A stretch of DNA of 64,000 nucleotides, taken from positions 69,093,356-69,157,355 of the forward strand of contig NC_054740.1 of NCBI RefSeq assembly GCF_018143015.1, written 5' to 3'. The stretch's first letter is position 1, and the number at the start of each line of letters is the position of its first letter. The stretch comes from Lytechinus variegatus (taxonomy: Eukaryota > Echinodermata > Echinoidea > Temnopleuroida > Toxopneustidae). The notes beneath the pieces are model-generated. The model was not told the DNA's origin, did not search any database, and saw only the letters and a list, made by a program, of their open reading frames with translations. Below, piece after piece: positions 1 to 64,000 of this stretch. The translations under genes were made by a program, and so were the position numbers.

Positions 1-497
1 TAGAAGGTTTTATAGAACACACCATAAAAATTGGTTAATTTTAACAAAGTTGCATAGATCAAAAGTTAAACAGTACTCAAGTAAAAATTAATATTTCGTA
101 AGACTTTAGCTGATATGTAAACAATGGAGATCCTTCCTCATTATGAAAAAACACATACTTTTTAAAAGGTGAAAACATATTAATGGGCAATCATTTGAAG
201 CCTATTACAAAATTACAAAGCTAATCATATTGGTTGATACAAGTGTTTTTCTTTATGAAAGGTTAGTTTTTAAAGGTGAAAGAAAAGATACAATGACGAT
301 TATTCTTTGATTAAAAATAATTCAATCACAATGAATGTGTTGCTGTTGTATTATTTACACACATCTCATCTTATTCATACTGGTGTATTTTAATATTGAT
401 TTATTCTTTCAAACAGGTTTGATTTCTTTTGGCATTTATTACTAGTGTTCAAATTAAAAAGAGCAAAGGCAATGTTTTAAGATTACCCAATAACAGA
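1..497. other. AT-rich intergenic stretch
   Basis: No coding potential, RNA gene or clear repeat is seen here. It lies downstream of the minus-strand Harbinger transposase. Confidence 0.5.
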
Positions 498-1317
498 TTT
501 ATTTGCAAACAACATACTGAATAATGGAAAGTATAACACATCAAAAATGCGTTAAGTCCTGAGAAGAATAATGGAATGTCTGTGGCTGCATCCGGTATAC
601 TGTAACAATATTAGACACAAGTTACTGCTGGTTTATTGCCACATCTTGCCATGGCACACTCCCGGCAGGACTGCAAAAGTAATTCTTGAGGTATGCGCGC
701 AGTTCTTTGCCTGGTCGGGTCAATCTTGGCCCGTGCCCTGCTGCTTGCACATCTTCGAGCACGGCTTGGTCTCGCCATGCACCCGCGATGATCTGACCCT
801 GCTCATCTTCCCGGTCGAGGTCAGCATTCTGAAGGTTGGGGTAACGAGTCCTCATGAGGTTGTGAAGGGTCATGCAGGCCTTGACGATCTTGGTAACTTT
901 CGACGGTCTCAATCCCAGGGTTGTTAGCAGACATCTGAAGCGATTGGCGAATATACCAAACGCGTTTTCAACCACACGGCGTGCCCTGGAACACCGGTAG
1001 TTGTAGATCCGCTCGTCCCGTTTCAGGTGCCGATGAGGGTAAGGCTTCATCATGTATGGCCGTAGGGGGAAGGCGTCGTCTCCGACCATGTAGTAGGGTG
1101 TGTCCTGGTCGTCATTTGGTAGGGGATCCGGCTGGGGTAGTCCGATCGTTCCCTCACGCAGACCTGGCTCCAGTCGCGACCGGTTAAAGATGCCGGCGTC
1201 GGAATATGACCCTGGTGACCCCACATCCGCCCAGATGAACTTGTAGTCAGAGTTTACCACTGCAAGCATGACGATGGAAAAGAAGCCTTTGTAGTTGTAG
1301 TAAAGTGAGCCGCTCTT

Positions 1318-1322
1318 GGGGG
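1318..1322 (-). other. Frameshift at a five-C run in the transposase
   Basis: The minus strand reads Lys-Lys-Pro-Pro up to a run of five C. Upstream homology (GAIDGKHVAIKKPP) is in one frame and downstream homology (SGSLYYNYKGFFSIVMLAVV) is in another. One base is missing relative to an open frame. Confidence 0.8.
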
Positions 1323-1611
1323 CTTCTTGATGGCGACATGTTTCCCATCGATCGCGCCACAACAGTGGGGAAAGTTCCATCTGTCTCCGAATCCCTCGGC
1401 TACCGGGCGCCACTCATCTTCTGTCTGGGGAGTGGCCCACATCTCGTCCTCGTATTCGTCGTAGATGGCCTGACAGACCTCGGGGACGAACAGAGAGATG
1501 GTGTTGTGTGGGACACGAAACGCGAACGCCAGATCATGATAGCTGCTTCCGGTCGCCAAGAACCTCAAGGTGATCGCCAGCTTCAGCCCAGGATCCAAGG
1601 GGGTTCGATGC

Positions 1612-1670
1612 CTGCAACAGAAGAGGGTGAAATATGAATAAAATCAAACTAGAATAAAGTGTAAACTTAC
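1612..1670 (-). other. 59-bp intron in the Harbinger transposase
   Basis: On the minus strand it starts GTAAGTTT, ends with a pyrimidine-rich stretch and TTGCAG, and contains in-frame stops. Removing it joins exon 1 (phase 2) to exon 2 in the frame that continues into LDPGLKLAITLRFLATG. Confidence 0.8.
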
Positions 1671-2039
1671 GTTGTGGTCTTGGCAATGCGGGGGCCAACT
1701 CGGTCAAGCAACTCATAGAACATCTGTGGCTCCATGCGGAGGTAGGATTTGAAGTCGGCAGCGTGCTCGGCCTCGAGTTCCCTCATGAGCGTCTCATACT
1801 GGCCGAAACGAGGTCTGCGTAGGATCCACTCGCGCACCCACCAACGTCTTATTCTTCTGCCGGCCCTCTGTCGCTCCCTCTCGGCTTCTTCGAGCAGTGC
1901 TGCCAGGACCAAGTTGTACTGGAACCTCGCCTGAGCTAGCTCGTGTTCTAACAACGCCATTCGTAGTCTTCTCGGTGCAGCCATAGTGATGAACTGACCA
2001 TTCCAGGTAGGGTGGACATATATATACAGGTATGGAATA

Positions 2040-2400
2040 GCTGACCATCGGCCCCCCAAGTCCGAGGTACACCGGCCGGGCAGTGTTCGAAGCCCGTTAA
2101 CAACCCGGCCGGTGATCGCACGGTGTCCTTTAACCTGCTCGGGTACCGGCCGTATACCCCCCGATGTCCGGCCGACCATCGGCCGGTAGTTGCTGCCACA
2201 TCGGCCGAAAAAAATCTCCACTTTTGAGACAGACTCCGGACGGTCATCAGCCGGTGTTTGGTCGGTCGCCTGTAGATTTCCGGACGGAGCCCGGTCACGT
2301 CACCGAGCTATGCCACCGATGAGGGGAGCTCGGCGACACCTCAAAAATCCACCGAGCTCCACCGATGCCGGACACCGGCCGGGCTATGTGACCTAGGCAT
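2040..2400. repeat. GC-rich palindromic subterminal region of the Harbinger element
   Basis: Repeated CCGGCCGG, GACCATCGGCCGG and ACCGAGCTC-type palindromes are interspersed here. They lie just upstream of the transposase start and are probably its subterminal binding or promoter region. No separate gene is seen. Confidence 0.5.
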
Positions 2401-2806
2401 TAGTCAGTGCCATTGCCCACAACAGCAAAGATTTGCTACAGTATTGAACACATCCTGAAGATATCCTGGAGATATGCACCTGAGTGCTTTGATACAGTAC
2501 ACGTATGGGAGAAAGTATACAAATGTGTGTGAGGCTATACATGTATACAACAGCTTTGGCAACTCTTTTATTTTAAAAATTGTGTAAAGAAATGGATGAA
2601 GAGAACAATATTTAGTAGGCGTAGCTTCAATCAAGCTTCAATCAAGCTTTGTATCAAAGCAATAGCATTGATCCAGCTGAGGCATGGCAGCTTGTCATTG
2701 TTCAAAACCCAACTTCACCCGACAAAGGAAATTATAATTGGTATGGTGTCGAAAATCTGTCTATCTGACGGTCATATTGGATCAGGCTCGCCCTAACCAT
2801 TAACCT

Positions 2807-2878
2807 GTCTCTGTGGTCTAGTGGTTAAGGCACCGGCGTTCAAAGCTGGGGGCCCGGGTTCGATTCCCGGCAGAGACA
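2807..2878 (+). tRNA. tRNA with anticodon UCA (opal-suppressor type)
   Basis: A 72-nt cloverleaf folds cleanly. The acceptor stem is GTCTCTG/CAGAGAC, 7 of 7 paired. The D stem is GTCT/AGGC, the anticodon stem CCGGC/GCTGG, the variable loop 4 nt, the T stem CCGGG/CCCGG with loop TTCGATT, and the discriminator base A. The anticodon loop is GTTCAAA, with U33, anticodon UCA and A37. The A box (TGGTCTAGTGG) and B box (GGTTCGATTCC) match the consensus for RNA polymerase III. UCA reads the stop codon UGA. It is not tRNA-Sec, which has a long variable arm and about 90 nt. It could be a mutated elongator tRNA or a transposon passenger. Confidence 0.85.
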
Positions 2879-2884
2879 TTTTTT
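2879..2884 (+). terminator. RNA polymerase III T-run terminator of the tRNA
   Basis: Six T residues follow directly after the discriminator base, the usual Pol III stop. This supports a transcribable rather than decayed tRNA. Confidence 0.8.
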
Positions 2885-3161
2885 CGGCATCACCAATTTT
2901 TCCAAAGGGTAGATAGCTCTGGGGAACCTTGATTGAAGCTATACGCCTACTATTGTTCTCTTCATCCATTTCTTTACACTATATAATACGCACTGTATAA
3001 CAACTGTAAGCCCCGCTATTCAGTGAGAAGCATGACACTTAATAGATCCTAATTGAAAATGTCAACCTCTCGACGTAGGATGTTTTGGACATAGAAGTGT
3101 CACTACAACCGGCAATGTGTGTCATATTTTTCTTCACATCCAGATATGGTGATTTCCCGGG

Positions 3162-3848
3162 GTGATTTCGAGGCACAACATCATCGGGCTCATCGCTTGC
3201 GTATACCTTAAATCCATGACCCAAATCCTAGAAGCGGCCTTCAGAAAGACTGGTGTTTGCCCATTCGACACATCTAAGGTGGACACCGAGACAGCAACGA
3301 GGCCCAGTGTGGTCTACTCCACCATGACAATCCAACTCAAGATACTCAAGATTCTCAGCTAGTATCAGACACGTCACCATCAGAGAAGTTTCTGTCGAAG
3401 AGGAGACCAATGAGGCCATCATCTACCACTTCAAGAAAAAGCCAGCATCCTCATATGAGCCAGGTGGGGTGACAGTAACTGAAAACGGCATATTCCTGAA
3501 GATATTCAGAAGACACCAGCAGCAGGATGAGCACCATCAGAGACTCAGTCAACAAGCAGGACCTAGTCGACTTCATCCACGTCCAGTACCACGGCTCCAC
3601 CGCCAACTCCATCAACAATTAACTCCCATGAGTTTGAGCGAAAACGACGACGATGACGACGACGAACCAGTGCCAGTGTAAACAGCATTCGCTTCCTCGT
3701 CACCTCTTAGATGGGAGGGGTCTTCACGTCTTCATCATCAGCTGGACTCAGTGTGACAAGTGCCATCATTGGGTCCATCTGAAGGTCTGCTCCCCAGTCA
3801 TTCACGTAGGAAGAGGAGCTTTATCTGTCAATGTTGTGTAAATGAACC
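3162..3848 (+). pseudogene. Pogo-type (DDE_1) transposase remnant with C-terminal PHD-like finger
   Basis: The frame from 3162 gives ISRHNIIGLIACVYLKSMTQ and then AFRKTGVCPFDTSKV. This is the hallmark C-terminal end of pogo/Tigger/jerky-like transposases, where GFRxTGIxPFxP is typical. The N-terminal HTH and most of the DDE domain are absent. After a stop at 3360 and frame changes, 3745-3848 encodes WTQCDKCHHWVHLK and, in the next frame, RRKRSFICQCC. Together these are the CxxC, WxH and CxxC parts of a PHD-type zinc finger. At least two frameshifts and an internal stop make it a relic. Confidence 0.65.
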
Positions 3849-4833
3849 ATAAATTGCTGCTATATTCTGACTTATCGTCTCATTTCATCATTCTCATCTC
3901 ATTTCGCCTTTCTATAGCCTCTATCACGTTTGCCAATTCTGTCTCTTTTGCTGAATCTTAATATTTAGTCATTATATTTCGCCATATGTTCTGTGAATGA
4001 TATGTTTCAGGATTATTTCTATGCAAATATATAAATATGTAAATATATAAAAATGTAAACATTTTTTATATGTTAATATGTAAATATGCATATATATAAA
4101 TATATAGATATGTAACAAATCAAATATGTGAGTATGTTTATAATGTAAATATATATTATCACTACAGCCTTCAGTTGTCTTTAAATGTCAATAAAATGAT
4201 TTCAATTCAAGTTTAATCTTGCTCCAATTTTATTCGAGTATTTACTAAGTGAAACATCTTTCGATTGTGTTTATAATTTTGTTGTTTGCTTGTGATCCGA
4301 TGGAGATGACTGGTGTAAATGCGATTGCGGTGCATGGTGGTTGGTACGTTGTATATGATTGGTTAAATGATGTCGAATTTGAGTGAATGTGGTAAAACTA
4401 TGCCAATATAATATACATAAAAAGACAGAATTTGGCGTATTATGCTTCACATAAATTAGAAGAAAAAAAATCATCAGCTTGGCCTCTGAGATTGTGGTTT
4501 GCACTTTTTTTATTTGATGAGTGAATGTTGCATGAGTAGCCTAAACTTTCACTCCCCACCCCCAAAGGAAAAACATACTGATAATGGCCAATGCATAAAA
4601 AATCGTTCGGAAATAAAATGAAAATGAAACAGACCTGAATAAAAGTAAGAAATTATGAAAAAAAAGTATCCAAAATAAATATAAATTAGACAAGCTCTAG
4701 CTACTCAAATAGATTTTCTAATGGGAGAACTAAATGATTTTTTCGGTTATGAAAGGTTAGAAAATGTTGTTATTCTTAAAAATATTCACAATCTTGGTCA
4801 TTTTCCAACTCAGAAATCAAAATTGACAATTTT
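3849..4833. other. Noncoding, AT-rich stretch with TATAAA/ATGTAAATAT microsatellite-like DNA
   Basis: 4020-4160 is a degenerate array of ATGTAAATATATAAA-like words. The rest shows no exon, RNA gene or mobile element. Confidence 0.5.
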
Positions 4834-5038
4834 CTTCTTCATCATGGAGTCTTGAATCCCCGCCCATATAGCCTTAACAGAACCAAATAAATACAGATGG
4901 ATTCCCCTTGGAAATTCATTTTTCTTATTAAAAATTACGTAATTGGTCGTGATTTTATTTAACTCTACACCTTCCTACACCTAATGCGTAAGAAGGTTTA
5001 AAAAAACGGGGAAAAAAGGTGAAAAATAAAGGATTTTT
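4834..5038. repeat. Direct repeat copy A (205 bp)
   Basis: Starts CTTCTTCATCATGGAGTCTT and ends in AAAAATAAAGGATTTTT. It matches 6966-7174 except for one substitution and a 4-bp ATCG insertion in copy B. Identity unknown; possibly an end repeat or a recent duplication. Confidence 0.85.
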
Positions 5039-5321
5039 TAAATAATTGGGCGCCCCCTCCCCGTTTTTTTTTTTTTAACCGTACCGCCAGCTCTACCTTC
5101 GTCCTTAGTCTTAGCTTGACTCGAGTTGGTCGTAGTGCGTAGACAATGCAAGGGAGACCTATTTTTCTTTTGGACGTTTAATATCGAGGGGGGAAGTGAT
5201 TGGATCCATTTCAAAAGTGAGTTTAATGTAAATGAGCATTTTCTCCATACATCTGTTGATTTATTATGAAAATAACTCTAGTTTGCCTCCATGGCTTCAA
5301 TTTTGTGTCTTTAAATCTTAG

Positions 5322-5422
5322 CCGAGCGCATTGCCAGGGACTTCTGGGGAGTTAACCCAGGCCCGCGGGCCGGCGCCCAGGAGTTCGCCGAGTATTTACC
5401 CATTCTCAAGGGACAAGGGTAG
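5322..5422 (+). CDS. Candidate terminal coding exon, unknown product
   Basis: After an acceptor-like TTAAATCTTAG, a frame open for 32 codons begins with AERIARDFWGVNPGPRAG and ends KGQG followed by TAG. It is strongly GC-rich and codon-like in AT-rich surroundings, which is the main reason to list it. I do not recognise the family and no partner exon was identified. It could also be a fragment of a retroelement or a chance open frame. Confidence 0.3.
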
Positions 5423-5612
5423 ATTATGGTAAAAATATCTAGCAAGATAAATTGTGAAAACAGAAATTATGCACTTACCACGATTATATGGATGATGGTC
5501 TAACGAGTAGTAGTATAAGTATCCTGACATCAAGGCACAGACTGGAATCTCTAAAAACGAAAAGTTCTCTCCTTGAAGGCTAGAGAGAGTAGAGTCCTAC
5601 CCCAGTTATATC

Positions 5613-5983
5613 ATAACCTTGTTCATTGAATGAGCGACCCCAGTCTCGATCGGCCATTTAGTTAGTATGATTCATCACAAAAATGGCCGATCGAGACTGG
5701 GGTAGAAGGAGAATACTTTCGGGGTTTTTTTGAGGTAGGAAGGAGACTACATGTAGTACAGTTCAATCAACTTACTTTGATCAGTCTCATGATAGTGGTG
5801 ATTTAGAACATAGATAGAATTTAAGACATATTAATTAGATCTACTTGGTTTTTAAGCATATTTATTGTTGTCATATAGAAATGACGACAAGTATTTAGAA
5901 TAAACTATGACAACAAAACATATTCATGAGGTGTTGTCAGTAGATATTGTACATATATCCACTCATTCAATGAACAAGGTTAT
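5613..5983. mobile_element. Small MITE with 22-bp inverted ends and an internal hairpin
   Basis: 5613-5634 (ATAACCTTGTTCATTGAATG...) is the exact reverse complement of 5962-5983. Inside, 5637-5659 and 5681-5703 form a 23-bp perfect stem (ACCCCAGTCTCGATCGGCCA...) with a 21-nt loop. No coding sequence is seen. Confidence 0.65.
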
Positions 5984-6965
5984 AATATAACCTTGTTCTC
6001 AGTTATATCTCCATGTGTGGCAAAATAAGGGTGGCAATTTTTGGCTTATTTTCTCTTTTTCTTTGGGGCAAATGCTTGATTTTTTACACTGACAGTTTTC
6101 ATTACACCTATTATTCATACTATTTGGCTCTTATTTCAATTTGATTCTTTAAATCATTTTTTTCTTAATTAAAAATAGAGATCAAAAAATGAAAATTTTC
6201 TTGCCATATTACTTTCCACCAATAGAGGGCGTACACAAAAATATGCCCAAAATTCAAGTTTTTGAGCGCTCTGGTGAATACAAAAATTATTCCCAAGTTA
6301 CTAATGAAAAATAAATTGCAACTGTATGAAAATTAGTAATTTTGGTCACAAAAGTGATATTTTAATGATTTTTTGAAGTGTGTGCTCTGTACAACATTGG
6401 CATACCATAGTCCTACCTGTAGATTCACCACAGGCAGGGTGGTAGCAGTGAACAAGTGTACATATATCAAAGAAAAATTCATTGAACACAACTTGATATT
6501 GGCAACAATGCCTAGCTGTTAAAGTTTATTGATATAAAAAATGATAAAGTTCTAATTACTTGTTATTGATTCAGTTGAACAATTACTGAATACAGTACAG
6601 TTATTAATATTTTACTAGAGTAATTGTCTGATGTGAATGTTAGTTACAGAAGTGAAAACGATGATTAGTACATTTACTTCTACTCGAGATAGCAAATTTA
6701 GAAAAATGGGATCATTATCATCATTTATAGAACAAAATCATTTTTCCATGTCATTGTGCCTTAGATTGCTCGCTACCAATTATGAAGAGTTAGCACAAGA
6801 GACTGAGAGAGAGATACCTTTAATGTATTGAGTCGTAGTGTATTGTTTTGGCAATTTTGAATTTGAAAGTTAAGCACTGAGTGTGTGGTGTTGCACGTGT
6901 GTGCTATGCTGAATCTAGTCTTGAGGACTCCATGATGATGTCTTAAAAAAAATTGACATATAATA
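5984..6965. other. Noncoding stretch between the direct repeats
   Basis: No supported gene. Near its right end GGACTCCATGATGATG (6919-6934) is complementary to the beginning of direct repeat copy B, forming a short hairpin at the junction. Confidence 0.45.
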
Positions 6966-7174
6966 CTTCTTCATCATGGAGTCTTGAATCCCCGCCCATA
7001 TAGCCTTAACAGATCGAACCAAATAAATACAGATGGATTCCCCTTGGAAATTCATTTTTCTTATTAAAAATTACGTAATTGGTCGTGATTTTATTTAACT
7101 CTACACCTTCCTACACCTAATGCGTAGGAAGGTTTAAAAAAACGGGGAAAAAAGGTGAAAAATAAAGGATTTTT
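6966..7174. repeat. Direct repeat copy B (209 bp)
   Basis: Second copy of the repeat at 4834-5038, with a 4-bp ATCG insertion after CCTTAACAG and one A/G change. The pair encloses 1.93 kb. Confidence 0.85.
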
Positions 7175-7313
7175 ACCAGACCGATGTCGCATAGACCCCT
7201 CGATCCACATGTAATACCGATGTAAACAAACACAAATACAATGGCGTCGACCCTTGAACCGCTTATGTATTAAGTACTTCCGGTTAGCGATGCCGTTCTG
7301 AAGATTAATCTAT

Positions 7314-7439
7314 AGATGAAAATTATTATTTTACAAATAATAGAATATATTATGTGATTATAAATAATTAGTAGTATTATATCAATTATTTATAATCACG
7401 TAATATATTTTAATATTTGTAAAATAATAATTTTTATCT
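7314..7439. repeat. AT-rich imperfect palindrome with 56-bp arms
   Basis: 7314-7369 (AGATGAAAATTATTATTTTA...) pairs with 7384-7439 (...TAAAATAATAATTTTTATCT) with a few mismatches and a 14-nt loop. It can form a cruciform and is probably a MITE. Confidence 0.7.
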
Positions 7440-7710
7440 ATTTTTATCTACACTTTTCATATTTTATGATATTTATTTATGCTTACCTATAATAATTTGT
7501 ATTGTGTAATATTATTGTTTGTCTTGTATAATATTATTGTTTGTACTGAGTTGTCGACATTGTTGAAAATGTGGTATGTTTGATATGAATTAAACCTTGA
7601 ACCTTGAACGATTCGGGCAAGCAGTTTTTGTCTTTACTTCAAAACACTTGCCCGACTCTTACTTTTACTTGCCCTGGGCAATCGGGCAAGTGCTTATGTC
7701 GCACCCTGGA

Positions 7711-8752
7711 CCGTCTCGCTTCAGTGGTTTTTAATACACGGTCTACCTATGTAACAGTGGTGCTTTTCAGCCCATTCCAAGTTTGCATGCATGCAGCACT
7801 ACTGTGTGTTCTGCTCTTTCTAGCTTTTCAACCCCCTTTGACCATTCTGACCAAGGAATTCCCTGATCTGTATATTTGTCAGTTCATTTCATTATGTGGA
7901 AGAGGTTCATCGTGGCGAAGAATTGAGTAGTAGAAATAACCAGTTGTCTCACGATGGATCAAACGTAGTAGGAAAGCAACGTTTCGTCTGCAAGCTGCTA
8001 GACTTCGTCAGGCAATGAGCAAAGACGCTGCTGGGCACAGGTTATATAGCGTTGGGAGCTATTGTCCGGCTCCAATCGGGTGTGAGCCACACTGTGATTG
8101 GCCGAAGCCCATGCGCAGCAGCGTCTGCTCATTGCCTGACGAAGTCTAGCAGCTTGCAGACGAAACGTTGCTTTCCTACTACGTTTGATCCATCGTGACA
8201 CAACTGGTTATTTCTACTACTCAGTTCATTTCATGTTTGAAAATGGGAGATGCACAATGATTAAGACAACAGGTCATGCCTGTTTTATGCCTAATACTGC
8301 ATTTTTGTTTTATTAGTTTTTTTTAGTTAATAAGCTACTGTGGTCAACTTAATTAACTCAATGTAACTTTATTTTTTAAAAGTCAAAATTTTCTCTGGTA
8401 TATTTCCTTTATCGCAAAGGGTGATTAACTTGTTGATTCCCCTTTATTTTTCAGCTTATGCTACTCATCAGTCATTCACATTTTCTTCCAAGTTGGTGCA
8501 TTGATTCCCCTTATCAATCATCATACAAACTTAATTTTTTTAATGTTTTTTGTCCTTCTGAACATGCCCAAGTTTATGATTTGATGAGCCCAGATATGAT
8601 TAGGGAAATGTAACTGCTCAGATCCTGGATATAAAAATAGGGGTTAACATACCATAGACAATGCAGATATGCATCAGTGCTGCAAACTTGGAATGGGCTA
8701 AAATGCACCACTGTTACACAACAGTGTGTATTCAAAACCACTGAAGCGCGAC
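7711..8752. mobile_element. Foldback element with about 85-bp inverted repeats
   Basis: 7711-7798 (CGCTTCAGTGGTTTTTAATA..., GCCCATTCCAAGTTTGCA) is complementary to about 8672-8752, with roughly 10% divergence. The interior carries a second, younger foldback (7879-8234). No transposase is present. Confidence 0.65.
7879..8234. mobile_element. Long-stem foldback inserted inside the 7711-8752 element
   Basis: 7925 to about 8035 and about 8108 to 8222 are inverted repeats of about 110 bp, close to perfect (GAGTAGTAGAAATAACCAGT / its complement). The phrase GACGAAGTCTAGCAGCTTGC lies in the right arm. A 14-bp direct repeat TCAGTTCATTTCAT occurs at 7879-7892 and 8221-8234, consistent with a target-site duplication, although the left copy is about 32 bp outside the stem. 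Phrases like 'GACGAA...GACGAAACGTTG' recall the end repeats of Penelope-like retroelements; that link is inference only. Confidence 0.75.
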
Positions 8753-8882
8753 CAGTGAAATTTTCATAGAAGTTAGATCATGAAATAAGCTTTCTACTCG
8801 TGAACATTTATTTGAGAATACTACCACATTTTAGAATTAATTCAGTCCTTTGTCAGAGGGACATTTTTGGGGGGACACGCTG

Positions 8883-9532
8883 TATAAAGAATTGCTGGAA
8901 AATCGAAGCCACCCCCGTCAGTGGGTTGCCGAAGACACCATCCCCTTTTCCGTATTTTGCAAATTTATGGAAAAATCTGCAAATTTTGAGCCCCCACTGA
9001 GGCTAAAGGGTGTTTCTGCTAAAAAGCAATCAATTTCATTGTCATCATTTCATTGTCTTAAAAATGGAGACAAAAGAGTTGCCTTTCCTCTATCAGTTAC
9101 ATATAAAGAAGTGCTGGTACAGCAAAGCCAGTCCCCGTCAGGGGCTCCTGAAATTACCCACCCCTTTTCTCTTAGATTACCTTATTATTAGAAAATCTGC
9201 AAATTTGGAGCCCATATTGAGGCAAAAAGATGTTTCTCCTATACAGCGAACAACTTTTATTGTTTTAAAACCACTTGGATACAAAAAAGTAGTATTTTCT
9301 CTATCTGCTACATATAACAAAGTGCTGGCACATCGAAGCCTACCCCCTCAGGGGGCTGTTGAAATCCCCGCCCCCTATTCCGCATTTTAACAATTTATGG
9401 GAAAATCTGTAAATTTGGAGCCCCCATTGAGGCAAAAAGGTGTTTCTGCTATATCAGTCCATTTCATTACCTTAATCCACTTGGAGACAAAAGAGTAGCA
9501 TTCATTCTATCAGTTACATATAAAGAAGTGCT
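8883..9532. repeat. Three-unit tandem repeat, period about 206-220 bp
   Basis: TATAAAGAAxTGCTGG recurs at 8883, 9103, 9313 and 9519. Each is followed by a CCCCxTCAGGGG palindrome, AAATCTGCAAATTTGGAGCC and GAGGCAAAAAGGTGTTTCTG. Units differ by roughly 15-20%. Open frames here are by-products of the repeat. Confidence 0.8.
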
Positions 9533-9537
9533 GGTAA

Positions 9538-9565
9538 CCCCCCCCCCCCCCAAAAAAAAAAAAAA
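9538..9565. repeat. C14-A14 homopolymer junction
   Basis: Fourteen C followed directly by fourteen A terminate the tandem array. Confidence 0.9.
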
Positions 9566-9777
9566 TATTGAGTGATGAAATTTTTTTTTTGTCTATAAAC
9601 TCTCATCTGTGAGAAATGTATAGACCCTCGAAGAGAAGAATTCTGTCAGTTATAGTTTTGATCATTCGTGCTTAACAGCAAAGGTGAGATCTTCAGATCA
9701 CTTTAAACGTAATTTCTCAATTCACTTTTTATCTTATTTTTTATCAAATTTTATCTTGTGTATGTTTCTCCCTGCAG

Positions 9778-9932
9778 AGTGCTATTCATGACAAGAGTAT
9801 GCCTAAAATCAAGAATTCATCTGGAACAAGAGACTCAGCTGGAAGCACAAAATATGAAACAAGATTATAAAGAAGTCACGATGGAAGTTGGACTCAACTC
9901 ACTCAAGAAAAGGCTTAGAACCAGAACCAGTG
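9778..9932 (+). other. Exon-like segment, copy 1 of three
   Basis: Preceded by a good acceptor (TTTCTCCCTGCAG) and ending ACCAGAACCAGTG before GCAAGTTT (a GC-type donor). It shares TCATCTGGAACAAGAGA-like and CTCACTCAAGAAAAGG blocks, and the downstream flank (TATCAGAGCxTATTGCAC), with the segment at 11607. No long frame is conserved between copies, so it may be a noncoding exon or a dispersed repeat. Confidence 0.4.
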
Positions 9933-10447
9933 GCAAGTTTTGCATTGTTTATGATAATTATCTAGGGCTACACACATCTAGGGCATTTTTTTCATTGCAT
10001 TAAACTGCTTACATGTATGTAGAATTCATGATTTTTTTTTGGAATATCAGAGCCTATTGCACAGTGCACTAAGATCTGAAGAATTCCCTTTATACTCAAT
10101 TTTCTGTGCAATATTTTAATGCAAATGTGTGAGCGTATTTTGGCATTGTAGCCAACCCGGGCAACAAGTAGCCGGTGCTTGCACTGGGTGCTGTTGTATT
10201 GTGCTGTGAATACCCAAGATGCTATGCCAGCATGACATTAACATCACAAATGTAAAATTATGCATTACTATTTTGAATGGGTTGGAACTATTACTTTAAG
10301 TGGCAATGCATGAATGACAACTTTGAGTTATTCCAGTTGAGAGGGAGGAGATTCTATACTAGACGAATGAATATTAATTCGTCTATTGCCTTTTGGATTA
10401 TGCTACATAAATGAACAATATTCATGGGCCCATACTCTGAAGTCGGG

Positions 10448-11039
10448 TTTAAAGGAAACCAAAACCCAAGAAGAGAAGCAATATTATTTGAAAAAGTAAA
10501 ATGAGAGAACAATTTAAAACAAGCTAGTTTTATCAAAATCGGTTATAAAATAAGCGAGTTATGGGCATTTAAAAAGTCTTGTTGTACTTTCTATGGGGAT
10601 CCTCAAATTGGCAAACCTGCTTCAAAATGGCTGATTTTGTGGACAACACTCCACTTGTTTTGTACTCAAATTTTCAGATTTTTCCCTTTATTTTACATAT
10701 TTCACATTATCTCCTCCTGACCTTGACATATGTGGTGTGAATTATATTTTCCCATAACATATATTATACTCAGAATGAGGCAATATGCAATTTTAAAGAT
10801 AATAGTAAAAAGTTGTGTAAAAAACAAATTGAGAGTTGTCCACAAAATCAGCAATCTTGAAGCATGTTTGCCAATTTGAGGATCCCCATAGAAAGTACAA
10901 CAAGACTTTTTAAACGTCCATAACTTGCTTATTTCACAACCGATTTTGATGAAACTTGTTTTAAAATGTTCCTCTCATTTTACCCTGCAATAAGATTGCT
11001 TCTCATCTTGGGTTTTGGTTTCCTTTAAAGTTGTGGTTT
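10448..11039. mobile_element. MITE with about 200-bp inverted repeats
   Basis: The ends are TTTAAAGGAAACCAAAACCC and its reverse complement. Arms of about 200 bp contain TCAAAATCGGTTATAAAATA, the signature shared with the elements at 29152, 48531 and 56821. The centre is unrelated AT-rich sequence with no gene. Confidence 0.85.
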
Positions 11040-11606
11040 TACTATGGATAGCCAATTGTTACATAAATCATTTATAGTAGAGATATCATATTTCAGCTCA
11101 TTTGGCTCTGAAATCATTCATACTTGTCTAGGAAGTATAAATAGATGATTGTCTTCACCATTGAAGAATCAGGAAAGAGCACAGTAATATACAACTTAAT
11201 AAATATTTGGAAATTTTTGGCTTCCCATAATTTGGGCACAGAGCTAGACCATGGTCTAAGTTAAACCTGACTCCAGAATAGGGGCCTTAGTTTTAGTTTC
11301 GTTTTTTTTTCCTAACCCTAACCTAGTCCTAGCTCAACTTCTATTTACACTCCTAAACTCACATCATGGTCTAGGGCCAGGACACAGCAAAAAAATTGCA
11401 AGACCCATCGTTCAAACTTCAACATGTCTGATCTCTACAATTGGTACCCAATGATCTTGAGACTGGTTGGAATTGAAAGGCATCTGTCGGTAGTCCATTT
11501 GTCTCAGTGCAAACCTCTATTTATTTTCTATGTACAGGTGTCTCAGTACAATGAATATTTTCAAAAATGAAATGTTTAGAATGATATTTTGTTATTTTAC
11601 TTGCAG

Positions 11607-11786
11607 TCATGTCACCTAGTGTACAACATGGATGCATCCCTAAATGGTGTAAACCATCTACCAAGTTTAAATGATTCATCTGGGACAAGGGAGCCCAACA
11701 GGAAGCATGGAATATGGAGCTAAATGATGGAGAATGAACTCGACTCACTCAAGAAAAGGCCAAGAGATATGTCACCAGAACCAGTG
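11607..11786 (+). other. Exon-like segment, copy 2 of three
   Basis: Acceptor TTATTTTACTTGCAG and donor AGTG/GTAAGTTTT flank 180 bp. Upstream intron sequence (CATTTGTCTCA...CTATGTACA...GATATTTTGTT) matches that before copy 3 at 16343, and the 3' part matches copy 1. No conserved coding frame is apparent. Confidence 0.4.
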
Positions 11787-12129
11787 GTAAGTTTTGCAGT
11801 GCTTATGACTATAATCCATATAGGGCATTTTAGCAGTGCATTAAAGTGCTTTTTATATTTGGTTTGTCTGACAATATCAGAGCATATTGCACGATGCACA
11901 AGATCTGAATAATTCCCCTCATATGCAACTTGCTGTGCAATGTAATACAAATAATGCTAATTTGTGAGCAGGTGGTGTATTTACATTCCATCTTAATTGT
12001 TAATGACCTCGCAGTTCAAGAGGTCAAGTCTCCTTTCTGTTACAATATGACAACACAGGTATCTACACACTATGTTCCTATTAAAGTAAAATGCATGCCA
12101 TAACTCTTTCAAAGAATGTGGATTGAATC

Positions 12130-12195
12130 TCAGTTTAATGATAATAATAATATAGGGTATTTATATTGCGCACATATCCACCTTGTGAGGTGCTC
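12130..12195 (-). repeat. SINE 3'-tail fragment
   Basis: The minus strand reads GCGCAATATAAATACCCTAT followed by ATT repeats. This is the widespread tail of tRNA-related SINEs in marine invertebrates. The head is missing. Confidence 0.55.
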
Positions 12196-12327
12196 AAGGC
12201 ACTCCTATATTACCAGGCTAAGCTAGGTGTTCACAGCTTCAGTCAATATAATTATAATAGTATTCAACATTTATATAGCACTTTAATATATACAAAAAAC
12301 CCCTTTCCACTTTAGACATACAGAAAT

Positions 12328-12498
12328 GACTTTGACAAGGGGAGACCACCAGGACGTCCCCCTCCCAGATGGAGGGACCAAGTCAGACGAGATGTGGGTC
12401 TCCCTCTACTGGATGCTGTAGACCTAGCCCAGGGTAGAACTGAGTGGAAAAGGATCACCCATAGGAGAGGGAGGAGACACACTGTCCTATGCACATAA
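12328..12498 (+). pseudogene. C-terminal fragment of a non-LTR retrotransposon (LINE) ORF2
   Basis: A 56-codon frame ends at TAA 12496-12498. It contains KGRPPGRPPPRWRDQVRRD, then AVDLAQGRTEWKRI and an Arg-rich end. The pattern GRPxxRWxDxVxxD...AxDRxxWR is the usual last segment of endonuclease/reverse-transcriptase polyproteins. The catalytic domains are absent, consistent with a 5'-truncated copy or a fragment. Confidence 0.65.
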
Positions 12499-14489
12499 GT
12501 CGGTAAGTCAGTCAATATATACAATAGTTTTAAGTGCTACATACTATTACTCTAGCTTTAGTATGGCTACCCTGATCAGACGCTTGATTATTCAAGGTTT
12601 TTGGGGCCTGTTTCAAAATTTTCATAATTATGGTGGACAGACTTTGATAGAAAAGACTGCTGTCATTTCTGTTCTGTGGTTGATACAGCAGGGTTGATAT
12701 TATTGTGCATGTAGTTGGTTTACTTGGGAAATCAAGACATGATGATGTCTTCCCAGGTTACATCTCTAAGGGTGTGTTTATGCTTCCTCTGTGTAGACAG
12801 AATCAGCGTTTTCAAACGTCGTTTCAGAGCACCGATCTCAAACGTGGTTCTGGGGGTGCTGTTCATGCTTAATTTTTCAGAGGCGTAATCGCGATCTGCA
12901 GCTGGCTTTTCAGCGTAATTTTTGTTGAGCAGGAAAGCGAGGTCATTTTGGGCATGCCCTTCTTCGAAAGGTTTTGTTACGGTCGACTATTATTTCAGCT
13001 TCGAACAATTTTCTATCTTAAGTAATTGCATGGAGCTACTTCACCTAGCTGTAGAATTTTCACCATGGTGAGGATAATAGTAAGCTAAAATAAGAATATC
13101 ACACTATGCATACCTGTATCTATTTGTTTATGCTACTTGGACTTTTGGCTCAGCGATTTCTCCTCATCATAACCCATGTTCCATTTTTTGGTTGTTGAAT
13201 TAGAGGTATAGTAATAGTGATAGTGCTTAACTTAAAGGGGAATGAAACCTTTGGAACAAGTGGGCTTGTTTGGAAAGAGAAAAATCAAAGAATAAGATCA
13301 AAGAGACATTATGAAAGATTTCTGCCTAAATGAGACAGAAAATCGTGTACAACTCTTAAACGCACACACAGGTCACGGAGTGACCCTGAGTGCAAACAGC
13401 TGACTGTGTTACAACTTAGGGGTGATAAATTTTCACAATAGGGGTGATCAAACTCACTGGAGGGACTTTAATTCACTTATAACAAAGAAATGTGCACTAC
13501 AGTACTCCTGTTGAATGCTCTGATGAAAATTATATGAGTTTCACATTCATTTGAAGGGGAGGACAAGATTATTGTATATCGAGTGCATTATACATAAATC
13601 ATACTACCATTGCGACCCCTGCCTGGCCGATGGTTCAGGCATGACGATCCTGAGTGACGTCACCGATAGAGACCTCAAATGCCAGGAGAGCCTATTCGAC
13701 AACTAACTTCATCTAAAAAACACGTATTGAAGATAACATCCAATGGGGAAATGGCTTTCATTTTCATGAAATATACATTCCATTCTTCAATAAATCTTTC
13801 ACCCCGTCGTTAACTGCCCATTCATTCTCGAGCAATGGGAGAATGAATACAGAGTGTCTCAAATTTTGTGTGAAAAAAGGTGCATTTTCCATAGAACTTC
13901 TGCCAAAAAGCAATGCGTAAGGGAAAGATTAGCCCCAAAACACGAATAGATGAGTTAATCAAATGGGATGAATCATAAAAATCAGTGAAATATAGTTTCT
14001 CCTGTACTCATTACTGAATACCCCGACTTGATACGATTAATTTTTCCCCCTCTCCATCAACTTTTAAGAAAAAGGGTGCATATTTTCATAAAAATATCAT
14101 GTGTTATATCGACGGACGCTCGTGCGTACGAGCAGGAGGAAGTCAAATGTCTCGTATTTTTCATAATGTCTGAGAAAAATCAGAGAAATAACGAGAAAGT
14201 AATGAGCATTTGAATATTGCGATCACTAATGCTATGGAGATCCCTATTGGCAATGCGACAAAGATGTGAACAACATGTGAACAACTTTCCCTGTGAGGAA
14301 CTATAAAATACCCCTAAAATGTCCTTTTTTTGCTCTTTCTTATATTGATACGAACTCTTTATCCATAATTTATTCTTTAAAAATCCATATTACATGCCCT
14401 CTTATAGAAAGAATACATGATCTACGGATAGATGTGATAAAAGAGGCAGTTTAAGTGAAATATAAAGAAAAATGGGAAAGTTTTTTTCC
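12499..14489. other. Noncoding stretch with probable old mobile-element sequence
   Basis: 12760-12990 (GGGTGTGTTTATGCTTCCTC..., TCAAACGTGGTTCTGGGGGT) and 13238-13680 (GGGGAATGAAACCTTTGGAA...) have the look of old dispersed elements, but I could not find their paired ends. No gene is supported. Confidence 0.35.
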
Positions 14490-14872
14490 GACGGCGGCGG
14501 TGTCAACATTGAAATCTTAACCAAGATTAAGTTTTTGAACTCTCATCATAACTTAAAAATTATATGGACCTAGTTCATGAATCTTGGACATAAGGGTAAT
14601 CAAGTATTACTGAACATCCTGCCTGAGTTTCGGGTCATATGACCAAGGTCAAAGGTTATTTAGGGTCAATGAACTTAGAATATGTTGGGGGAATCAATAT
14701 CGAAATCGTAACCAAGGTTAATTTTTTGAAATGTTGTCATAACTTCGAAAGTATATGGACCTAGTTCATAAAACATAGATATAAGGGTGATAGTGTATCA
14801 CTGAAGATACTGCATGAGTTTCAGGTCACATAATTAAGGTTAAATGTCACTTATGGTCAACAAACTTTGGTC
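14490..14872. repeat. Two-monomer satellite-like repeat, about 182 bp per unit
   Basis: CAACATTGAAATCTTAACCA (14513) and CAATATCGAAATCGTAACCA (14695) begin parallel units. Each contains TATGGACCTAGTTCAT and GAGTTTCxGGTCACAT. This monomer type is common as a dispersed satellite in marine invertebrates (established pattern; identity not searched). Confidence 0.7.
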
Positions 14873-15569
14873 ATGTTAGGGTTATTTGAGGTATTTCATA
14901 TTACGACTGAAACGATGTTATCTCACAGAACCATCACTACATAAACCACAACAAAACATCAAAGTTGAAGAAGCAGGGGCTTGATTTGAATGGATTTTCA
15001 TCTCTATTTACAAAGACAAAAGAATCATGTTCTGTATTGACCCTTCATGCATATTTCTGCTCATTTTGCAGCTTTTCAATTCAGACCTTATCCAACACTT
15101 TTGAATCCTGCTCTTTTCGTGATGGCATGATCATAACAAGCAGGGTATCATTTTAAAGAAAATTAAATGATCGTTTGAATTATATCAAATATGCATTGTG
15201 TGTAATTGGGAGTTAGGAGAAATTAATAGCCAAATTCAGATTTCCAAACTTTTTTTTGAGGGGTTTTTAGTGTTTTCTTCTGTGAATAATATTCATTAGC
15301 TATTTTCAAAGGAAGCACTGCTGCTATATCGCATTGCGTAATGCAGGCGAGACTGCCAGAGGCGTTCCACTTTTTTTTTTTGGGGGGGGGAGCAAATTAC
15401 ACAAAATAATAGTAAACAAATAATCATTGTGTGCACCAGTCTTTTTCTTGCTATTATGCATATTCAATTAGTGACTGCTTATTGCCAAATCATTTAATAA
15501 ATCACTTGGAGTATTATCATTAATCTTTTCACTAAATACTATTTATTTTTTATGTCATTTTTTCTGTAG

Positions 15570-15653
15570 CATTGTAACAAGGCCGGAGAATGCTCGAGGA
15601 GGAATGAACAGAGGCTAAGGAGACAAAAAATGCTGCGAAAGCACTGGTTAAAT
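15570..15653 (+). CDS. Candidate coding exon (28 codons), unknown product
   Basis: Acceptor CATTTTTTCTGTAG, exactly 84 open bases, then donor AAAT/GTAAGTTA. Phase-0 translation begins HCNKAGECSRRNEQRLRRQK and is basic. Good splice signals and a whole-codon length favour a real exon, but no family is recognised and neighbouring exons in the same frame were not identified. Confidence 0.35.
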
Positions 15654-16342
15654 GTAAGTTAAGAGCATACGTCTTTAATCTGGTGACAATCCGTGCTACC
15701 GACTATACAGCGAGCAGGCCTCATTACCCAGAATTAATCACAATTCTTTGAGCAACAAATACTGTAATCATAGACAGATTTTCAGGTCATTTCTATGGAA
15801 TGATATAATGTATGTAGAATTTCAAACTTTTTTTATTTCCATCTCGCTTGAAGTGTAACGTCTATAATTTTTTTCATTGATACATAAAGTGTTCAAAGCA
15901 CACTGCAAAGGTGGAATGATATCACACAATATATCCAGATAAATAAATGTTTTTCAAAATATCTATTATTTATTGAAAGAGTGCACATTACATTACAATT
16001 GCATTCAAAAGTAACTTGGACATTATACATGTACATTTTTTTAAAGATCAGCTAATTTCTGTGTGGACAGTGAAGAAAAAAGGTCATTTGTGGAACATAG
16101 TCAACCAAAGTGATGTGGAAGAAGAAAAAAAATGACATGTCTGAAAAGAGATTACTGACACATATCAAAGATGCATGTGTACAAGACTGTAAATACAACA
16201 AACTGTAAAAAGGGAAAGAAGACACATCAAGTGGTAGTGCATTTGTCTCAAAACAAGCTTCCATTTATTTCCTATGTACATGTGTCACCGTATGATGAAT
16301 GTTTTATGAATGATATTTTGTTCTTTCACTTTACACATGCAG

Positions 16343-16510
16343 CCATGTCTTCACTATCTACCAAGTTTAAATGAGAGTGACAGTCTACCAGAGACGAGGA
16401 CATGGCACTATTCTTAAATCTTCATCTACACACAGTGTCTGATGTTAACCCTCTACCAAGTTTAAATGAGAGTGACAGCCTACCAGAGATGAGGACATGA
16501 CACCATTCTA
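16343..16510 (+). other. Exon-like segment, copy 3 of three, with an internal tandem duplication
   Basis: Acceptor TTTACACATGCAG is followed by CTACCAAGTTTAAATGAGAG, present twice about 90 bp apart. CTACCAAGTTTAAATGA also occurs in the 11607 copy. The reading frame is interrupted, so noncoding exon or repeat is more likely than coding. Confidence 0.35.
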
Positions 16511-18197
16511 GAATCTTCATCTACACAGAATGTCTTGTGTATTGGTAGTTTTGTGAAGTATGATAAAAAAGAGACATTTGGCACATTTGGTTAATAATCT
16601 TCCCAGTACCATTATCACAACTTTCTAAATAATTTATTATAATCTCAAAGATTGCAATTGTAATTGAATTCTCAGAGTAATTGATTTTAAATCCTGGTTA
16701 AAGTTAATACTTGCTCTAAATACCTTATTGTTTTTTGCTATCTGTGGTACAAATGTTTGCAATAATTCGCTATTTCTAATCAATATCATTGTGGCATGCC
16801 CAAGCACAAATCAGGATAGTTGTTTTACATTTGCAAACCATCACCAGGGCTCATTTTCTAGGGTGTTTTTTTTTTTCAATTTAATTTGGGATAATTTATC
16901 ATGTAAATCACACTGAATGAACTGAATGTCTCTTCAAACTTCATGCCAATTTATTAAAATCTGTTTTAGTATCAAATGCATGTATGTGACTGGCATATCT
17001 ATGCATTAACTCATGAACCTATTTAGTTATCTTTATTTTATGATAACATTCTTATAGCTTCAATGGGCAGGTCCAAGCGATTTTTTAATGTACTTATTGA
17101 TTTTATCAAATGCCTGCTTTGTTTCTTGCAAAGAATGGTTTCTTGGAGTAAATATTTTACTGAACCCTATATAACTGGGGGATGCTTATTTCACACCCTA
17201 CCCCCAACATTGTTCTTGGTAAGTTTTTTTTCCAGGTGAATGCGTATCCTAAGACTAAATTTGCATCTCCATTTCATCAGAGCATGTCAGACGCTAACTT
17301 GCTATAAAAAAAAAAAAAAAAAAACCTTACATGTATGATTGAAATTTTTTGAGTTTTTTTTCGATGATTTCATTGAATGAATAATCAAAAACATGAATTC
17401 AAAGAACAGAGAAATCCATTAGAAATTTCAAAAGAAATTATATATGTAGCATTTTTTTTTGTACTGCCATTTTCTTAATGTACATTTGATAATTAAAAGT
17501 ACTTCCAGATGCTGAATTTCAATGTAATTGCCAGATCCCGTCCCTCCCCCCCCCCCCCCCCGGCTCTTCAATATCAAACTAGCCTTAGGTATATAGGGTT
17601 GGAATAGGGTTAAGGTTGGAAATACATGTAGTCATTGTGAGGCTCATGCTTCATTAGAATTCAGATTATGTGGTGATTAGGCCTTGGAGATATTTGTAGA
17701 GTTAACTTGTTTTGCAACTTCATCTTGATGAAGTTTGTATTTATGTTGAGGTCTAAAAAAATTGTTGTGTTCATTAGCCTTTTATCAGAAAGTTTAGTCA
17801 GTCAGTCAGTTTTGTTTTCTAAGATACCTTTGCTGCAGCGCTGCACAAAGGAAATCTTGAATTGAATGATTTATATATGCAGTCAAACTTTTTCAAAACG
17901 CTTTAAGATGCTTTTTAAAGTAATTGATTGCAAATTTGAGCAAATTCTTCTCTAAAATCTTATATTTTCTCACAAAAGCATTGCTTTTGAATAATTTGGG
18001 TCTGCGAAAAAAAGTATAAAATAGCTACCGTTTTCATTGCATTTTTTGGTCAGTGGGACCAGAGCGATAAAACCATTTTTTAGGCGTTATTTTGTGTTGA
18101 CTATTCTGCAAAAGTGGATCCAAAGGTTTTCCAGAGTTTTTCCCTACTGAGTTTTATCTCTGGTTTTTTACCCTGGACCTACTTGTCGTAGAATTTT
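16511..18197. other. Noncoding stretch with homopolymer tracts
   Basis: Contains an A-run near 17307 and a C-run near 17547. No supported gene or paired repeat. Confidence 0.45.
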
Positions 18198-18392
18198 TAA
18201 CACCCCCCCCCCACATATTTTGTGCATGACACTTTCCTAATACTGATATTTCTATACATGTTAATTTTTTTTTCAAACTTTGTCAATTATTAACACTCCC
18301 CCCTCTCCCTGGTATTTTGTGCATAACTCTCTTCTAATTCTTATTTTTCTATGCATGTTAATATTTTCTTTTTACTTTGTCAATTATAACAC
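18198..18392. repeat. Two-copy tandem duplication, about 100 bp per unit
   Basis: Both halves run: CACCCCCCC / CTCCCTGG, then ATTTTGTGCATxAC, CTAAT, TATxCATGTTAAT and CTTTGTCAATTATxA. Divergence is about 15%. Confidence 0.65.
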
Positions 18393-19091
18393 AAAAAAAT
18401 TCCAAATATGTAAAGTTTTTATTTCAAAATTTTTAATGCACAGAAAACCATGAATTTATTGTTTTTGTTTAGGCTTATCAGCAACAGAGGTTATTACAGG
18501 CTAATTCTGTCAATTTCTGTTCACTATGTGACAAACTTATACAATTTTCATGTGCATACAGAATACATTTTTATGATTAAGAGGAATCAATGTCATTTAC
18601 ATAAATTGAAAAGGATGAAGATCCATGTATTTTTCCTTTTCGGGCCGCGGAATATCAGCTTTAACATTAATGGTAAAAGCTGTTTATGATCAAAGAGCTA
18701 ATTTTCATAAATAATTCATATGCACCCCCCCCCCACCATAGTTCCAAACTTGTATTGTAATTGGAAATGTTTGATCCTTGAAAATTTTGACGTTTAATAG
18801 CAAAACGTTTATAAATAGTTATAAACTGACTAAAATCCGTAGTAGAGTGCGATCCATCAATGCGGTGATCTATTCATTTTCCAAACCTAACTGGGAAAGT
18901 GGAAGTGATGTTTGGTCATATCTAAAAATATTGAGCTGGTGAAACACCCCTCCGATTTGTTTCTTATGTTAGATGTACATGTATGTCAGATAGCTTGGAC
19001 CTGCCCTAGAGAGTGATTTTCTTTATTATATGCATGTACTTGCTTTGTATTGATTTTATGTTTTTTTGTTTTTTCTTGAAAAAAAAATGTA

Positions 19092-19320
19092 AGACCGGCA
19101 GCCCAGAAGATTCATTCAAGTTACAGGACCATAGCAGTTGACCTCAGTCGATGGTGGTAGGCCCTGAACCTTGCAAACATGGCTTCCTGTCTGGTTTGAG
19201 CTGGGATCTTCCTGCCAGAATCACACAATATGTGACATCACTACCAAGAGATCTACTTTTCAGTGTGCAGAAAAGAGCACCGGACACTGCTGTGCATGGT
19301 ATACAACATCTAACGTGTAA
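19092..19320 (+). repeat. Dispersed element, forward copy
   Basis: CAGCCCAGAAGATTCATTCA, AGAATCACACAATATGTGAC and CTACTTTTCAGTGTGCAGAA occur in the same order, in reverse complement, at 23098-23312. Identity is about 70%. It is probably a SINE or MITE family. The small open frames over it are not supported. Confidence 0.65.
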
Positions 19321-20380
19321 GTGCTTTATTGGTGATTTTAATGATATTCTGTGTAGCCTAGAGCAAGTAAGACGATGCATTTGGTTTTCCAGCAATTATT
19401 ACTTTTAAGGGTTCCTTTTATCTTAACATTACCTGTCAATCCATTAATTGCCATCTTTCTTCATATACCTCTCTGTATATGTATTATCTGCCCCAGACCT
19501 GTTGGTCTATAAATTAATCTTTCTTTCACTCCTTTTCAACATGATATTTGCTATGACTGATATAATAGTGTGCTAAGAAGAGATAACGAAATTCCAATTC
19601 TTTTACGAGGAAATTTATATATTCAGAAACATTACTCTCATTACTTACTTACAGAAATGGAATAGGGCCGTGTGAATAATTTTGCAATGAATTTTTTCCC
19701 CTTTTCTGTACCTGTTAACTTTTTTTGGCAAATACTCTCCATTCACCATAAAATTCATGTTTGTGACGTTTGCTGAGTGTGTATCCATCATGAAGTTACA
19801 GAAATGCGCAGAGATAGCGGCCTGCATTTTAAGGATTGTGTGATTGTAGGTAGATTCTCGATATCGGTTCGTCTGCCAAAAAGGTATTGTACCTACTCAA
19901 AATTCACATATTAAATTTTAACCAATTTTCACGAGGATGTGCGCTCCAATAGATCTTCCACAAAAGGATCCTTCATTCACAACAATACATGTTAGTCTGG
20001 AATCTAGTTTCAGAAGCGCAATGTCAAATTTTCTATCTTGCCGGCAGTTGTCATTTACTTTTCATCCCTTTGTACAAGACCATTGCCATTGTTGTTTTTC
20101 AAGTTTACCCTAATGGGACTTTTGCACGTTTGTCAAATTTCATCGATGGAGTGGTTCAGCCAAGACAGCTTTGAGGCTTGGTGACAGGATCAAGAACTGG
20201 TTTTCGCTCCAAATTGACCCATGTAGCCATTTGTTTCTTCACAAAGAAGAGAAGAGAGGAATTGGTCTCTGTCTGATGAGAGAGTTGCTGACTTCAAGAA
20301 ATTTGTTTCCTTTGCATGTCAATGAGACATCTTTGTACTTGGTATTTGGAAATCTGCTACTGTTGTGATAATCCATAAAC
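19321..20380. other. Noncoding stretch, nothing supported
   Basis: No exon with paired splice signals, no RNA gene and no clear repeat was seen. Confidence 0.4.
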
Positions 20381-20836
20381 CTAGCCCTAACTTACCAGGG
20401 GGGGTCATTTTGATTCCCTCGACATTTTTTCCCAATAAATCTGCGGTGCAAATTATTTTGACAGAGCTTTTCGCTGAATTCTCACACTTTCAAGTCTCGT
20501 GCAAATTTTGAGATGCCCAGGTACATGGCTTAGAAATTATGTAACAGGGCATGTCAGACCAAAAATTGCCCAAAAGTGATTTTTATGTACAAAGTCAATA
20601 CAAAATGTGTTTTCTGCTAAAATTCTTAAATGATGCTTTTTGTAGCTGAAAGAATGTCATGGACAAATTTTGGCAAAAAATCATTAAAAACAAAGAGCCA
20701 AAAAACAAAGAAATACAAATGAAATTTGAAAAAAAAAAATAAAGATCAATTTTGGTACAAGATTTTTTTTTATTCATTATTCTTATATGCTCTAGAGAAT
20801 ATTTTCACCAAAATAGCCCAGGTAAGTTAGGGTTAG
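20381..20836. mobile_element. Nonautonomous element with 16-bp TIRs
   Basis: CTAGCCCTAACTTACC at 20381-20396 pairs with GGTAAGTTAGGGTTAG at 20821-20836, one mismatch. The interior is AT-rich and noncoding. Confidence 0.6.
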
Positions 20837-21459
20837 ATACTGTCTGACCAAGAGGAATGGTACTCTTGTCAGCTTCCAAGTGATAGCTTTGTAACATCAT
20901 GCAAGTTGCACATTAATTGGGACATTCAAATACTGATGGATTACAGTATGAGGCGTTTGTGACTTTGTTTTACTCATGTAAGGTGCCAAACAGATGATCT
21001 GGAAGTCTCTTCCTCAGGATACATTGGAAGTCTTATCCTGTGTGATAAAAAAATTGCATTCATTCCTTTAGCTGGAATTGTGTGAAAGTGGTTGCTATGT
21101 CTGATGGAACTTGGCATACCTGATTAGGTTGTAGTCAGGGATTCACTCATTTGTGTCATAGAGGATGTTGACATGGCCTACGAGGAGCCACAGTGGGATG
21201 TCTCTTCAAGACTTGAGTCCTGACCGTGATGATTTATGCAGGAGGCTTGTAATTCCATCACCCGCATGAAGGAGCCAGAGCAGAACAACTCTAGGAGACT
21301 TGACCATGGTGATCAATGAAAGAGCTAGCTTGTCATACCTTGAATAGCCTCAGCAGCATCCTCACATGTGGCAAGGAATAAAGGGAAATCTACCCTCTTA
21401 AAAACCCAGTTTTTAAAGTTTCTGCATGAAGATAAGTAGTGCAATTAGGTGACCTCTTT
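20837..21459. other. Noncoding stretch with a short degenerate duplication
   Basis: AGGAGCCACAGTGGGATGTC near 21183 and AGGAGCCAGAGCAGAACAAC near 21270 start two similar blocks, each leading to GACCxTGxTGATxxATG. Short frames starting at ATG end quickly. Nothing else is evident. Confidence 0.4.
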
Positions 21460-21865
21460 CTGGTTGATTATTCCAACTATTAATGGCCTTTGAGCTAAAG
21501 ATATCATTTCCTACATCAGTTTGGACCAAGTTTTGGGAATCTTATTGGATGTGATTCTGACATTTGACATTGCTCCTCTGGTAGAATGTTCCAACTCTCA
21601 GTACACTTTGGCTAAAGAAACGATTTCCTACATCCCGTCTGGATTGAGTTTTGGACATTTTGTTGGATGCTATCCCTGAAATTTCGACATAGAGCTATGG
21701 TAGATTTTCCAACTCTCAGTAAGAAATGGTTTTCTACATCCAGTCTTGAATGAGTTTTCAAAATTTTATTCAGTGCTGTCTCAGATATTTCTTAAGTGAC
21801 ATGTTTTCCTTTGGAATTAGTTTGAGAAATTTTATGGGTGCAGTCTCTGAATTTGACATTGCGTT
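21460..21865. repeat. Degenerate tandem repeat, about 110 bp per unit
   Basis: Units contain TTCCAACTxTxxxT, ATTTCCTACATC, GGAxTxAGTTTTG, TTATTGGATG and CTGACATTTGACATTGC with strong drift; three to four copies are discernible. Confidence 0.55.
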
Positions 21866-23097
21866 TCTTGACTAGGATACATGCATTGTACTGTTATGAT
21901 TGACAGGGATTATCAACTATTGTGGGACATAAAGTGGACTTCCTCAGGACAAGCCTATGTTGAGGTCCCAATCTTATCTAGATTCACATATCATTTTAAT
22001 GTTGTGTACCTTTCTCTCAGAGTTCATGGTGGAGTGATGGAGAAGTAGCAATCACAAACATTTGATTTCTTTATGGTGGTGAATAAATGCATTGGGAGAA
22101 AAGGAAGTCGAAAAAAAAACAATGGAGATGAATACAAATTGTTTTCTAAATTTATTAACAAAAATACAGTGTTCGTTGAAACACACTACATAATCTACAG
22201 AAAAGGGGGTTTATTTATTGCAAAATTATGATACATTCCAATTGCTCATTTGAAAAGAAAAAGCCCCCCCCCCCCAAAAAAAAAAGAGAAGCAAATAAAC
22301 TAGATAATAAAATAAGTAAAATAAATGAATAACAAAAATGTTGATAGTAAATAATAAACCAAATCAGCCTAAGTAATAAAATATATAGAATAATTGGATG
22401 ATAAACAATAGTAATCATAAGTACTAATCCAAATTAACCAATTAAAAGAAACTAAGATACATCAAATGAATTATTTGATGAAAAGTAAAATATTATGAAT
22501 TGATAATTAACAAATTGATTTCAAAGTTTTAGTTTGAAAGCTAAATAGATATTTAAAAATGAATATGATGGAATTAAGTAGAACATTGTTATATCAGTCA
22601 TGAATAATAAATGTTGTAAATATGTGAAATTATGGAAGACTGGCAGATATGGGGAGCATTCATGAACAGTTGTCAATAATCAAACATTACTGACTTATTG
22701 GCTCTAAGCCAATCAGAAACAGGTATTTACTGTCAGTAAAATAACTGAATAAAAAAAAATCTTCATGAAAAGCTTCCCTGGATGAATAGTACAGGGAGGT
22801 ATGGAGAAAGAGCACAATTAGTGGAGTAACTGGGTCATCTTGGAGAAAATTGGAGGGGAGGGGGAATTGGTTGTAGGTCCAATTGAAGGGAAAAAACGGG
22901 TGATAGCTTTTTTTATAGGATGAATAGAACAAAGGAGATCAACTGAATCATTGGTATGGAAAAGGAGGGGGGGGGGGGGGGGGGGGCAAGAAGGGGAGGG
23001 GGTGAAAAGGGGGATACTGAATGCATTGTCTTGCCTACTCTTTGCTACACAAAGTATTGTTAAAATTGATAATAAAGCACCTGCATTAAAGATGTAT
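21866..23097. other. Noncoding, AT-rich stretch with C10 and G-run tracts
   Basis: A C-run lies near 22266 and a long G-run near 22966-22986. No gene is supported. Confidence 0.45.
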
Positions 23098-23312
23098 ATA
23101 TCATGCTTGGCAGTGTCCAGTGCCCTGTTCTGTGCACTTGAAAAGTAGACTCTTTGTAGTGGTGTCATGTATTGTGTGATTCTGTCAAGAAGACCCCCGC
23201 TCAGATCGGGCTGTTGGTCAGTTTGTGAGGTTTGGGAGTCTGCTCCATTGAATCAAGGGGTCTATTGCTATGGAAACCTGTAAACTTGAATGAATCTTCT
23301 GGGCTGCTGGTC
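23098..23312 (-). repeat. Dispersed element, reverse copy
   Basis: Reverse-complement relative of 19092-19320. Together they form a divergent inverted pair about 3.8 kb apart. Confidence 0.65.
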
Positions 23313-23554
23313 ATTTTTTTTAAATAAAATTTTCAATAAATTGCTTGGATTGGAAAAATTAGAATTCTTGGTTTGCTTATTTTTGCATCTGTGACTTGCC
23401 CTGTCCCCTCCCCCCCCCCTTTTAAACATTAAGATCTCCAATTTACCCCCCTCCAATACTCTGAAGATCAGCAATATGGCATTTGGTTCAGAATGTGTTA
23501 TATAACCTCACTTGCAAGCCAAACATGACATTTTTCTTGAAACCCCCATATCCA

Positions 23555-23686
23555 GGGGCCACAGAATGGGGGGGGGGCATTTTCCTAAAAAAAACATGTA
23601 CAAGTGACCATCATATATTTTTTCCTGGCATAGTCAGACCTAAAATTCTGGCTCAGCCCCCCTTTTCAAAACTATTCTGCGGCCCC
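23555..23686. mobile_element. Short MITE with 13-bp TIRs
   Basis: GGGGCCACAGAAT at 23555 and ATTCTGCGGCCCC ending at 23686 are inverted with one mismatch. Confidence 0.6.
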
Positions 23687-26600
23687 CGATGTGTAGAAGG
23701 TAATCCAAATGTAGAAGGCATTTATCATTGTGTAATTTCCATTTTCTTTCAATTTTGTCAAGCAAATATTTGAGCAATTTGTCACTGAATGACTTGTACA
23801 ACACAGAAAACCAAGGATTTCCTTTTCATATTTATCAACCTTCATGATTTGGATTACCAATTTGCACTCTATAAGCTAAGTATGTAGCATGCATATATGT
23901 TCATAGTGCCAATTTCGCAGTTGATATACTCAGAAAATTAGTGGAATTCAAAACCATGAAAATTTCAGCTTATGGAGTGCATTCCAGATTAATGTCATAT
24001 TTGGCTTGCAGCAGGTCAGGTTTAATCCCCTTTGAGCATTGCACATTCACAATAAACACGCTTGGTATTCTTTTGAATTCATTTTTTTTCTTTTTAGCGT
24101 GGTTCTGAAAATTACTTCATTCTATTTTCAAAATTATCATGAATAATGTCATTGCTAAACAAATATGCAGAAGTTTCAGAAAAAAAATCATAAGTGCATT
24201 ATGATAATATGAATGTGCAATTATCCATTCTGGCCCAATCCCCCCCCCCCCCTTTAAGATATTGAACCTGGAATACTGATGCAAAATGGATTGAAATTGA
24301 TGGCAATTATTTTTTTCATTTCAAAAGGCGATAGTTCATAATGTCATGGCCGACATAAGCATTATCCTGTAATTTTGGTCATGAAATAATTTCAATATCC
24401 AACCAAATGAAAAGAAGCTTGGTCAGCCCCGGTTTTTTTTTTATAATCCAAAAGAAAAATTATGAAAAGTGTTCAGGCATTGAATAATACCTCAATAACA
24501 ATGCACTTTGCAACATTCCAGGTATAAATACATTTTAGTTTAAAAAGAGTGAACTTCACAAAATGTTTTTAATTTGAAAACATTTTGGGTTTGATGAATA
24601 ATTTCCGACAATGTGTTTTAAATTTTGTCACACATTTGATTCGTATTCTTGAACAAATAGCCTTCAATACATTAAGCAATAAATAGATTCCAATATATAT
24701 TACTTCAAATGGGGAATTCTAGAGGTTGTATTAACGTTTCTTGCATCTTTCAAAGAGAATTTTCGGATTCAGAGATAATTCTAAGTTAGCTCTTTTTTTT
24801 TTTGGGGGGGGGAGTGATCTTGGATCAGGTTTATCAATACGAACATCCATTTCATCACGTTCACTCTATTTTCCAAGGGCTATGTGAAAACACTGTAGAG
24901 AGGATGTATAACAACCACAAACAGGGTCGGGTAGAAGAGAAGATGGAGGGAAGACAGAAGTGCATAAGGTTGAGTAATAAGAACGATTGTCATAGAGAAG
25001 GTATATGTAATGATGATATCGATTGACAAGTCTGGGAGAGTGAATGAGCAATGGTTCAGTTGTATGGGATTGAGTTAGACTTAAAGACCAACATCAATCG
25101 GGTGAATAGTTGAAAATGAATCGAGATGAGAAGAGATAAAGAATTCATGAAGAAAAATGCAAAGTACAAAATGAACGACATAGGAGATGAGATAATTATG
25201 CAATCGGGGCGTCCGGATGTGAAGAGGTCGAGGGTGAAGATTGAAGAATAAATTATTTTCTTTTTTTTTCAGGGTAAAAGAGTAAAAAAAAAAAAATCAT
25301 GAGATATTTTTAAAAGGGAAATACTGGTAATTACGAAGAAAAGTGTCAGAGGGAATACTCGGCATATGTAAAGAAAGGTGATGGGGGTCAGTTGTAATGG
25401 GTCAGGAAAGTTTGCAAGATTTATGAGGAAGAAAATTATCGAAAGTATGAAAAGAAATGAACATGTAGAGACAAGCACGGAGAATGAAGTTGAGAAAACA
25501 GAGGGTTAAGAAACGATGAAGTATAGAAGAAAATGAGGAATTACGTAGTTTAGTGGTGGAATTTAAAGAGGGGGGGGGGGGTATGAGACGGCCATATGAA
25601 ACTGGTACAAAAATAAATACAAGTAGCCAAAGAGAGGTGTAACGCATCATTTAATGGTCTGGGTGGTTTTTCCATAAAACTGTTCATGAAGTTACGCTCA
25701 ACTTTAGGCACTAAAAGCGTGTTACTAGTGCCAAGTTGGTAACATGACTGTCACTTATCACAATACTCGTTGTATGAAAAGACCCCCAGATAAAATAAAT
25801 TCTTAATACAGTTAGCTTACATGTCATTTCTACAGGAGCTTGCAATTCAGATTGACCAAGTGCACTTCAGAAAAGGGTTGTTTTTCAATCAGGACACCAC
25901 CCAAAAATGACCCTCTGTGCATCGTAAAATAAATTTGTAATTTAAAATCTACGATAAGCTACCATTGAATTAGAGCAACCTGACACTCAAAATTGACCAT
26001 ATCTTGACCAATTCAGAGCCAGAATTATTGTCTCATTTAGTTTTTTTCTTTTTAATTTCGAGCCCGAGATCCGTTATTTCTATTCAATTATTCTGTCCTA
26101 AATTGTACTCTCCGAATTTGTTACTTTTACGCATAATTACACATTTCTGAACTAAATGATTCAATAATGCCTGTATGAACACTGGTATATTTGCAATAAA
26201 GTTACAATGATCACTTTGTCCACAGACAAAAACTAGTTGTCAAAACCATTTCTGTCCAAAACTCTCCTCTCCGAAATATTTAGCAATTGATAGAACGTGT
26301 AATTAAAATGTTGAACCCAAATCGATGAAAAGAAATAAGTGAAACTGCATTTCAAAAAGTACGGGAGGCATAAAGCCAACCAGAATTACGAAAAGCAATA
26401 CACTTTATACTCAAATGAGACAGTTGGGTATACCCTGACTGTAAAACAACGTCAAACATGCACACCACATTTCTATTTTAACTATAAATATTCTGGGAGA
26501 TACCAGCAATTGAAAACATACAATAATTTTTTTTATATATATACTTTTCAGATTCTATGCACAATTTCTTAGTAAAACTGCTTTGATAACCTTGAATCGG

Positions 26601-27640
26601 TACTCCGGGCTTAAAATAATTTTATGTAGATAACTAAAGTAAAATTCACCTAACAATATGGTGAAGATTTATCGAACTTATTAAAATTTTAACAATATTC
26701 TGTGAAAAACAGTTATGCATGTCTTCATGAATATGCAATATATTGGCTGATGATATCATGTCCCCACTTTCCTTTATCTTATGTTATTACATGAAATCAA
26801 GATCAATTCATACTTTCATACAAGTGTGTATATGTTTCCCTTTTAAAACATATTAAATCAGTAGTCAATCTGATATATTTCATTCCTGGAAGACAAAATC
26901 TGAAAATAATTTTAGATAATGTAATACAAAATAATAAGCGGGGATCTTGCTCATTGCATATTCATGGGACATGCATAAAACTGTTTCAAAGAAATAATAC
27001 AAAATTTCAAAATGTTATAAACTTGTTACTCTTTTTAGTATAAAAAGTGTAAAGATATAATTCTCCTGGTCTTTGATGGATTTTCACCAAATCTTCACCA
27101 ATAATTTTTCCCTATTGTCCTTTCAAAACCAACCTTATGACGGGTGAACTTCCCTTTAACAACTGATTTCAGAAATATATTGTTACTTACCACCCCCCCC
27201 CCCCCCCATATGAAATGAGGAAAAGAAAAATATTTATTGACAAAGTCGTATCCTTGTGCTCGCATATCTATTTCAAGGAGACGGATCCTATTACGAAAAA
27301 AAAAAAACTCTAAAAAATATTGCGTTTCTTATACACATGTAGGTCTGACTTTAAACATTTTTTTCAGAGGACAAAAGGGAAGGGCTAGTTAGGTAGGAGA
27401 GAGGAAAAAGTGGCAAGAAAAATAGAACAAAAAAACTGCATAAAAAGGCGCTCCCCTTTCCACTTTTTTTTCTCAAATACTTGTACCAAAAAGTAAAAAC
27501 AAATACCCTCGAACTGACTGTGATTTTAAAAAATAATAATGATCAGCCCCCCCCCCCAAAAAAAATGGCTAAGATACGAGGTTTACATTACCTCTTAAGT
27601 TAGATTATTTTGTATGAATATAAATTGATAAATGAGATCA
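23687..27640. other. Long noncoding stretch
   Basis: AT-rich with poly-C (24240, 27190, 27547) and poly-G (24804, 25571) tracts. Near 27050-27160 TTGATGGATTTTCACCAAATCTTCACCAATA looks like a decayed piece of the long-TIR MITE family. No gene is supported. Confidence 0.4.
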
Positions 27641-27761
27641 GGGAAGCGTTTCATCAACATCAACAACAACTTTCATCGATTCTGATTGGCTTAGAAGCAC
27701 TATGGTAACTGTCGGATAAAACAGGACTTGACGGATTAATTCCTTTCATGAAACGCTCCCC
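27641..27761. mobile_element. 121-bp MITE with GGGAAGCGTTTCAT ends
   Basis: GGGAAGCGTTTCAT at 27641 and ATGAAACGCTCCCC ending at 27761 are inverted. The core has GATTCTGATTGGCTTAGAAG and TAACTGTCGGATAAAAC, a core widely seen in small marine-invertebrate elements. Confidence 0.75.
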
Positions 27762-27932
27762 AGGGCCGCAAGGGTGGAAGCAACCCGTTAACTTGTAGTT
27801 GACTTGGTTTGTTCCCTTAAATCCTATTGCAGTATTTTGAAGTTCTCGGGAACATATCTGCCGTGTATATAATTACGTAATCCACAGGGTTCAGGCCTGC
27901 GGAAGACCAACTAGATCCTAGATCATCCTCAC

Positions 27933-28168
27933 CATGATGAGACTGCTTTGGGTGCTTTGTATAATCGTCGACCAAAGTACATCGACCACGCACTTTTCCT
28001 TCTCATTGACAAAACTGGGTCCTCGAGACTGGGAAATGGAATTGGCCGGTCAACAATGACTTCACACATCTCACCGTATGGGGATTCCTTCCAAGCAACA
28101 TTCTCTACAAGACCCGCCATCACCTCCTTATGAAAAGCTGCTCGTTTCGTCATCAGATTATTAAATTC
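27933..28168 (-). CDS. Internal coding exon of an unrecognised gene
   Basis: The acceptor is CGGTCAGCACAG, after a pyrimidine-rich TTTTGTTTTGTTTT tract; the donor is ATCATG/GTGAGGA. Between them are 236 open bases starting EFNNLMTKRAAFHKEVMAGL, with EVIVDRPIPFPSLEDP and SAWSMYFGRRLYKAPK further on. The composition (acidic, Pro and aromatic, no low complexity) is that of a real soluble protein, and the rest of the frame is stop-free. The exon enters in phase 0 and leaves in phase 2. I do not recognise the family. The next exons were not identified; 33340-33480 may hold the promoter or first exon. Confident as an exon, function unknown. Confidence 0.65.
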
Positions 28169-29151
28169 CTGTGCTGACCGAAAAACAAAACAAAACAAAA
28201 TTAAAAACATTTGAAACGGTCACAGTAAAGGCCGACGGTCACGTTCCGTTTCTCTTATCATCCAACAAAACAGATCTAGAGCCCGTTTCATAAATATGGT
28301 GACTTTTTCCTGATGACAACTACCATGGTAACAATGCTCAACAACCAATCACAATCAAGGTTTCTTTAAAAGTCGCAATAATTGCGAAGTTAATAAAGTG
28401 GTAACTGCAATGCCAGATACAACTCAATCATGTATATTATTTTCATTTTGAGAATTTCCGAATAGAGACATGTATGCTTCGATTATACATAAAAGAATAT
28501 TGTTTAACTAGCTGTAAACCACATCCCTGAAAAAAAACTCTGGATTTCATTCCTGCGATGACTTCAGTAGTCAATTAGAGTCAACGTCACTAATATTTTG
28601 CTATATCCCTAAAAATTCTTTAATCAAGCAGCTATGTGACTTTTGATCAAAAGAATGAGGTACCAGTATAATTATGTGAAAGTTTGAAGATATGAGGAGA
28701 AACACCAGTCCCAGATTTAACAAACTAAACATCTGGCAGTGAATTTCGGCTGCAAGTGTTCCCTATACAAGCAGGGCGCTTACAACAGTGCCCCTTTCAG
28801 GGGCGTATCCATGTTTTACCCTGGGGGTCCAACCTCATTTTGGCGCCCCTGTTTTGGCCTACTATTCGAAAAAGAAATGGCACCCCCAGGCAAATATAGG
28901 TGCATTAAATGCGTGTTGAATTATCTTATTTCATCACTTGAAAACAGGGCAATTAAAGACTCCCTTTTTTAACGATGAGTTCATGTAAAAAATATCCATG
29001 AATATGATGTAATTACCACTTTTTTAAAAGAATAATTTAAAGAGAATTTAAAGCACTTTGAGATTTCAATTTATTTTGAATTTTCATCAGAGTAGGCCCT
29101 TCTAGAATTATGTGAGCGGGAGCTCTAATCTTCCCACCAGGGGATCTAGCT
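28169..29151. other. Noncoding stretch
   Basis: 28280-28400 starts GCCCGTTTCATAAATATGGT and resembles a small MITE whose other end I could not find. Nothing else is supported. Confidence 0.4.
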
Positions 29152-29745
29152 TAAAGGATAAGTCAACCCCAACAAAAAGTTGATTTGAATAAAAAGAAAA
29201 TCCAACCCCGGGAATCCAACAAGCACAACACTGTAAATTTCATCAAAATCGGCTGTAAAATAAGAAAGTTATGACATAATTTTTGCTTAATTTCATAAAA
29301 CAGTTATATGCACATCCTGGTCGGTATGCAAATGGAAAATGACGGGACTGATGACATCACTCACTATTTATTTTGTATTTTATTGTATGAGATATTCTAA
29401 TTTTCTCATTGTTCTGTGAAACAAAGTTTTATTTTACCCTGAACACGGTGGAATTACCATTGTTTAACATTTTATGGTTCAATCAAGTTGGTCCTTATTG
29501 TCAAATCTGGAAAAATTGAAATATTTTGTATAATTCAAACGATAAAAAAGAAAAGAAATAGTGAGAGATATCATAAATTCTCTCATTTGCATGTGGCTAA
29601 AATTATTGTACATATCTATTTTGTAAAAAACAAGCGAAACTTTAAAATGTCATAACTTTCTTATTTTACATCCGAATTTGATGAAATTTTCAGCATTATG
29701 TTTTCTGATTTTTCTCTATTAATTCAAATCAAATTGATTCATAAA
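29152..29745. mobile_element. Long-TIR MITE, same family as 10448, 48531 and 56821
   Basis: The left end is TAAAGGATAAGTCAACCCCA. The arms contain TCATCAAAATCGGCTGTAAA and, inverted, ATAACTTTCTTATTTTACAT. The right outer end is truncated or diverged after AATTCAAATCAAATTGATTC. Confidence 0.8.
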
Positions 29746-29785
29746 AACAAATTAAGGAAGATTTATTTCATAAGTCCAAATAAAA

Positions 29786-30120
29786 TAATTCGAACGCGAA
29801 GCGAATGATATTTTGGCCGGTGTGTTTTACGTACTTAAACCTGAAAATTTGTTATTCTGAGCAGATTCTGTAAGCATGAGCAGGATTAATTGGTACCTAT
29901 CTCACAATCGATGCGAGCGCGAGCTAAATTTTTTGATATTCTGACCTAAAATTTGGGCATTCTAAGCACTTTTGGCAATCATGTATAGAATGGGTATTTA
30001 ACTCAACATTTTATCCCAGGTGAAATTTTTTAATAGGCCCTATTCCGACCCATAATCTGGACATTCTGCACTTTAGCAGGATCGTCATCTAACTTAACAA
30101 TTTTATCTTATTAGAACATA
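29786..30120 (-). repeat. Fragment of the CG-motif element family (reverse)
   Basis: Reverse-complement CGCGCTCGC-type motifs occur near 29791 and 29908, spaced about 115 bp in AT-rich sequence. This is the pattern found forward at 35573-36990. Confidence 0.5.
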
Positions 30121-30539
30121 TTTATTCAGGTACAAAAGATCAGCATAAAACTGTTTTTCATCAACAAAGTTTTTCATCAACAAAAGCATAAAAGTGTTTT
30201 TCATCAATGACCTGATGAAAACATAAAGAACAAAGATTATCACACCATACATGAAAATAAAGTAAAAATCTGAGTCAAAGATAACAATTCTTGGTAACAT
30301 AAATAAACAAATATTTTTACTTAAATGATAATATGAATAAAACTGAAAAAGTTTTCAAAATGGAACAGTTACTCATTATAAAACTACTGTTTATTCACTG
30401 ATAAAACTGAAATTGATGCGATTGATGCGATTTTGAAGAGCGAGATGAAAATTTTGACTCTGAATTAAAATTTGAACATTTTAAGTACCTTTTTAATCAT
30501 AAACGATGGTATTAATGCAAGCGTCAAACTCATGTGAAA

Positions 30540-30800
30540 TATGAGCCCCTCCCCCGGAACATCGATTCGACGCACCCAGTTTAAACATAAAATTGGCATC
30601 GCACAAAGGTAGAATATTTGGCGCCCCCATTTGAAATATGAATTTGGCGCCCCAAGATCAAACATCAAATTGGCGCCCCAAAGATCAAATATGAATTTGG
30701 AGCCCCCCCATGATCGAACATCAATATGGCGCCCCCTGTTCAAACATTAAATTGGCACCCAATTAAATGTCGAATATGAATTTGTCGCCCCAGGTAAAAC
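30540..30800. repeat. Minisatellite, about 33-bp unit with TTGGCGCCCC core
   Basis: Seven or so degenerate copies of GATCAAACATCAAATTGGCG plus CCCC. Confidence 0.75.
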
Positions 30801-31128
30801 ATCGCTGCCACTTGGCGCGATGTTTTACCTTTATTAAAACCAATAAACTAACACCCACATCCATGAAAGGAAAACACAAGCACGAGTACTAACTGTTAAA
30901 TCTAACAAACGATGTTTAAACAAAATACTCATAAGATTTGAATACTACACAACGCCTTTCCTCGGTGAATCTATATCTCACAAAGAGTGCAATATAACAA
31001 AATCGAATGTCGAGAGCTGTACAGGGGAGGGTGAAATCCCTCTCGTTTAGCCTGGCGGAAATCATCGGATATCGATAGATAGCGCCACCTCTACACTAAA
31101 CTCAACCAACAAGCTTTCTCCCCCTTGG

Positions 31129-31595
31129 GGTGCCATGAGCCTAATTACATCAGGAGGGCTCAGGATATTCGTTCGACCCAACCCATTCAAATTTTTTTCA
31201 ATTTGATGTTGCTGATTGACAAAACTGTATGAATATGATTCAAAATCTAACACTGATTCTAGAAATGGTAACTACTGAACTTCCTTCGACCAAATTGAGA
31301 AGATAAAAAATTGACTTGGAACTATTTTTTTGACTGGCGGACTAATTAGGGCTATTTTACTGTTTGAGTCGATAAATTTGATCCATTCATAGTTATCTTC
31401 ATAAATGGCAATTTATTTTTTAAATGAGCTGGCTACGCTACCCTTTCCTGGTCAGATATGGAATGCCAGATATATATCCTATCCAATGGTAGTAAACATT
31501 CCACCCTCTAATTTCACATTTATTTTTTATGAATTTTTCAAAAGTGCCATTTTAACACACAAGTCTATGGGGAATGTTTTACGCGCGTGACACCT
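31129..31595. repeat. Terminal direct repeat, left
   Basis: Starts GGTGCCATGAGCCTAATTAC and ends ACGCGCGTGACACCT. Confidence 0.9.
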
Positions 31596-33058
31596 ATAAG
31601 TAATATGGGAAATCCCTAGTAGTGGATGGAATTCCTGGCCAAACTCTTCAGTAGCAAACAATTTCTCACTGATATCAATATGTTTAGTCATCAAGAGGTG
31701 CAAATAATTGATTTAATGGCTAGCAAGGCCATATCAGCTAAAGTTAGTAGGTCTGTGTATATGTAAGCCTATATGTAGACTGGTCAATGTATAGAGCGTC
31801 TATGCCTCTTTTTGTTCTGATTCATCATTGGTATGTGTTAATGTACATCACATACTTAATATTAGAAAGACCTTTACAAATTGCTCATGTTAAAGGAAAG
31901 GGGTAGAGAGGAGCTTTGAGAACTTTACTGAAGAGAACTAGAGTGGTACCTTCAAGAAGGTATTTAGAAAAAGGCACAGAGTAAGGTAAGGTATCTAAGG
32001 GCTAATAGTGCTCAACTATGGAGGGATGGGGGGGGGGGTGTGGCTGTGTGCTCCAATCTTAGTCTACCCCCCCCTCTTTATAAGCCATGCCATCTATGAA
32101 ATCATCTTTCTTTCTCTTTCTATCTCTCTTTTTTTTCTCTCTCTCTCTTCTATCTAATTTTATGTATCTCTTCCTTCTTACATCTGAGAGGCAATAGCCC
32201 TAGGAAAATTTTGATATGATAGGTCAAATGCAAATGTACTAAAGTAGTATGTTCTTATACTTTTATTGTTTCCTCATTCAATCTCATGTATATCTGGTAA
32301 TTTTGTTTGAGGCAGTTCTGGTATCCTGATATCTACACAAAATTTAATACACCTTTATATTACAATTAATAGGGACCTATTGTCATTACATTCACTTCTG
32401 GGCTGTATGCAGGCAGGATATGTATGCATCCATATAGTGAATATAACATGTATGAGTAATACATTAAAATGGGTCATTGCATAGAAAATAGGCATTTTCA
32501 ATGCATTTCTTTGTGCTAGTGTGAGTGTACAGATATGAAAGAATAGCAAAGTAGCTATTCAATAAAATAAAATTCATAGGTCATATAATATAGGTGCCAT
32601 GAGCCTAATTACATCAGGAGGGCTCAGGATATTCGTTCGACCCAACCCATTCAAATTTTTTTCAATTTGATGTTGCTGATTGACAAAACTGTATGAATAT
32701 GATTCAAAATCTAACACTGATTCTAGAAATGGTAACTACTGAACTTCCTTCGACCAAATTGAGAAGATAAAAAATTGACTTGGAACTATTTTTTTGACTG
32801 GCGGACTAATTAGGGCTATTTTACTGTTTGAGTCGATAAATTTGATCCGTTCATAGTTATCTTCATAAATGGCAATTTATTTTTTAAATGAGCTGGCTAC
32901 GCTACCCTTTCCTGGTCAGATATGGAATGCCAGATATATATCCTATCCAATGGTAGTAAACATTCCACCCTCTAATTTCACATTTATTTTTTATGAATTT
33001 TTCAAAAGTGCCATTTTAACACACAAGTCTATGGGGAATGTTTTACGCGCGTGACACC
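31129..33058. mobile_element. Element with 467-bp terminal direct repeats (TRIM/LTR-like)
   Basis: 31129-31595 and 32593-33059 agree at all but one base (A/G in GATCC[A/G]TTCATAG at 31385/32849) and bracket about 1 kb of noncoding sequence. The outer ends read GGTGCCATGAG...CGTGACACC. TTGG precedes the left repeat (31125-31128) and follows the right one (33059-33062), as a short target-site duplication would (possibly CCTTGG). No gag/pol, clear primer-binding site or polypurine tract was seen, so 'LTR' is inference. The two 61-codon open frames are copies of one another and not evidence of a gene. Confidence 0.75.
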
Positions 33059-33059
33059 T
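32593..33059. repeat. Terminal direct repeat, right
   Basis: 466 of 467 positions match the left repeat, implying a young insertion or conversion. Confidence 0.9.
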
Positions 33060-33339
33060 TGGTCGAACATCTATTTGACGCCCATCCCGCTCTACTTCCC
33101 CCTCTTCTCTCCCTTTTCCCCACTCCTAGTACCAATGAGGTCCAAACATTACATGTATGGACCTCATAGGCGACATCAGTGCTAAAATTGGGTTAGAGAT
33201 TTATGTGGATCTAAATTTATTGTAATTTCAACAAAAGTACTAGCTAAATTTGAGGCTTTTGTTGAAATTTTGCTTTAATGATACATTAATGCTTCAATAA
33301 GTAACAAAAAATTGAAAGAAATGAAGGGGAACTTACATT

Positions 33340-33480
33340 TTGACGACTTTTTCCTGATTTTCTTGGCAGTTGTCCTTCACTTCTGACTCTCGATCGGACC
33401 TGATATGCAGATCACGTATACGCGTTCTCGTCAGGTGATCGGTCGGTTATTCTTTTCGCCAGATGTTGATAATTATATAT
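33340..33480 (-). promoter_or_regulatory. Possible minus-strand promoter/first exon
   Basis: A GC- and CpG-richer patch (CGATCGGACC, CGTATACGCG, GACGAGAACGCG) ends, on the minus strand, at AAAAT/GTAAGTTCC, a good donor. A frame HIRSDRESEVKDNCQENQEK precedes it, but there is no clear start codon. It could be the 5' exon of the gene with the exon at 27933-28168. Confidence 0.25.
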
Positions 33481-34707
33481 TTCATAACGCAGCGTTCATC
33501 GCAAATTTAGCTGAAAGAGATTGAAGTTGAACAGCGCAAGCTTTAATTTATTCAGAAATAACGTTTGATTGCACAAGTTTCGCCTCGGACATTTAGGATC
33601 ATTTGGTCCCATATTGGCGTAACTACGGGGGGGGGGGGGTGTCCCTACCACCGTCCACACCGGGCGTCCACAAGCCAGCAATTATCTTTTTTCTCTTTTT
33701 TTAACCAAAATGCTTCCCCCAGAAAAAAAGAACCAGGGTTAAAGAGAAAGACAATTATGATAGAGGAACACAAAATACTTTATTTTTTCAGCTTTTAATG
33801 CATCGACTTATAATCAAATATTAAATGGGGCTTAGAACATTTTTTTAAAAAGTCAATTAATAAAAATATTCCGCTCTTCGGGATTTGAGCTTTCATGAAA
33901 TATCCGATCTTTTTCATGATTACCGAAAATACTTCAAATGTCAAAAAAAAAATTATCGGTGTAGTAGCTGATACCTTGCGCCCGCCTTAATTATTTTAAT
34001 GTTGAGATACTTTGCTTTAATTTAATGAATTCCTAAAAGCATTAATTCTCAGATCATTTGTCGCAATCGAATGATTCGATTGGTAAGCTAGTTGTATAAT
34101 TATTATGATTCATGAATTGTTTAAAATGTGTCTCTCTATCAGTTTTGAATATTTAAAAAAATGTCAGCTCGTGCTTTTTGCTCGCAATATTTTGATTAGT
34201 AAGAAATTCTTGTGTATGCGAGTTTGATACATAAATAACTAGAGAGAGAGGGGGGGGGGGGTGTCCCTCAGCTACTTGTCCTTGCTTATTCCAATTTTTT
34301 TATTATGCTCGTGTTGTGAGTATTTCAAAGTCTTTTCTTTTTCTCACCCTTTTTATTGTCTCGGAGCTTCCCTCTATTTCTTTGCTACGATGTATAGCCC
34401 ATCTTACTTGTTTCATTTTTTTATGTTCTCATTTCATTGAAAACATAATTATTAAACTGACGTAGAAGACTTTACAACAAAATTTTGATATTGTTTTTTC
34501 TTGTTTGTTTGGCTTTCTTTTTTCTTCTCCTCAGTCCTTTTTCTAATTAGTTTCCCTTTCCTTATTTTATATTATTTCATTTCATGAGGCATCCGCCAAC
34601 TTATATACAACAACAAACGTTAGAGGCGGATATCCAGTAAGGGGGCGTGGTGGTGTGCCCTCTAAAAAGAGGAAAATAGGAAGGAAAAAAAGCAGGATTT
34701 ATCTTGG

Positions 34708-34830
34708 TGAAGATGATAGTGGTGGTGATGGTGGCGGTGATGATGATGATGATGATGATGATAATAATGATGGTGGTAGTGGTGATAAAGATGAGAATGA
34801 AGTTGGTGACGATGATATGATGATGATGTA
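34708..34830. repeat. GAT/GGT trinucleotide microsatellite
   Basis: Mostly GAT repeats with GGT and AAT interruptions, giving His- or Asp-rich open frames that are artefacts. Confidence 0.9.
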
Positions 34831-35163
34831 ATTTTGTCTTTAAAAAAATAATAGTGCAAAGGCGAAATCATTTAAAGTTTATTATGAAAATAGCAGAAAA
34901 AAATAATTTGAAAAATTGTACGTATGCGTATGGAAAATCTATCCCCCACCAAAAAAGAAAAAAAGTGAGATTTTGTTTTGTTATTTGTGACGGCGTAGGC
35001 CTATGCGAACAGCTGTGTGATATAATTATGGTAAAAAAAGTAAATGAAATGCCAAGAAATACATGATAATGACTTTTATTGTACATTCAGTATATCAGTA
35101 GATAAATTCATACTCGTTCCAAAAAAAGAAGAAAGTGGGTATATTATGGACCATTAAAAATGG

Positions 35164-35210
35164 GCAGTTGCTCTATATATTATATTACATAGAATATATA
35201 GAGCAACTGC
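35164..35210. repeat. Perfect 18-bp stem hairpin
   Basis: GCAGTTGCTCTATATATT and AATATATAGAGCAACTGC with an 11-nt loop; probably a small inverted-repeat element. Confidence 0.75.
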
Positions 35211-35572
35211 TCGTGTGTAGCGGTAAGTTATTCACCTGATCTACATAATTCATGCGGCGCACGGCGCGTGCGCAATGTTTAATAATTATTGTTGTGAATA
35301 CAATGAATGTCATCAAAAACATAATAACACAGATCAAATAGTGCCAGCTCGACGCGCAAAATGAGAAAAAAATATATATTTTCTGCCCTGATAATTTGAT
35401 AACCCTAACCTAACCCAATTTCTAAGTATTTTTATCATAAACAGGATAACTATATACAATGATTGAAATTAACTTTATATTCTTTTGCGAACAAAATGAA
35501 TATGAAAGACAGCTTTTTGATAAAGAACACAGTTCTAGAGCGTTAGAGCGCGATTTATACCTACAACCGCTA

Positions 35573-36990
35573 ACATAGGCGGATCCAGGGGGGCCGAGGG
35601 GCCCGGGCCCCCCTATTGGCGGAGCAAAAAAAGAAAAAAAAAGAAAGGAAAAAAGAAAAGGAAGGGAAAAGAGGAAAAAAGAAGAAAGGCAAACATAAGA
35701 GGAGGAACATGATTAAATGAAATAACATTAGGGGAAGACTCTGAAAATAATTTTTTTTTAAATCTATTTGTTAGGATAAAAAATTTTCGCTCGCGCTTCG
35801 CGCCTTATTGTCTTTTAGGGTATTTGCATATCTTGCTCAATATGGAGCTTGAAAAATCAAACTTTGAAGTCATTATACAAAACATATTTCAGCTGGGAAA
35901 TTGAACTTTCATTATTTTGTTTCATTTACAAATTGATTTTTAAAAAGTGCTCTGTAAAAATGTCTGTGATATCATCTGAACATTATCATTTTCTGCTTGC
36001 GCTGCGCGCTCGCAAAATTTGAATTTTCAGGTACGTATTATTTTCCTGTATTCCATAAAGTTCTCAAAAAGTTCCCTATTCAGGTCAGATTGTTAAAACG
36101 TATCAGCTAGCGCCGCACGCTATAGCATTTGGATTAGTCGGTTATGTATATCCCAATATTAATTCTAAATCAAACTAATTTGATGACAGTTTATCAAAAA
36201 CTTCGACTCGCGATTTCTGCTCGCATTGATAGATATATAATGCCTCTTATGCATAATTACAAAGTGCTTTAAATGTCCAGTTTTCAGGCCATAAAATTAA
36301 CACATTTCGCGCTCCCATGCGAGAGAAATAGGAAGATGGTCATCAATTTCATATGATGACATAATGCCCTCATAGCATGTTCCGGTCCTATGTAAAAACT
36401 CAAAGTAATAAAAATAAAATACATCAGCTCTTTTTTAACTGTGATCCATCACAATTCACAATTTTCCCACAAAGTGTTTGCATTACAGAGCTTAAATTCA
36501 CCCTTTGTTATATCATATATTTTTAGCTCGCGCTTTGCGCTCTCTTTATTGATTTTCATGATAAGAAAGTTACTTAGAATACCCAAATTCTAGGTCGAAA
36601 TCTAAAACACACGTTAATTCAGATACGCAGATTGTTCTCTATTTAAATCATTATCCAGTTTCAGATCACAATATCAAAAAGTGTCTGCTCGCGGATAAAT
36701 AACTTATCCTTTTCATGATAAAACATGAATAGTGCGTCCAGAATCTTTCCCCATAATTTTGTTTACCCATCACATTTCTCCTATTTTCTCCTCCCTTTTA
36801 TTTTCCATTAATTTTTCTTTCGTTCACTTTTTTTCTGTCGCCTTTCCCCTTCTAAGTTCTATTTTTTTTTCTCGTCTCACCGCTTTTCCTCATCCCCAGC
36901 CCTCGATCGACGCCCGTGCAGATTCGCAAACAATATCAAGAGTATATGTCTACTTGCAAGGGCGGAAATCTCTCCCCAAAGGTAGGGGGA
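35573..36990. mobile_element. Nonautonomous element with recurrent GCTCGCGCTTCGCGC-type motif
   Basis: It begins GGCGGATCCAGGGGGGCC, a common transposon end. CG-rich motifs recur near 35787, 35993, 36103, 36205, 36305, 36520 and 36680, roughly every 100-210 bp, in AT-rich DNA. The matching end was not found, so 36990 is approximate. No transposase is seen. Confidence 0.5.
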
Positions 36991-37165
36991 CCAGGGGCTG
37001 GAAAATTTGACAAGCAAAAAACAAACAAAAAAAGAAGGTTTATCACCCTCTAAAGAAGGTCATCTTGACCAAAAGAAATTTGACAAGCAAACAAGCAAAA
37101 AAAAGGGGGCATGCCAAAAGTAAGATCGTCTCTTCCAAAATACATTTCGAATTTGAACGACATGA

Positions 37166-37211
37166 CCAAAAATAGTAGGGGACATTTCATAATGTGCCCC
37201 TACTATTTTGG
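37166..37211. repeat. Short hairpin, 20-bp arms
   Basis: CCAAAAATAGTAGGGGACAT and ATGTGCCCCTACTATTTTGG pair with one offset. Confidence 0.6.
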
Positions 37212-37291
37212 GTGAGGGGACATGTCCCCCAGCCCTGGGGTTTGCGCCCATGTGGGTGGGGGTGTTGCGCCTCCCTATCGGGATCATATCA

Positions 37292-37336
37292 CAGCGAGTA
37301 TACACTCTTCCATATTGGAAGAGTGTTTACTCGCTG
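37292..37336. repeat. Near-perfect palindrome, 21-bp arms
   Basis: CAGCGAGTATACACTCTTCC... pairs with ...GGAAGAGTGTTTACTCGCTG around a 3-nt loop, one mismatch. Confidence 0.75.
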
Positions 37337-37929
37337 AGATTTCGATCTCACACATAATTTTATAAAAAAAAATAGAACAGCTACGCCTTGAACACAGGCC
37401 AAAATGCCTAACGATTTCTCCGCGGCATTAACAACTCTCGTAAAGGGCGCTCCATTTATAAATAACGTTGCATGAACAGCTCTCTATGGTAGGCAGGACA
37501 ACAAGAATTTCAAAATGTGTTTGTTGTCCCCAAGAATGTTATTAAAAAATTTCTTAATATCTAATTTGTCATGTGAAACCACTTAAAACTTACGTAAAAT
37601 TCATTTAAGCTGTAAAAATTAGCAATTTCATAGCACCAACATGGGTCGAAAAAGTCATAGACATCGCGGGTCCCTTGTTATGCACTGTCCTTACTATCGA
37701 TAGTTTAAACGATCACGATGTGCTCGCTAAATGCGAGCGCCCGTCGGCGTCTGCTAGCCGTCCTCTGCTGTGACTCTCAAATAGCCCCGCATGTGCGATT
37801 TTTAGTCAGATCGTCCCATATGCTGTTTTTCATGTTAGTACATAGATGCGTGCGCGTTTTTTGCGGACGCAGATCATGTACCCATCTCCGTCGTCTGCTA
37901 CGGCTCTCCATATCAGTTCCAACTTGTGA

Positions 37930-38520
37930 TATGTGTTTTCATGGTGTATTTTCATTTGGTCTACATGCAGTTTGCCCACTTGTCATTTGGTCTAATGCCA
38001 AATGGGCTAAACCCATTTGGTCTACTAAATTGCCATTTGGTCTACACTTGGTCTAATTCCCATTTAGCGAAATGTCCAGTTGGTCTAATTTCAGCATAAC
38101 CTACATAATTATATATTTTTTTACTTTGTCAAATACTGGTACATAAAATTGGCTTTATATCATGCAGTTCCACATTGTATTTTGGTTCACATGCAATTTG
38201 CTCACTTCTCATTTAGTCTAATGCGGAATGGGCTAAACCCATTTGGTCTACACTTGGTCTAATTCTCATTTTGTGAAATGTTCAGTTGGTCTAATTTCAG
38301 CACAACCTAGGCTACTTAATTATTTTTTTTTAACTTATATACATATATTTTAGTCTTTATACCATATACCAAATGGGCTTGACCCATTTGGTTTTAAAAA
38401 AATTTCTAATTGCCATTTGGTCTACACTTTGTCTAATTTACATTTGGTCTACACTACACTTGATCTAATTTTGAGTCCAGTCCAGGGTCTAATTTCAACA
38501 TGACCTACATCATTATGATT
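37930..38520. repeat. CATTTGGTCTA repeat cluster
   Basis: CATTTGGTCTA and variants occur more than ten times, in about three larger copies of about 200 bp. The phrase AAATGGGCTAAACCCATTT (palindromic) recurs once per copy. The ORF over 37718-38056 runs into the repeat and is not supported. Confidence 0.75.
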
Positions 38521-39497
38521 TTATACTTTGTGAAATATATATTTTTTTCTTTAAATAATTTCATTTCACCGTATAGTTTTAGCATTGGTTTCCAAATAAA
38601 TAATACTTGAACAGTGGCATAATCATGATAATGGAGCCAAAAGTTTTGAAAGGTGTATCGGGTAAATTCATAAAGTTGTAAGCAGAAGCAAACAACAAAA
38701 AAATGTGGAAGCGGGGGGGGGGGGGGGGGGGGTGTTAATTAACTTCCTTTTATTTTCCAATGCCAGATCAATCTGTGTTTTTGCTTGCTAAATTTTTTAA
38801 AAATGATATGTTCTGTTCTCTCTACAATCTTTACTAATGATCCTTTTTTTACTTATCATTTTTTTTTCAGACACATTCGCACCCGAACCGACTCTACAAG
38901 GGAAGAGAAGGAATTATTGAACCCCTTGAGAATATACAGGTCAAGGGCTGTAATAGTATACAGGGGCACTTCCTGGGAGTTTAATTTTATCTTAATTATG
39001 TGTTTTCAGGATTTTTTTTTAGGATATCTAACATTGCAGTGAAAATTATTGCCCCTGCTGATAGTTTTTCAGCTGTGCATGCCCCTCCTTAATTTCAGTG
39101 AATAAGGTGTGGCACTGCCCTCTATGATTCATTATGAATTTTAATGGGCTCAAAAATGCAGTAATTTATAAATGATAGCATGATCTTATTTTGATAAAGC
39201 ATTTTACTTAACGGGGGGGGGGGTGAATTTGACTACTAAACCACCCCCCCCCATGTCAAGGATTAAATTTTTGGAAAAAAAGCATATATAAAATAGATAT
39301 AGTTATTGCATATCAGAATGTTATTTTTTCTTGATGTTTTCTCAATAACTCTAAGCTGTTATTGATGAATTCTTTCTTGAAACAAAAATAAGCAATTTAT
39401 CCAAACATGTCAGTTTCATTTTGTAGACATATGCATTGAATTTACCAATTCAGAATATAAGGTATGCAATCTTTCATAAATGTTGATTTTTATCATA
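38521..39497. other. Noncoding stretch including a G20 tract
   Basis: The G run is at 38713-38732. A possible small exon (about 38871-38939, after TTTTTTTTCAG) was judged too weak to list separately. Another G-run is near 39213. Confidence 0.5.
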
Positions 39498-39681
39498 GGT
39501 GGATCTGGGGGAGGGCACATCTAGCTCAACCCCCCCCCCCCTTTGAGAGCTACAGTCAAGATGTAATGAAAATATGCAATTTTCATCAAAGAATGCCCCC
39601 CCCCCGTAAGGCCCTTTTTTTGCTTGACAAATTTTCATCCTGAAAATGTGCCCCCCCCCCAGGATAAATCCTGGATCCACC
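39498..39681. mobile_element. Short MITE with GGTGGATCTGGG ends
   Basis: GGTGGATCTGGG (39498) and CCTGGATCCACC (ending 39681) form the inverted ends. The interior has several poly-C tracts. Confidence 0.55.
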
Positions 39682-40441
39682 ACCCCTGGTTTTGATTAAG
39701 TTTTCATGTATTTTCATTTTGAAAAAAAAAATCCTAGAGATTTATAAACAGCATGATTTACACTGAGCATTTCATACACTTTGTGCAGAAGAAATATTAT
39801 CTTGAGAAATTTGGTTATTAAATTATGGAAGATATCTTTTGGATATGAAATTACTTTATTGCAGTTATTTCTTACATTGTATTGTCATTTTACTTGATAG
39901 AAATTCATTATTTTTTATAACCATGACAGTGTTATAAATTCATATTTACTAAATTGTAATACCGTAATCATTTTGATGTTCCTTCATCTTCATGAAAGTA
40001 TGAATTCTAGTCATCTGCTTTAGTCTGCCCAATGCAATGGTTACAAAGGGCCTAAGCATCCCTTGTCATTTTTCAATAATTAGTTAAGTCAGTAGTCAAG
40101 TAAGGGGTCAGACAGTTTGGCTGTATTATATTTGTTTAATTGTCTTACTAGTGTCAATTTACTAAACTTTTTCTGCTTGTGATTGAACCACCAAGTTGCC
40201 AGACATTTGTTGGGCAGACATTAATATTGACTAGAGGACTTACTTTCCAAACCAACCTAAAGATAATATGATACTTCATGTATTACAGGGGTATATTGCC
40301 TCCATTCCATTGTTGGGATGTATATGGGCTGGGTAATATCATCTAACTTGTCCTGGAATAATCATTCTCTATAACAAGTTCACAGACAAACGGAGATTCC
40401 ACTTCAGCAACACTCAATTGAACATCAACATTCCTGGCATT

Positions 40442-40670
40442 GGTGGCGGAAGCCAAAAATTTTGGGGGGAACCGCCAAAATCTTTTGACCCCCCCAAAAA
40501 AAGATAGTGACCAAATGATATCTTGGGGGGGACACAGGAAACAAAATTGAAAATTGAGATGCCAAAAAAAATTAAAAAATAAGGTTATCAACAAAAAATT
40601 GAGGGGGGGAATCGTCCCCTCCCCACCTCAAATTTAGGGGGATACGTCCCCCCCCCCCACTTCCGCCGCC
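40442..40670. mobile_element. Short MITE with GGTGGCGGAAG ends
   Basis: GGTGGCGGAAGCC at 40442 and ACTTCCGCCGCC ending at 40670 are inverted; poly-C tracts are internal. Confidence 0.6.
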
Positions 40671-41999
40671 TATGATTCCTGGTGCTTGGAGATCTGCGAA
40701 AGGCATGCTATAACATCCACTTAAGTTCCATTTCCTTTCATGTTTTTTTCCTCTTCTTAGTGAGCATCTCCAAGTGTTCATATTTTTTCAGTGTCCTTTT
40801 TTAGATTTATCAAACTCAGTTTTATTACCTGATAAAATTCTATCCCAAGAATTGAACACTTTGATCAAATTTGGTTACTATAACTGAAAATATATAAAAG
40901 GCAAAATAATCATGAGAAAAATAATAAAGAAAAACAGTTACTCAAATCAAATTCACTCAAAACCATACACTAATGTACTCTCCTCAAAAATCAGTTCTCA
41001 CTTTTAGGTATTGATCATTCATTCAGTCAATAAAATAATAAAAACAGAGACAGGAGGTCCTCCTCAAAATAAACACAAACACAGTGTCTCACATACACAT
41101 ACACACTACACATTAAGAGTAAAATCAGTTTGTATCTTTCGTGGGATTTGTTTTTATGTAAATCTGGATTCTTCTTGTTAGTAGGGCCTTAGGTCACTCT
41201 GACTTGAACTTAAAACTTCCAATCTCAAGAAGGCAAGATATATCTCAGTAGATAGTCATTATCAAGATGTTTAGGAGTTCAATCTGGTGGTGAGGTTATT
41301 CATGATGGCATCTGATATTCTGGCAGAAAGAATGAGAAATAAAAAAAGTGCATAAATACAATAATTTATTTTTTCAATGCAAATTAAATTAACGAGTCAT
41401 TCAAGATAGTGTGTATTGTTTAGAGGGGGGGGGGGGGTGATGGCATGACAAGTTTTTAGTCCAAATTATTTTTATCTTCATTTTTTCCACTTTGTATTAC
41501 CATTTATTCAAAAAATGCAATAAACATATTAATAAATAAATTTTAATCTAGTTGGCAAAAGAAAAACCAGTGGCGCGGCAGTGCAAAGAAAAGGCCAGTA
41601 AAAGGCAGTAAAGCACTGTCTGAGTGACTGACACCACGGCACTGACAGTGAGGTGAATGTTCATTTTCCAGTGCATGCACATTATTGTCCCATCATATTC
41701 ACTCGTTTTCAGAAAATATTGAGTTATTCCTCATATGACCATGATTATCTCATTCATGTCATTACTCTGGTGTTTATTCATGATTTTAAATTCAGGAAAT
41801 CATTTAGCAAACAAAGAAAACAAAGCATTTCTTGACTGTGATTCCGTGTGATTCAAGTTCAATTTCATTTCTGTGTTTCACACGTACGCACGTACGTGAC
41901 GTAATCTTGATCTCTAATCTGCTAATTGTTATGTTAATTAATCATCCCGTGCGCGCGATTAAAATGGCTCGAAATTCGACCAAATTCAAGGGCAGCTCA
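40671..41999. other. Noncoding stretch
   Basis: Contains a G-run near 41425 and ACGTACGCACGTACGT near 41883. No gene is supported. Confidence 0.45.
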
Positions 42000-42479
42000 G
42001 CTTGTAAACCTCACTGAGAAGGGCTTCCACAGCCCTTGCGATTCCCCGCGCTGCAATTTAACTGCAAGAAACAGAAAGGAAATCAATTCAAGTTTCACAA
42101 TCAACGGAAAATCCAGAACCCTTCGAGACCCATTTTGCAAGAAATACAACTAATTAAGGTAAGAATTGAGAGCAACTCAAGACATTTTTGACTTACCGAC
42201 ACTTTCATGGTTATTTTTGGAAGATTTCATGGAATTCGGGGCACGAAAATGACTTCGGTAGCTCGCGAAAGTCCTATGCATTACGATGACATATTTTTCA
42301 TCGCACGGGAGGACAATCACAAAGAGAAAATATCATATTCATCCGCGCTGACAGGGGCTTAATTTTGACGATATCGCATCGCTATGCGATTTCACTCATT
42401 GACAAGCGGACGAAACTTACGTACAAATTTTGAGCACTTCCGCGACAGCGCCATCTAGTGACTACGGCCGTGCCTATCT
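42000..42479 (+). promoter_or_regulatory. Putative promoter/5' region upstream of a candidate gene
   Basis: CpG-richer than its surroundings. A possible noncoding first exon ends at about 42160, TTAAG/GTAAGAATT. No TATA box was convincing. Confidence 0.35.
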
Positions 42480-42552
42480 ATGGCGACGAAATTTACCGCG
42501 GAATTGCAGCCAGCAGCGTGGGAAATTGGCAGAAAATTCAAGAAGAGAACCG
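42480..42552 (+). CDS. Candidate first coding exon, unknown gene
   Basis: ATG at 42480 opens 24 codons (MATKFTAELQPAAWEIGRKF...) and ends ACC-G before GTGAGTAC, a strong donor, in phase 1. The next exon at 47699 would continue in the same phase. At the junction, K-rich residues followed by VWTTDTLDD faintly resemble the KKVxWTxDTVDN patch of PPP1R11-type phosphatase inhibitors. That is weak and covers about ten residues. The Kozak context is poor (T at -3, G at +4). Confidence 0.4.
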
Positions 42553-42851
42553 GTGAGTACCGATTTAACAGTATTCATGTATTAATTAATATTTATTTAA
42601 TCATAAGAATAATTTTTTTTTACGGAAAGAAAGCTTAGTTCTAAGCTAGGGCGGCCCAAATGCGCGTGAGTGGAGTCCCAGTTTCTTAACACGGGTAAGT
42701 ATTGCGGTGTCGCCTAGAGTGCTTTTCCCGTCTTTCCCCACGTACCCCTTACTTTCTTTATATCGTTTCTTTGATTTGTCTTTTCTTTCTTTCTTCCTTC
42801 CTTCCTTTCCCCTTTTCTTCTTCTGGAAACAGTACAGGCCACCGTCTGCCC

Positions 42852-44110
42852 TTATAAAAATCGCCAATGGTATTTGAATGGTGCCGAATGGTAGTTGAAT
42901 GGTGATCTGAATGGTAAATGGTACGCGAATGGTATTTAAGTGGTGTTTCAATGGTAAGTTCTTAATGGTAATTGGTAGTTTATTTAATGGTAAATGGTAT
43001 ACCATATACCGAATGGTGTTTCAGTGGTATGTGACTAATGATATGATTGGTATGATGAATGGTATACCATTAACCCAATGGTGTCTCAGTGGTATTCAAT
43101 GGTGTCTCAGTGGTATGTGCTTGTAATGGTATGATTGGTATGATGAATAGTATACCATACATCCAATGGTGTCTCAGTGGTATACAATGGTGTCTCAGTG
43201 GTATTCAATGGTGTCTCAGTAGTATGTGCCTGTAATAGTATGATTGGTATGATCAATGGTATACCATACACCAATGGTGTCTCAGTGGTATACAATGGTG
43301 TCTCACTGGTATTCAATAGTGTCTCAGTAGTATATGCCTCTAATGGTATGACTGGTATAATGAATGGTATACCATGCACCAATGGTGTCTCAGTGGTATA
43401 CAATGGTGTCTCAGTGGTATTCAATGGTGTCTCAGTAGTATGTGTCTCTAATGGTATGACTGCATGGTATACCATACCCAATGGTGTCTCTGTGGTATAC
43501 AATGGTGTCTCAGTGGTATTCAATGGTGTCTCAGTGGTATGTGCTTGTAATGGTATGATTGGTATGATGAATAGTATACCATACATCCAATGGTGTCTCA
43601 GTGGTATACAATGGTATCTCAGTGGTATTCAATAGTGTCTCAGTATGCCTCTAATGGTATGACTGGTATAATGAATTGTATACCATGCACCAATGGTGTC
43701 TTAGTGGTATACAATGGTGTCTCAGTGGTATTCAATGGTGTCTTAGTAGTATGTGTCTCTATGATGGTATGACTGGTATGATGAATTGTATACCTTATAC
43801 CCAATGGTGTCTCAGTGGTGTCAAATGGTGTCTGAGTAGTATGTGCCTCTAATGGTATGACTGCATGGTATATCATTATATACCCAATGGTGTCTCAGTG
43901 GTATACAATGGTGTCTCAGTGGTATTCAATGGTGTCTCAGTAGTGTGTGCCTCTATAATGGTATGATTGGTATCAATATGGTGTCTTAGTAGTATGTGCC
44001 TAGTGGTATATATAATCATGTTGGATAATTGTAAAGCTATAGTGGCTTAGTGGTGTTTGCCTATTGAATGCCATTTGTGTTAATGGTGAATGATATGCCC
44101 AAGTGCATTA
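42852..44110. repeat. ATGGT-rich minisatellite with a higher-order unit of about 105 bp
   Basis: CAATGGTGTCTCAGTGGTAT repeats, and CTCAGTxGTATGTGCxTxTA marks a unit boundary near 43107, 43215, 43323, 43430, 43531, 43638, 43742, 43830 and 43937. The word GGTATACCAT is self-complementary. The left end follows CCCTTATAAAAATCGCCAAT. Stop-free frames on both strands are artefacts of the repeat. Confidence 0.9.
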
Positions 44111-45179
44111 CCCATTAACATAATTCCGAAGATTTAAAGAAAATATATCAAAGATTAAAAGGTATTTAGAGTTAATTAAATATCTGACCTGTGACTTTTA
44201 TGCGAGCAGCTTCCCCAAATCAAGTGTAATCGCTCATGATTGTAAACATGGTCTCTTGCATTCTTTTAAATTGTCTTTGTCCTTATTAAGTAAAAGGTCT
44301 ATATGTGTTTAAATATTATTGATCCAGTGGTTATGATACAATATTATAAATTTGTTATATTTTACAATTGTACATATTACCTTCTAAATTTCAATCTGAT
44401 GCAATGGGTGCAAAAATAAAATCAATCGGTCAATGAAACCTTTTTTGATAAAAAGGGTTTTAATTTTTAATTAATAAGTTTTATTCTATTTTTATAATCA
44501 TTTTGCTTGTTTATGGCCGCTTTTTGTAAAAAGAACTATATACTGAGTGTTCCAAGAAGATATTTGCAATCAATCCCAAAATTCGATCAGATGCAAATTT
44601 ACAGGTGATGATACATTAAGTTTATCTAGAACATATCAATTTGGATTTTTTTATGGATCAGTTGCAAGTTTGCAATGAAAAGTATGACTCTCATGATTTT
44701 GGAGTCTGAAATTGATTTGCGTTCGATTGCTTCGATTGCAAGTTTCTTGCAATGCCCCATATTTTGCTCAAAATGAATTCACTGTTGGTTGTCTTGGTCC
44801 CCCAACCTCTATCAAATTCCCATCCGCAAACCCTGATTTGGTCTGTCTGCAACGTCAAAAGCCCCATCTGAACCCATTTGTACGCTATTATAGCTGCTTC
44901 CAATCATGAATTATTTCACCCTTTTTTTACAAATGATATTTTCAAAATTCTAATTCTATTTTTAGACCCTAAATATTCTTTCCCACTTGTGGACGGCGTT
45001 TATAAAGAGGAGAGCTATTCTATAGACCGGCATTACTTGATTGAAATGATTTATCCACATGGTCTTGCTCCCTCACCCCTATCAAAATTCCCTGCCGCCA
45101 TACAGGGTATAGTACAATCTAACAGAAAAGAAATCTACTGAATGAAATCTCAATTTCAATCATTACAAAAGCAAATTAA
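44111..45179. other. Noncoding stretch
   Basis: No exon, RNA gene or paired repeat is supported. Confidence 0.45.
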
Positions 45180-45340
45180 AAGGGAAGAGGAGTGAGTAAA
45201 AAAAAAATATATAAAGGGGAAAAAACAAGAAAAGAAAAAAGGCAAAGAAGAAAAGAAAGATTAACAGAAAAAAAAGACAACGAAAATAAAAAAGAAAAGA
45301 GAGAGAACAGGAAAAAAAAGTGAAGGGATCGAAAACTTTT
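45180..45340. repeat. Purine-rich (A/G) tract
   Basis: About 160 bp almost all A and G on the plus strand, with AAGAAAAGAAA words. Confidence 0.8.
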
Positions 45341-45589
45341 TTCATAGATTCCAAGATCCAAGGAAAACAGTGGCACTCACGCCATCATGGTTTCCAACCC
45401 AGAAGCAATCGAGAGGAAAAAGAAGACACCCCTGATTTGGTTTTAATCCACCCCCCCCCCCCCCCCCATATGCGTTGGCAAGCAGGGCTGGGCCGCTTGG
45501 CTGCTTGCTAGCTAGCTCTATTGCACGCGCGCGCACGTGCGTCCAACCGCCAATTACAATATTTGAAAAAGAAAACTCCATCTACCAGG

Positions 45590-45695
45590 ACCGCCGTTTT
45601 GCTGTTGATAAGTCCGTCGATAATTCATCAAAAACGAAAGGAACATGGGTCAGATTCGGACAGCGACTTCAAAGTCATTTGTAGAAGTCTAAACA
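45590..45695 (+). CDS. Candidate exon before a splice donor, unknown
   Basis: A frame ending KRKEHGSDSDSDFKVICRSLN meets donor AAACA/GTAAGTTC in phase 1. Upstream is a CpG-rich, GCACGCGCGCGCACGTGCG stretch that may be a promoter. The start codon is not certain. It could join the exon beginning at 45752. Confidence 0.25.
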
Positions 45696-45751
45696 GTAAG
45701 TTCTATAACAATTTTCTTTGATTTATTTCTCAAATTGTCTCAAAATATTAG

Positions 45752-45979
45752 ATGTCGGTGTACTACCACGACCACTGCACTGCCACCGCCATTGCCCCGT
45801 TGGCGCTGGCCGCTGCTCTACGCGGCCGGGACGTGGCTATGACGATAGGGAGTGCTTATGCTTTGTGTTGGCTGAGTTTAGCTCGGGGAGCATTGAATAG
45901 ATTAGTAATTCGCTCATATTGCCTGATGTTTATTGTCAATGTTTTACAAAAACCGTCTCTGAATACGTTGAATTCATGA
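45752..45979 (+). CDS. Candidate small ORF or exon, unknown
   Basis: Directly after the acceptor-like CAAAATATTAG an ATG opens 75 codons (MSVYYHDHCTATAIAPLALA...) with three hydrophobic patches, possibly membrane-associated. The first half is GC-rich. If the exon instead continues from 45695 in phase 1, the same DNA reads DVGVLPRPLHCHRHCP and stops at 45900. I cannot choose between them. Confidence 0.25.
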   Translation: MSVYYHDHCTATAIAPLALAAALRGRDVAMTIGSAYALCWLSLARGALNRLVIRSYCLMFIVNVLQKPSLNTLNS

Positions 45980-46536
45980 ATGAATGATTTGTTAAACTAA
46001 TGTCAAGACTGTCAAAACGTTAATTGTGAAACACGTAGGGCCTACTGCACAACGTTAATTCACTGAAATTAAAAACTTGCCGACAAATAATGTTTTGGAA
46101 TTAGGCCTATAAATTTGTTGTTGTTGATGGATGTTGGTAAATGAGATAAAATGGAGGTGAAACATGGAAGGGGTCCTAAAGTTTAAAAAATGATAAAGGC
46201 TACGCAGCCCCTATAAAGTTACACTCTACCACTCATGGCACGTAAGGTGAAATGTGCACTTTGTGTGTGGAACTGTGACTGGACAGAGTGACAAACGATT
46301 CCTATTCAATTTTTCTACAGAGGCTGCAATAATTATGCAGAGAAAAGTGGTGCTAATGCAGTTTTGCACCGGCCGATTAATACCAGCATACCTCATCACC
46401 AAAATTTGTTCCCAAATGTCATGACAGGTCTCTCAGTCACATTTCGATGTTAATACCACCGCTTTTCAAAATATCTGGAACGGCTGTATTTAGTCTTCGA
46501 TCTCGATGCGTTGATCTAATCCGTAGACATCACTTC
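45980..46536. other. Noncoding stretch
   Basis: No exon, RNA gene or paired repeat is supported. Confidence 0.45.
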
Positions 46537-46694
46537 GCGGATTGCTTGGATTCGCTGTAATGTTTATTGGGACTGAAGTTAGCGAACAAATCATGCTTAC
46601 ATGTGGCGAACAAACAGCCAACATGCCACATGCGAATCTTCTGGTCGCATAACTTCGGTCCATATCAACATGACGGCAAATCCAAGCAATCCGC
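46537..46694. repeat. Imperfect foldback, about 70-bp arms
   Basis: GCGGATTGCTTGGATTCGCT at 46537 and the complement of it ending at 46694 begin arms that stay alignable to the centre (CATGTGGC/GCCACATG). The mismatches are mostly transitions, so it is old or under drift. Confidence 0.7.
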
Positions 46695-46981
46695 AATATT
46701 TTAGTGGTGGGCATATTGTGTATTGACCTCAAAATGTGTGTAGACAATTTCTGGTGGGGGTTTTGCTCGAAGTTGGCTGGTGTGAAACTTGTGAAGCATT
46801 AATGCGGGAGGGTATTATTAGATCTTTTCATGGGGCTAGGCATATCAATTTTTAAAGTAAATTTTATCCTTTTTTAAGTTTGTCCTGTGATCACATTTTA
46901 TCTGTTTTTATTTATTTACTGATCAAAACTTGCCTAAAACAATGTCTGGAATTCATCCACTGACATATGATTGTCCATGAA

Positions 46982-47356
46982 CGGATCCATGATTTCTCAA
47001 AGGGGGTAGTGGGGCAGATTTTCCCAAGGAAACTTTAAATAACAAGCAAACCAAAAAAGAGATCCTCTTGTATGAGACAATATTTTCAATATAAATATTT
47101 GCTGTAACTTTCGAAGGGGGGGGGGAACACTTGTGTAAGAAAGCCACATTCTTATCTTGCTCTCAAGGTGGGGGCACAGGGGTCCATTGCAGAAAGAGTT
47201 GCGTTTAAACGCAGGTAAAAAATCAATCGCAAGTCCCAAATGCGCGCTGTTGATTGGTTGAAAATCAAGTTGCGCATGATATTTAGAGTTGCGATTTATT
47301 GCAACTCTAAATATACAACGGACCCCAGGTCAAATGTGCCCACTTGGATCCGCTTC
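46982..47356. mobile_element. Possible MITE with CGGATCCA ends, hosting a nested one
   Basis: CGGATCCATGATTTCTCAAA at 46982 and CACTTGGATCCG ending about 47352 are loosely inverted. A smaller element (47179-47326) lies inside. Confidence 0.4.
47179..47326. mobile_element. 148-bp nested MITE with GGGGTCC ends
   Basis: GGGGTCCATTG and CAACGGACCCC are inverted ends; internal AGAGTTGC palindromes pair with GCAACTCT. Confidence 0.6.
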
Positions 47357-47698
47357 TGGGATTGTCAATACCAGGGAAATGGAATTTATGTCATCGATTA
47401 CCCTCCTTTTGAAAATTGCTGCTCTGGAAATTTGATTTCAGATGACATAGCTATTACTAGTATAAATCATGCACAGTTATAATACAGCCTTGTCTGAACT
47501 AAGCTGAACAATATCACATTTCCTTATTGTTTTCCTGAATTCTGGGCTGGTAATCAGAGATCCATGAAAAATATCTCTAAAATTAATGTTCTAAGATCAT
47601 TCTTTTTCTATTACTATATTAGTATTCTATTTTTGTTTGTATCTGCACATACATGCAGATTTTACAACACTCAAATTGATTTTATTTCATTTTCAAAG

Positions 47699-47819
47699 TT
47701 TGGACGACGGATACACTGGATGATAAGGTTAATGGTCCAGCCTTATCTGGGAATGACACGACGGGTGTTGAACACAGAAAACGTGCCGTGTACAAGAAAA
47801 AAAAATGGAGTTATGAAAG
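47699..47819 (+). CDS. Candidate second coding exon, phase-compatible with 42480-42552
   Basis: Acceptor CATTTTCAAAG, donor GAAAG/GTATGTGTG. Taking the two bases TT with the first exon's single G, the frame is open to the donor: WTTDTLDDKVNGPALSGNDT, then EHRKRAVYKKKKWSYE. Length is 121 nt, phase 1 in and phase 2 out. It is rich in charged residues, with no low complexity. Family unrecognised; see the first exon for a weak resemblance to PPP1R11. Confidence 0.4.
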
Positions 47820-48283
47820 GTATGTGTGTAAGAATTTTCTTCAGTAGGAAAAATTGCAAAGCTTCATGAGATAAAACAGATTGTATTCCTGCAGTGGCAT
47901 AGCTGAAAAAAAAAAATCAGTATGTTGGCTGAGGGGGAGGGGTGGACGCTTTGTCCTCAGGTATTCATTTGTTGTGGTATTTGTCATCATTGGGGCCTCC
48001 CATTAGATAATAGGTTATTTTCTTCCCATCTATGGTTAAACATAAATTTATTTATCATATTTTACAAAATGTTTTGTTAGTATTTGTTAATTGGTACCAT
48101 TCAATTGAATGGTAGTGTATACTGCAAATTTCTCGATATTTAAAAAAATATATGAACTTCTAAAGAAAGCTTACACACACGACAAGCATTGATGTTTTGA
48201 ACCCGTAGCTAATATACTGTCCTTTGCATTGTTTTCATCCAATATTTCTTATTACAGCTTCAAGGAATTAATCCTGCCGGGTA
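47820..48283. other. Noncoding stretch
   Basis: Intron-like if the candidate gene is real; nothing else visible. Confidence 0.4.
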
Positions 48284-48421
48284 CCCATTCACTTAACCTG
48301 GGTCTAGTGCAGCACAGTGTGGATAAATTTCGGGCTGAAGGAAAACACACCATGGCTAGGACTCAAATTCATGACCCTCTGTTTGTAAGGTGAGAGTCAG
48401 AACCACTAGACCATGACGTAC
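48284..48421 (-). mobile_element. tRNA-derived SINE, minus strand
   Basis: The minus strand begins CGTCATGGTCTAGTGGTTCT, a Pol III A box, and carries a degenerate B box (GAATTTGAGTCC) about 45 bp later, then CCATGGTGTGTTTTCCTTCA and CACACTGTGCTGCACTAGAC. The type is common in marine invertebrates. Confidence 0.65.
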
Positions 48422-48530
48422 CCAAGCTGATGTCATATCCCCACTTGTTCTTTTGTATTTTATTACAAGAAGTCGTGCTTATTTACACTTTGTCCTCCGA
48501 GAACTATAAAAAATGGAGTGAAAATTTATT

Positions 48531-49098
48531 TCAAAGACATGTCCACCCTAACAAAATGTTGATTTGATTAAAAAGAGAAAAATCAAACATAAAAATCGGA
48601 TGAAAAATAAGGAAGGTATGACATTTTTAAGTTTCACTCAATTTCACTTAATAGTTATATGCATATCCTGGTCGGTATGCAAATGAGGGAACTGATGACA
48701 TCACTCATTCACTTTTCTTTTGTTTTTTTGAATATGAAATATAATTTTCTCCCCATTGACCTATGAAATAAAGTTTTATTTCTCACTGAACATGTGGAGT
48801 TACCATTGCTTAACATTATTTGGTTCAGTCCAGTTGGTCCTTATTGTCAAATCTGTAAAATTTGAAATATTGTAGAATTCAAACAATGAAAAACAAACCA
48901 AAAAGGGACATCATCGATTCTCTCATATGCATGTGGGTAAATTGTGCATATAACTATTTTGTGAAATATAAGCGAAATTTCAAAATGTCATAACTTTCTT
49001 ATTTTGCATCCGATTTTGATGAAATATTTTGCATGATGCTTGCCTGATTTTTCTCTGTTGATTCAAAACAACCTTTTCTGTGGTGGACTTGACCTTTA
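48531..49098. mobile_element. Long-TIR MITE, third family copy
   Basis: CAAAGACATGTCCACCCTAA at the left and GGTGGACTTGACCTTTAATG at the right are inverted ends; arms of about 180 bp carry AATCGGATGAAAAATAAGGA / ATAACTTTCTTATTTTGCAT. Confidence 0.8.
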
Positions 49099-49239
49099 AT
49101 GTGAAGATATTCATTGCTGGAAATAATGATATGATACTTGGGACATATCATACACACATGTATGATAATATTAAATAATTATGATTTCATTTTATACAAT
49201 AAGCATAGCAAATATTCCTGACGATCATGTGTACATTAG

Positions 49240-49590
49240 GTTAATTTTTTTACCAAAATATTGTTAAAATTTCAAATTCAATAACTTTGTTATTATTAGA
49301 TGTTAATGAAATTTTCAGCATGATGCTTTTCTGATTCATTCTCTCCCTACCAAAATCTCCCCTTTTCTCATGCTTTCTTTCTATGGTCCCCTTCATTCTC
49401 CTTATAACTATTTTATGTGTAAAATGTAACCAGTCGTCCAACCCATTCGATTGAAGGGCTAGAGGTACTCGAGACTGAAAGTTATGTGATACAATTCAAA
49501 GTGTACATCAGACAAACAAAAAGCACTTAAAATTTCATCAAAATTTGTTGAGGATTAACGAAGTTATGACGAATTAAAGTTGTTATTTTT
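49240..49590. repeat. Decayed fragments of the long-TIR MITE family, arms inside out
   Basis: 49250-49345 resembles the right arm (AACTTTGTTATTATTAGATG, ATTTTCAGCATGATGCTTTT). 49500-49590 resembles the left arm (AAATTTCATCAAAATTTGTT). The order is reversed relative to an intact element. Confidence 0.45.
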
Positions 49591-50062
49591 TGGTAAAACT
49601 GTTCTCTTCAAGTCCTCATGAATATACAAAATCACAATTTATATATTTTTTGTATTATATGAATTCAAATTTTGTCCAAGCTAGGTTGTAACAAATTACA
49701 ATTGACTACTGATTCTGTGTAAGACAATCATATTATTTCTCACACATAGTTGAGTTATTCATCTGATTCAGCACAGCAAAAATAGACAGAAAAGAAATAA
49801 GTGGGTATCTTGCTCTTGTATATATTATTTTCTATATATTTTGCAAAAAGAGGTCTCTATTTTTTTATGTTTTTTAGTGTTCCAAATTGAATAATTTTCT
49901 TTCCCTATTTTCATTATATTTTCTTTCTATGTGTGATATATTATTTATTTCTTAATGTATCTTTATTGTATTTATGATAAACTTTTGGCATGTTTCTACA
50001 GTAAATCATTAAAAACAGTTTATCTTTTCCAGACTCGAATAACCTTATCGCTCTTAAACCAA

Positions 50063-50535
50063 GCTGTTTCTACAGACCAAAGAATCTGATTAACTTGCAT
50101 TTCGCTTCGCAAATACGGCAGAAATCGGAAAATTCAACCTATAACATCAACATTGCATTTTGGAATGTCAAAAATTGCATCTCGTCAGGAAAATTTTCAA
50201 AATTCATGGTAGATCTCACTCATTGTAGCAGGTATACATGTTTCGCGATCAGCTGGCGAGATTAAACAGGCCAGAATATATGTATACTGTGAGATCGCAC
50301 TTCTGGGTTCAAGCACTTAAGCCAGACATGAATGCTATTTTGCCCCATGTTTACAGAAAAGTTAAACGGATTAACATGGCAATAACCACCTCTCAAAGAT
50401 GGTTATGAGAAACCGTATTTTGCGCGATGCAATTTATCAATTAACTGCATCGCGTTTGTTTCTACAGGAAACTTATCCAGGATTCTGGATACTTAGGCGG
50501 GTAATACTTTTTAACAATTCTTTGTAGAAACACGC
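50063..50535. mobile_element. MITE with GTGTTTCTACA-like ends
   Basis: GCTGTTTCTACAGACC at 50063 and TTTGTAGAAACACGCC ending near 50535 are inverted ends. A related GTTTCTACAG occurs at 49995. Confidence 0.5.
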
Positions 50536-51302
50536 CATTGATATATCTTTTTAGGTGAAAAGAAAAAAAGGGAACAATTTGGGGGACGGGGTACTATTTT
50601 CCCCCTTTTGGGGATATTTCATTTCTTCTAGGTGTGGTACCCTTTATTCATTTGGCCATGTGAAGGCTATCGCACATTTTGAGTTTAATCTTCAAAATTT
50701 GGTGTTCATTAGTTTGTTTTCCAAATTCTGTCTTGCATGTAAATTTATTTATAGGAAGATTAACATAATACCTATGTGGAGTGTAATCATTGATCTCTTG
50801 TAGTGTCGCGCAGTCACATGTATTCATAATATGGTGCTTTTATACCATTCCTGTCAATACTCTTTTGTACTTGAACTTATTAGTAAAAAAAATGTTTATT
50901 AATATTGTTGAAAGCAATTACACACAACAGATTTAACATCAAGTATCAGGTTTGTACGCAGAACAGTGGTTTTGCCAAGTACTCAATCCATGTAAAAAGC
51001 AATAAGAGAGAACAGGTTTATTCTTGGAAATGTTAGTCTTCATTTGTTGTGTTTTTCAATCAAACTCGATCTGTCTTGATACATGTTTATTTTTTTCATA
51101 ACAAGATTGACAGAGATATCAACGAGTAGCTAAGACTAAGTCATATATATTAATAACTTATGTGCTTTAATTATAAAGTCTATACTTGTGAATACTCTGT
51201 GCCATTTATGCTGTACTTAAACTTCTTATAGTAAAAACAATTTAATGACGTTCTTGAAATAACTGCTTTCATTTATTTTTCTTGTGTATACATATTCCAT
51301 TA
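50536..51302. other. Noncoding stretch
   Basis: No exon, RNA gene or paired repeat is supported. Confidence 0.45.
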
Positions 51303-52252
51303 TTAAGCCTACCATTAACCCCAGAGATATGTTGTACACCATTGGTCTACCATTCACTGTACTTTATTGGCTTACTATACATTGCACATCTTTGTTCTTC
51401 TGTCTACCATTGGTCTACCATTGAATGTACACTTGTGGTCTATAGTGTATGACCAATGGTGTTATTTGAATGGTTGACTAATAGTATAGAGTGTATGGTA
51501 TGACAGTATTGTATGGTAAATGGTAGGTCAATGGTGTACAGTGTATGGTAAGCCAATGGTGTATGGTGTATGGTAAGCCTACGGTACGGTGAATAGTAGT
51601 TCAATGGTGTATGGTAGGCCAATGGTGTACTGTAAATGGTAGGTCAATGGTGTATGGTAAAATGGTGTAAAGTGAATGGTCAATCAATGGTGAACGGTGT
51701 ATGGTGTACGGCGAATGGTAGTTGAATGGTGAGTGTCGAATGGTACACGAATGGTGTACGTTGAACGGTATGCGAATGGTGTACGGTGAATGGTGTACAG
51801 TGAATGGTGTACGCGAATGGTGTACGATGAATGGTACGCGGATGGAAAATGGTACATGAATGGTGTATGGTGTATGGTCAATGGTAGGCGAATGGTGTAT
51901 GGTGAAAGGCAATTGGTAGGCCAATGGTGTCCAGTGAATGGTGGCTGAATGGTAAATGGTAGGCCAGTGAATGGTGGCTGAATGGTGAATGGTGGTCAAT
52001 GGTAAACCTGTCTATAGTGGCCATATGGTAGATCAATGGTGAATGGTGTTTGATCAATGGTATATGAATGGTAAATGGTGCTCATGAATATGGTAATAGT
52101 AACGTCCCAATTATTTAAATTAGTTTGAATGGTATACCATTGAGGCTTGAATGGTATACCATTGGTGTATGGTGGGTGCTGTGCGAATGGTATTCCAATG
52201 GTATATCAGTGGTGTATGATAAATGGTAGTCAATGGTATACCATTCAATTTT
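51303..52252. repeat. Second ATGGT-rich minisatellite
   Basis: AATGGTGTATGGTGAATGGT and TACCATTGGTCTACCATTG words dominate, inverted in the first 100 bp. The array ends GGTATACCATTCAATTTTTT followed by TTATAAGGG, which mirrors CCCTTATAAAAA at 42850. Confidence 0.85.
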
Positions 52253-54095
52253 TTTTATAAGGGTGGTGTCTGGTCGTACATGGTATTCTATTTCTCTTCT
52301 TCTTGGTTAGATCTAAAATTCCACCAGCAAGTGCACGTCAAATGCTGTCAATATTAAAGGCAGAAAGTTACTATAATATTGATAAATAAAAATAATTCAA
52401 TTTAGCTTTAGGCCAAGGTGTCAATGAATAACTGTAGTAGGAACTGACTGTGCTAAAAATAAAAATACCCTCTTGAGACTTAATCTATTAAAGCCAACCA
52501 ATTTCAGCACACATGCGTTATTATGCGTGCCGAAATGCGCGGGTAAATAATGCAACGGTACATAATAACATTACATTTTTGTCTACTTTAACATTAACTA
52601 CACAATATTAAAAAGATTATATATAATCTCAGAAACTTACCCTTTTATATGACGTGACATAATATCCAATTTATTGAGCTGATTGCTCAAAACTTGACAC
52701 TTAACTGTAAACACTGACAGCATGCATGCAGTAGTCTGACTCTATAACATTCAAAACACGCGCCACCGCTGAACTTCAGTTAATTTGAATAACAACGGTC
52801 TACTGTATCTTCAATCTAGATCTCGAAAACCAAATTTCTTTCGCATTTATACAACACTTTAAGCTTTGCCTAATAAAAAAATGTCATGCCGTATTTCCCA
52901 AACAAACCTTCGCTCAGCTAAAATTAAATCTTACTAATTTGATTTTTAGCCAGTCAAATTTTGAACAGAATACCGGCCGTGGCAAATATGGCAACTCAAG
53001 TTTAAAGGATATATTTTCTATTTCTCTATCATGATGATATTGATTTTTCGAAAGCATGGCAATCCTCTTTACAATCGTGGCATGTGCAGTCCTGATAAAA
53101 ATGCAACAATATTAAAAATGAAATGTTGCAAATAATATGATTATAAAGTTCTTAGATAACGGAGTTTGAATGAGTGCTGACGTTAATGTATTGCACTATG
53201 TTTCGAATATAATCGATCACTGTGATTTTCAAAAGTTTTAAGATATTAAACAAGCTTGAGGTGTTCATTGTTTCATTAATTGTCAACATTTAGGATTTGC
53301 GAAAGCTTTCACTTCAATGATACTGCATCACAATTTCTGTATATTAAAAATAAACGTGAAGACTTTGGTGAGTGCATTGTGCAACATTTAACTTCTTACT
53401 TTACCTTATCTTCAGGGTAAATTCAAATATGGAACATTATTGTAAAGAAGAAAACGTGAAGTCTGTTATTTTCAAAACAAAATAATTCCTCAAACGTGAA
53501 TTGAAGAACCTAATAGAGGTTTATACTATAACTGGATATATACATACTGTATTCGTCCTATTTACATTAATGTTTGATATCATGCATCGATATATTCACA
53601 ATTATTTTTCATCATATAGTAAGAATTAATGTTTACCTGCAATTTTAGTACATGCAAGGCTTTCGTACGATATGATCAAGTGTATTATATCTAGAACATC
53701 AATTGTATTAATACCATTATTGCATATTTATCACTTCATTGCATACTCTTTTTTTAAAGAAAAGTGGTAACAAATATCATGCCTATTTCTTTACCATGGC
53801 AATACAATTTTTTTTTCTTCAAATTTACTTAAAATAATCTCTATCATTTATACTTTCCAAATACGTAGGTTCAAGATGGGTTGATCTACTTTCTTCTTTT
53901 CAGAAATATCTTACTTAGAATGCTCTCTCTATTTTGTTCAAATTTGTAAACAATAGGGACTGTGGCACTTTTCATTAATAAAGGAAAAAAGCGCTTTTAA
54001 TGAAAATTAGAAATATTAATAGTATGTTATAAACATATGAAGGGAGAATATAGCCTACATTGTATACTTTTCTGCACCTGCACAAAAACTAAACA
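52253..54095. other. Noncoding stretch
   Basis: No gene or clear repeat is supported. A few CpG-rich words near 52735-52795 may be regulatory, but there is no evidence beyond composition. Confidence 0.4.
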
Positions 54096-54632
54096 GCCTA
54101 ACGTTCTCCCCTACCCGGCTCCATCTCTATTATCCTCTGTCTCTCGTCTTTTTTTTCTCCCTCTCTTTTTTTTCTCTCAGCCCAAGTCTTTCTTATTCCC
54201 GTGCCTCTCAGCTTCTAGCTTTCTCCCATTCGCTCTCTCTTATCCCCAGTGCTTCTCAGCCTCCACTTCTTATTTCTCCCTCTGTCATCATCTTCCCTAT
54301 CCCTGCCTCTCAGCCTCCACCTCTCTTCTTTCTCCGTCTCTCACTACCTTCCCTATCCCTCAGCATTCTCCCTCCTCATCATCTTCCCTATCCCTGCCTC
54401 TCAGCCTCCCTTTCTTTCCTTTTCCCTCTCTTATCACCTTTCCCATCCCTGACTTATCAGCCTCCACTTCTCTTTCTAACCCACTCTCTCCATCTGTCTT
54501 ATCCTCTGGGCCCTCAGCCTCCCCACCTCTTCCTTTCTCCTTCTATCTCACTCCGTTATTTTTATCCCCTGCCTCTTCTTTCTTTCTTTCTTTCTTCCTT
54601 TCTTCCTTCCTTCTTTCTTTCTTTCTTTCCCA
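54096..54632. repeat. Polypyrimidine minisatellite and CTTT microsatellite
   Basis: CCCTATCCCTGCCTCTCAGC repeats with drift, ending in TTTCTTTCTTTCTTCC. The 218-codon Ser/Pro/Leu-rich open frame here is a low-complexity artefact. Confidence 0.85.
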
Positions 54633-54640
54633 GGACCAAA

Positions 54641-54915
54641 ATCCAATTGAAACCAGTTGGATTTCCAACTGGTTTCAATTGGTTTTAACTTGAATGTAAC
54701 AATTTCCAGTTTAAACCAATTGAAACCAGTTGGGCAACTGGAAATCCTAACTGGAATCAGTTGGGTAACTGGATATGACTTCCAACTGGAATTGATTTCT
54801 AACTGGAACCAGTTGTGTAACTGGATATCCTAACTGGAACCAGTTGGGCAACTGGAAATCCTAACTGGAACCAGTTGGGTAACTGGAAATGAATTCTAAT
54901 TGGAACCAGTTAGGA
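54641..54915. repeat. AACTGG/CCAGTT minisatellite
   Basis: About eight copies of TAACTGGAACCAGTTGGGxA. Because AACTGGAACCAGTT is self-complementary, long hairpins form. 54646-54690 is a perfect stem around TTGGATTTCCAA. Confidence 0.85.
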
Positions 54916-55094
54916 CAACAGTTTAAAAATGTTTGAAGAAAAAAGCTGTGGAACATTTTTTTTTATCATTATTTTGTTTATTTCCATTTCAAAAGATATG
55001 TCATTTGGTTTCATACATCTTAATTTAAACAATTTAACATTTTACTTACGATATGTATAGTCCAGCATATAATGCAAACAGGTTGATAATGGGG

Positions 55095-55264
55095 TATGTG
55101 TGTGTGTATTTTAGTTTTGTCAGACGTGTATCAATCAGATATGATTATTTACGTCTGGGACCGACCTTTAACGTCACCATCCGAAAGACGTGACCAGGGC
55201 TCGAACCTCTGCATCAATTTGTTACTTCCCCACAGCTTGGATTACAGGCGCACGCCACAACGCC
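55095..55264 (-). mobile_element. SINE with a 7SL RNA-like head and Pol III boxes
   Basis: Read on the minus strand from 55264, the head CTGGGCGTTGTGGCGTGCGC, then CTGTAATCCAAGCT, matches the 5' domain of 7SL RNA at about 27 of 34 positions by eye (human 7SL from memory). An A-box-like TGGCGTGCGCC is followed about 50 nt on by a perfect B box GGTTCGAGCCC. The body has GTCACGTCTTTCGGATGGTG and GACGTTAAAGGTCGGTCCC. The 3' end is a CA microsatellite (TGTGTGTGTAT on the plus strand), a usual SINE tail. tRNA-derived origin remains possible. Confidence 0.65.
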
Positions 55265-55958
55265 CAGTTGTGGGGGGGGGGGGCTGCTAAAAACGGGGCT
55301 TGTAGAGGGCAGCCTCCTATCAAAAACATTCTCATGAATACCATAAACCAAATAATACAAAATATTGTCAATTAACTATTCATCAGAGAAAGACAGAGAA
55401 AACTTGTTTAAGAATAAAGTTTTGATACATCGTATTTATCTTTTAAAGCCCTGTTCAGCGATACACATCATTCCTTTGTTTACTCATTCCACTCTACATT
55501 GTCTAATGGCAAACTAGGGGTGGTAAGTAAAGGAGTTTTGGTCACTGAAAGAGCATAATAGATATTAAGTACATGGGTGATGTTTTAGAATTTCATATTA
55601 GAATATTAGCTTTCTTATTTCATTAAATAAGTTGAGAAACTCAAACAACTAATTTTGACTTAAATTTTAGAATAAAAATGCATAGACATGAGACAAAGGC
55701 CAAAAATATTAATATGACATTTTCAATTTTGGTGGCGGTCAATGAATACTGGTATGATGCATTTACAGGATGGTATTAATTATACCAAAATAAACAGATA
55801 AGCTTACTGTGTGCTGCTGATAAAGTGGCAACTTGGGCTAAAGCTGTGGTAACACTAGATATGCTTTGTATTATCTGGCAAAAAGCACTATATAAATCCA
55901 GGGATTATTATTATTATTCTCATCTTAAAGGGAAGATCAGTTGAGTATAGGCTGTTGA
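55265..55958. other. Region downstream of the membrane-protein stop, likely partly 3' UTR
   Basis: G13 run near 55272, then AT-rich noncoding DNA. The 3' UTR of the minus-strand gene extends into it; its end is not defined. Confidence 0.45.
55818..55920 (+). repeat. SINE tail fragment with (ATT)n
   Basis: GGCAAAAAGCACTATATAAA followed by TCCAGGGATTATTATTATT is a characteristic SINE 3' end. Confidence 0.6.
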
Positions 55959-56003
55959 TCAATACATGAACTCATGAGGGAATTGTTGTTTCATCTCTTC
56001 CAC
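55959..56003 (-). CDS. Terminal exon
   Basis: Acceptor TAATCTTTCAG, 14 codons (VEEMKQQFPHEFMY), stop TGA. Phase 0 entry fits the preceding cassette exons. Confidence 0.75.
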   Translation of the reverse strand: MEEMKQQFPHEFMY

Positions 56004-59000
56004 CTGAAAGATTAACAAAATAGAGAGAAAAAAGGGAAAAATAGTAAGTATGAATTTCAAAATATCACCAAGATGTAAAACAAGAGAGGAAAACTAAATA
56101 TAATAAATTTAAGCACCAAAGTTCTAAAGCCATGACTTACATGTAATATTAGTTGAATGGGACTTATAGAAATATCTGAAACATTGCAGTCCAAAAATTA
56201 CTTTAATAAAAATATCTCATCAGCAACCAATCAGCAATCATTGGTTTTTCAGAGTTAAGATTGATTTAATTGCTCATAACTTTCGTGAGAACCAGCCCAT
56301 GAAGCACAAAGGAAAATACTCACCAGTTCGGGTTCGCCATCAGCATGGAATGTCGGTCCCTTTTCTTTGCGCTTTTTCTTCTCCGGCTCTGGCTGAATAC
56401 AGATATTGATGAACACATAGAAAACTTAACATTACATATCTACTTTCAGTGAAAAAAAATATTAGCTTATGCATACTGGAATTCAACTAGTAGATATATA
56501 TTAGTGAATAAAGATTATTCAACTAAAAGTATTTTGATTTGATGTCATGAAAAGCACCAAGATTTGTTCTCAGTCATAAAGATTTATTTGTTCATGGAAA
56601 CACTTTTAGCTTGAAAAATTGAACATGGAAGGCAAGTTGTTTACTTTACCTCACATCATTATCTGCAATATTCTATCATGGGGTTTTAGAAACATATGTA
56701 TCCTATGCTATGGTATAATTTTTTTTTTAAGTGTGATAACTCTTTGCATACTGTTATTAATGATACATGCAAAGTGAAAGACTAATAACATTTAAATTCA
56801 GAGTTTTTTTTAGGAACTTAAAGGTCAAGTCCACCCCAGAAAAATGTTGATTTGAATCAAAAGAGAAAAATCAGACAAGCACAATGCTGAAAATTTCATC
56901 AAAATCGGATGTAAAATAAGAAAGTTATGACATTTCGAAGTTTCGCTTATTTTCAACAAAATAGTTATATGAACGAGCCAGTTACATCCAAATGAGAGAG
57001 TTGATGTCATTCACTCACTATTTCTTGTGTTTTTGATTGTTTGAATTATACAATATTTCAATTTTTACTAATTTGACGATTAGGACCTCCTTGCCTGAAG
57101 CACAAAATGTTAAAATAATGGAATTCCATGTGTTCAGGGAGGAATGAAACTTCATTTCACATGACAATGACGAGAAAATAAAAATATTTCATATTTTATA
57201 TAATAAATTACAAAAGAAATAGTGAGTGATTTCATCAACTCTCTCATTTGGATATAACTGGCTCGTTCATATAAATATTTTGTTGAAAATAAGAGAAACT
57301 TTAAAATGCCATAACTTTCTTATTTTACGTCCGATTTTGATGAAATTTTCAGTGTTATGCTTGTTGAATTTTCTCATTTTATTCAAATCAAGTTTACAGT
57401 TACAGTTGTCCTTCAATAATAATATATATGATCAATTAAGTATGAAAGCAACAATACAATATACATATATGAGCATCTACATTGATGGTGTATGAGTTAT
57501 TATAGCCCACAGTAATGTGCAGGTATGAGTTATCATTACTGATGAAAATCCTCTTCTGAGAAAGCGATTCCTCCATGATTATTTTAGTAATTCAGACATT
57601 ATTACATGTACATTGTTATATTATCAACTTTAGATAATACATATATATATACATGCACACATATATAATTAAAAACATTATATATTACATGAATTACATG
57701 CAGCAATTCAATACAAGTTTAAATACACTCAATATAAATAAAATAATTAGCATGATAATTAATACACATGTTATAATAACCTTTAAAAAATCCAAAATGG
57801 AATTATTTTTATAAGATGAGAGTCCTACCACATGAACTTCAGGTAGCATTGTTACATTAGTAAATGATTGAAAAGTATTATTCAAGTAATACATACAATT
57901 AAAATTGAAAACAAAAGGTTTTATTTATGATCATGGCAGACAAGAAAAACATTTGCATCCCTAAAGAAAATAAAGATAAATTGTCATCATATAATAAAGT
58001 TAGCACTGCCTCACCAGTCACCAAGTATTTTAGTAAACTAATTGGGCATTGAATGGAGCGTGCAATTGATTGAAAATCTATCAATTGAAAACTTGCAATG
58101 GAAATCTGCAAGTGATTGAAAATATTTCCTAGCACACCCCCCAAAAAAAAAATAATACAAACTTACTGGGGCTACATGTACCTTTTTTTAAAGCTCACTA
58201 GCTTAAACTTGCTACATGGTATGAAAATGACATTATTCAGATGGAAGTTCAAGGGGCTCCTTTTTCCAGGGATCTTGAGGGTATTTCAGGGTGAATTAGC
58301 CCTGAGCAACTTGCAATATTTTCCTTAATATTTTCTTGCTAAATCCTTACACAACCCTTACAGGTCATCACAATGACATGCCATTAAAAAACCCACAATG
58401 AATAGTATGTAAACATTGAAATTACTTGACAACCTTCTGAATTAATGTACATATAACAATATTAAATTAAAACAGTGTTACCAGTAATATTCTATTTTTT
58501 TACATGAATCTATATACAGTAATGACAATGGGATAAGGAAGGTAATCAATAATCGACCCAAACTGGAAAAAGTGGAATCGACCAATCAAAACCTTGTAAG
58601 TGACAAAGCACAACATTTACAGCTGGTAAGCTGAGTATTTCGCTTGAGAAAATCCCAAATTATTGGGATTGAAATAATGGGTTCATTGTACTTTGTACTA
58701 ATCTAAATTGTGTCAAGAGGATAGTGATTAAAATAGGTTTGTACATATTAATATTGATAACAATTACAAATTCAATTTTTCTATTACAAATTGCAGATGA
58801 ATCAGGATGAAATGACACTAAAAAAACTTATCGCTAAAAAGTTGAAATGATAACACATGACATCACAGACTTGATGAGGCCGGTGAAAAGCACAATGAAG
58901 CTTATATTTTCGAAACATGTTAAATTTGACTTGCTTTCATGCAAAAATACATGTTGATGAAAACCACTGAAAATGCACAAACCTTGTTTTGCTGTGTGTT

Positions 59001-62000
59001 GTAGTTAATATGTATGATTGGTATATGATTTATCATTTTAACTTTTTGCTGCACTAAATTGTCTTCAAATGTCTCTTATCCCATGCATAACTGACAAAAA
59101 ATAGATCCATTTTGAAGGTCAGTTTCCCACCACCATATGAATGTATACAAGTTAGCTGACTGAACACAATTGGGGAAAAAAACACCTAGATAAAAAAATT
59201 ACAGTAAATTGATGATATGGTAGTCCCTGTTAAATGGTGCCTGGGTTGCCAAAACACAGTTCTTCACAACAAAACGGTGTTATTGACGGTGTAGTAGTGT
59301 GCACACATTAAAGTTCCCCAGGATTAGTCCATTATTCTTTCTCACCTTGTGTCTCCGGGTCTTTTGGACTCGGGGAGGGGAAGAAGGGGTAATAAGAGAG
59401 GGGGATAGAATCCTCACTACCTTCTTCTTCTTCTGCGTCTTTTTCTTTGGTTTTGAAATTTAGAAACAACATCCAAGTTAATGCACACCCTTAAGTTGGA
59501 AGACAGCACCCCTAAACCAATAACCACTTTCACACACTTTCAAAATCAAGAAACTTTACTATTTTATAACACCCAATAAAGTAATACAGTACAGCGTGAC
59601 CCAGAAAAATAACCCCTGAGAATTATTTATCTTTCATCAGACAAATATAACAACAACACGTAGCTATATTATTAGATGCTCCTATTTCATTTGATATAAT
59701 TCCTGCATCAAGTTATAAACATCTTTATAGAAAATGGATTCGAAGTGTAATCCGACACCTCAATAAGCTCTGAACATCTGTTTATCAAAAGTAGCAAGTG
59801 CATTTGACATAATCTAAATTTAAACCAGAACTTGTTCACTCCATAAGCCTATTTTGCCTAAGAAAGTGGAAAGATAATTCTGTAGTTTGACTTTCACAAG
59901 AATGGGGCTATCAATACTCTTTAAAAGTTCATTGGATAAAAAGTGAAATAGACAGCACAGAGAATCATATAAAGATATGTAGAGGTGAAATGCAGGTATA
60001 CATGAAGTATAATTATTATGATGCTGCTAATATTTATCATATAATGGTAAGCAAAATATATTGCAATGTCTACATTCATTATGAATGACGTTTTCTAAAC
60101 TAATTTCAATTGCAATATATGATTAGAAGAATAGAAAGGTGACAAATAGAATATATATATATATATACGAGATATTTTAACATACAGTATCATGCACTAT
60201 TGGGTGACAAGTTCTGACCACGGCTCAATGACATTTGCCACACATTAGAGAAAAATTTATTTGTAAATTAATGCAAGATCTTGTGAATATATATGTGGCA
60301 ACCCACAAATGCTTTTCATATGAGTAAAAACTAAACAAGGAATATCAATCTTTTTCACATTTTGAGGCCCGATCGTTCTTTCACTACAATTTGATATGAA
60401 TAATTAGAATACAGTAAAATTTTCCTAAATAACAGAACATTTTCAGCCTCCCATTTGGAATGTCAAATTTTGATTAAATATTGTGAATCTGTGCATTAAT
60501 TTAAAATATTCTAGAAATAGGGGCTTGCTTCAAAAGGGTGACAAGCAATGATCAAATATGGATTTATCAAAAAGGCCCCTTTATAACTTAAATTCAATCC
60601 CTATTATTCCAGCTCAGTTATAAAAATCAAATTCCAATCTCACACAAAAACAAATACTGTTTTCTTCTCTTTATTTATATCCCAAAAATACAGAACAGCA
60701 AGCATAGAGATCAAACTTAATTAGTAACTTTTGCAAATGGAAAACAACACGTGGGCAGGAAAAGTTTTTTAGAAAACCAAAACAGCAAAAAAAAATCAAA
60801 ACCACTGCAAAAAAATCTCAGTTAAAGCTCCCTTAAATAATGAGCCTTTTCACTAAACACATGTCCTTGGAAAAAAACTTTGGCAATTTCATGACAGGTA
60901 GATTGTAATAGATCAAAAGAATTTAAATGAAAAGAACTAAAGCATTAACTTAACTTGAATCCTGTCATTCTTGTAGGCTATTAAGAGGGCACATCTGATT
61001 CATGTTTTCAATGAGATTTTAATGAACATAAAGAATAGGGTATCCTGAAAAAGAGTCAGAAAATATTTGGGTGGGGTCCCCCCTTGGATCGGGTGTCCTA
61101 GGAGGCGGAGTTTGTTTTTTACATTGAACTACACAAAATGCCAACAAATTAACACTTATGCACACTTAAGTATCAATTTGTGGTATCTTGGGACAAATAA
61201 AACACTAAAAATAAATGAACAATTACTTTTAAGGGAAAAACTCAGAAAAGTGGCATTCCTGAATGAAGCAAAATTGTACTTACAGGAGGATCACTGTCGT
61301 GGGTAAACCTTGGTCCCTTTTCCCTGTGCTTCCGTTTTACTTTCACATCATCATCAGGCTGCAGAAATACCAAGTTAAGACAATCAAATGTATATGTAGG
61401 ATATAGTTGCATGCAGTTGATTGAGCAAGGCAAGTCATCATCATACAGCCACAACACAAGACTACTTAATATTCCCAACATATAACCTTTTCACTGTATT
61501 CTGGCCTTGTTCCATCCATTATACACTCGTAAATCATAATGCTGGTGGGGCTGCGTTTTTTACTTTTAATAAACATTATTGTGTGTACGCTTTAATACAA
61601 GGTCCCTGTCCCTGTCTTTAATATAAATGTTGCAAATGATTTCAAATGATCAGAAATGAATCTTCAACTTTGAGAATTGATTTAAACGGTTATAACTCTA
61701 CAAGACAGAGCCCTACTTTATACTTGATACGTACTTGTCAAATATGAAAGAGGAAGTTTTATCAACTGAGTCTCATTAATTCATCTTCCATGTCTTCTTT
61801 GGCCACCCATAACCCTCGGACCAGGGTCCCATAACACAAAGGCTGGCAATAATTGTTTTCAATAAAATTAATCGTAATAAAGTTCTGTAATTGCTAAGCT
61901 TTGTGTTACAGGCCCCAGTAATAAAATCTGAATCAGATTGATTTGAAACTAAACTCACTGGGTGCGCCCTCTTGAGGGGAGGAGATCGAGGTTGAGATAC

Positions 62001-63860
62001 ATTCTCCTTGTCATCATGGTGGAACTTAGGACCATTGGGTTGACGCTCATCGATGATTTCATGAATGAATGAGCCATTGCTATATACATAGTCATTCTGG
62101 GCAATAAGGAAAAATTACAAAACTTATTTATAGATTAAACGTACTGAATAATGTTTTAGCAACAAGCAAATAAGATATCAGCATTACAATTACAAAACAA
62201 TGATTTCAAGAAGGAATGAGCCCTGCTATATATACATAGTCATTCTAGGCATTGAGGAGAAGAATAAAAAAAATATCAGAATAAAATTAATTGAATAATT
62301 TTTTATCAACAGGCAAATGAAATTATAAAATTTCACAGAACTGTAATAATACTAATTGCTACTTCACAAGTTTTGAATATGTGACAATGGAAAAAATTGT
62401 GTATCCACAAATTGTCTAAGATTTAAGCAGTAGTACACAGGCTGTTGTGATGAAAAGTAACAACTAAAAATAATATGAAATAGTTTGGCTTATTTCTACT
62501 ACAATAAAGGAGAATCAAATGAAAAAGAGCATTATTATCAGGCTTTCATTATCATATTTTCATTATATCAGATTTTTAATTTCCAGTTTTGTTCCACTAG
62601 CTACCCCCTTCTTCATATGTACCCTCTTTTCCAAAGTTTTCAACTTATGATCAATAATGTATTTTCATGATTTTCCATGTGCTGTGTCTTAACTTTAAAT
62701 CAACAAAGTTTTTTTTTTCGCATTTGTTTTTTTTTTATAATAAATGGAATACATATCTATCAAACACTATTGTAAGACAAAGAGAGTTTGAGAGACGAAT
62801 GCGTGAAGCTTACCATTGGACGTGGTATTTGGATAGGCTTCTTAACTTTGGGAGATCTCATGATCAGAGGCACCTGAGAGACGGACTGCCTGTACAGTCT
62901 TTGTAACCTCCTCTCTCTCTTTCTACTCCTCCTGGCTTCTTCCTTCAAATCATTCTCTCGCGCGTAGAGGAGGAAGTAACAGCAGCACGCCAGGATCAGG
63001 AAGATGATGATCAAGAAGAGAATGGCACCAAGAGCGATGGCCACGATCACCTCCCAGCTCAAACCTGCAAGAGGAACACATATCATGATTCCATAAAAAA
63101 AATGTGATTTGTATTACAGATAGTTGCTGAATGCTGATAGCCTTATTCACCCTGGTGTACTCATTTCAAATCTGTCTTAGCAGCCACCTGTCCACAGTGA
63201 AAACCTATCTTTAGTGGACATCAAAATTGTCTCCTATTTGAAAGGAATATGTGTTATAGAACCTGGCTAGTGGCCACTTCTTCTGTTTCCCTTGAGTGGC
63301 CTTAATAGACAGCTTTAAGTGTAGGGAGTATAAAATTATGGTTTGAAATGGGTCTCTAACCATGTGTATAGATAATTTAATTGTGAAAGTTCTAAAAGCA
63401 GGTGTAGAACTCATCTGCAATTAGGTACTGAATAGCAGAACGATGCAAGAAGACGAAAAAAAAAATCCTGTCTGGGACAGTGATTTTTCTGCCTTTTCAT
63501 TTCTTGTCATTTTTTTTCAATTTTCAAAAATGTTGTTCAACCTCCTCCTTTTTGTTGTCCTTATCTTTCTGCATCACGTAAATGTTTTGTCACATCTTCT
63601 CAGTGTTTTCTTATATGTATATTCCCAATATAAAGTGAATAAAAAGAAGAAAATCTGGAAATGCTTTGTAAAATCGAATTGAACATAAGGACATATATCT
63701 ATCTGTCTAAGATGACAGTTGTCACCAAAGTTCCCCCTTTATAATACATTTGATAATTGAATGAAATTTAACGAGTAAGTAGTAGACCCCACGAAAATTT
63801 AACTCCTAATTTTGCCTACCTTCGTTTTGACATCGATCTCCATAGTATCTGTAAGGGCAG
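55959..63860 (-). CDS. EGF-like single-pass membrane protein, 3' part (seven exons)
   Basis: Exons in transcript order are 63820-63860, 62814-63064, 61959-62096, 61284-61358, 59346-59444, 56324-56392 and 55959-56003 (stop TGA 55961-55959). All internal joins have AG/GT signals and compatible phases. The first carries the last two cysteines of an EGF-like domain (CPYRYYGDRC, eight residues between). The next carries a membrane helix (VIVAIALGAILFLIIIFLIL, then a CCC palmitoylation candidate) and a basic juxtamembrane tail. The rest is a Lys/Arg-rich cytoplasmic region with three GPxFxxD copies, ending PHEFMY. The cytoplasmic exons are all phase 0 to phase 0, so any can be skipped without frameshift. 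The family is unrecognised. The extracellular part lies off the right edge. Confidence 0.8.
56324..56392 (-). CDS. Exon: cytoplasmic tail, third GPxFxxD copy
   Basis: 23 codons, acceptor GTATTCAG, donor GTGAGTAT, phase 0 at both ends. PEPEKKKRKEKGPTFHADGE; clearly similar to the exon at 61284-61358. Confidence 0.8.
56393..59345. other. Introns of the membrane-protein gene
   Basis: Apart from the MITE at 56821, no further exon with paired signals was recognised. Microsatellite-like TATATA lies near 57640-57665. Confidence 0.4.
56821..57398. mobile_element. Long-TIR MITE, fourth family copy, in an intron
   Basis: AAGGTCAAGTCCACCCCAGA begins a left arm of about 190 bp (AATCGGATGTAAAATAAGAA). 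The right arm (57220-57398) is its near reverse complement. The best-preserved member in the window. Confidence 0.85.
59346..59444 (-). CDS. Exon: Lys-rich cytoplasmic cassette
   Basis: 33 codons after ...AAACCAAAG, donor GTGAGAAAG, phase 0 at both ends. KKTQKKKKVVRILSPSLITP; lacks the GPxFxxD motif. The acceptor is the weakest of the set; the start could differ by a few codons. Confidence 0.55.
61284..61358 (-). CDS. Exon: cytoplasmic tail, second GPxFxxD copy
   Basis: 25 codons, acceptor TATTTCTGCAG, donor GTAAGTAC, phase 0 at both ends. PDDDVKVKRKHREKGPRF and THDSDPP. Confidence 0.8.
61959..62096 (-). CDS. Exon: cytoplasmic tail, first GPxFxxD copy
   Basis: 46 codons, acceptor TTGCCCAG, donor GTGAGTTT, phase 0 at both ends. 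Begins NDYVYSNGSFIHEIIDERQP; includes NGPKFHHDDKENV. The N-terminal half has a decayed copy at 62200-62250. Confidence 0.75.
62053..62340. repeat. Tandem duplication of about 147 bp that includes half of an exon
   Basis: TGATTTCATGAATGAATGAG...ATACATAGTCATTCTGGGCA (from 62053) is repeated as TGATTTCAAGAAGGAATGAG...ATACATAGTCATTCTAGGCA (from 62200), including the following intron sequence. The second copy of the exon half has an extra TA and an in-frame stop, so it is a dead exon. Confidence 0.75.
62814..63064 (-). CDS. Exon: transmembrane helix and basic juxtamembrane tail
   Basis: 251 nt, from CTCTTGCAG to GTAAGCTT. GLSWEVIVAIALGAILFLII, then CCCYFLLY. The tail reads ARENDLKEEARRSRKRERRL and continues to QIPRPM. 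Type I topology is expected because the EGF-like exon is on the N-terminal side. Ends in phase 0. Confidence 0.85.
63065..63819. other. Intron of the membrane-protein gene
   Basis: No additional exon or element is supported. Confidence 0.5.
63820..63860 (-). CDS. Exon: end of an EGF-like domain
   Basis: 41 nt between CTTATTTCAG and GTAGGCAA. Translation CPYRYYGDRCQNE; the C-x8-C spacing with YYG fits cysteines 5 and 6 of EGF. Phase 2 in, phase 1 out. Confidence 0.75.
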
Positions 63861-64000
63861 CTGAAATAAGAGAAAAAAATAATTCAATTAAAAAAAAAAC
63901 AATATGTAAATTTGTATGACAGATGTGCAGATTACATATACAAATGATAAACTAAATAGAGTTCAAAGAAAGTAAAGAATAGAATTCAATTGCCATGCAG

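Follow-up and report, generated by a model that had tools for sequence, protein, structure and literature searches.

The genome of the sea urchin Lytechinus variegatus contains a family of short interspersed elements (SINEs) headed by an exact copy of the first nucleotides of the host 7SL (SRP) RNA, the RNA that is also the source of the human Alu elements. The identity to 7SL, the high copy number, the subfamily structure and the low divergence of the sampled young copies are direct observations. Very probably, this is a young family whose head unites nucleotides 1 to ~45 of the host 7SL RNA with a tRNA 3' half, tRNA-Lys being the likeliest source; the body that follows is Meta-like, and the tail is a CA repeat. 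The copy described here in detail lies in the window, that is, the entire 64,000-nucleotide stretch of contig NC_054740.1 that was analysed. The boundaries of the element were set from copies with differing flanks and, read directly from the sequence, the window copy runs on the minus strand from ACTGGG, which is SRP position 1, at 55268 to the CA tail at about 55097 (Table 1). The strand, the Pol III B box and the separate body with a CA-repeat tail after this box that were reported in a preliminary description of this sequence are all present, and the ends have been redefined. No TTTT occurs inside the window copy.

Table 1. Parts of the SINE copy in the window (window coordinates)
Feature	Position	Strand	Basis
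Entire SINE copy, from the 7SL-derived head through the tRNA-Lys-like B-box segment and the Meta-like core of the body to the conserved tail and CA repeat	55097..55268	-	
Head from 7SL/SRP RNA nt 1-~45 (5' domain of the Alu domain)	55224..55268	-	RF00017 match and identity to SRP genes
31 nt identical to host SRP genes L011 and L012	55238..55268	-	
A-box-like GGCGTTGTGG, 7SL-derived, element positions 5-14	55255..55264	-	sequence only
TGT within CCTGTAA, corresponding to the UGU motif bound by SRP9/14 in SRP RNA	55244..55246	-	position only
Segment probably from the 3' half of tRNA-Lys; diverged, 7 nt shorter in the young subfamily	55196..55223	-	
Pol III B box GGTTCGAGCCC, element positions 62-72	55197..55207	-	sequence only
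24-nt core CGTCTTTCGGATGGTGACGTTAAA, common to other SINE-like repeats of the same genome	55167..55190	-	
Conserved 3' tail region of the SINE	55108..55155	-	
(CA)n, end of the SINE tail	55097..55107	-	

The derivation of the head from 7SL RNA is supported by several lines of evidence. A search of the genome (869.6 Mb in 33 contigs) with the Metazoa_SRP model (RF00017) yielded 16 places, of which six scored above the cut-off, and four of these are intact genes with scores of 275-280 bits. The first 31 nucleotides of the SINE are the first 31 nucleotides of the SRP genes L011 and L012 (31 of 31, from SRP position 1); in two other SRP genes, L009 and L010, position 3 is different, and the exact run that they have in common with the SINE is 28 nucleotides long. 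Past nucleotide 31, there is one inserted A, after which the match goes on to approximately nucleotide 45, and the GGAAGT sequence also agrees between the SINE and the L011 gene. Local alignment of the complete element with L012 gives a score of 34, compared to a mean of 10.4 and a maximum of 21 among 1,000 shuffles of the element; for the head, the score is the same and the shuffle maximum is 16. An Rfam scan of the element alone listed no tRNA at E-values up to 10, whereas Metazoa_SRP was matched at positions 1-44 with 31.2 bits (E 7.5e-7); of the first 30 positions, 25 agree with the Rfam SRP consensus. The same model also recognized nine other copies of the SINE (L016-L024), with 32.5-36.5 bits, below the cut-off of 70. 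The resemblance of the head to the 5' domain of 7SL RNA, on which the preliminary description was built, is thus borne out, and the matching segment is present in intact SRP genes of the host. The A-box-like sequence lies within one base of the position published for the 7SL A box (positions 6-15; PMC7245038). Beyond the head, the SINE does not align to the host SRP RNA, that is, the 3' region of 7SL is not kept.

The 7SL origin holds for the first ~45 nucleotides only; the most plausible source of the part that carries the B box is the 3' half of a tRNA, probably one of the Lys type. In the oldest copy found (L023), the sequence from position 46 on aligns with nucleotides 28-64 of the host tRNA-Lys(TTT) with a score of 22, which none of 2,000 shuffles reached and which was not attained by any of 6,390 47-mers from the window either (maximum 17). 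The score declines to 14 in the intermediate form (reached by 2 of 2,000 shuffles) and to 10 in the young form (54 of 2,000). The sequence of tRNA-Met also beats most shuffles, with scores of 14 for L023 (2 of 2,000), 12 for the intermediate form (17) and 10 for the young form (31 of 2,000), and this result slightly lowers our confidence in the preferred explanation; the scores of tRNA-Tyr and of a tRNA-like gene in the window to this segment are not clearly above those of shuffles. The comparison included 11 distinct tRNA sequences, eight of them Lys-type, and the link to tRNA-Lys comes mainly from one ancient lineage, that of L023 and its near-duplicate L149 (97%). Judged by sequence, both Pol III boxes are internal to the element, and the B box does not come from 7SL. 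The SINE does not have the paired tRNA A box and B box of the SINE2 type: the A-box half is 7SL, and the B-box half resembles tRNA-Lys in L023. We interpret the element as a SINE of tRNA type, probably Lys, in which the 5' end of 7SL took the place of the A-box half.

The body of the SINE has a Meta-like core. The MetaSINE superfamily, reportedly described by Nishihara et al. in 2016, is marked by a 66-bp central domain, Meta, and its members are known to have tRNA-type heads. The 24-nt core of the present SINE, putatively part of this domain, also occurs in other SINE-like repeats of the genome that conform to a Meta motif; the head of the present SINE begins with 7SL. The core matches the repeat L119 in 22 of 24 positions (91.7%), a match that is partly circular in that L119 was fetched by the Meta motif, and it also matches the repeats L124, L127 and L129; in all four, a T-arm-like sequence can be seen by eye upstream of the core. 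The canonical core has 49 matches in the genome at no more than two mismatches, compared to 14 for the reversed control. Twelve of the core matches were fetched, four of which are the SINE described here (L120, L121, L122 and L130), and according to ARAGORN none of the 12, including those of L119, L124, L127 and L129, contains a tRNA gene. Sequences similar to the tail (78-81% over 42-45 nt) occur outside this SINE in eight loci examined (L019, L050, L063, L064, L067, L068, L070 and L073); none of these pieces could be tied to a reverse transcriptase, and no partner LINE was found for the tail. In four loci (L063, L067, L070 and L019), two or three copies of the SINE form head-to-tail arrays, joined via the CA tail, within a repeated flank.

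The element is multicopy, as the preliminary description anticipated. Heads were counted at at least 2,343 places genome-wide (at most 3 mismatches in 32), bodies at 2,821 (at most 3 mismatches in 30) and the longer form of the B-box region at 1,519 (at most 3 mismatches in 31), with no matches to the respective controls (a reversed pattern in the case of the head); these counts may include uncollapsed haplotypes. With nearly as many heads as bodies, there is little room for a common population of the same body with another head: the two counts, a rough comparison of patterns of unequal length (32 and 30), leave at most a few hundred bodies, which could be truncated or mutated copies. In the search with the element, 39 of the 41 rows, drawn from the best-scoring 40 of 1,379 candidates, were other near-full-length copies with 98-99% identity, and the remaining ones were the element itself and a short partial match. 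The sampled copies, which are the best-scoring 40 of 1,379 and of 1,702 candidates, are biased toward young, similar ones; in addition, L131-L140 were picked by the helix-4 motif, and L141-L148 are eight of the exact-head copies listed on contig C1. The latter are spread along the contig; two of them are cut short, and the six full-length ones differ from a subfamily form by 0-3 mismatches, to which one copy adds a 1-nt gap and another has changed first bases.

The copies fall into subfamilies that differ in how much of the 7SL sequence is left. The sequence AAGCTACTTGG, close to the SRP helix-4 loop AGCTACTTGG, is carried by L023 and L149, the most diverged copies, and by L024 and L131; the helix-4 form CTGTAATCCAAGCTACTTGGGGAAG was found at 57 places genome-wide at no more than one mismatch in 25 (only two exact; none for the control). 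In the later subfamilies, this loop is lost, with AAGCTACGTGG or AAGCTATGTGG at the corresponding position of the intermediate copies and AAGCTGTGGGG in the young ones, and in the youngest copies the B-box region is 7 nt shorter. Positions 2-34 are identical in the young, the two intermediate and the L024 forms; the changes are found in positions 35-45 and in the B-box part. The family is young and recently active, with low divergence among the sampled young copies.

Target duplications are clear in a minority of the copies only. After 21 BLAST rows with incomplete ends, short flanks or repeated flanks were dropped, duplications of at least 9 nt beside the tail were found in 10 of 94 copies, compared to 0.39 expected from swapped flanks. 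Two of the ten (L072 and L080) appear to be duplicated flanks, leaving about eight convincing cases. In five of these (L130, L046, L018, L021 and L017), clean duplications of 9-13 nt abut or nearly abut the element at both ends; in the other three, the duplication lies upstream of the 7SL start, by 11 nt (L079), 12 nt (L143) and 28 nt (L081), as if the transcripts had started upstream or extra bases had been added. The remaining 84 copies have no duplication of at least 9 nt, and no convincing one flanks the window copy, where the best word is 5 nt. Earlier rules gave duplications of at least 8 nt in 5 of 38 copies, compared to 3.4% of swapped pairs, and of at least 9 nt in 10 of 88 copies, compared to 0.9%. 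Clustering of the 5' flanks yielded groups of 20, 4, 2, 2, 2 and 2 copies. Seven copies (L050, L055, L064, L068, L076, L084 and L085) lie inside a diverged minisatellite with a unit containing GGGTCTGGAGTAAAGACTACGCTATATTTCCA, most of them, L085 being an exception, at approximately the same place in the unit, which hints at a target preference.

Three other explanations of these sequences deserve consideration. The head might be collinear with 7SL over nucleotides 1-80, so that both promoter boxes come from 7SL as they do in Alu, B1 and the hagfish family; judging from the sequences, the CCTG that follows the B box indeed lies about as far from the head as it does in 7SL. From position 46 onward, however, the scores against the host SRP RNA fall inside the shuffle distribution in all 16 combinations of four SRP genes and four SINE forms (the smallest fraction of shuffles reaching the score is 0.163), so collinearity past nucleotide 45 was rejected, and with L023 lying far outside the shuffles in its comparison with tRNA-Lys, we regard this possibility as very unlikely. 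Conversely, the element could be an ordinary tRNA-derived SINE with a 5' half that resembles 7SL by chance, a notion to which the tRNA-like B box and the existence of Meta-like repeats with tRNA-like T arms (L119, L124, L127 and L129, by eye) might lend some credence. The 31-nt identity to the host SRP RNA from the very first base refutes this view, and the absence of control matches in the head count also speaks against it. In the direct comparison, the head scores 34 with the host SRP RNA and only 6, 9 and 12 with tRNA-Lys, the tRNA-like gene of the window and the head of a tRNA-like SINE, respectively, all within the shuffles (maxima of 12, 15 and 13); given these scores and the lack of an Rfam tRNA match, a tRNA origin of the 5' half was rejected.

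Finally, there might be no SINE family at all, the copies being 7SL retrocopies fused to other sequences or a cassette that spread via duplication of a larger repeat. Such a scenario could account for the scarcity of target duplications and for the copies in duplicated or repetitive flanks, 32 of which clustered by the 5' flank. The same filter kept 88 copies, so the majority have unrelated flanks; moreover, a uniform chimera is present at more than 2,000 places on many contigs, and the clean duplications at both ends of five copies also speak against this scenario, which has a very low probability in our assessment.

As of 2024, primates, rodents and hagfishes are given as the only carriers of 7SL-headed SINEs (PMC10886601). 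The statement of the preliminary description that the well-known cases are mammalian is correct for Alu and B1; such SINEs are not confined to mammals, the hagfish SINE1 having been published in 2020 (PMC7245038). No echinoderm 7SL SINE was among the literature matches listed, which were open-licence papers, and the sea-urchin family looks like the first 7SL-headed case known in an invertebrate. The hagfish SINE1-1_EBu (Kojima 2020), with 2,363 full-length insertions, is likewise a young, 7SL-headed family in which 7SL is fused to a tRNA-type SINE lineage and the 3' end is a microsatellite (PMC7245038). In its head, however, the 7SL 5' region accounts for 96 bp and contributes its own B box, as opposed to ~45 nt and a tRNA-type B box in the urchin, and it further contains the 7SL 3' region and RTE-derived parts (PMC7245038); the urchin element has a Meta-like core and a CA tail and no 7SL 3' region. 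Alu and B1, the SINE1 elements of Euarchontoglires, share the 7SL-derived head, but these consist wholly of 7SL sequence, both the 5' and the 3' part of the Alu domain being present, end in poly(A) (PMC7245038) and belong to a separate host lineage. The 7SL 3' region that is needed for the full Alu domain, as in Euarchontoglires and hagfish, is missing here, where only the head aligns to SRP RNA. The joining of 7SL and tRNA parts is reminiscent of the tree-shrew Tu SINEs and the bushbaby GarnAlu (PMC7245038), although the urchin SINE occurs in another phylum, and all SINE1 families of Euarchontoglires are counted as descendants of one ancestor (PMC7245038).

Presumably, the 7SL A box and the tRNA B box act together as a hybrid Pol III promoter, and a LINE recognizing the 3' tail would copy the SINE RNA back into the genome. 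The junction between the 7SL and tRNA parts was probably created by template switching or by recombination between 7SL RNA and a tRNA-type SINE. By analogy with Alu, SRP9/14 may bind the 7SL part through its UGU turn along with helices 3 and 4, and the SINE RNA so bound might sit on ribosomes that make LINE proteins, as proposed for Alu. What SRP9/14 recognizes in the SRP 5' domain is the UGU turn, and its binding persists in a minimal Alu retrotransposon (PMC8137916). The UGU and the helix-3 sequence are retained in the SINE, and the 6-bp helix-3 stem is the fold predicted for four of six fragments, namely the 50-nt one of L024, the 78-nt one of the host SRP RNA and two from the young form; other folds are predicted for the 120-nt L024 and the 50-nt host SRP fragments, and the folding energy is within the range of shuffles in all six (z from 0.92 to -1.13). 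Given that the stem is predicted in only four of the six, that part of the helix-4 loop is lost in the young form and that the energies are not outside those of shuffles, the docking role of the SINE head is put forward as a hypothesis.

The alternative is that the 7SL head serves as a promoter only and SRP9/14 plays no part in the spread of the SINE. Only the 5' domain is kept, nothing past the head aligning to the host SRP RNA, and the young subfamily expanded despite the altered helix-4 loop, both of which favor this possibility. The constancy of positions 2-34 across the forms argues against it, in a suggestive way only, as the copies were partly chosen by that region; on balance, we would give the promoter-only role somewhat less than an even chance. 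The most far-reaching interpretation, which we advance tentatively and think more apt to fail than to hold, combines the docking role with a hybrid promoter: the sea-urchin family would represent the third independent birth of a 7SL SINE and the first in an invertebrate, in which a 45-nt 5' domain without the 3' domain binds SRP9/14 and docks on ribosomes on behalf of a non-L1 LINE, with transcription from a 7SL A box and a tRNA-Lys B box. An independent and structurally smaller case allows one to ask which part of SRP RNA is needed by a parasite RNA: should the 5' domain alone turn up again and again, docking via SRP9/14 would be the likely common cause, and should this domain prove dispensable, the cause would be the promoter. 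Sea urchins, with their easy embryos, lend themselves to experiments that distinguish docking from the promoter function.

Several additional observations were made in the same genome. In one locus (L013 at 900-1800, the place of L015), a 7SL gene is disrupted by ~0.5 kb of inserted sequence, which has inverted, GC-rich ends and a repeated GGGAGTCCTGT, and just upstream of this gene there is an old copy of the SINE, itself interrupted. Arrays of tRNA-Lys(TTT) genes, spaced by ~0.46-0.5 kb, are located at 23.487-23.499 Mb and 26.067-26.071 Mb of contig C4. The tRNA-like gene of the window, at 2806-2879, scores 60.9 bits with RF00005 and has the anticodon TCA; it is only 74 nt long and so is not a usual selenocysteine tRNA. 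An open reading frame for a DDE_Tnp_4 transposase lies ~1.4 kb from this gene (622-1413, minus strand). Bindin, a sea-urchin sperm protein, was detected with Pfam at two loci of contig C13, the best pieces scoring 232 and 225 bits; none of 14 prokaryotic control genomes gave a match. On this contig, L023 and L149 are at 23.39 and 17.04 Mb and the Bindin loci at 24.95 and 18.60 Mb, the members of each pair being ~6.35 Mb apart; this spacing suggests that the assembly contains either a large duplication or an uncollapsed haplotype.
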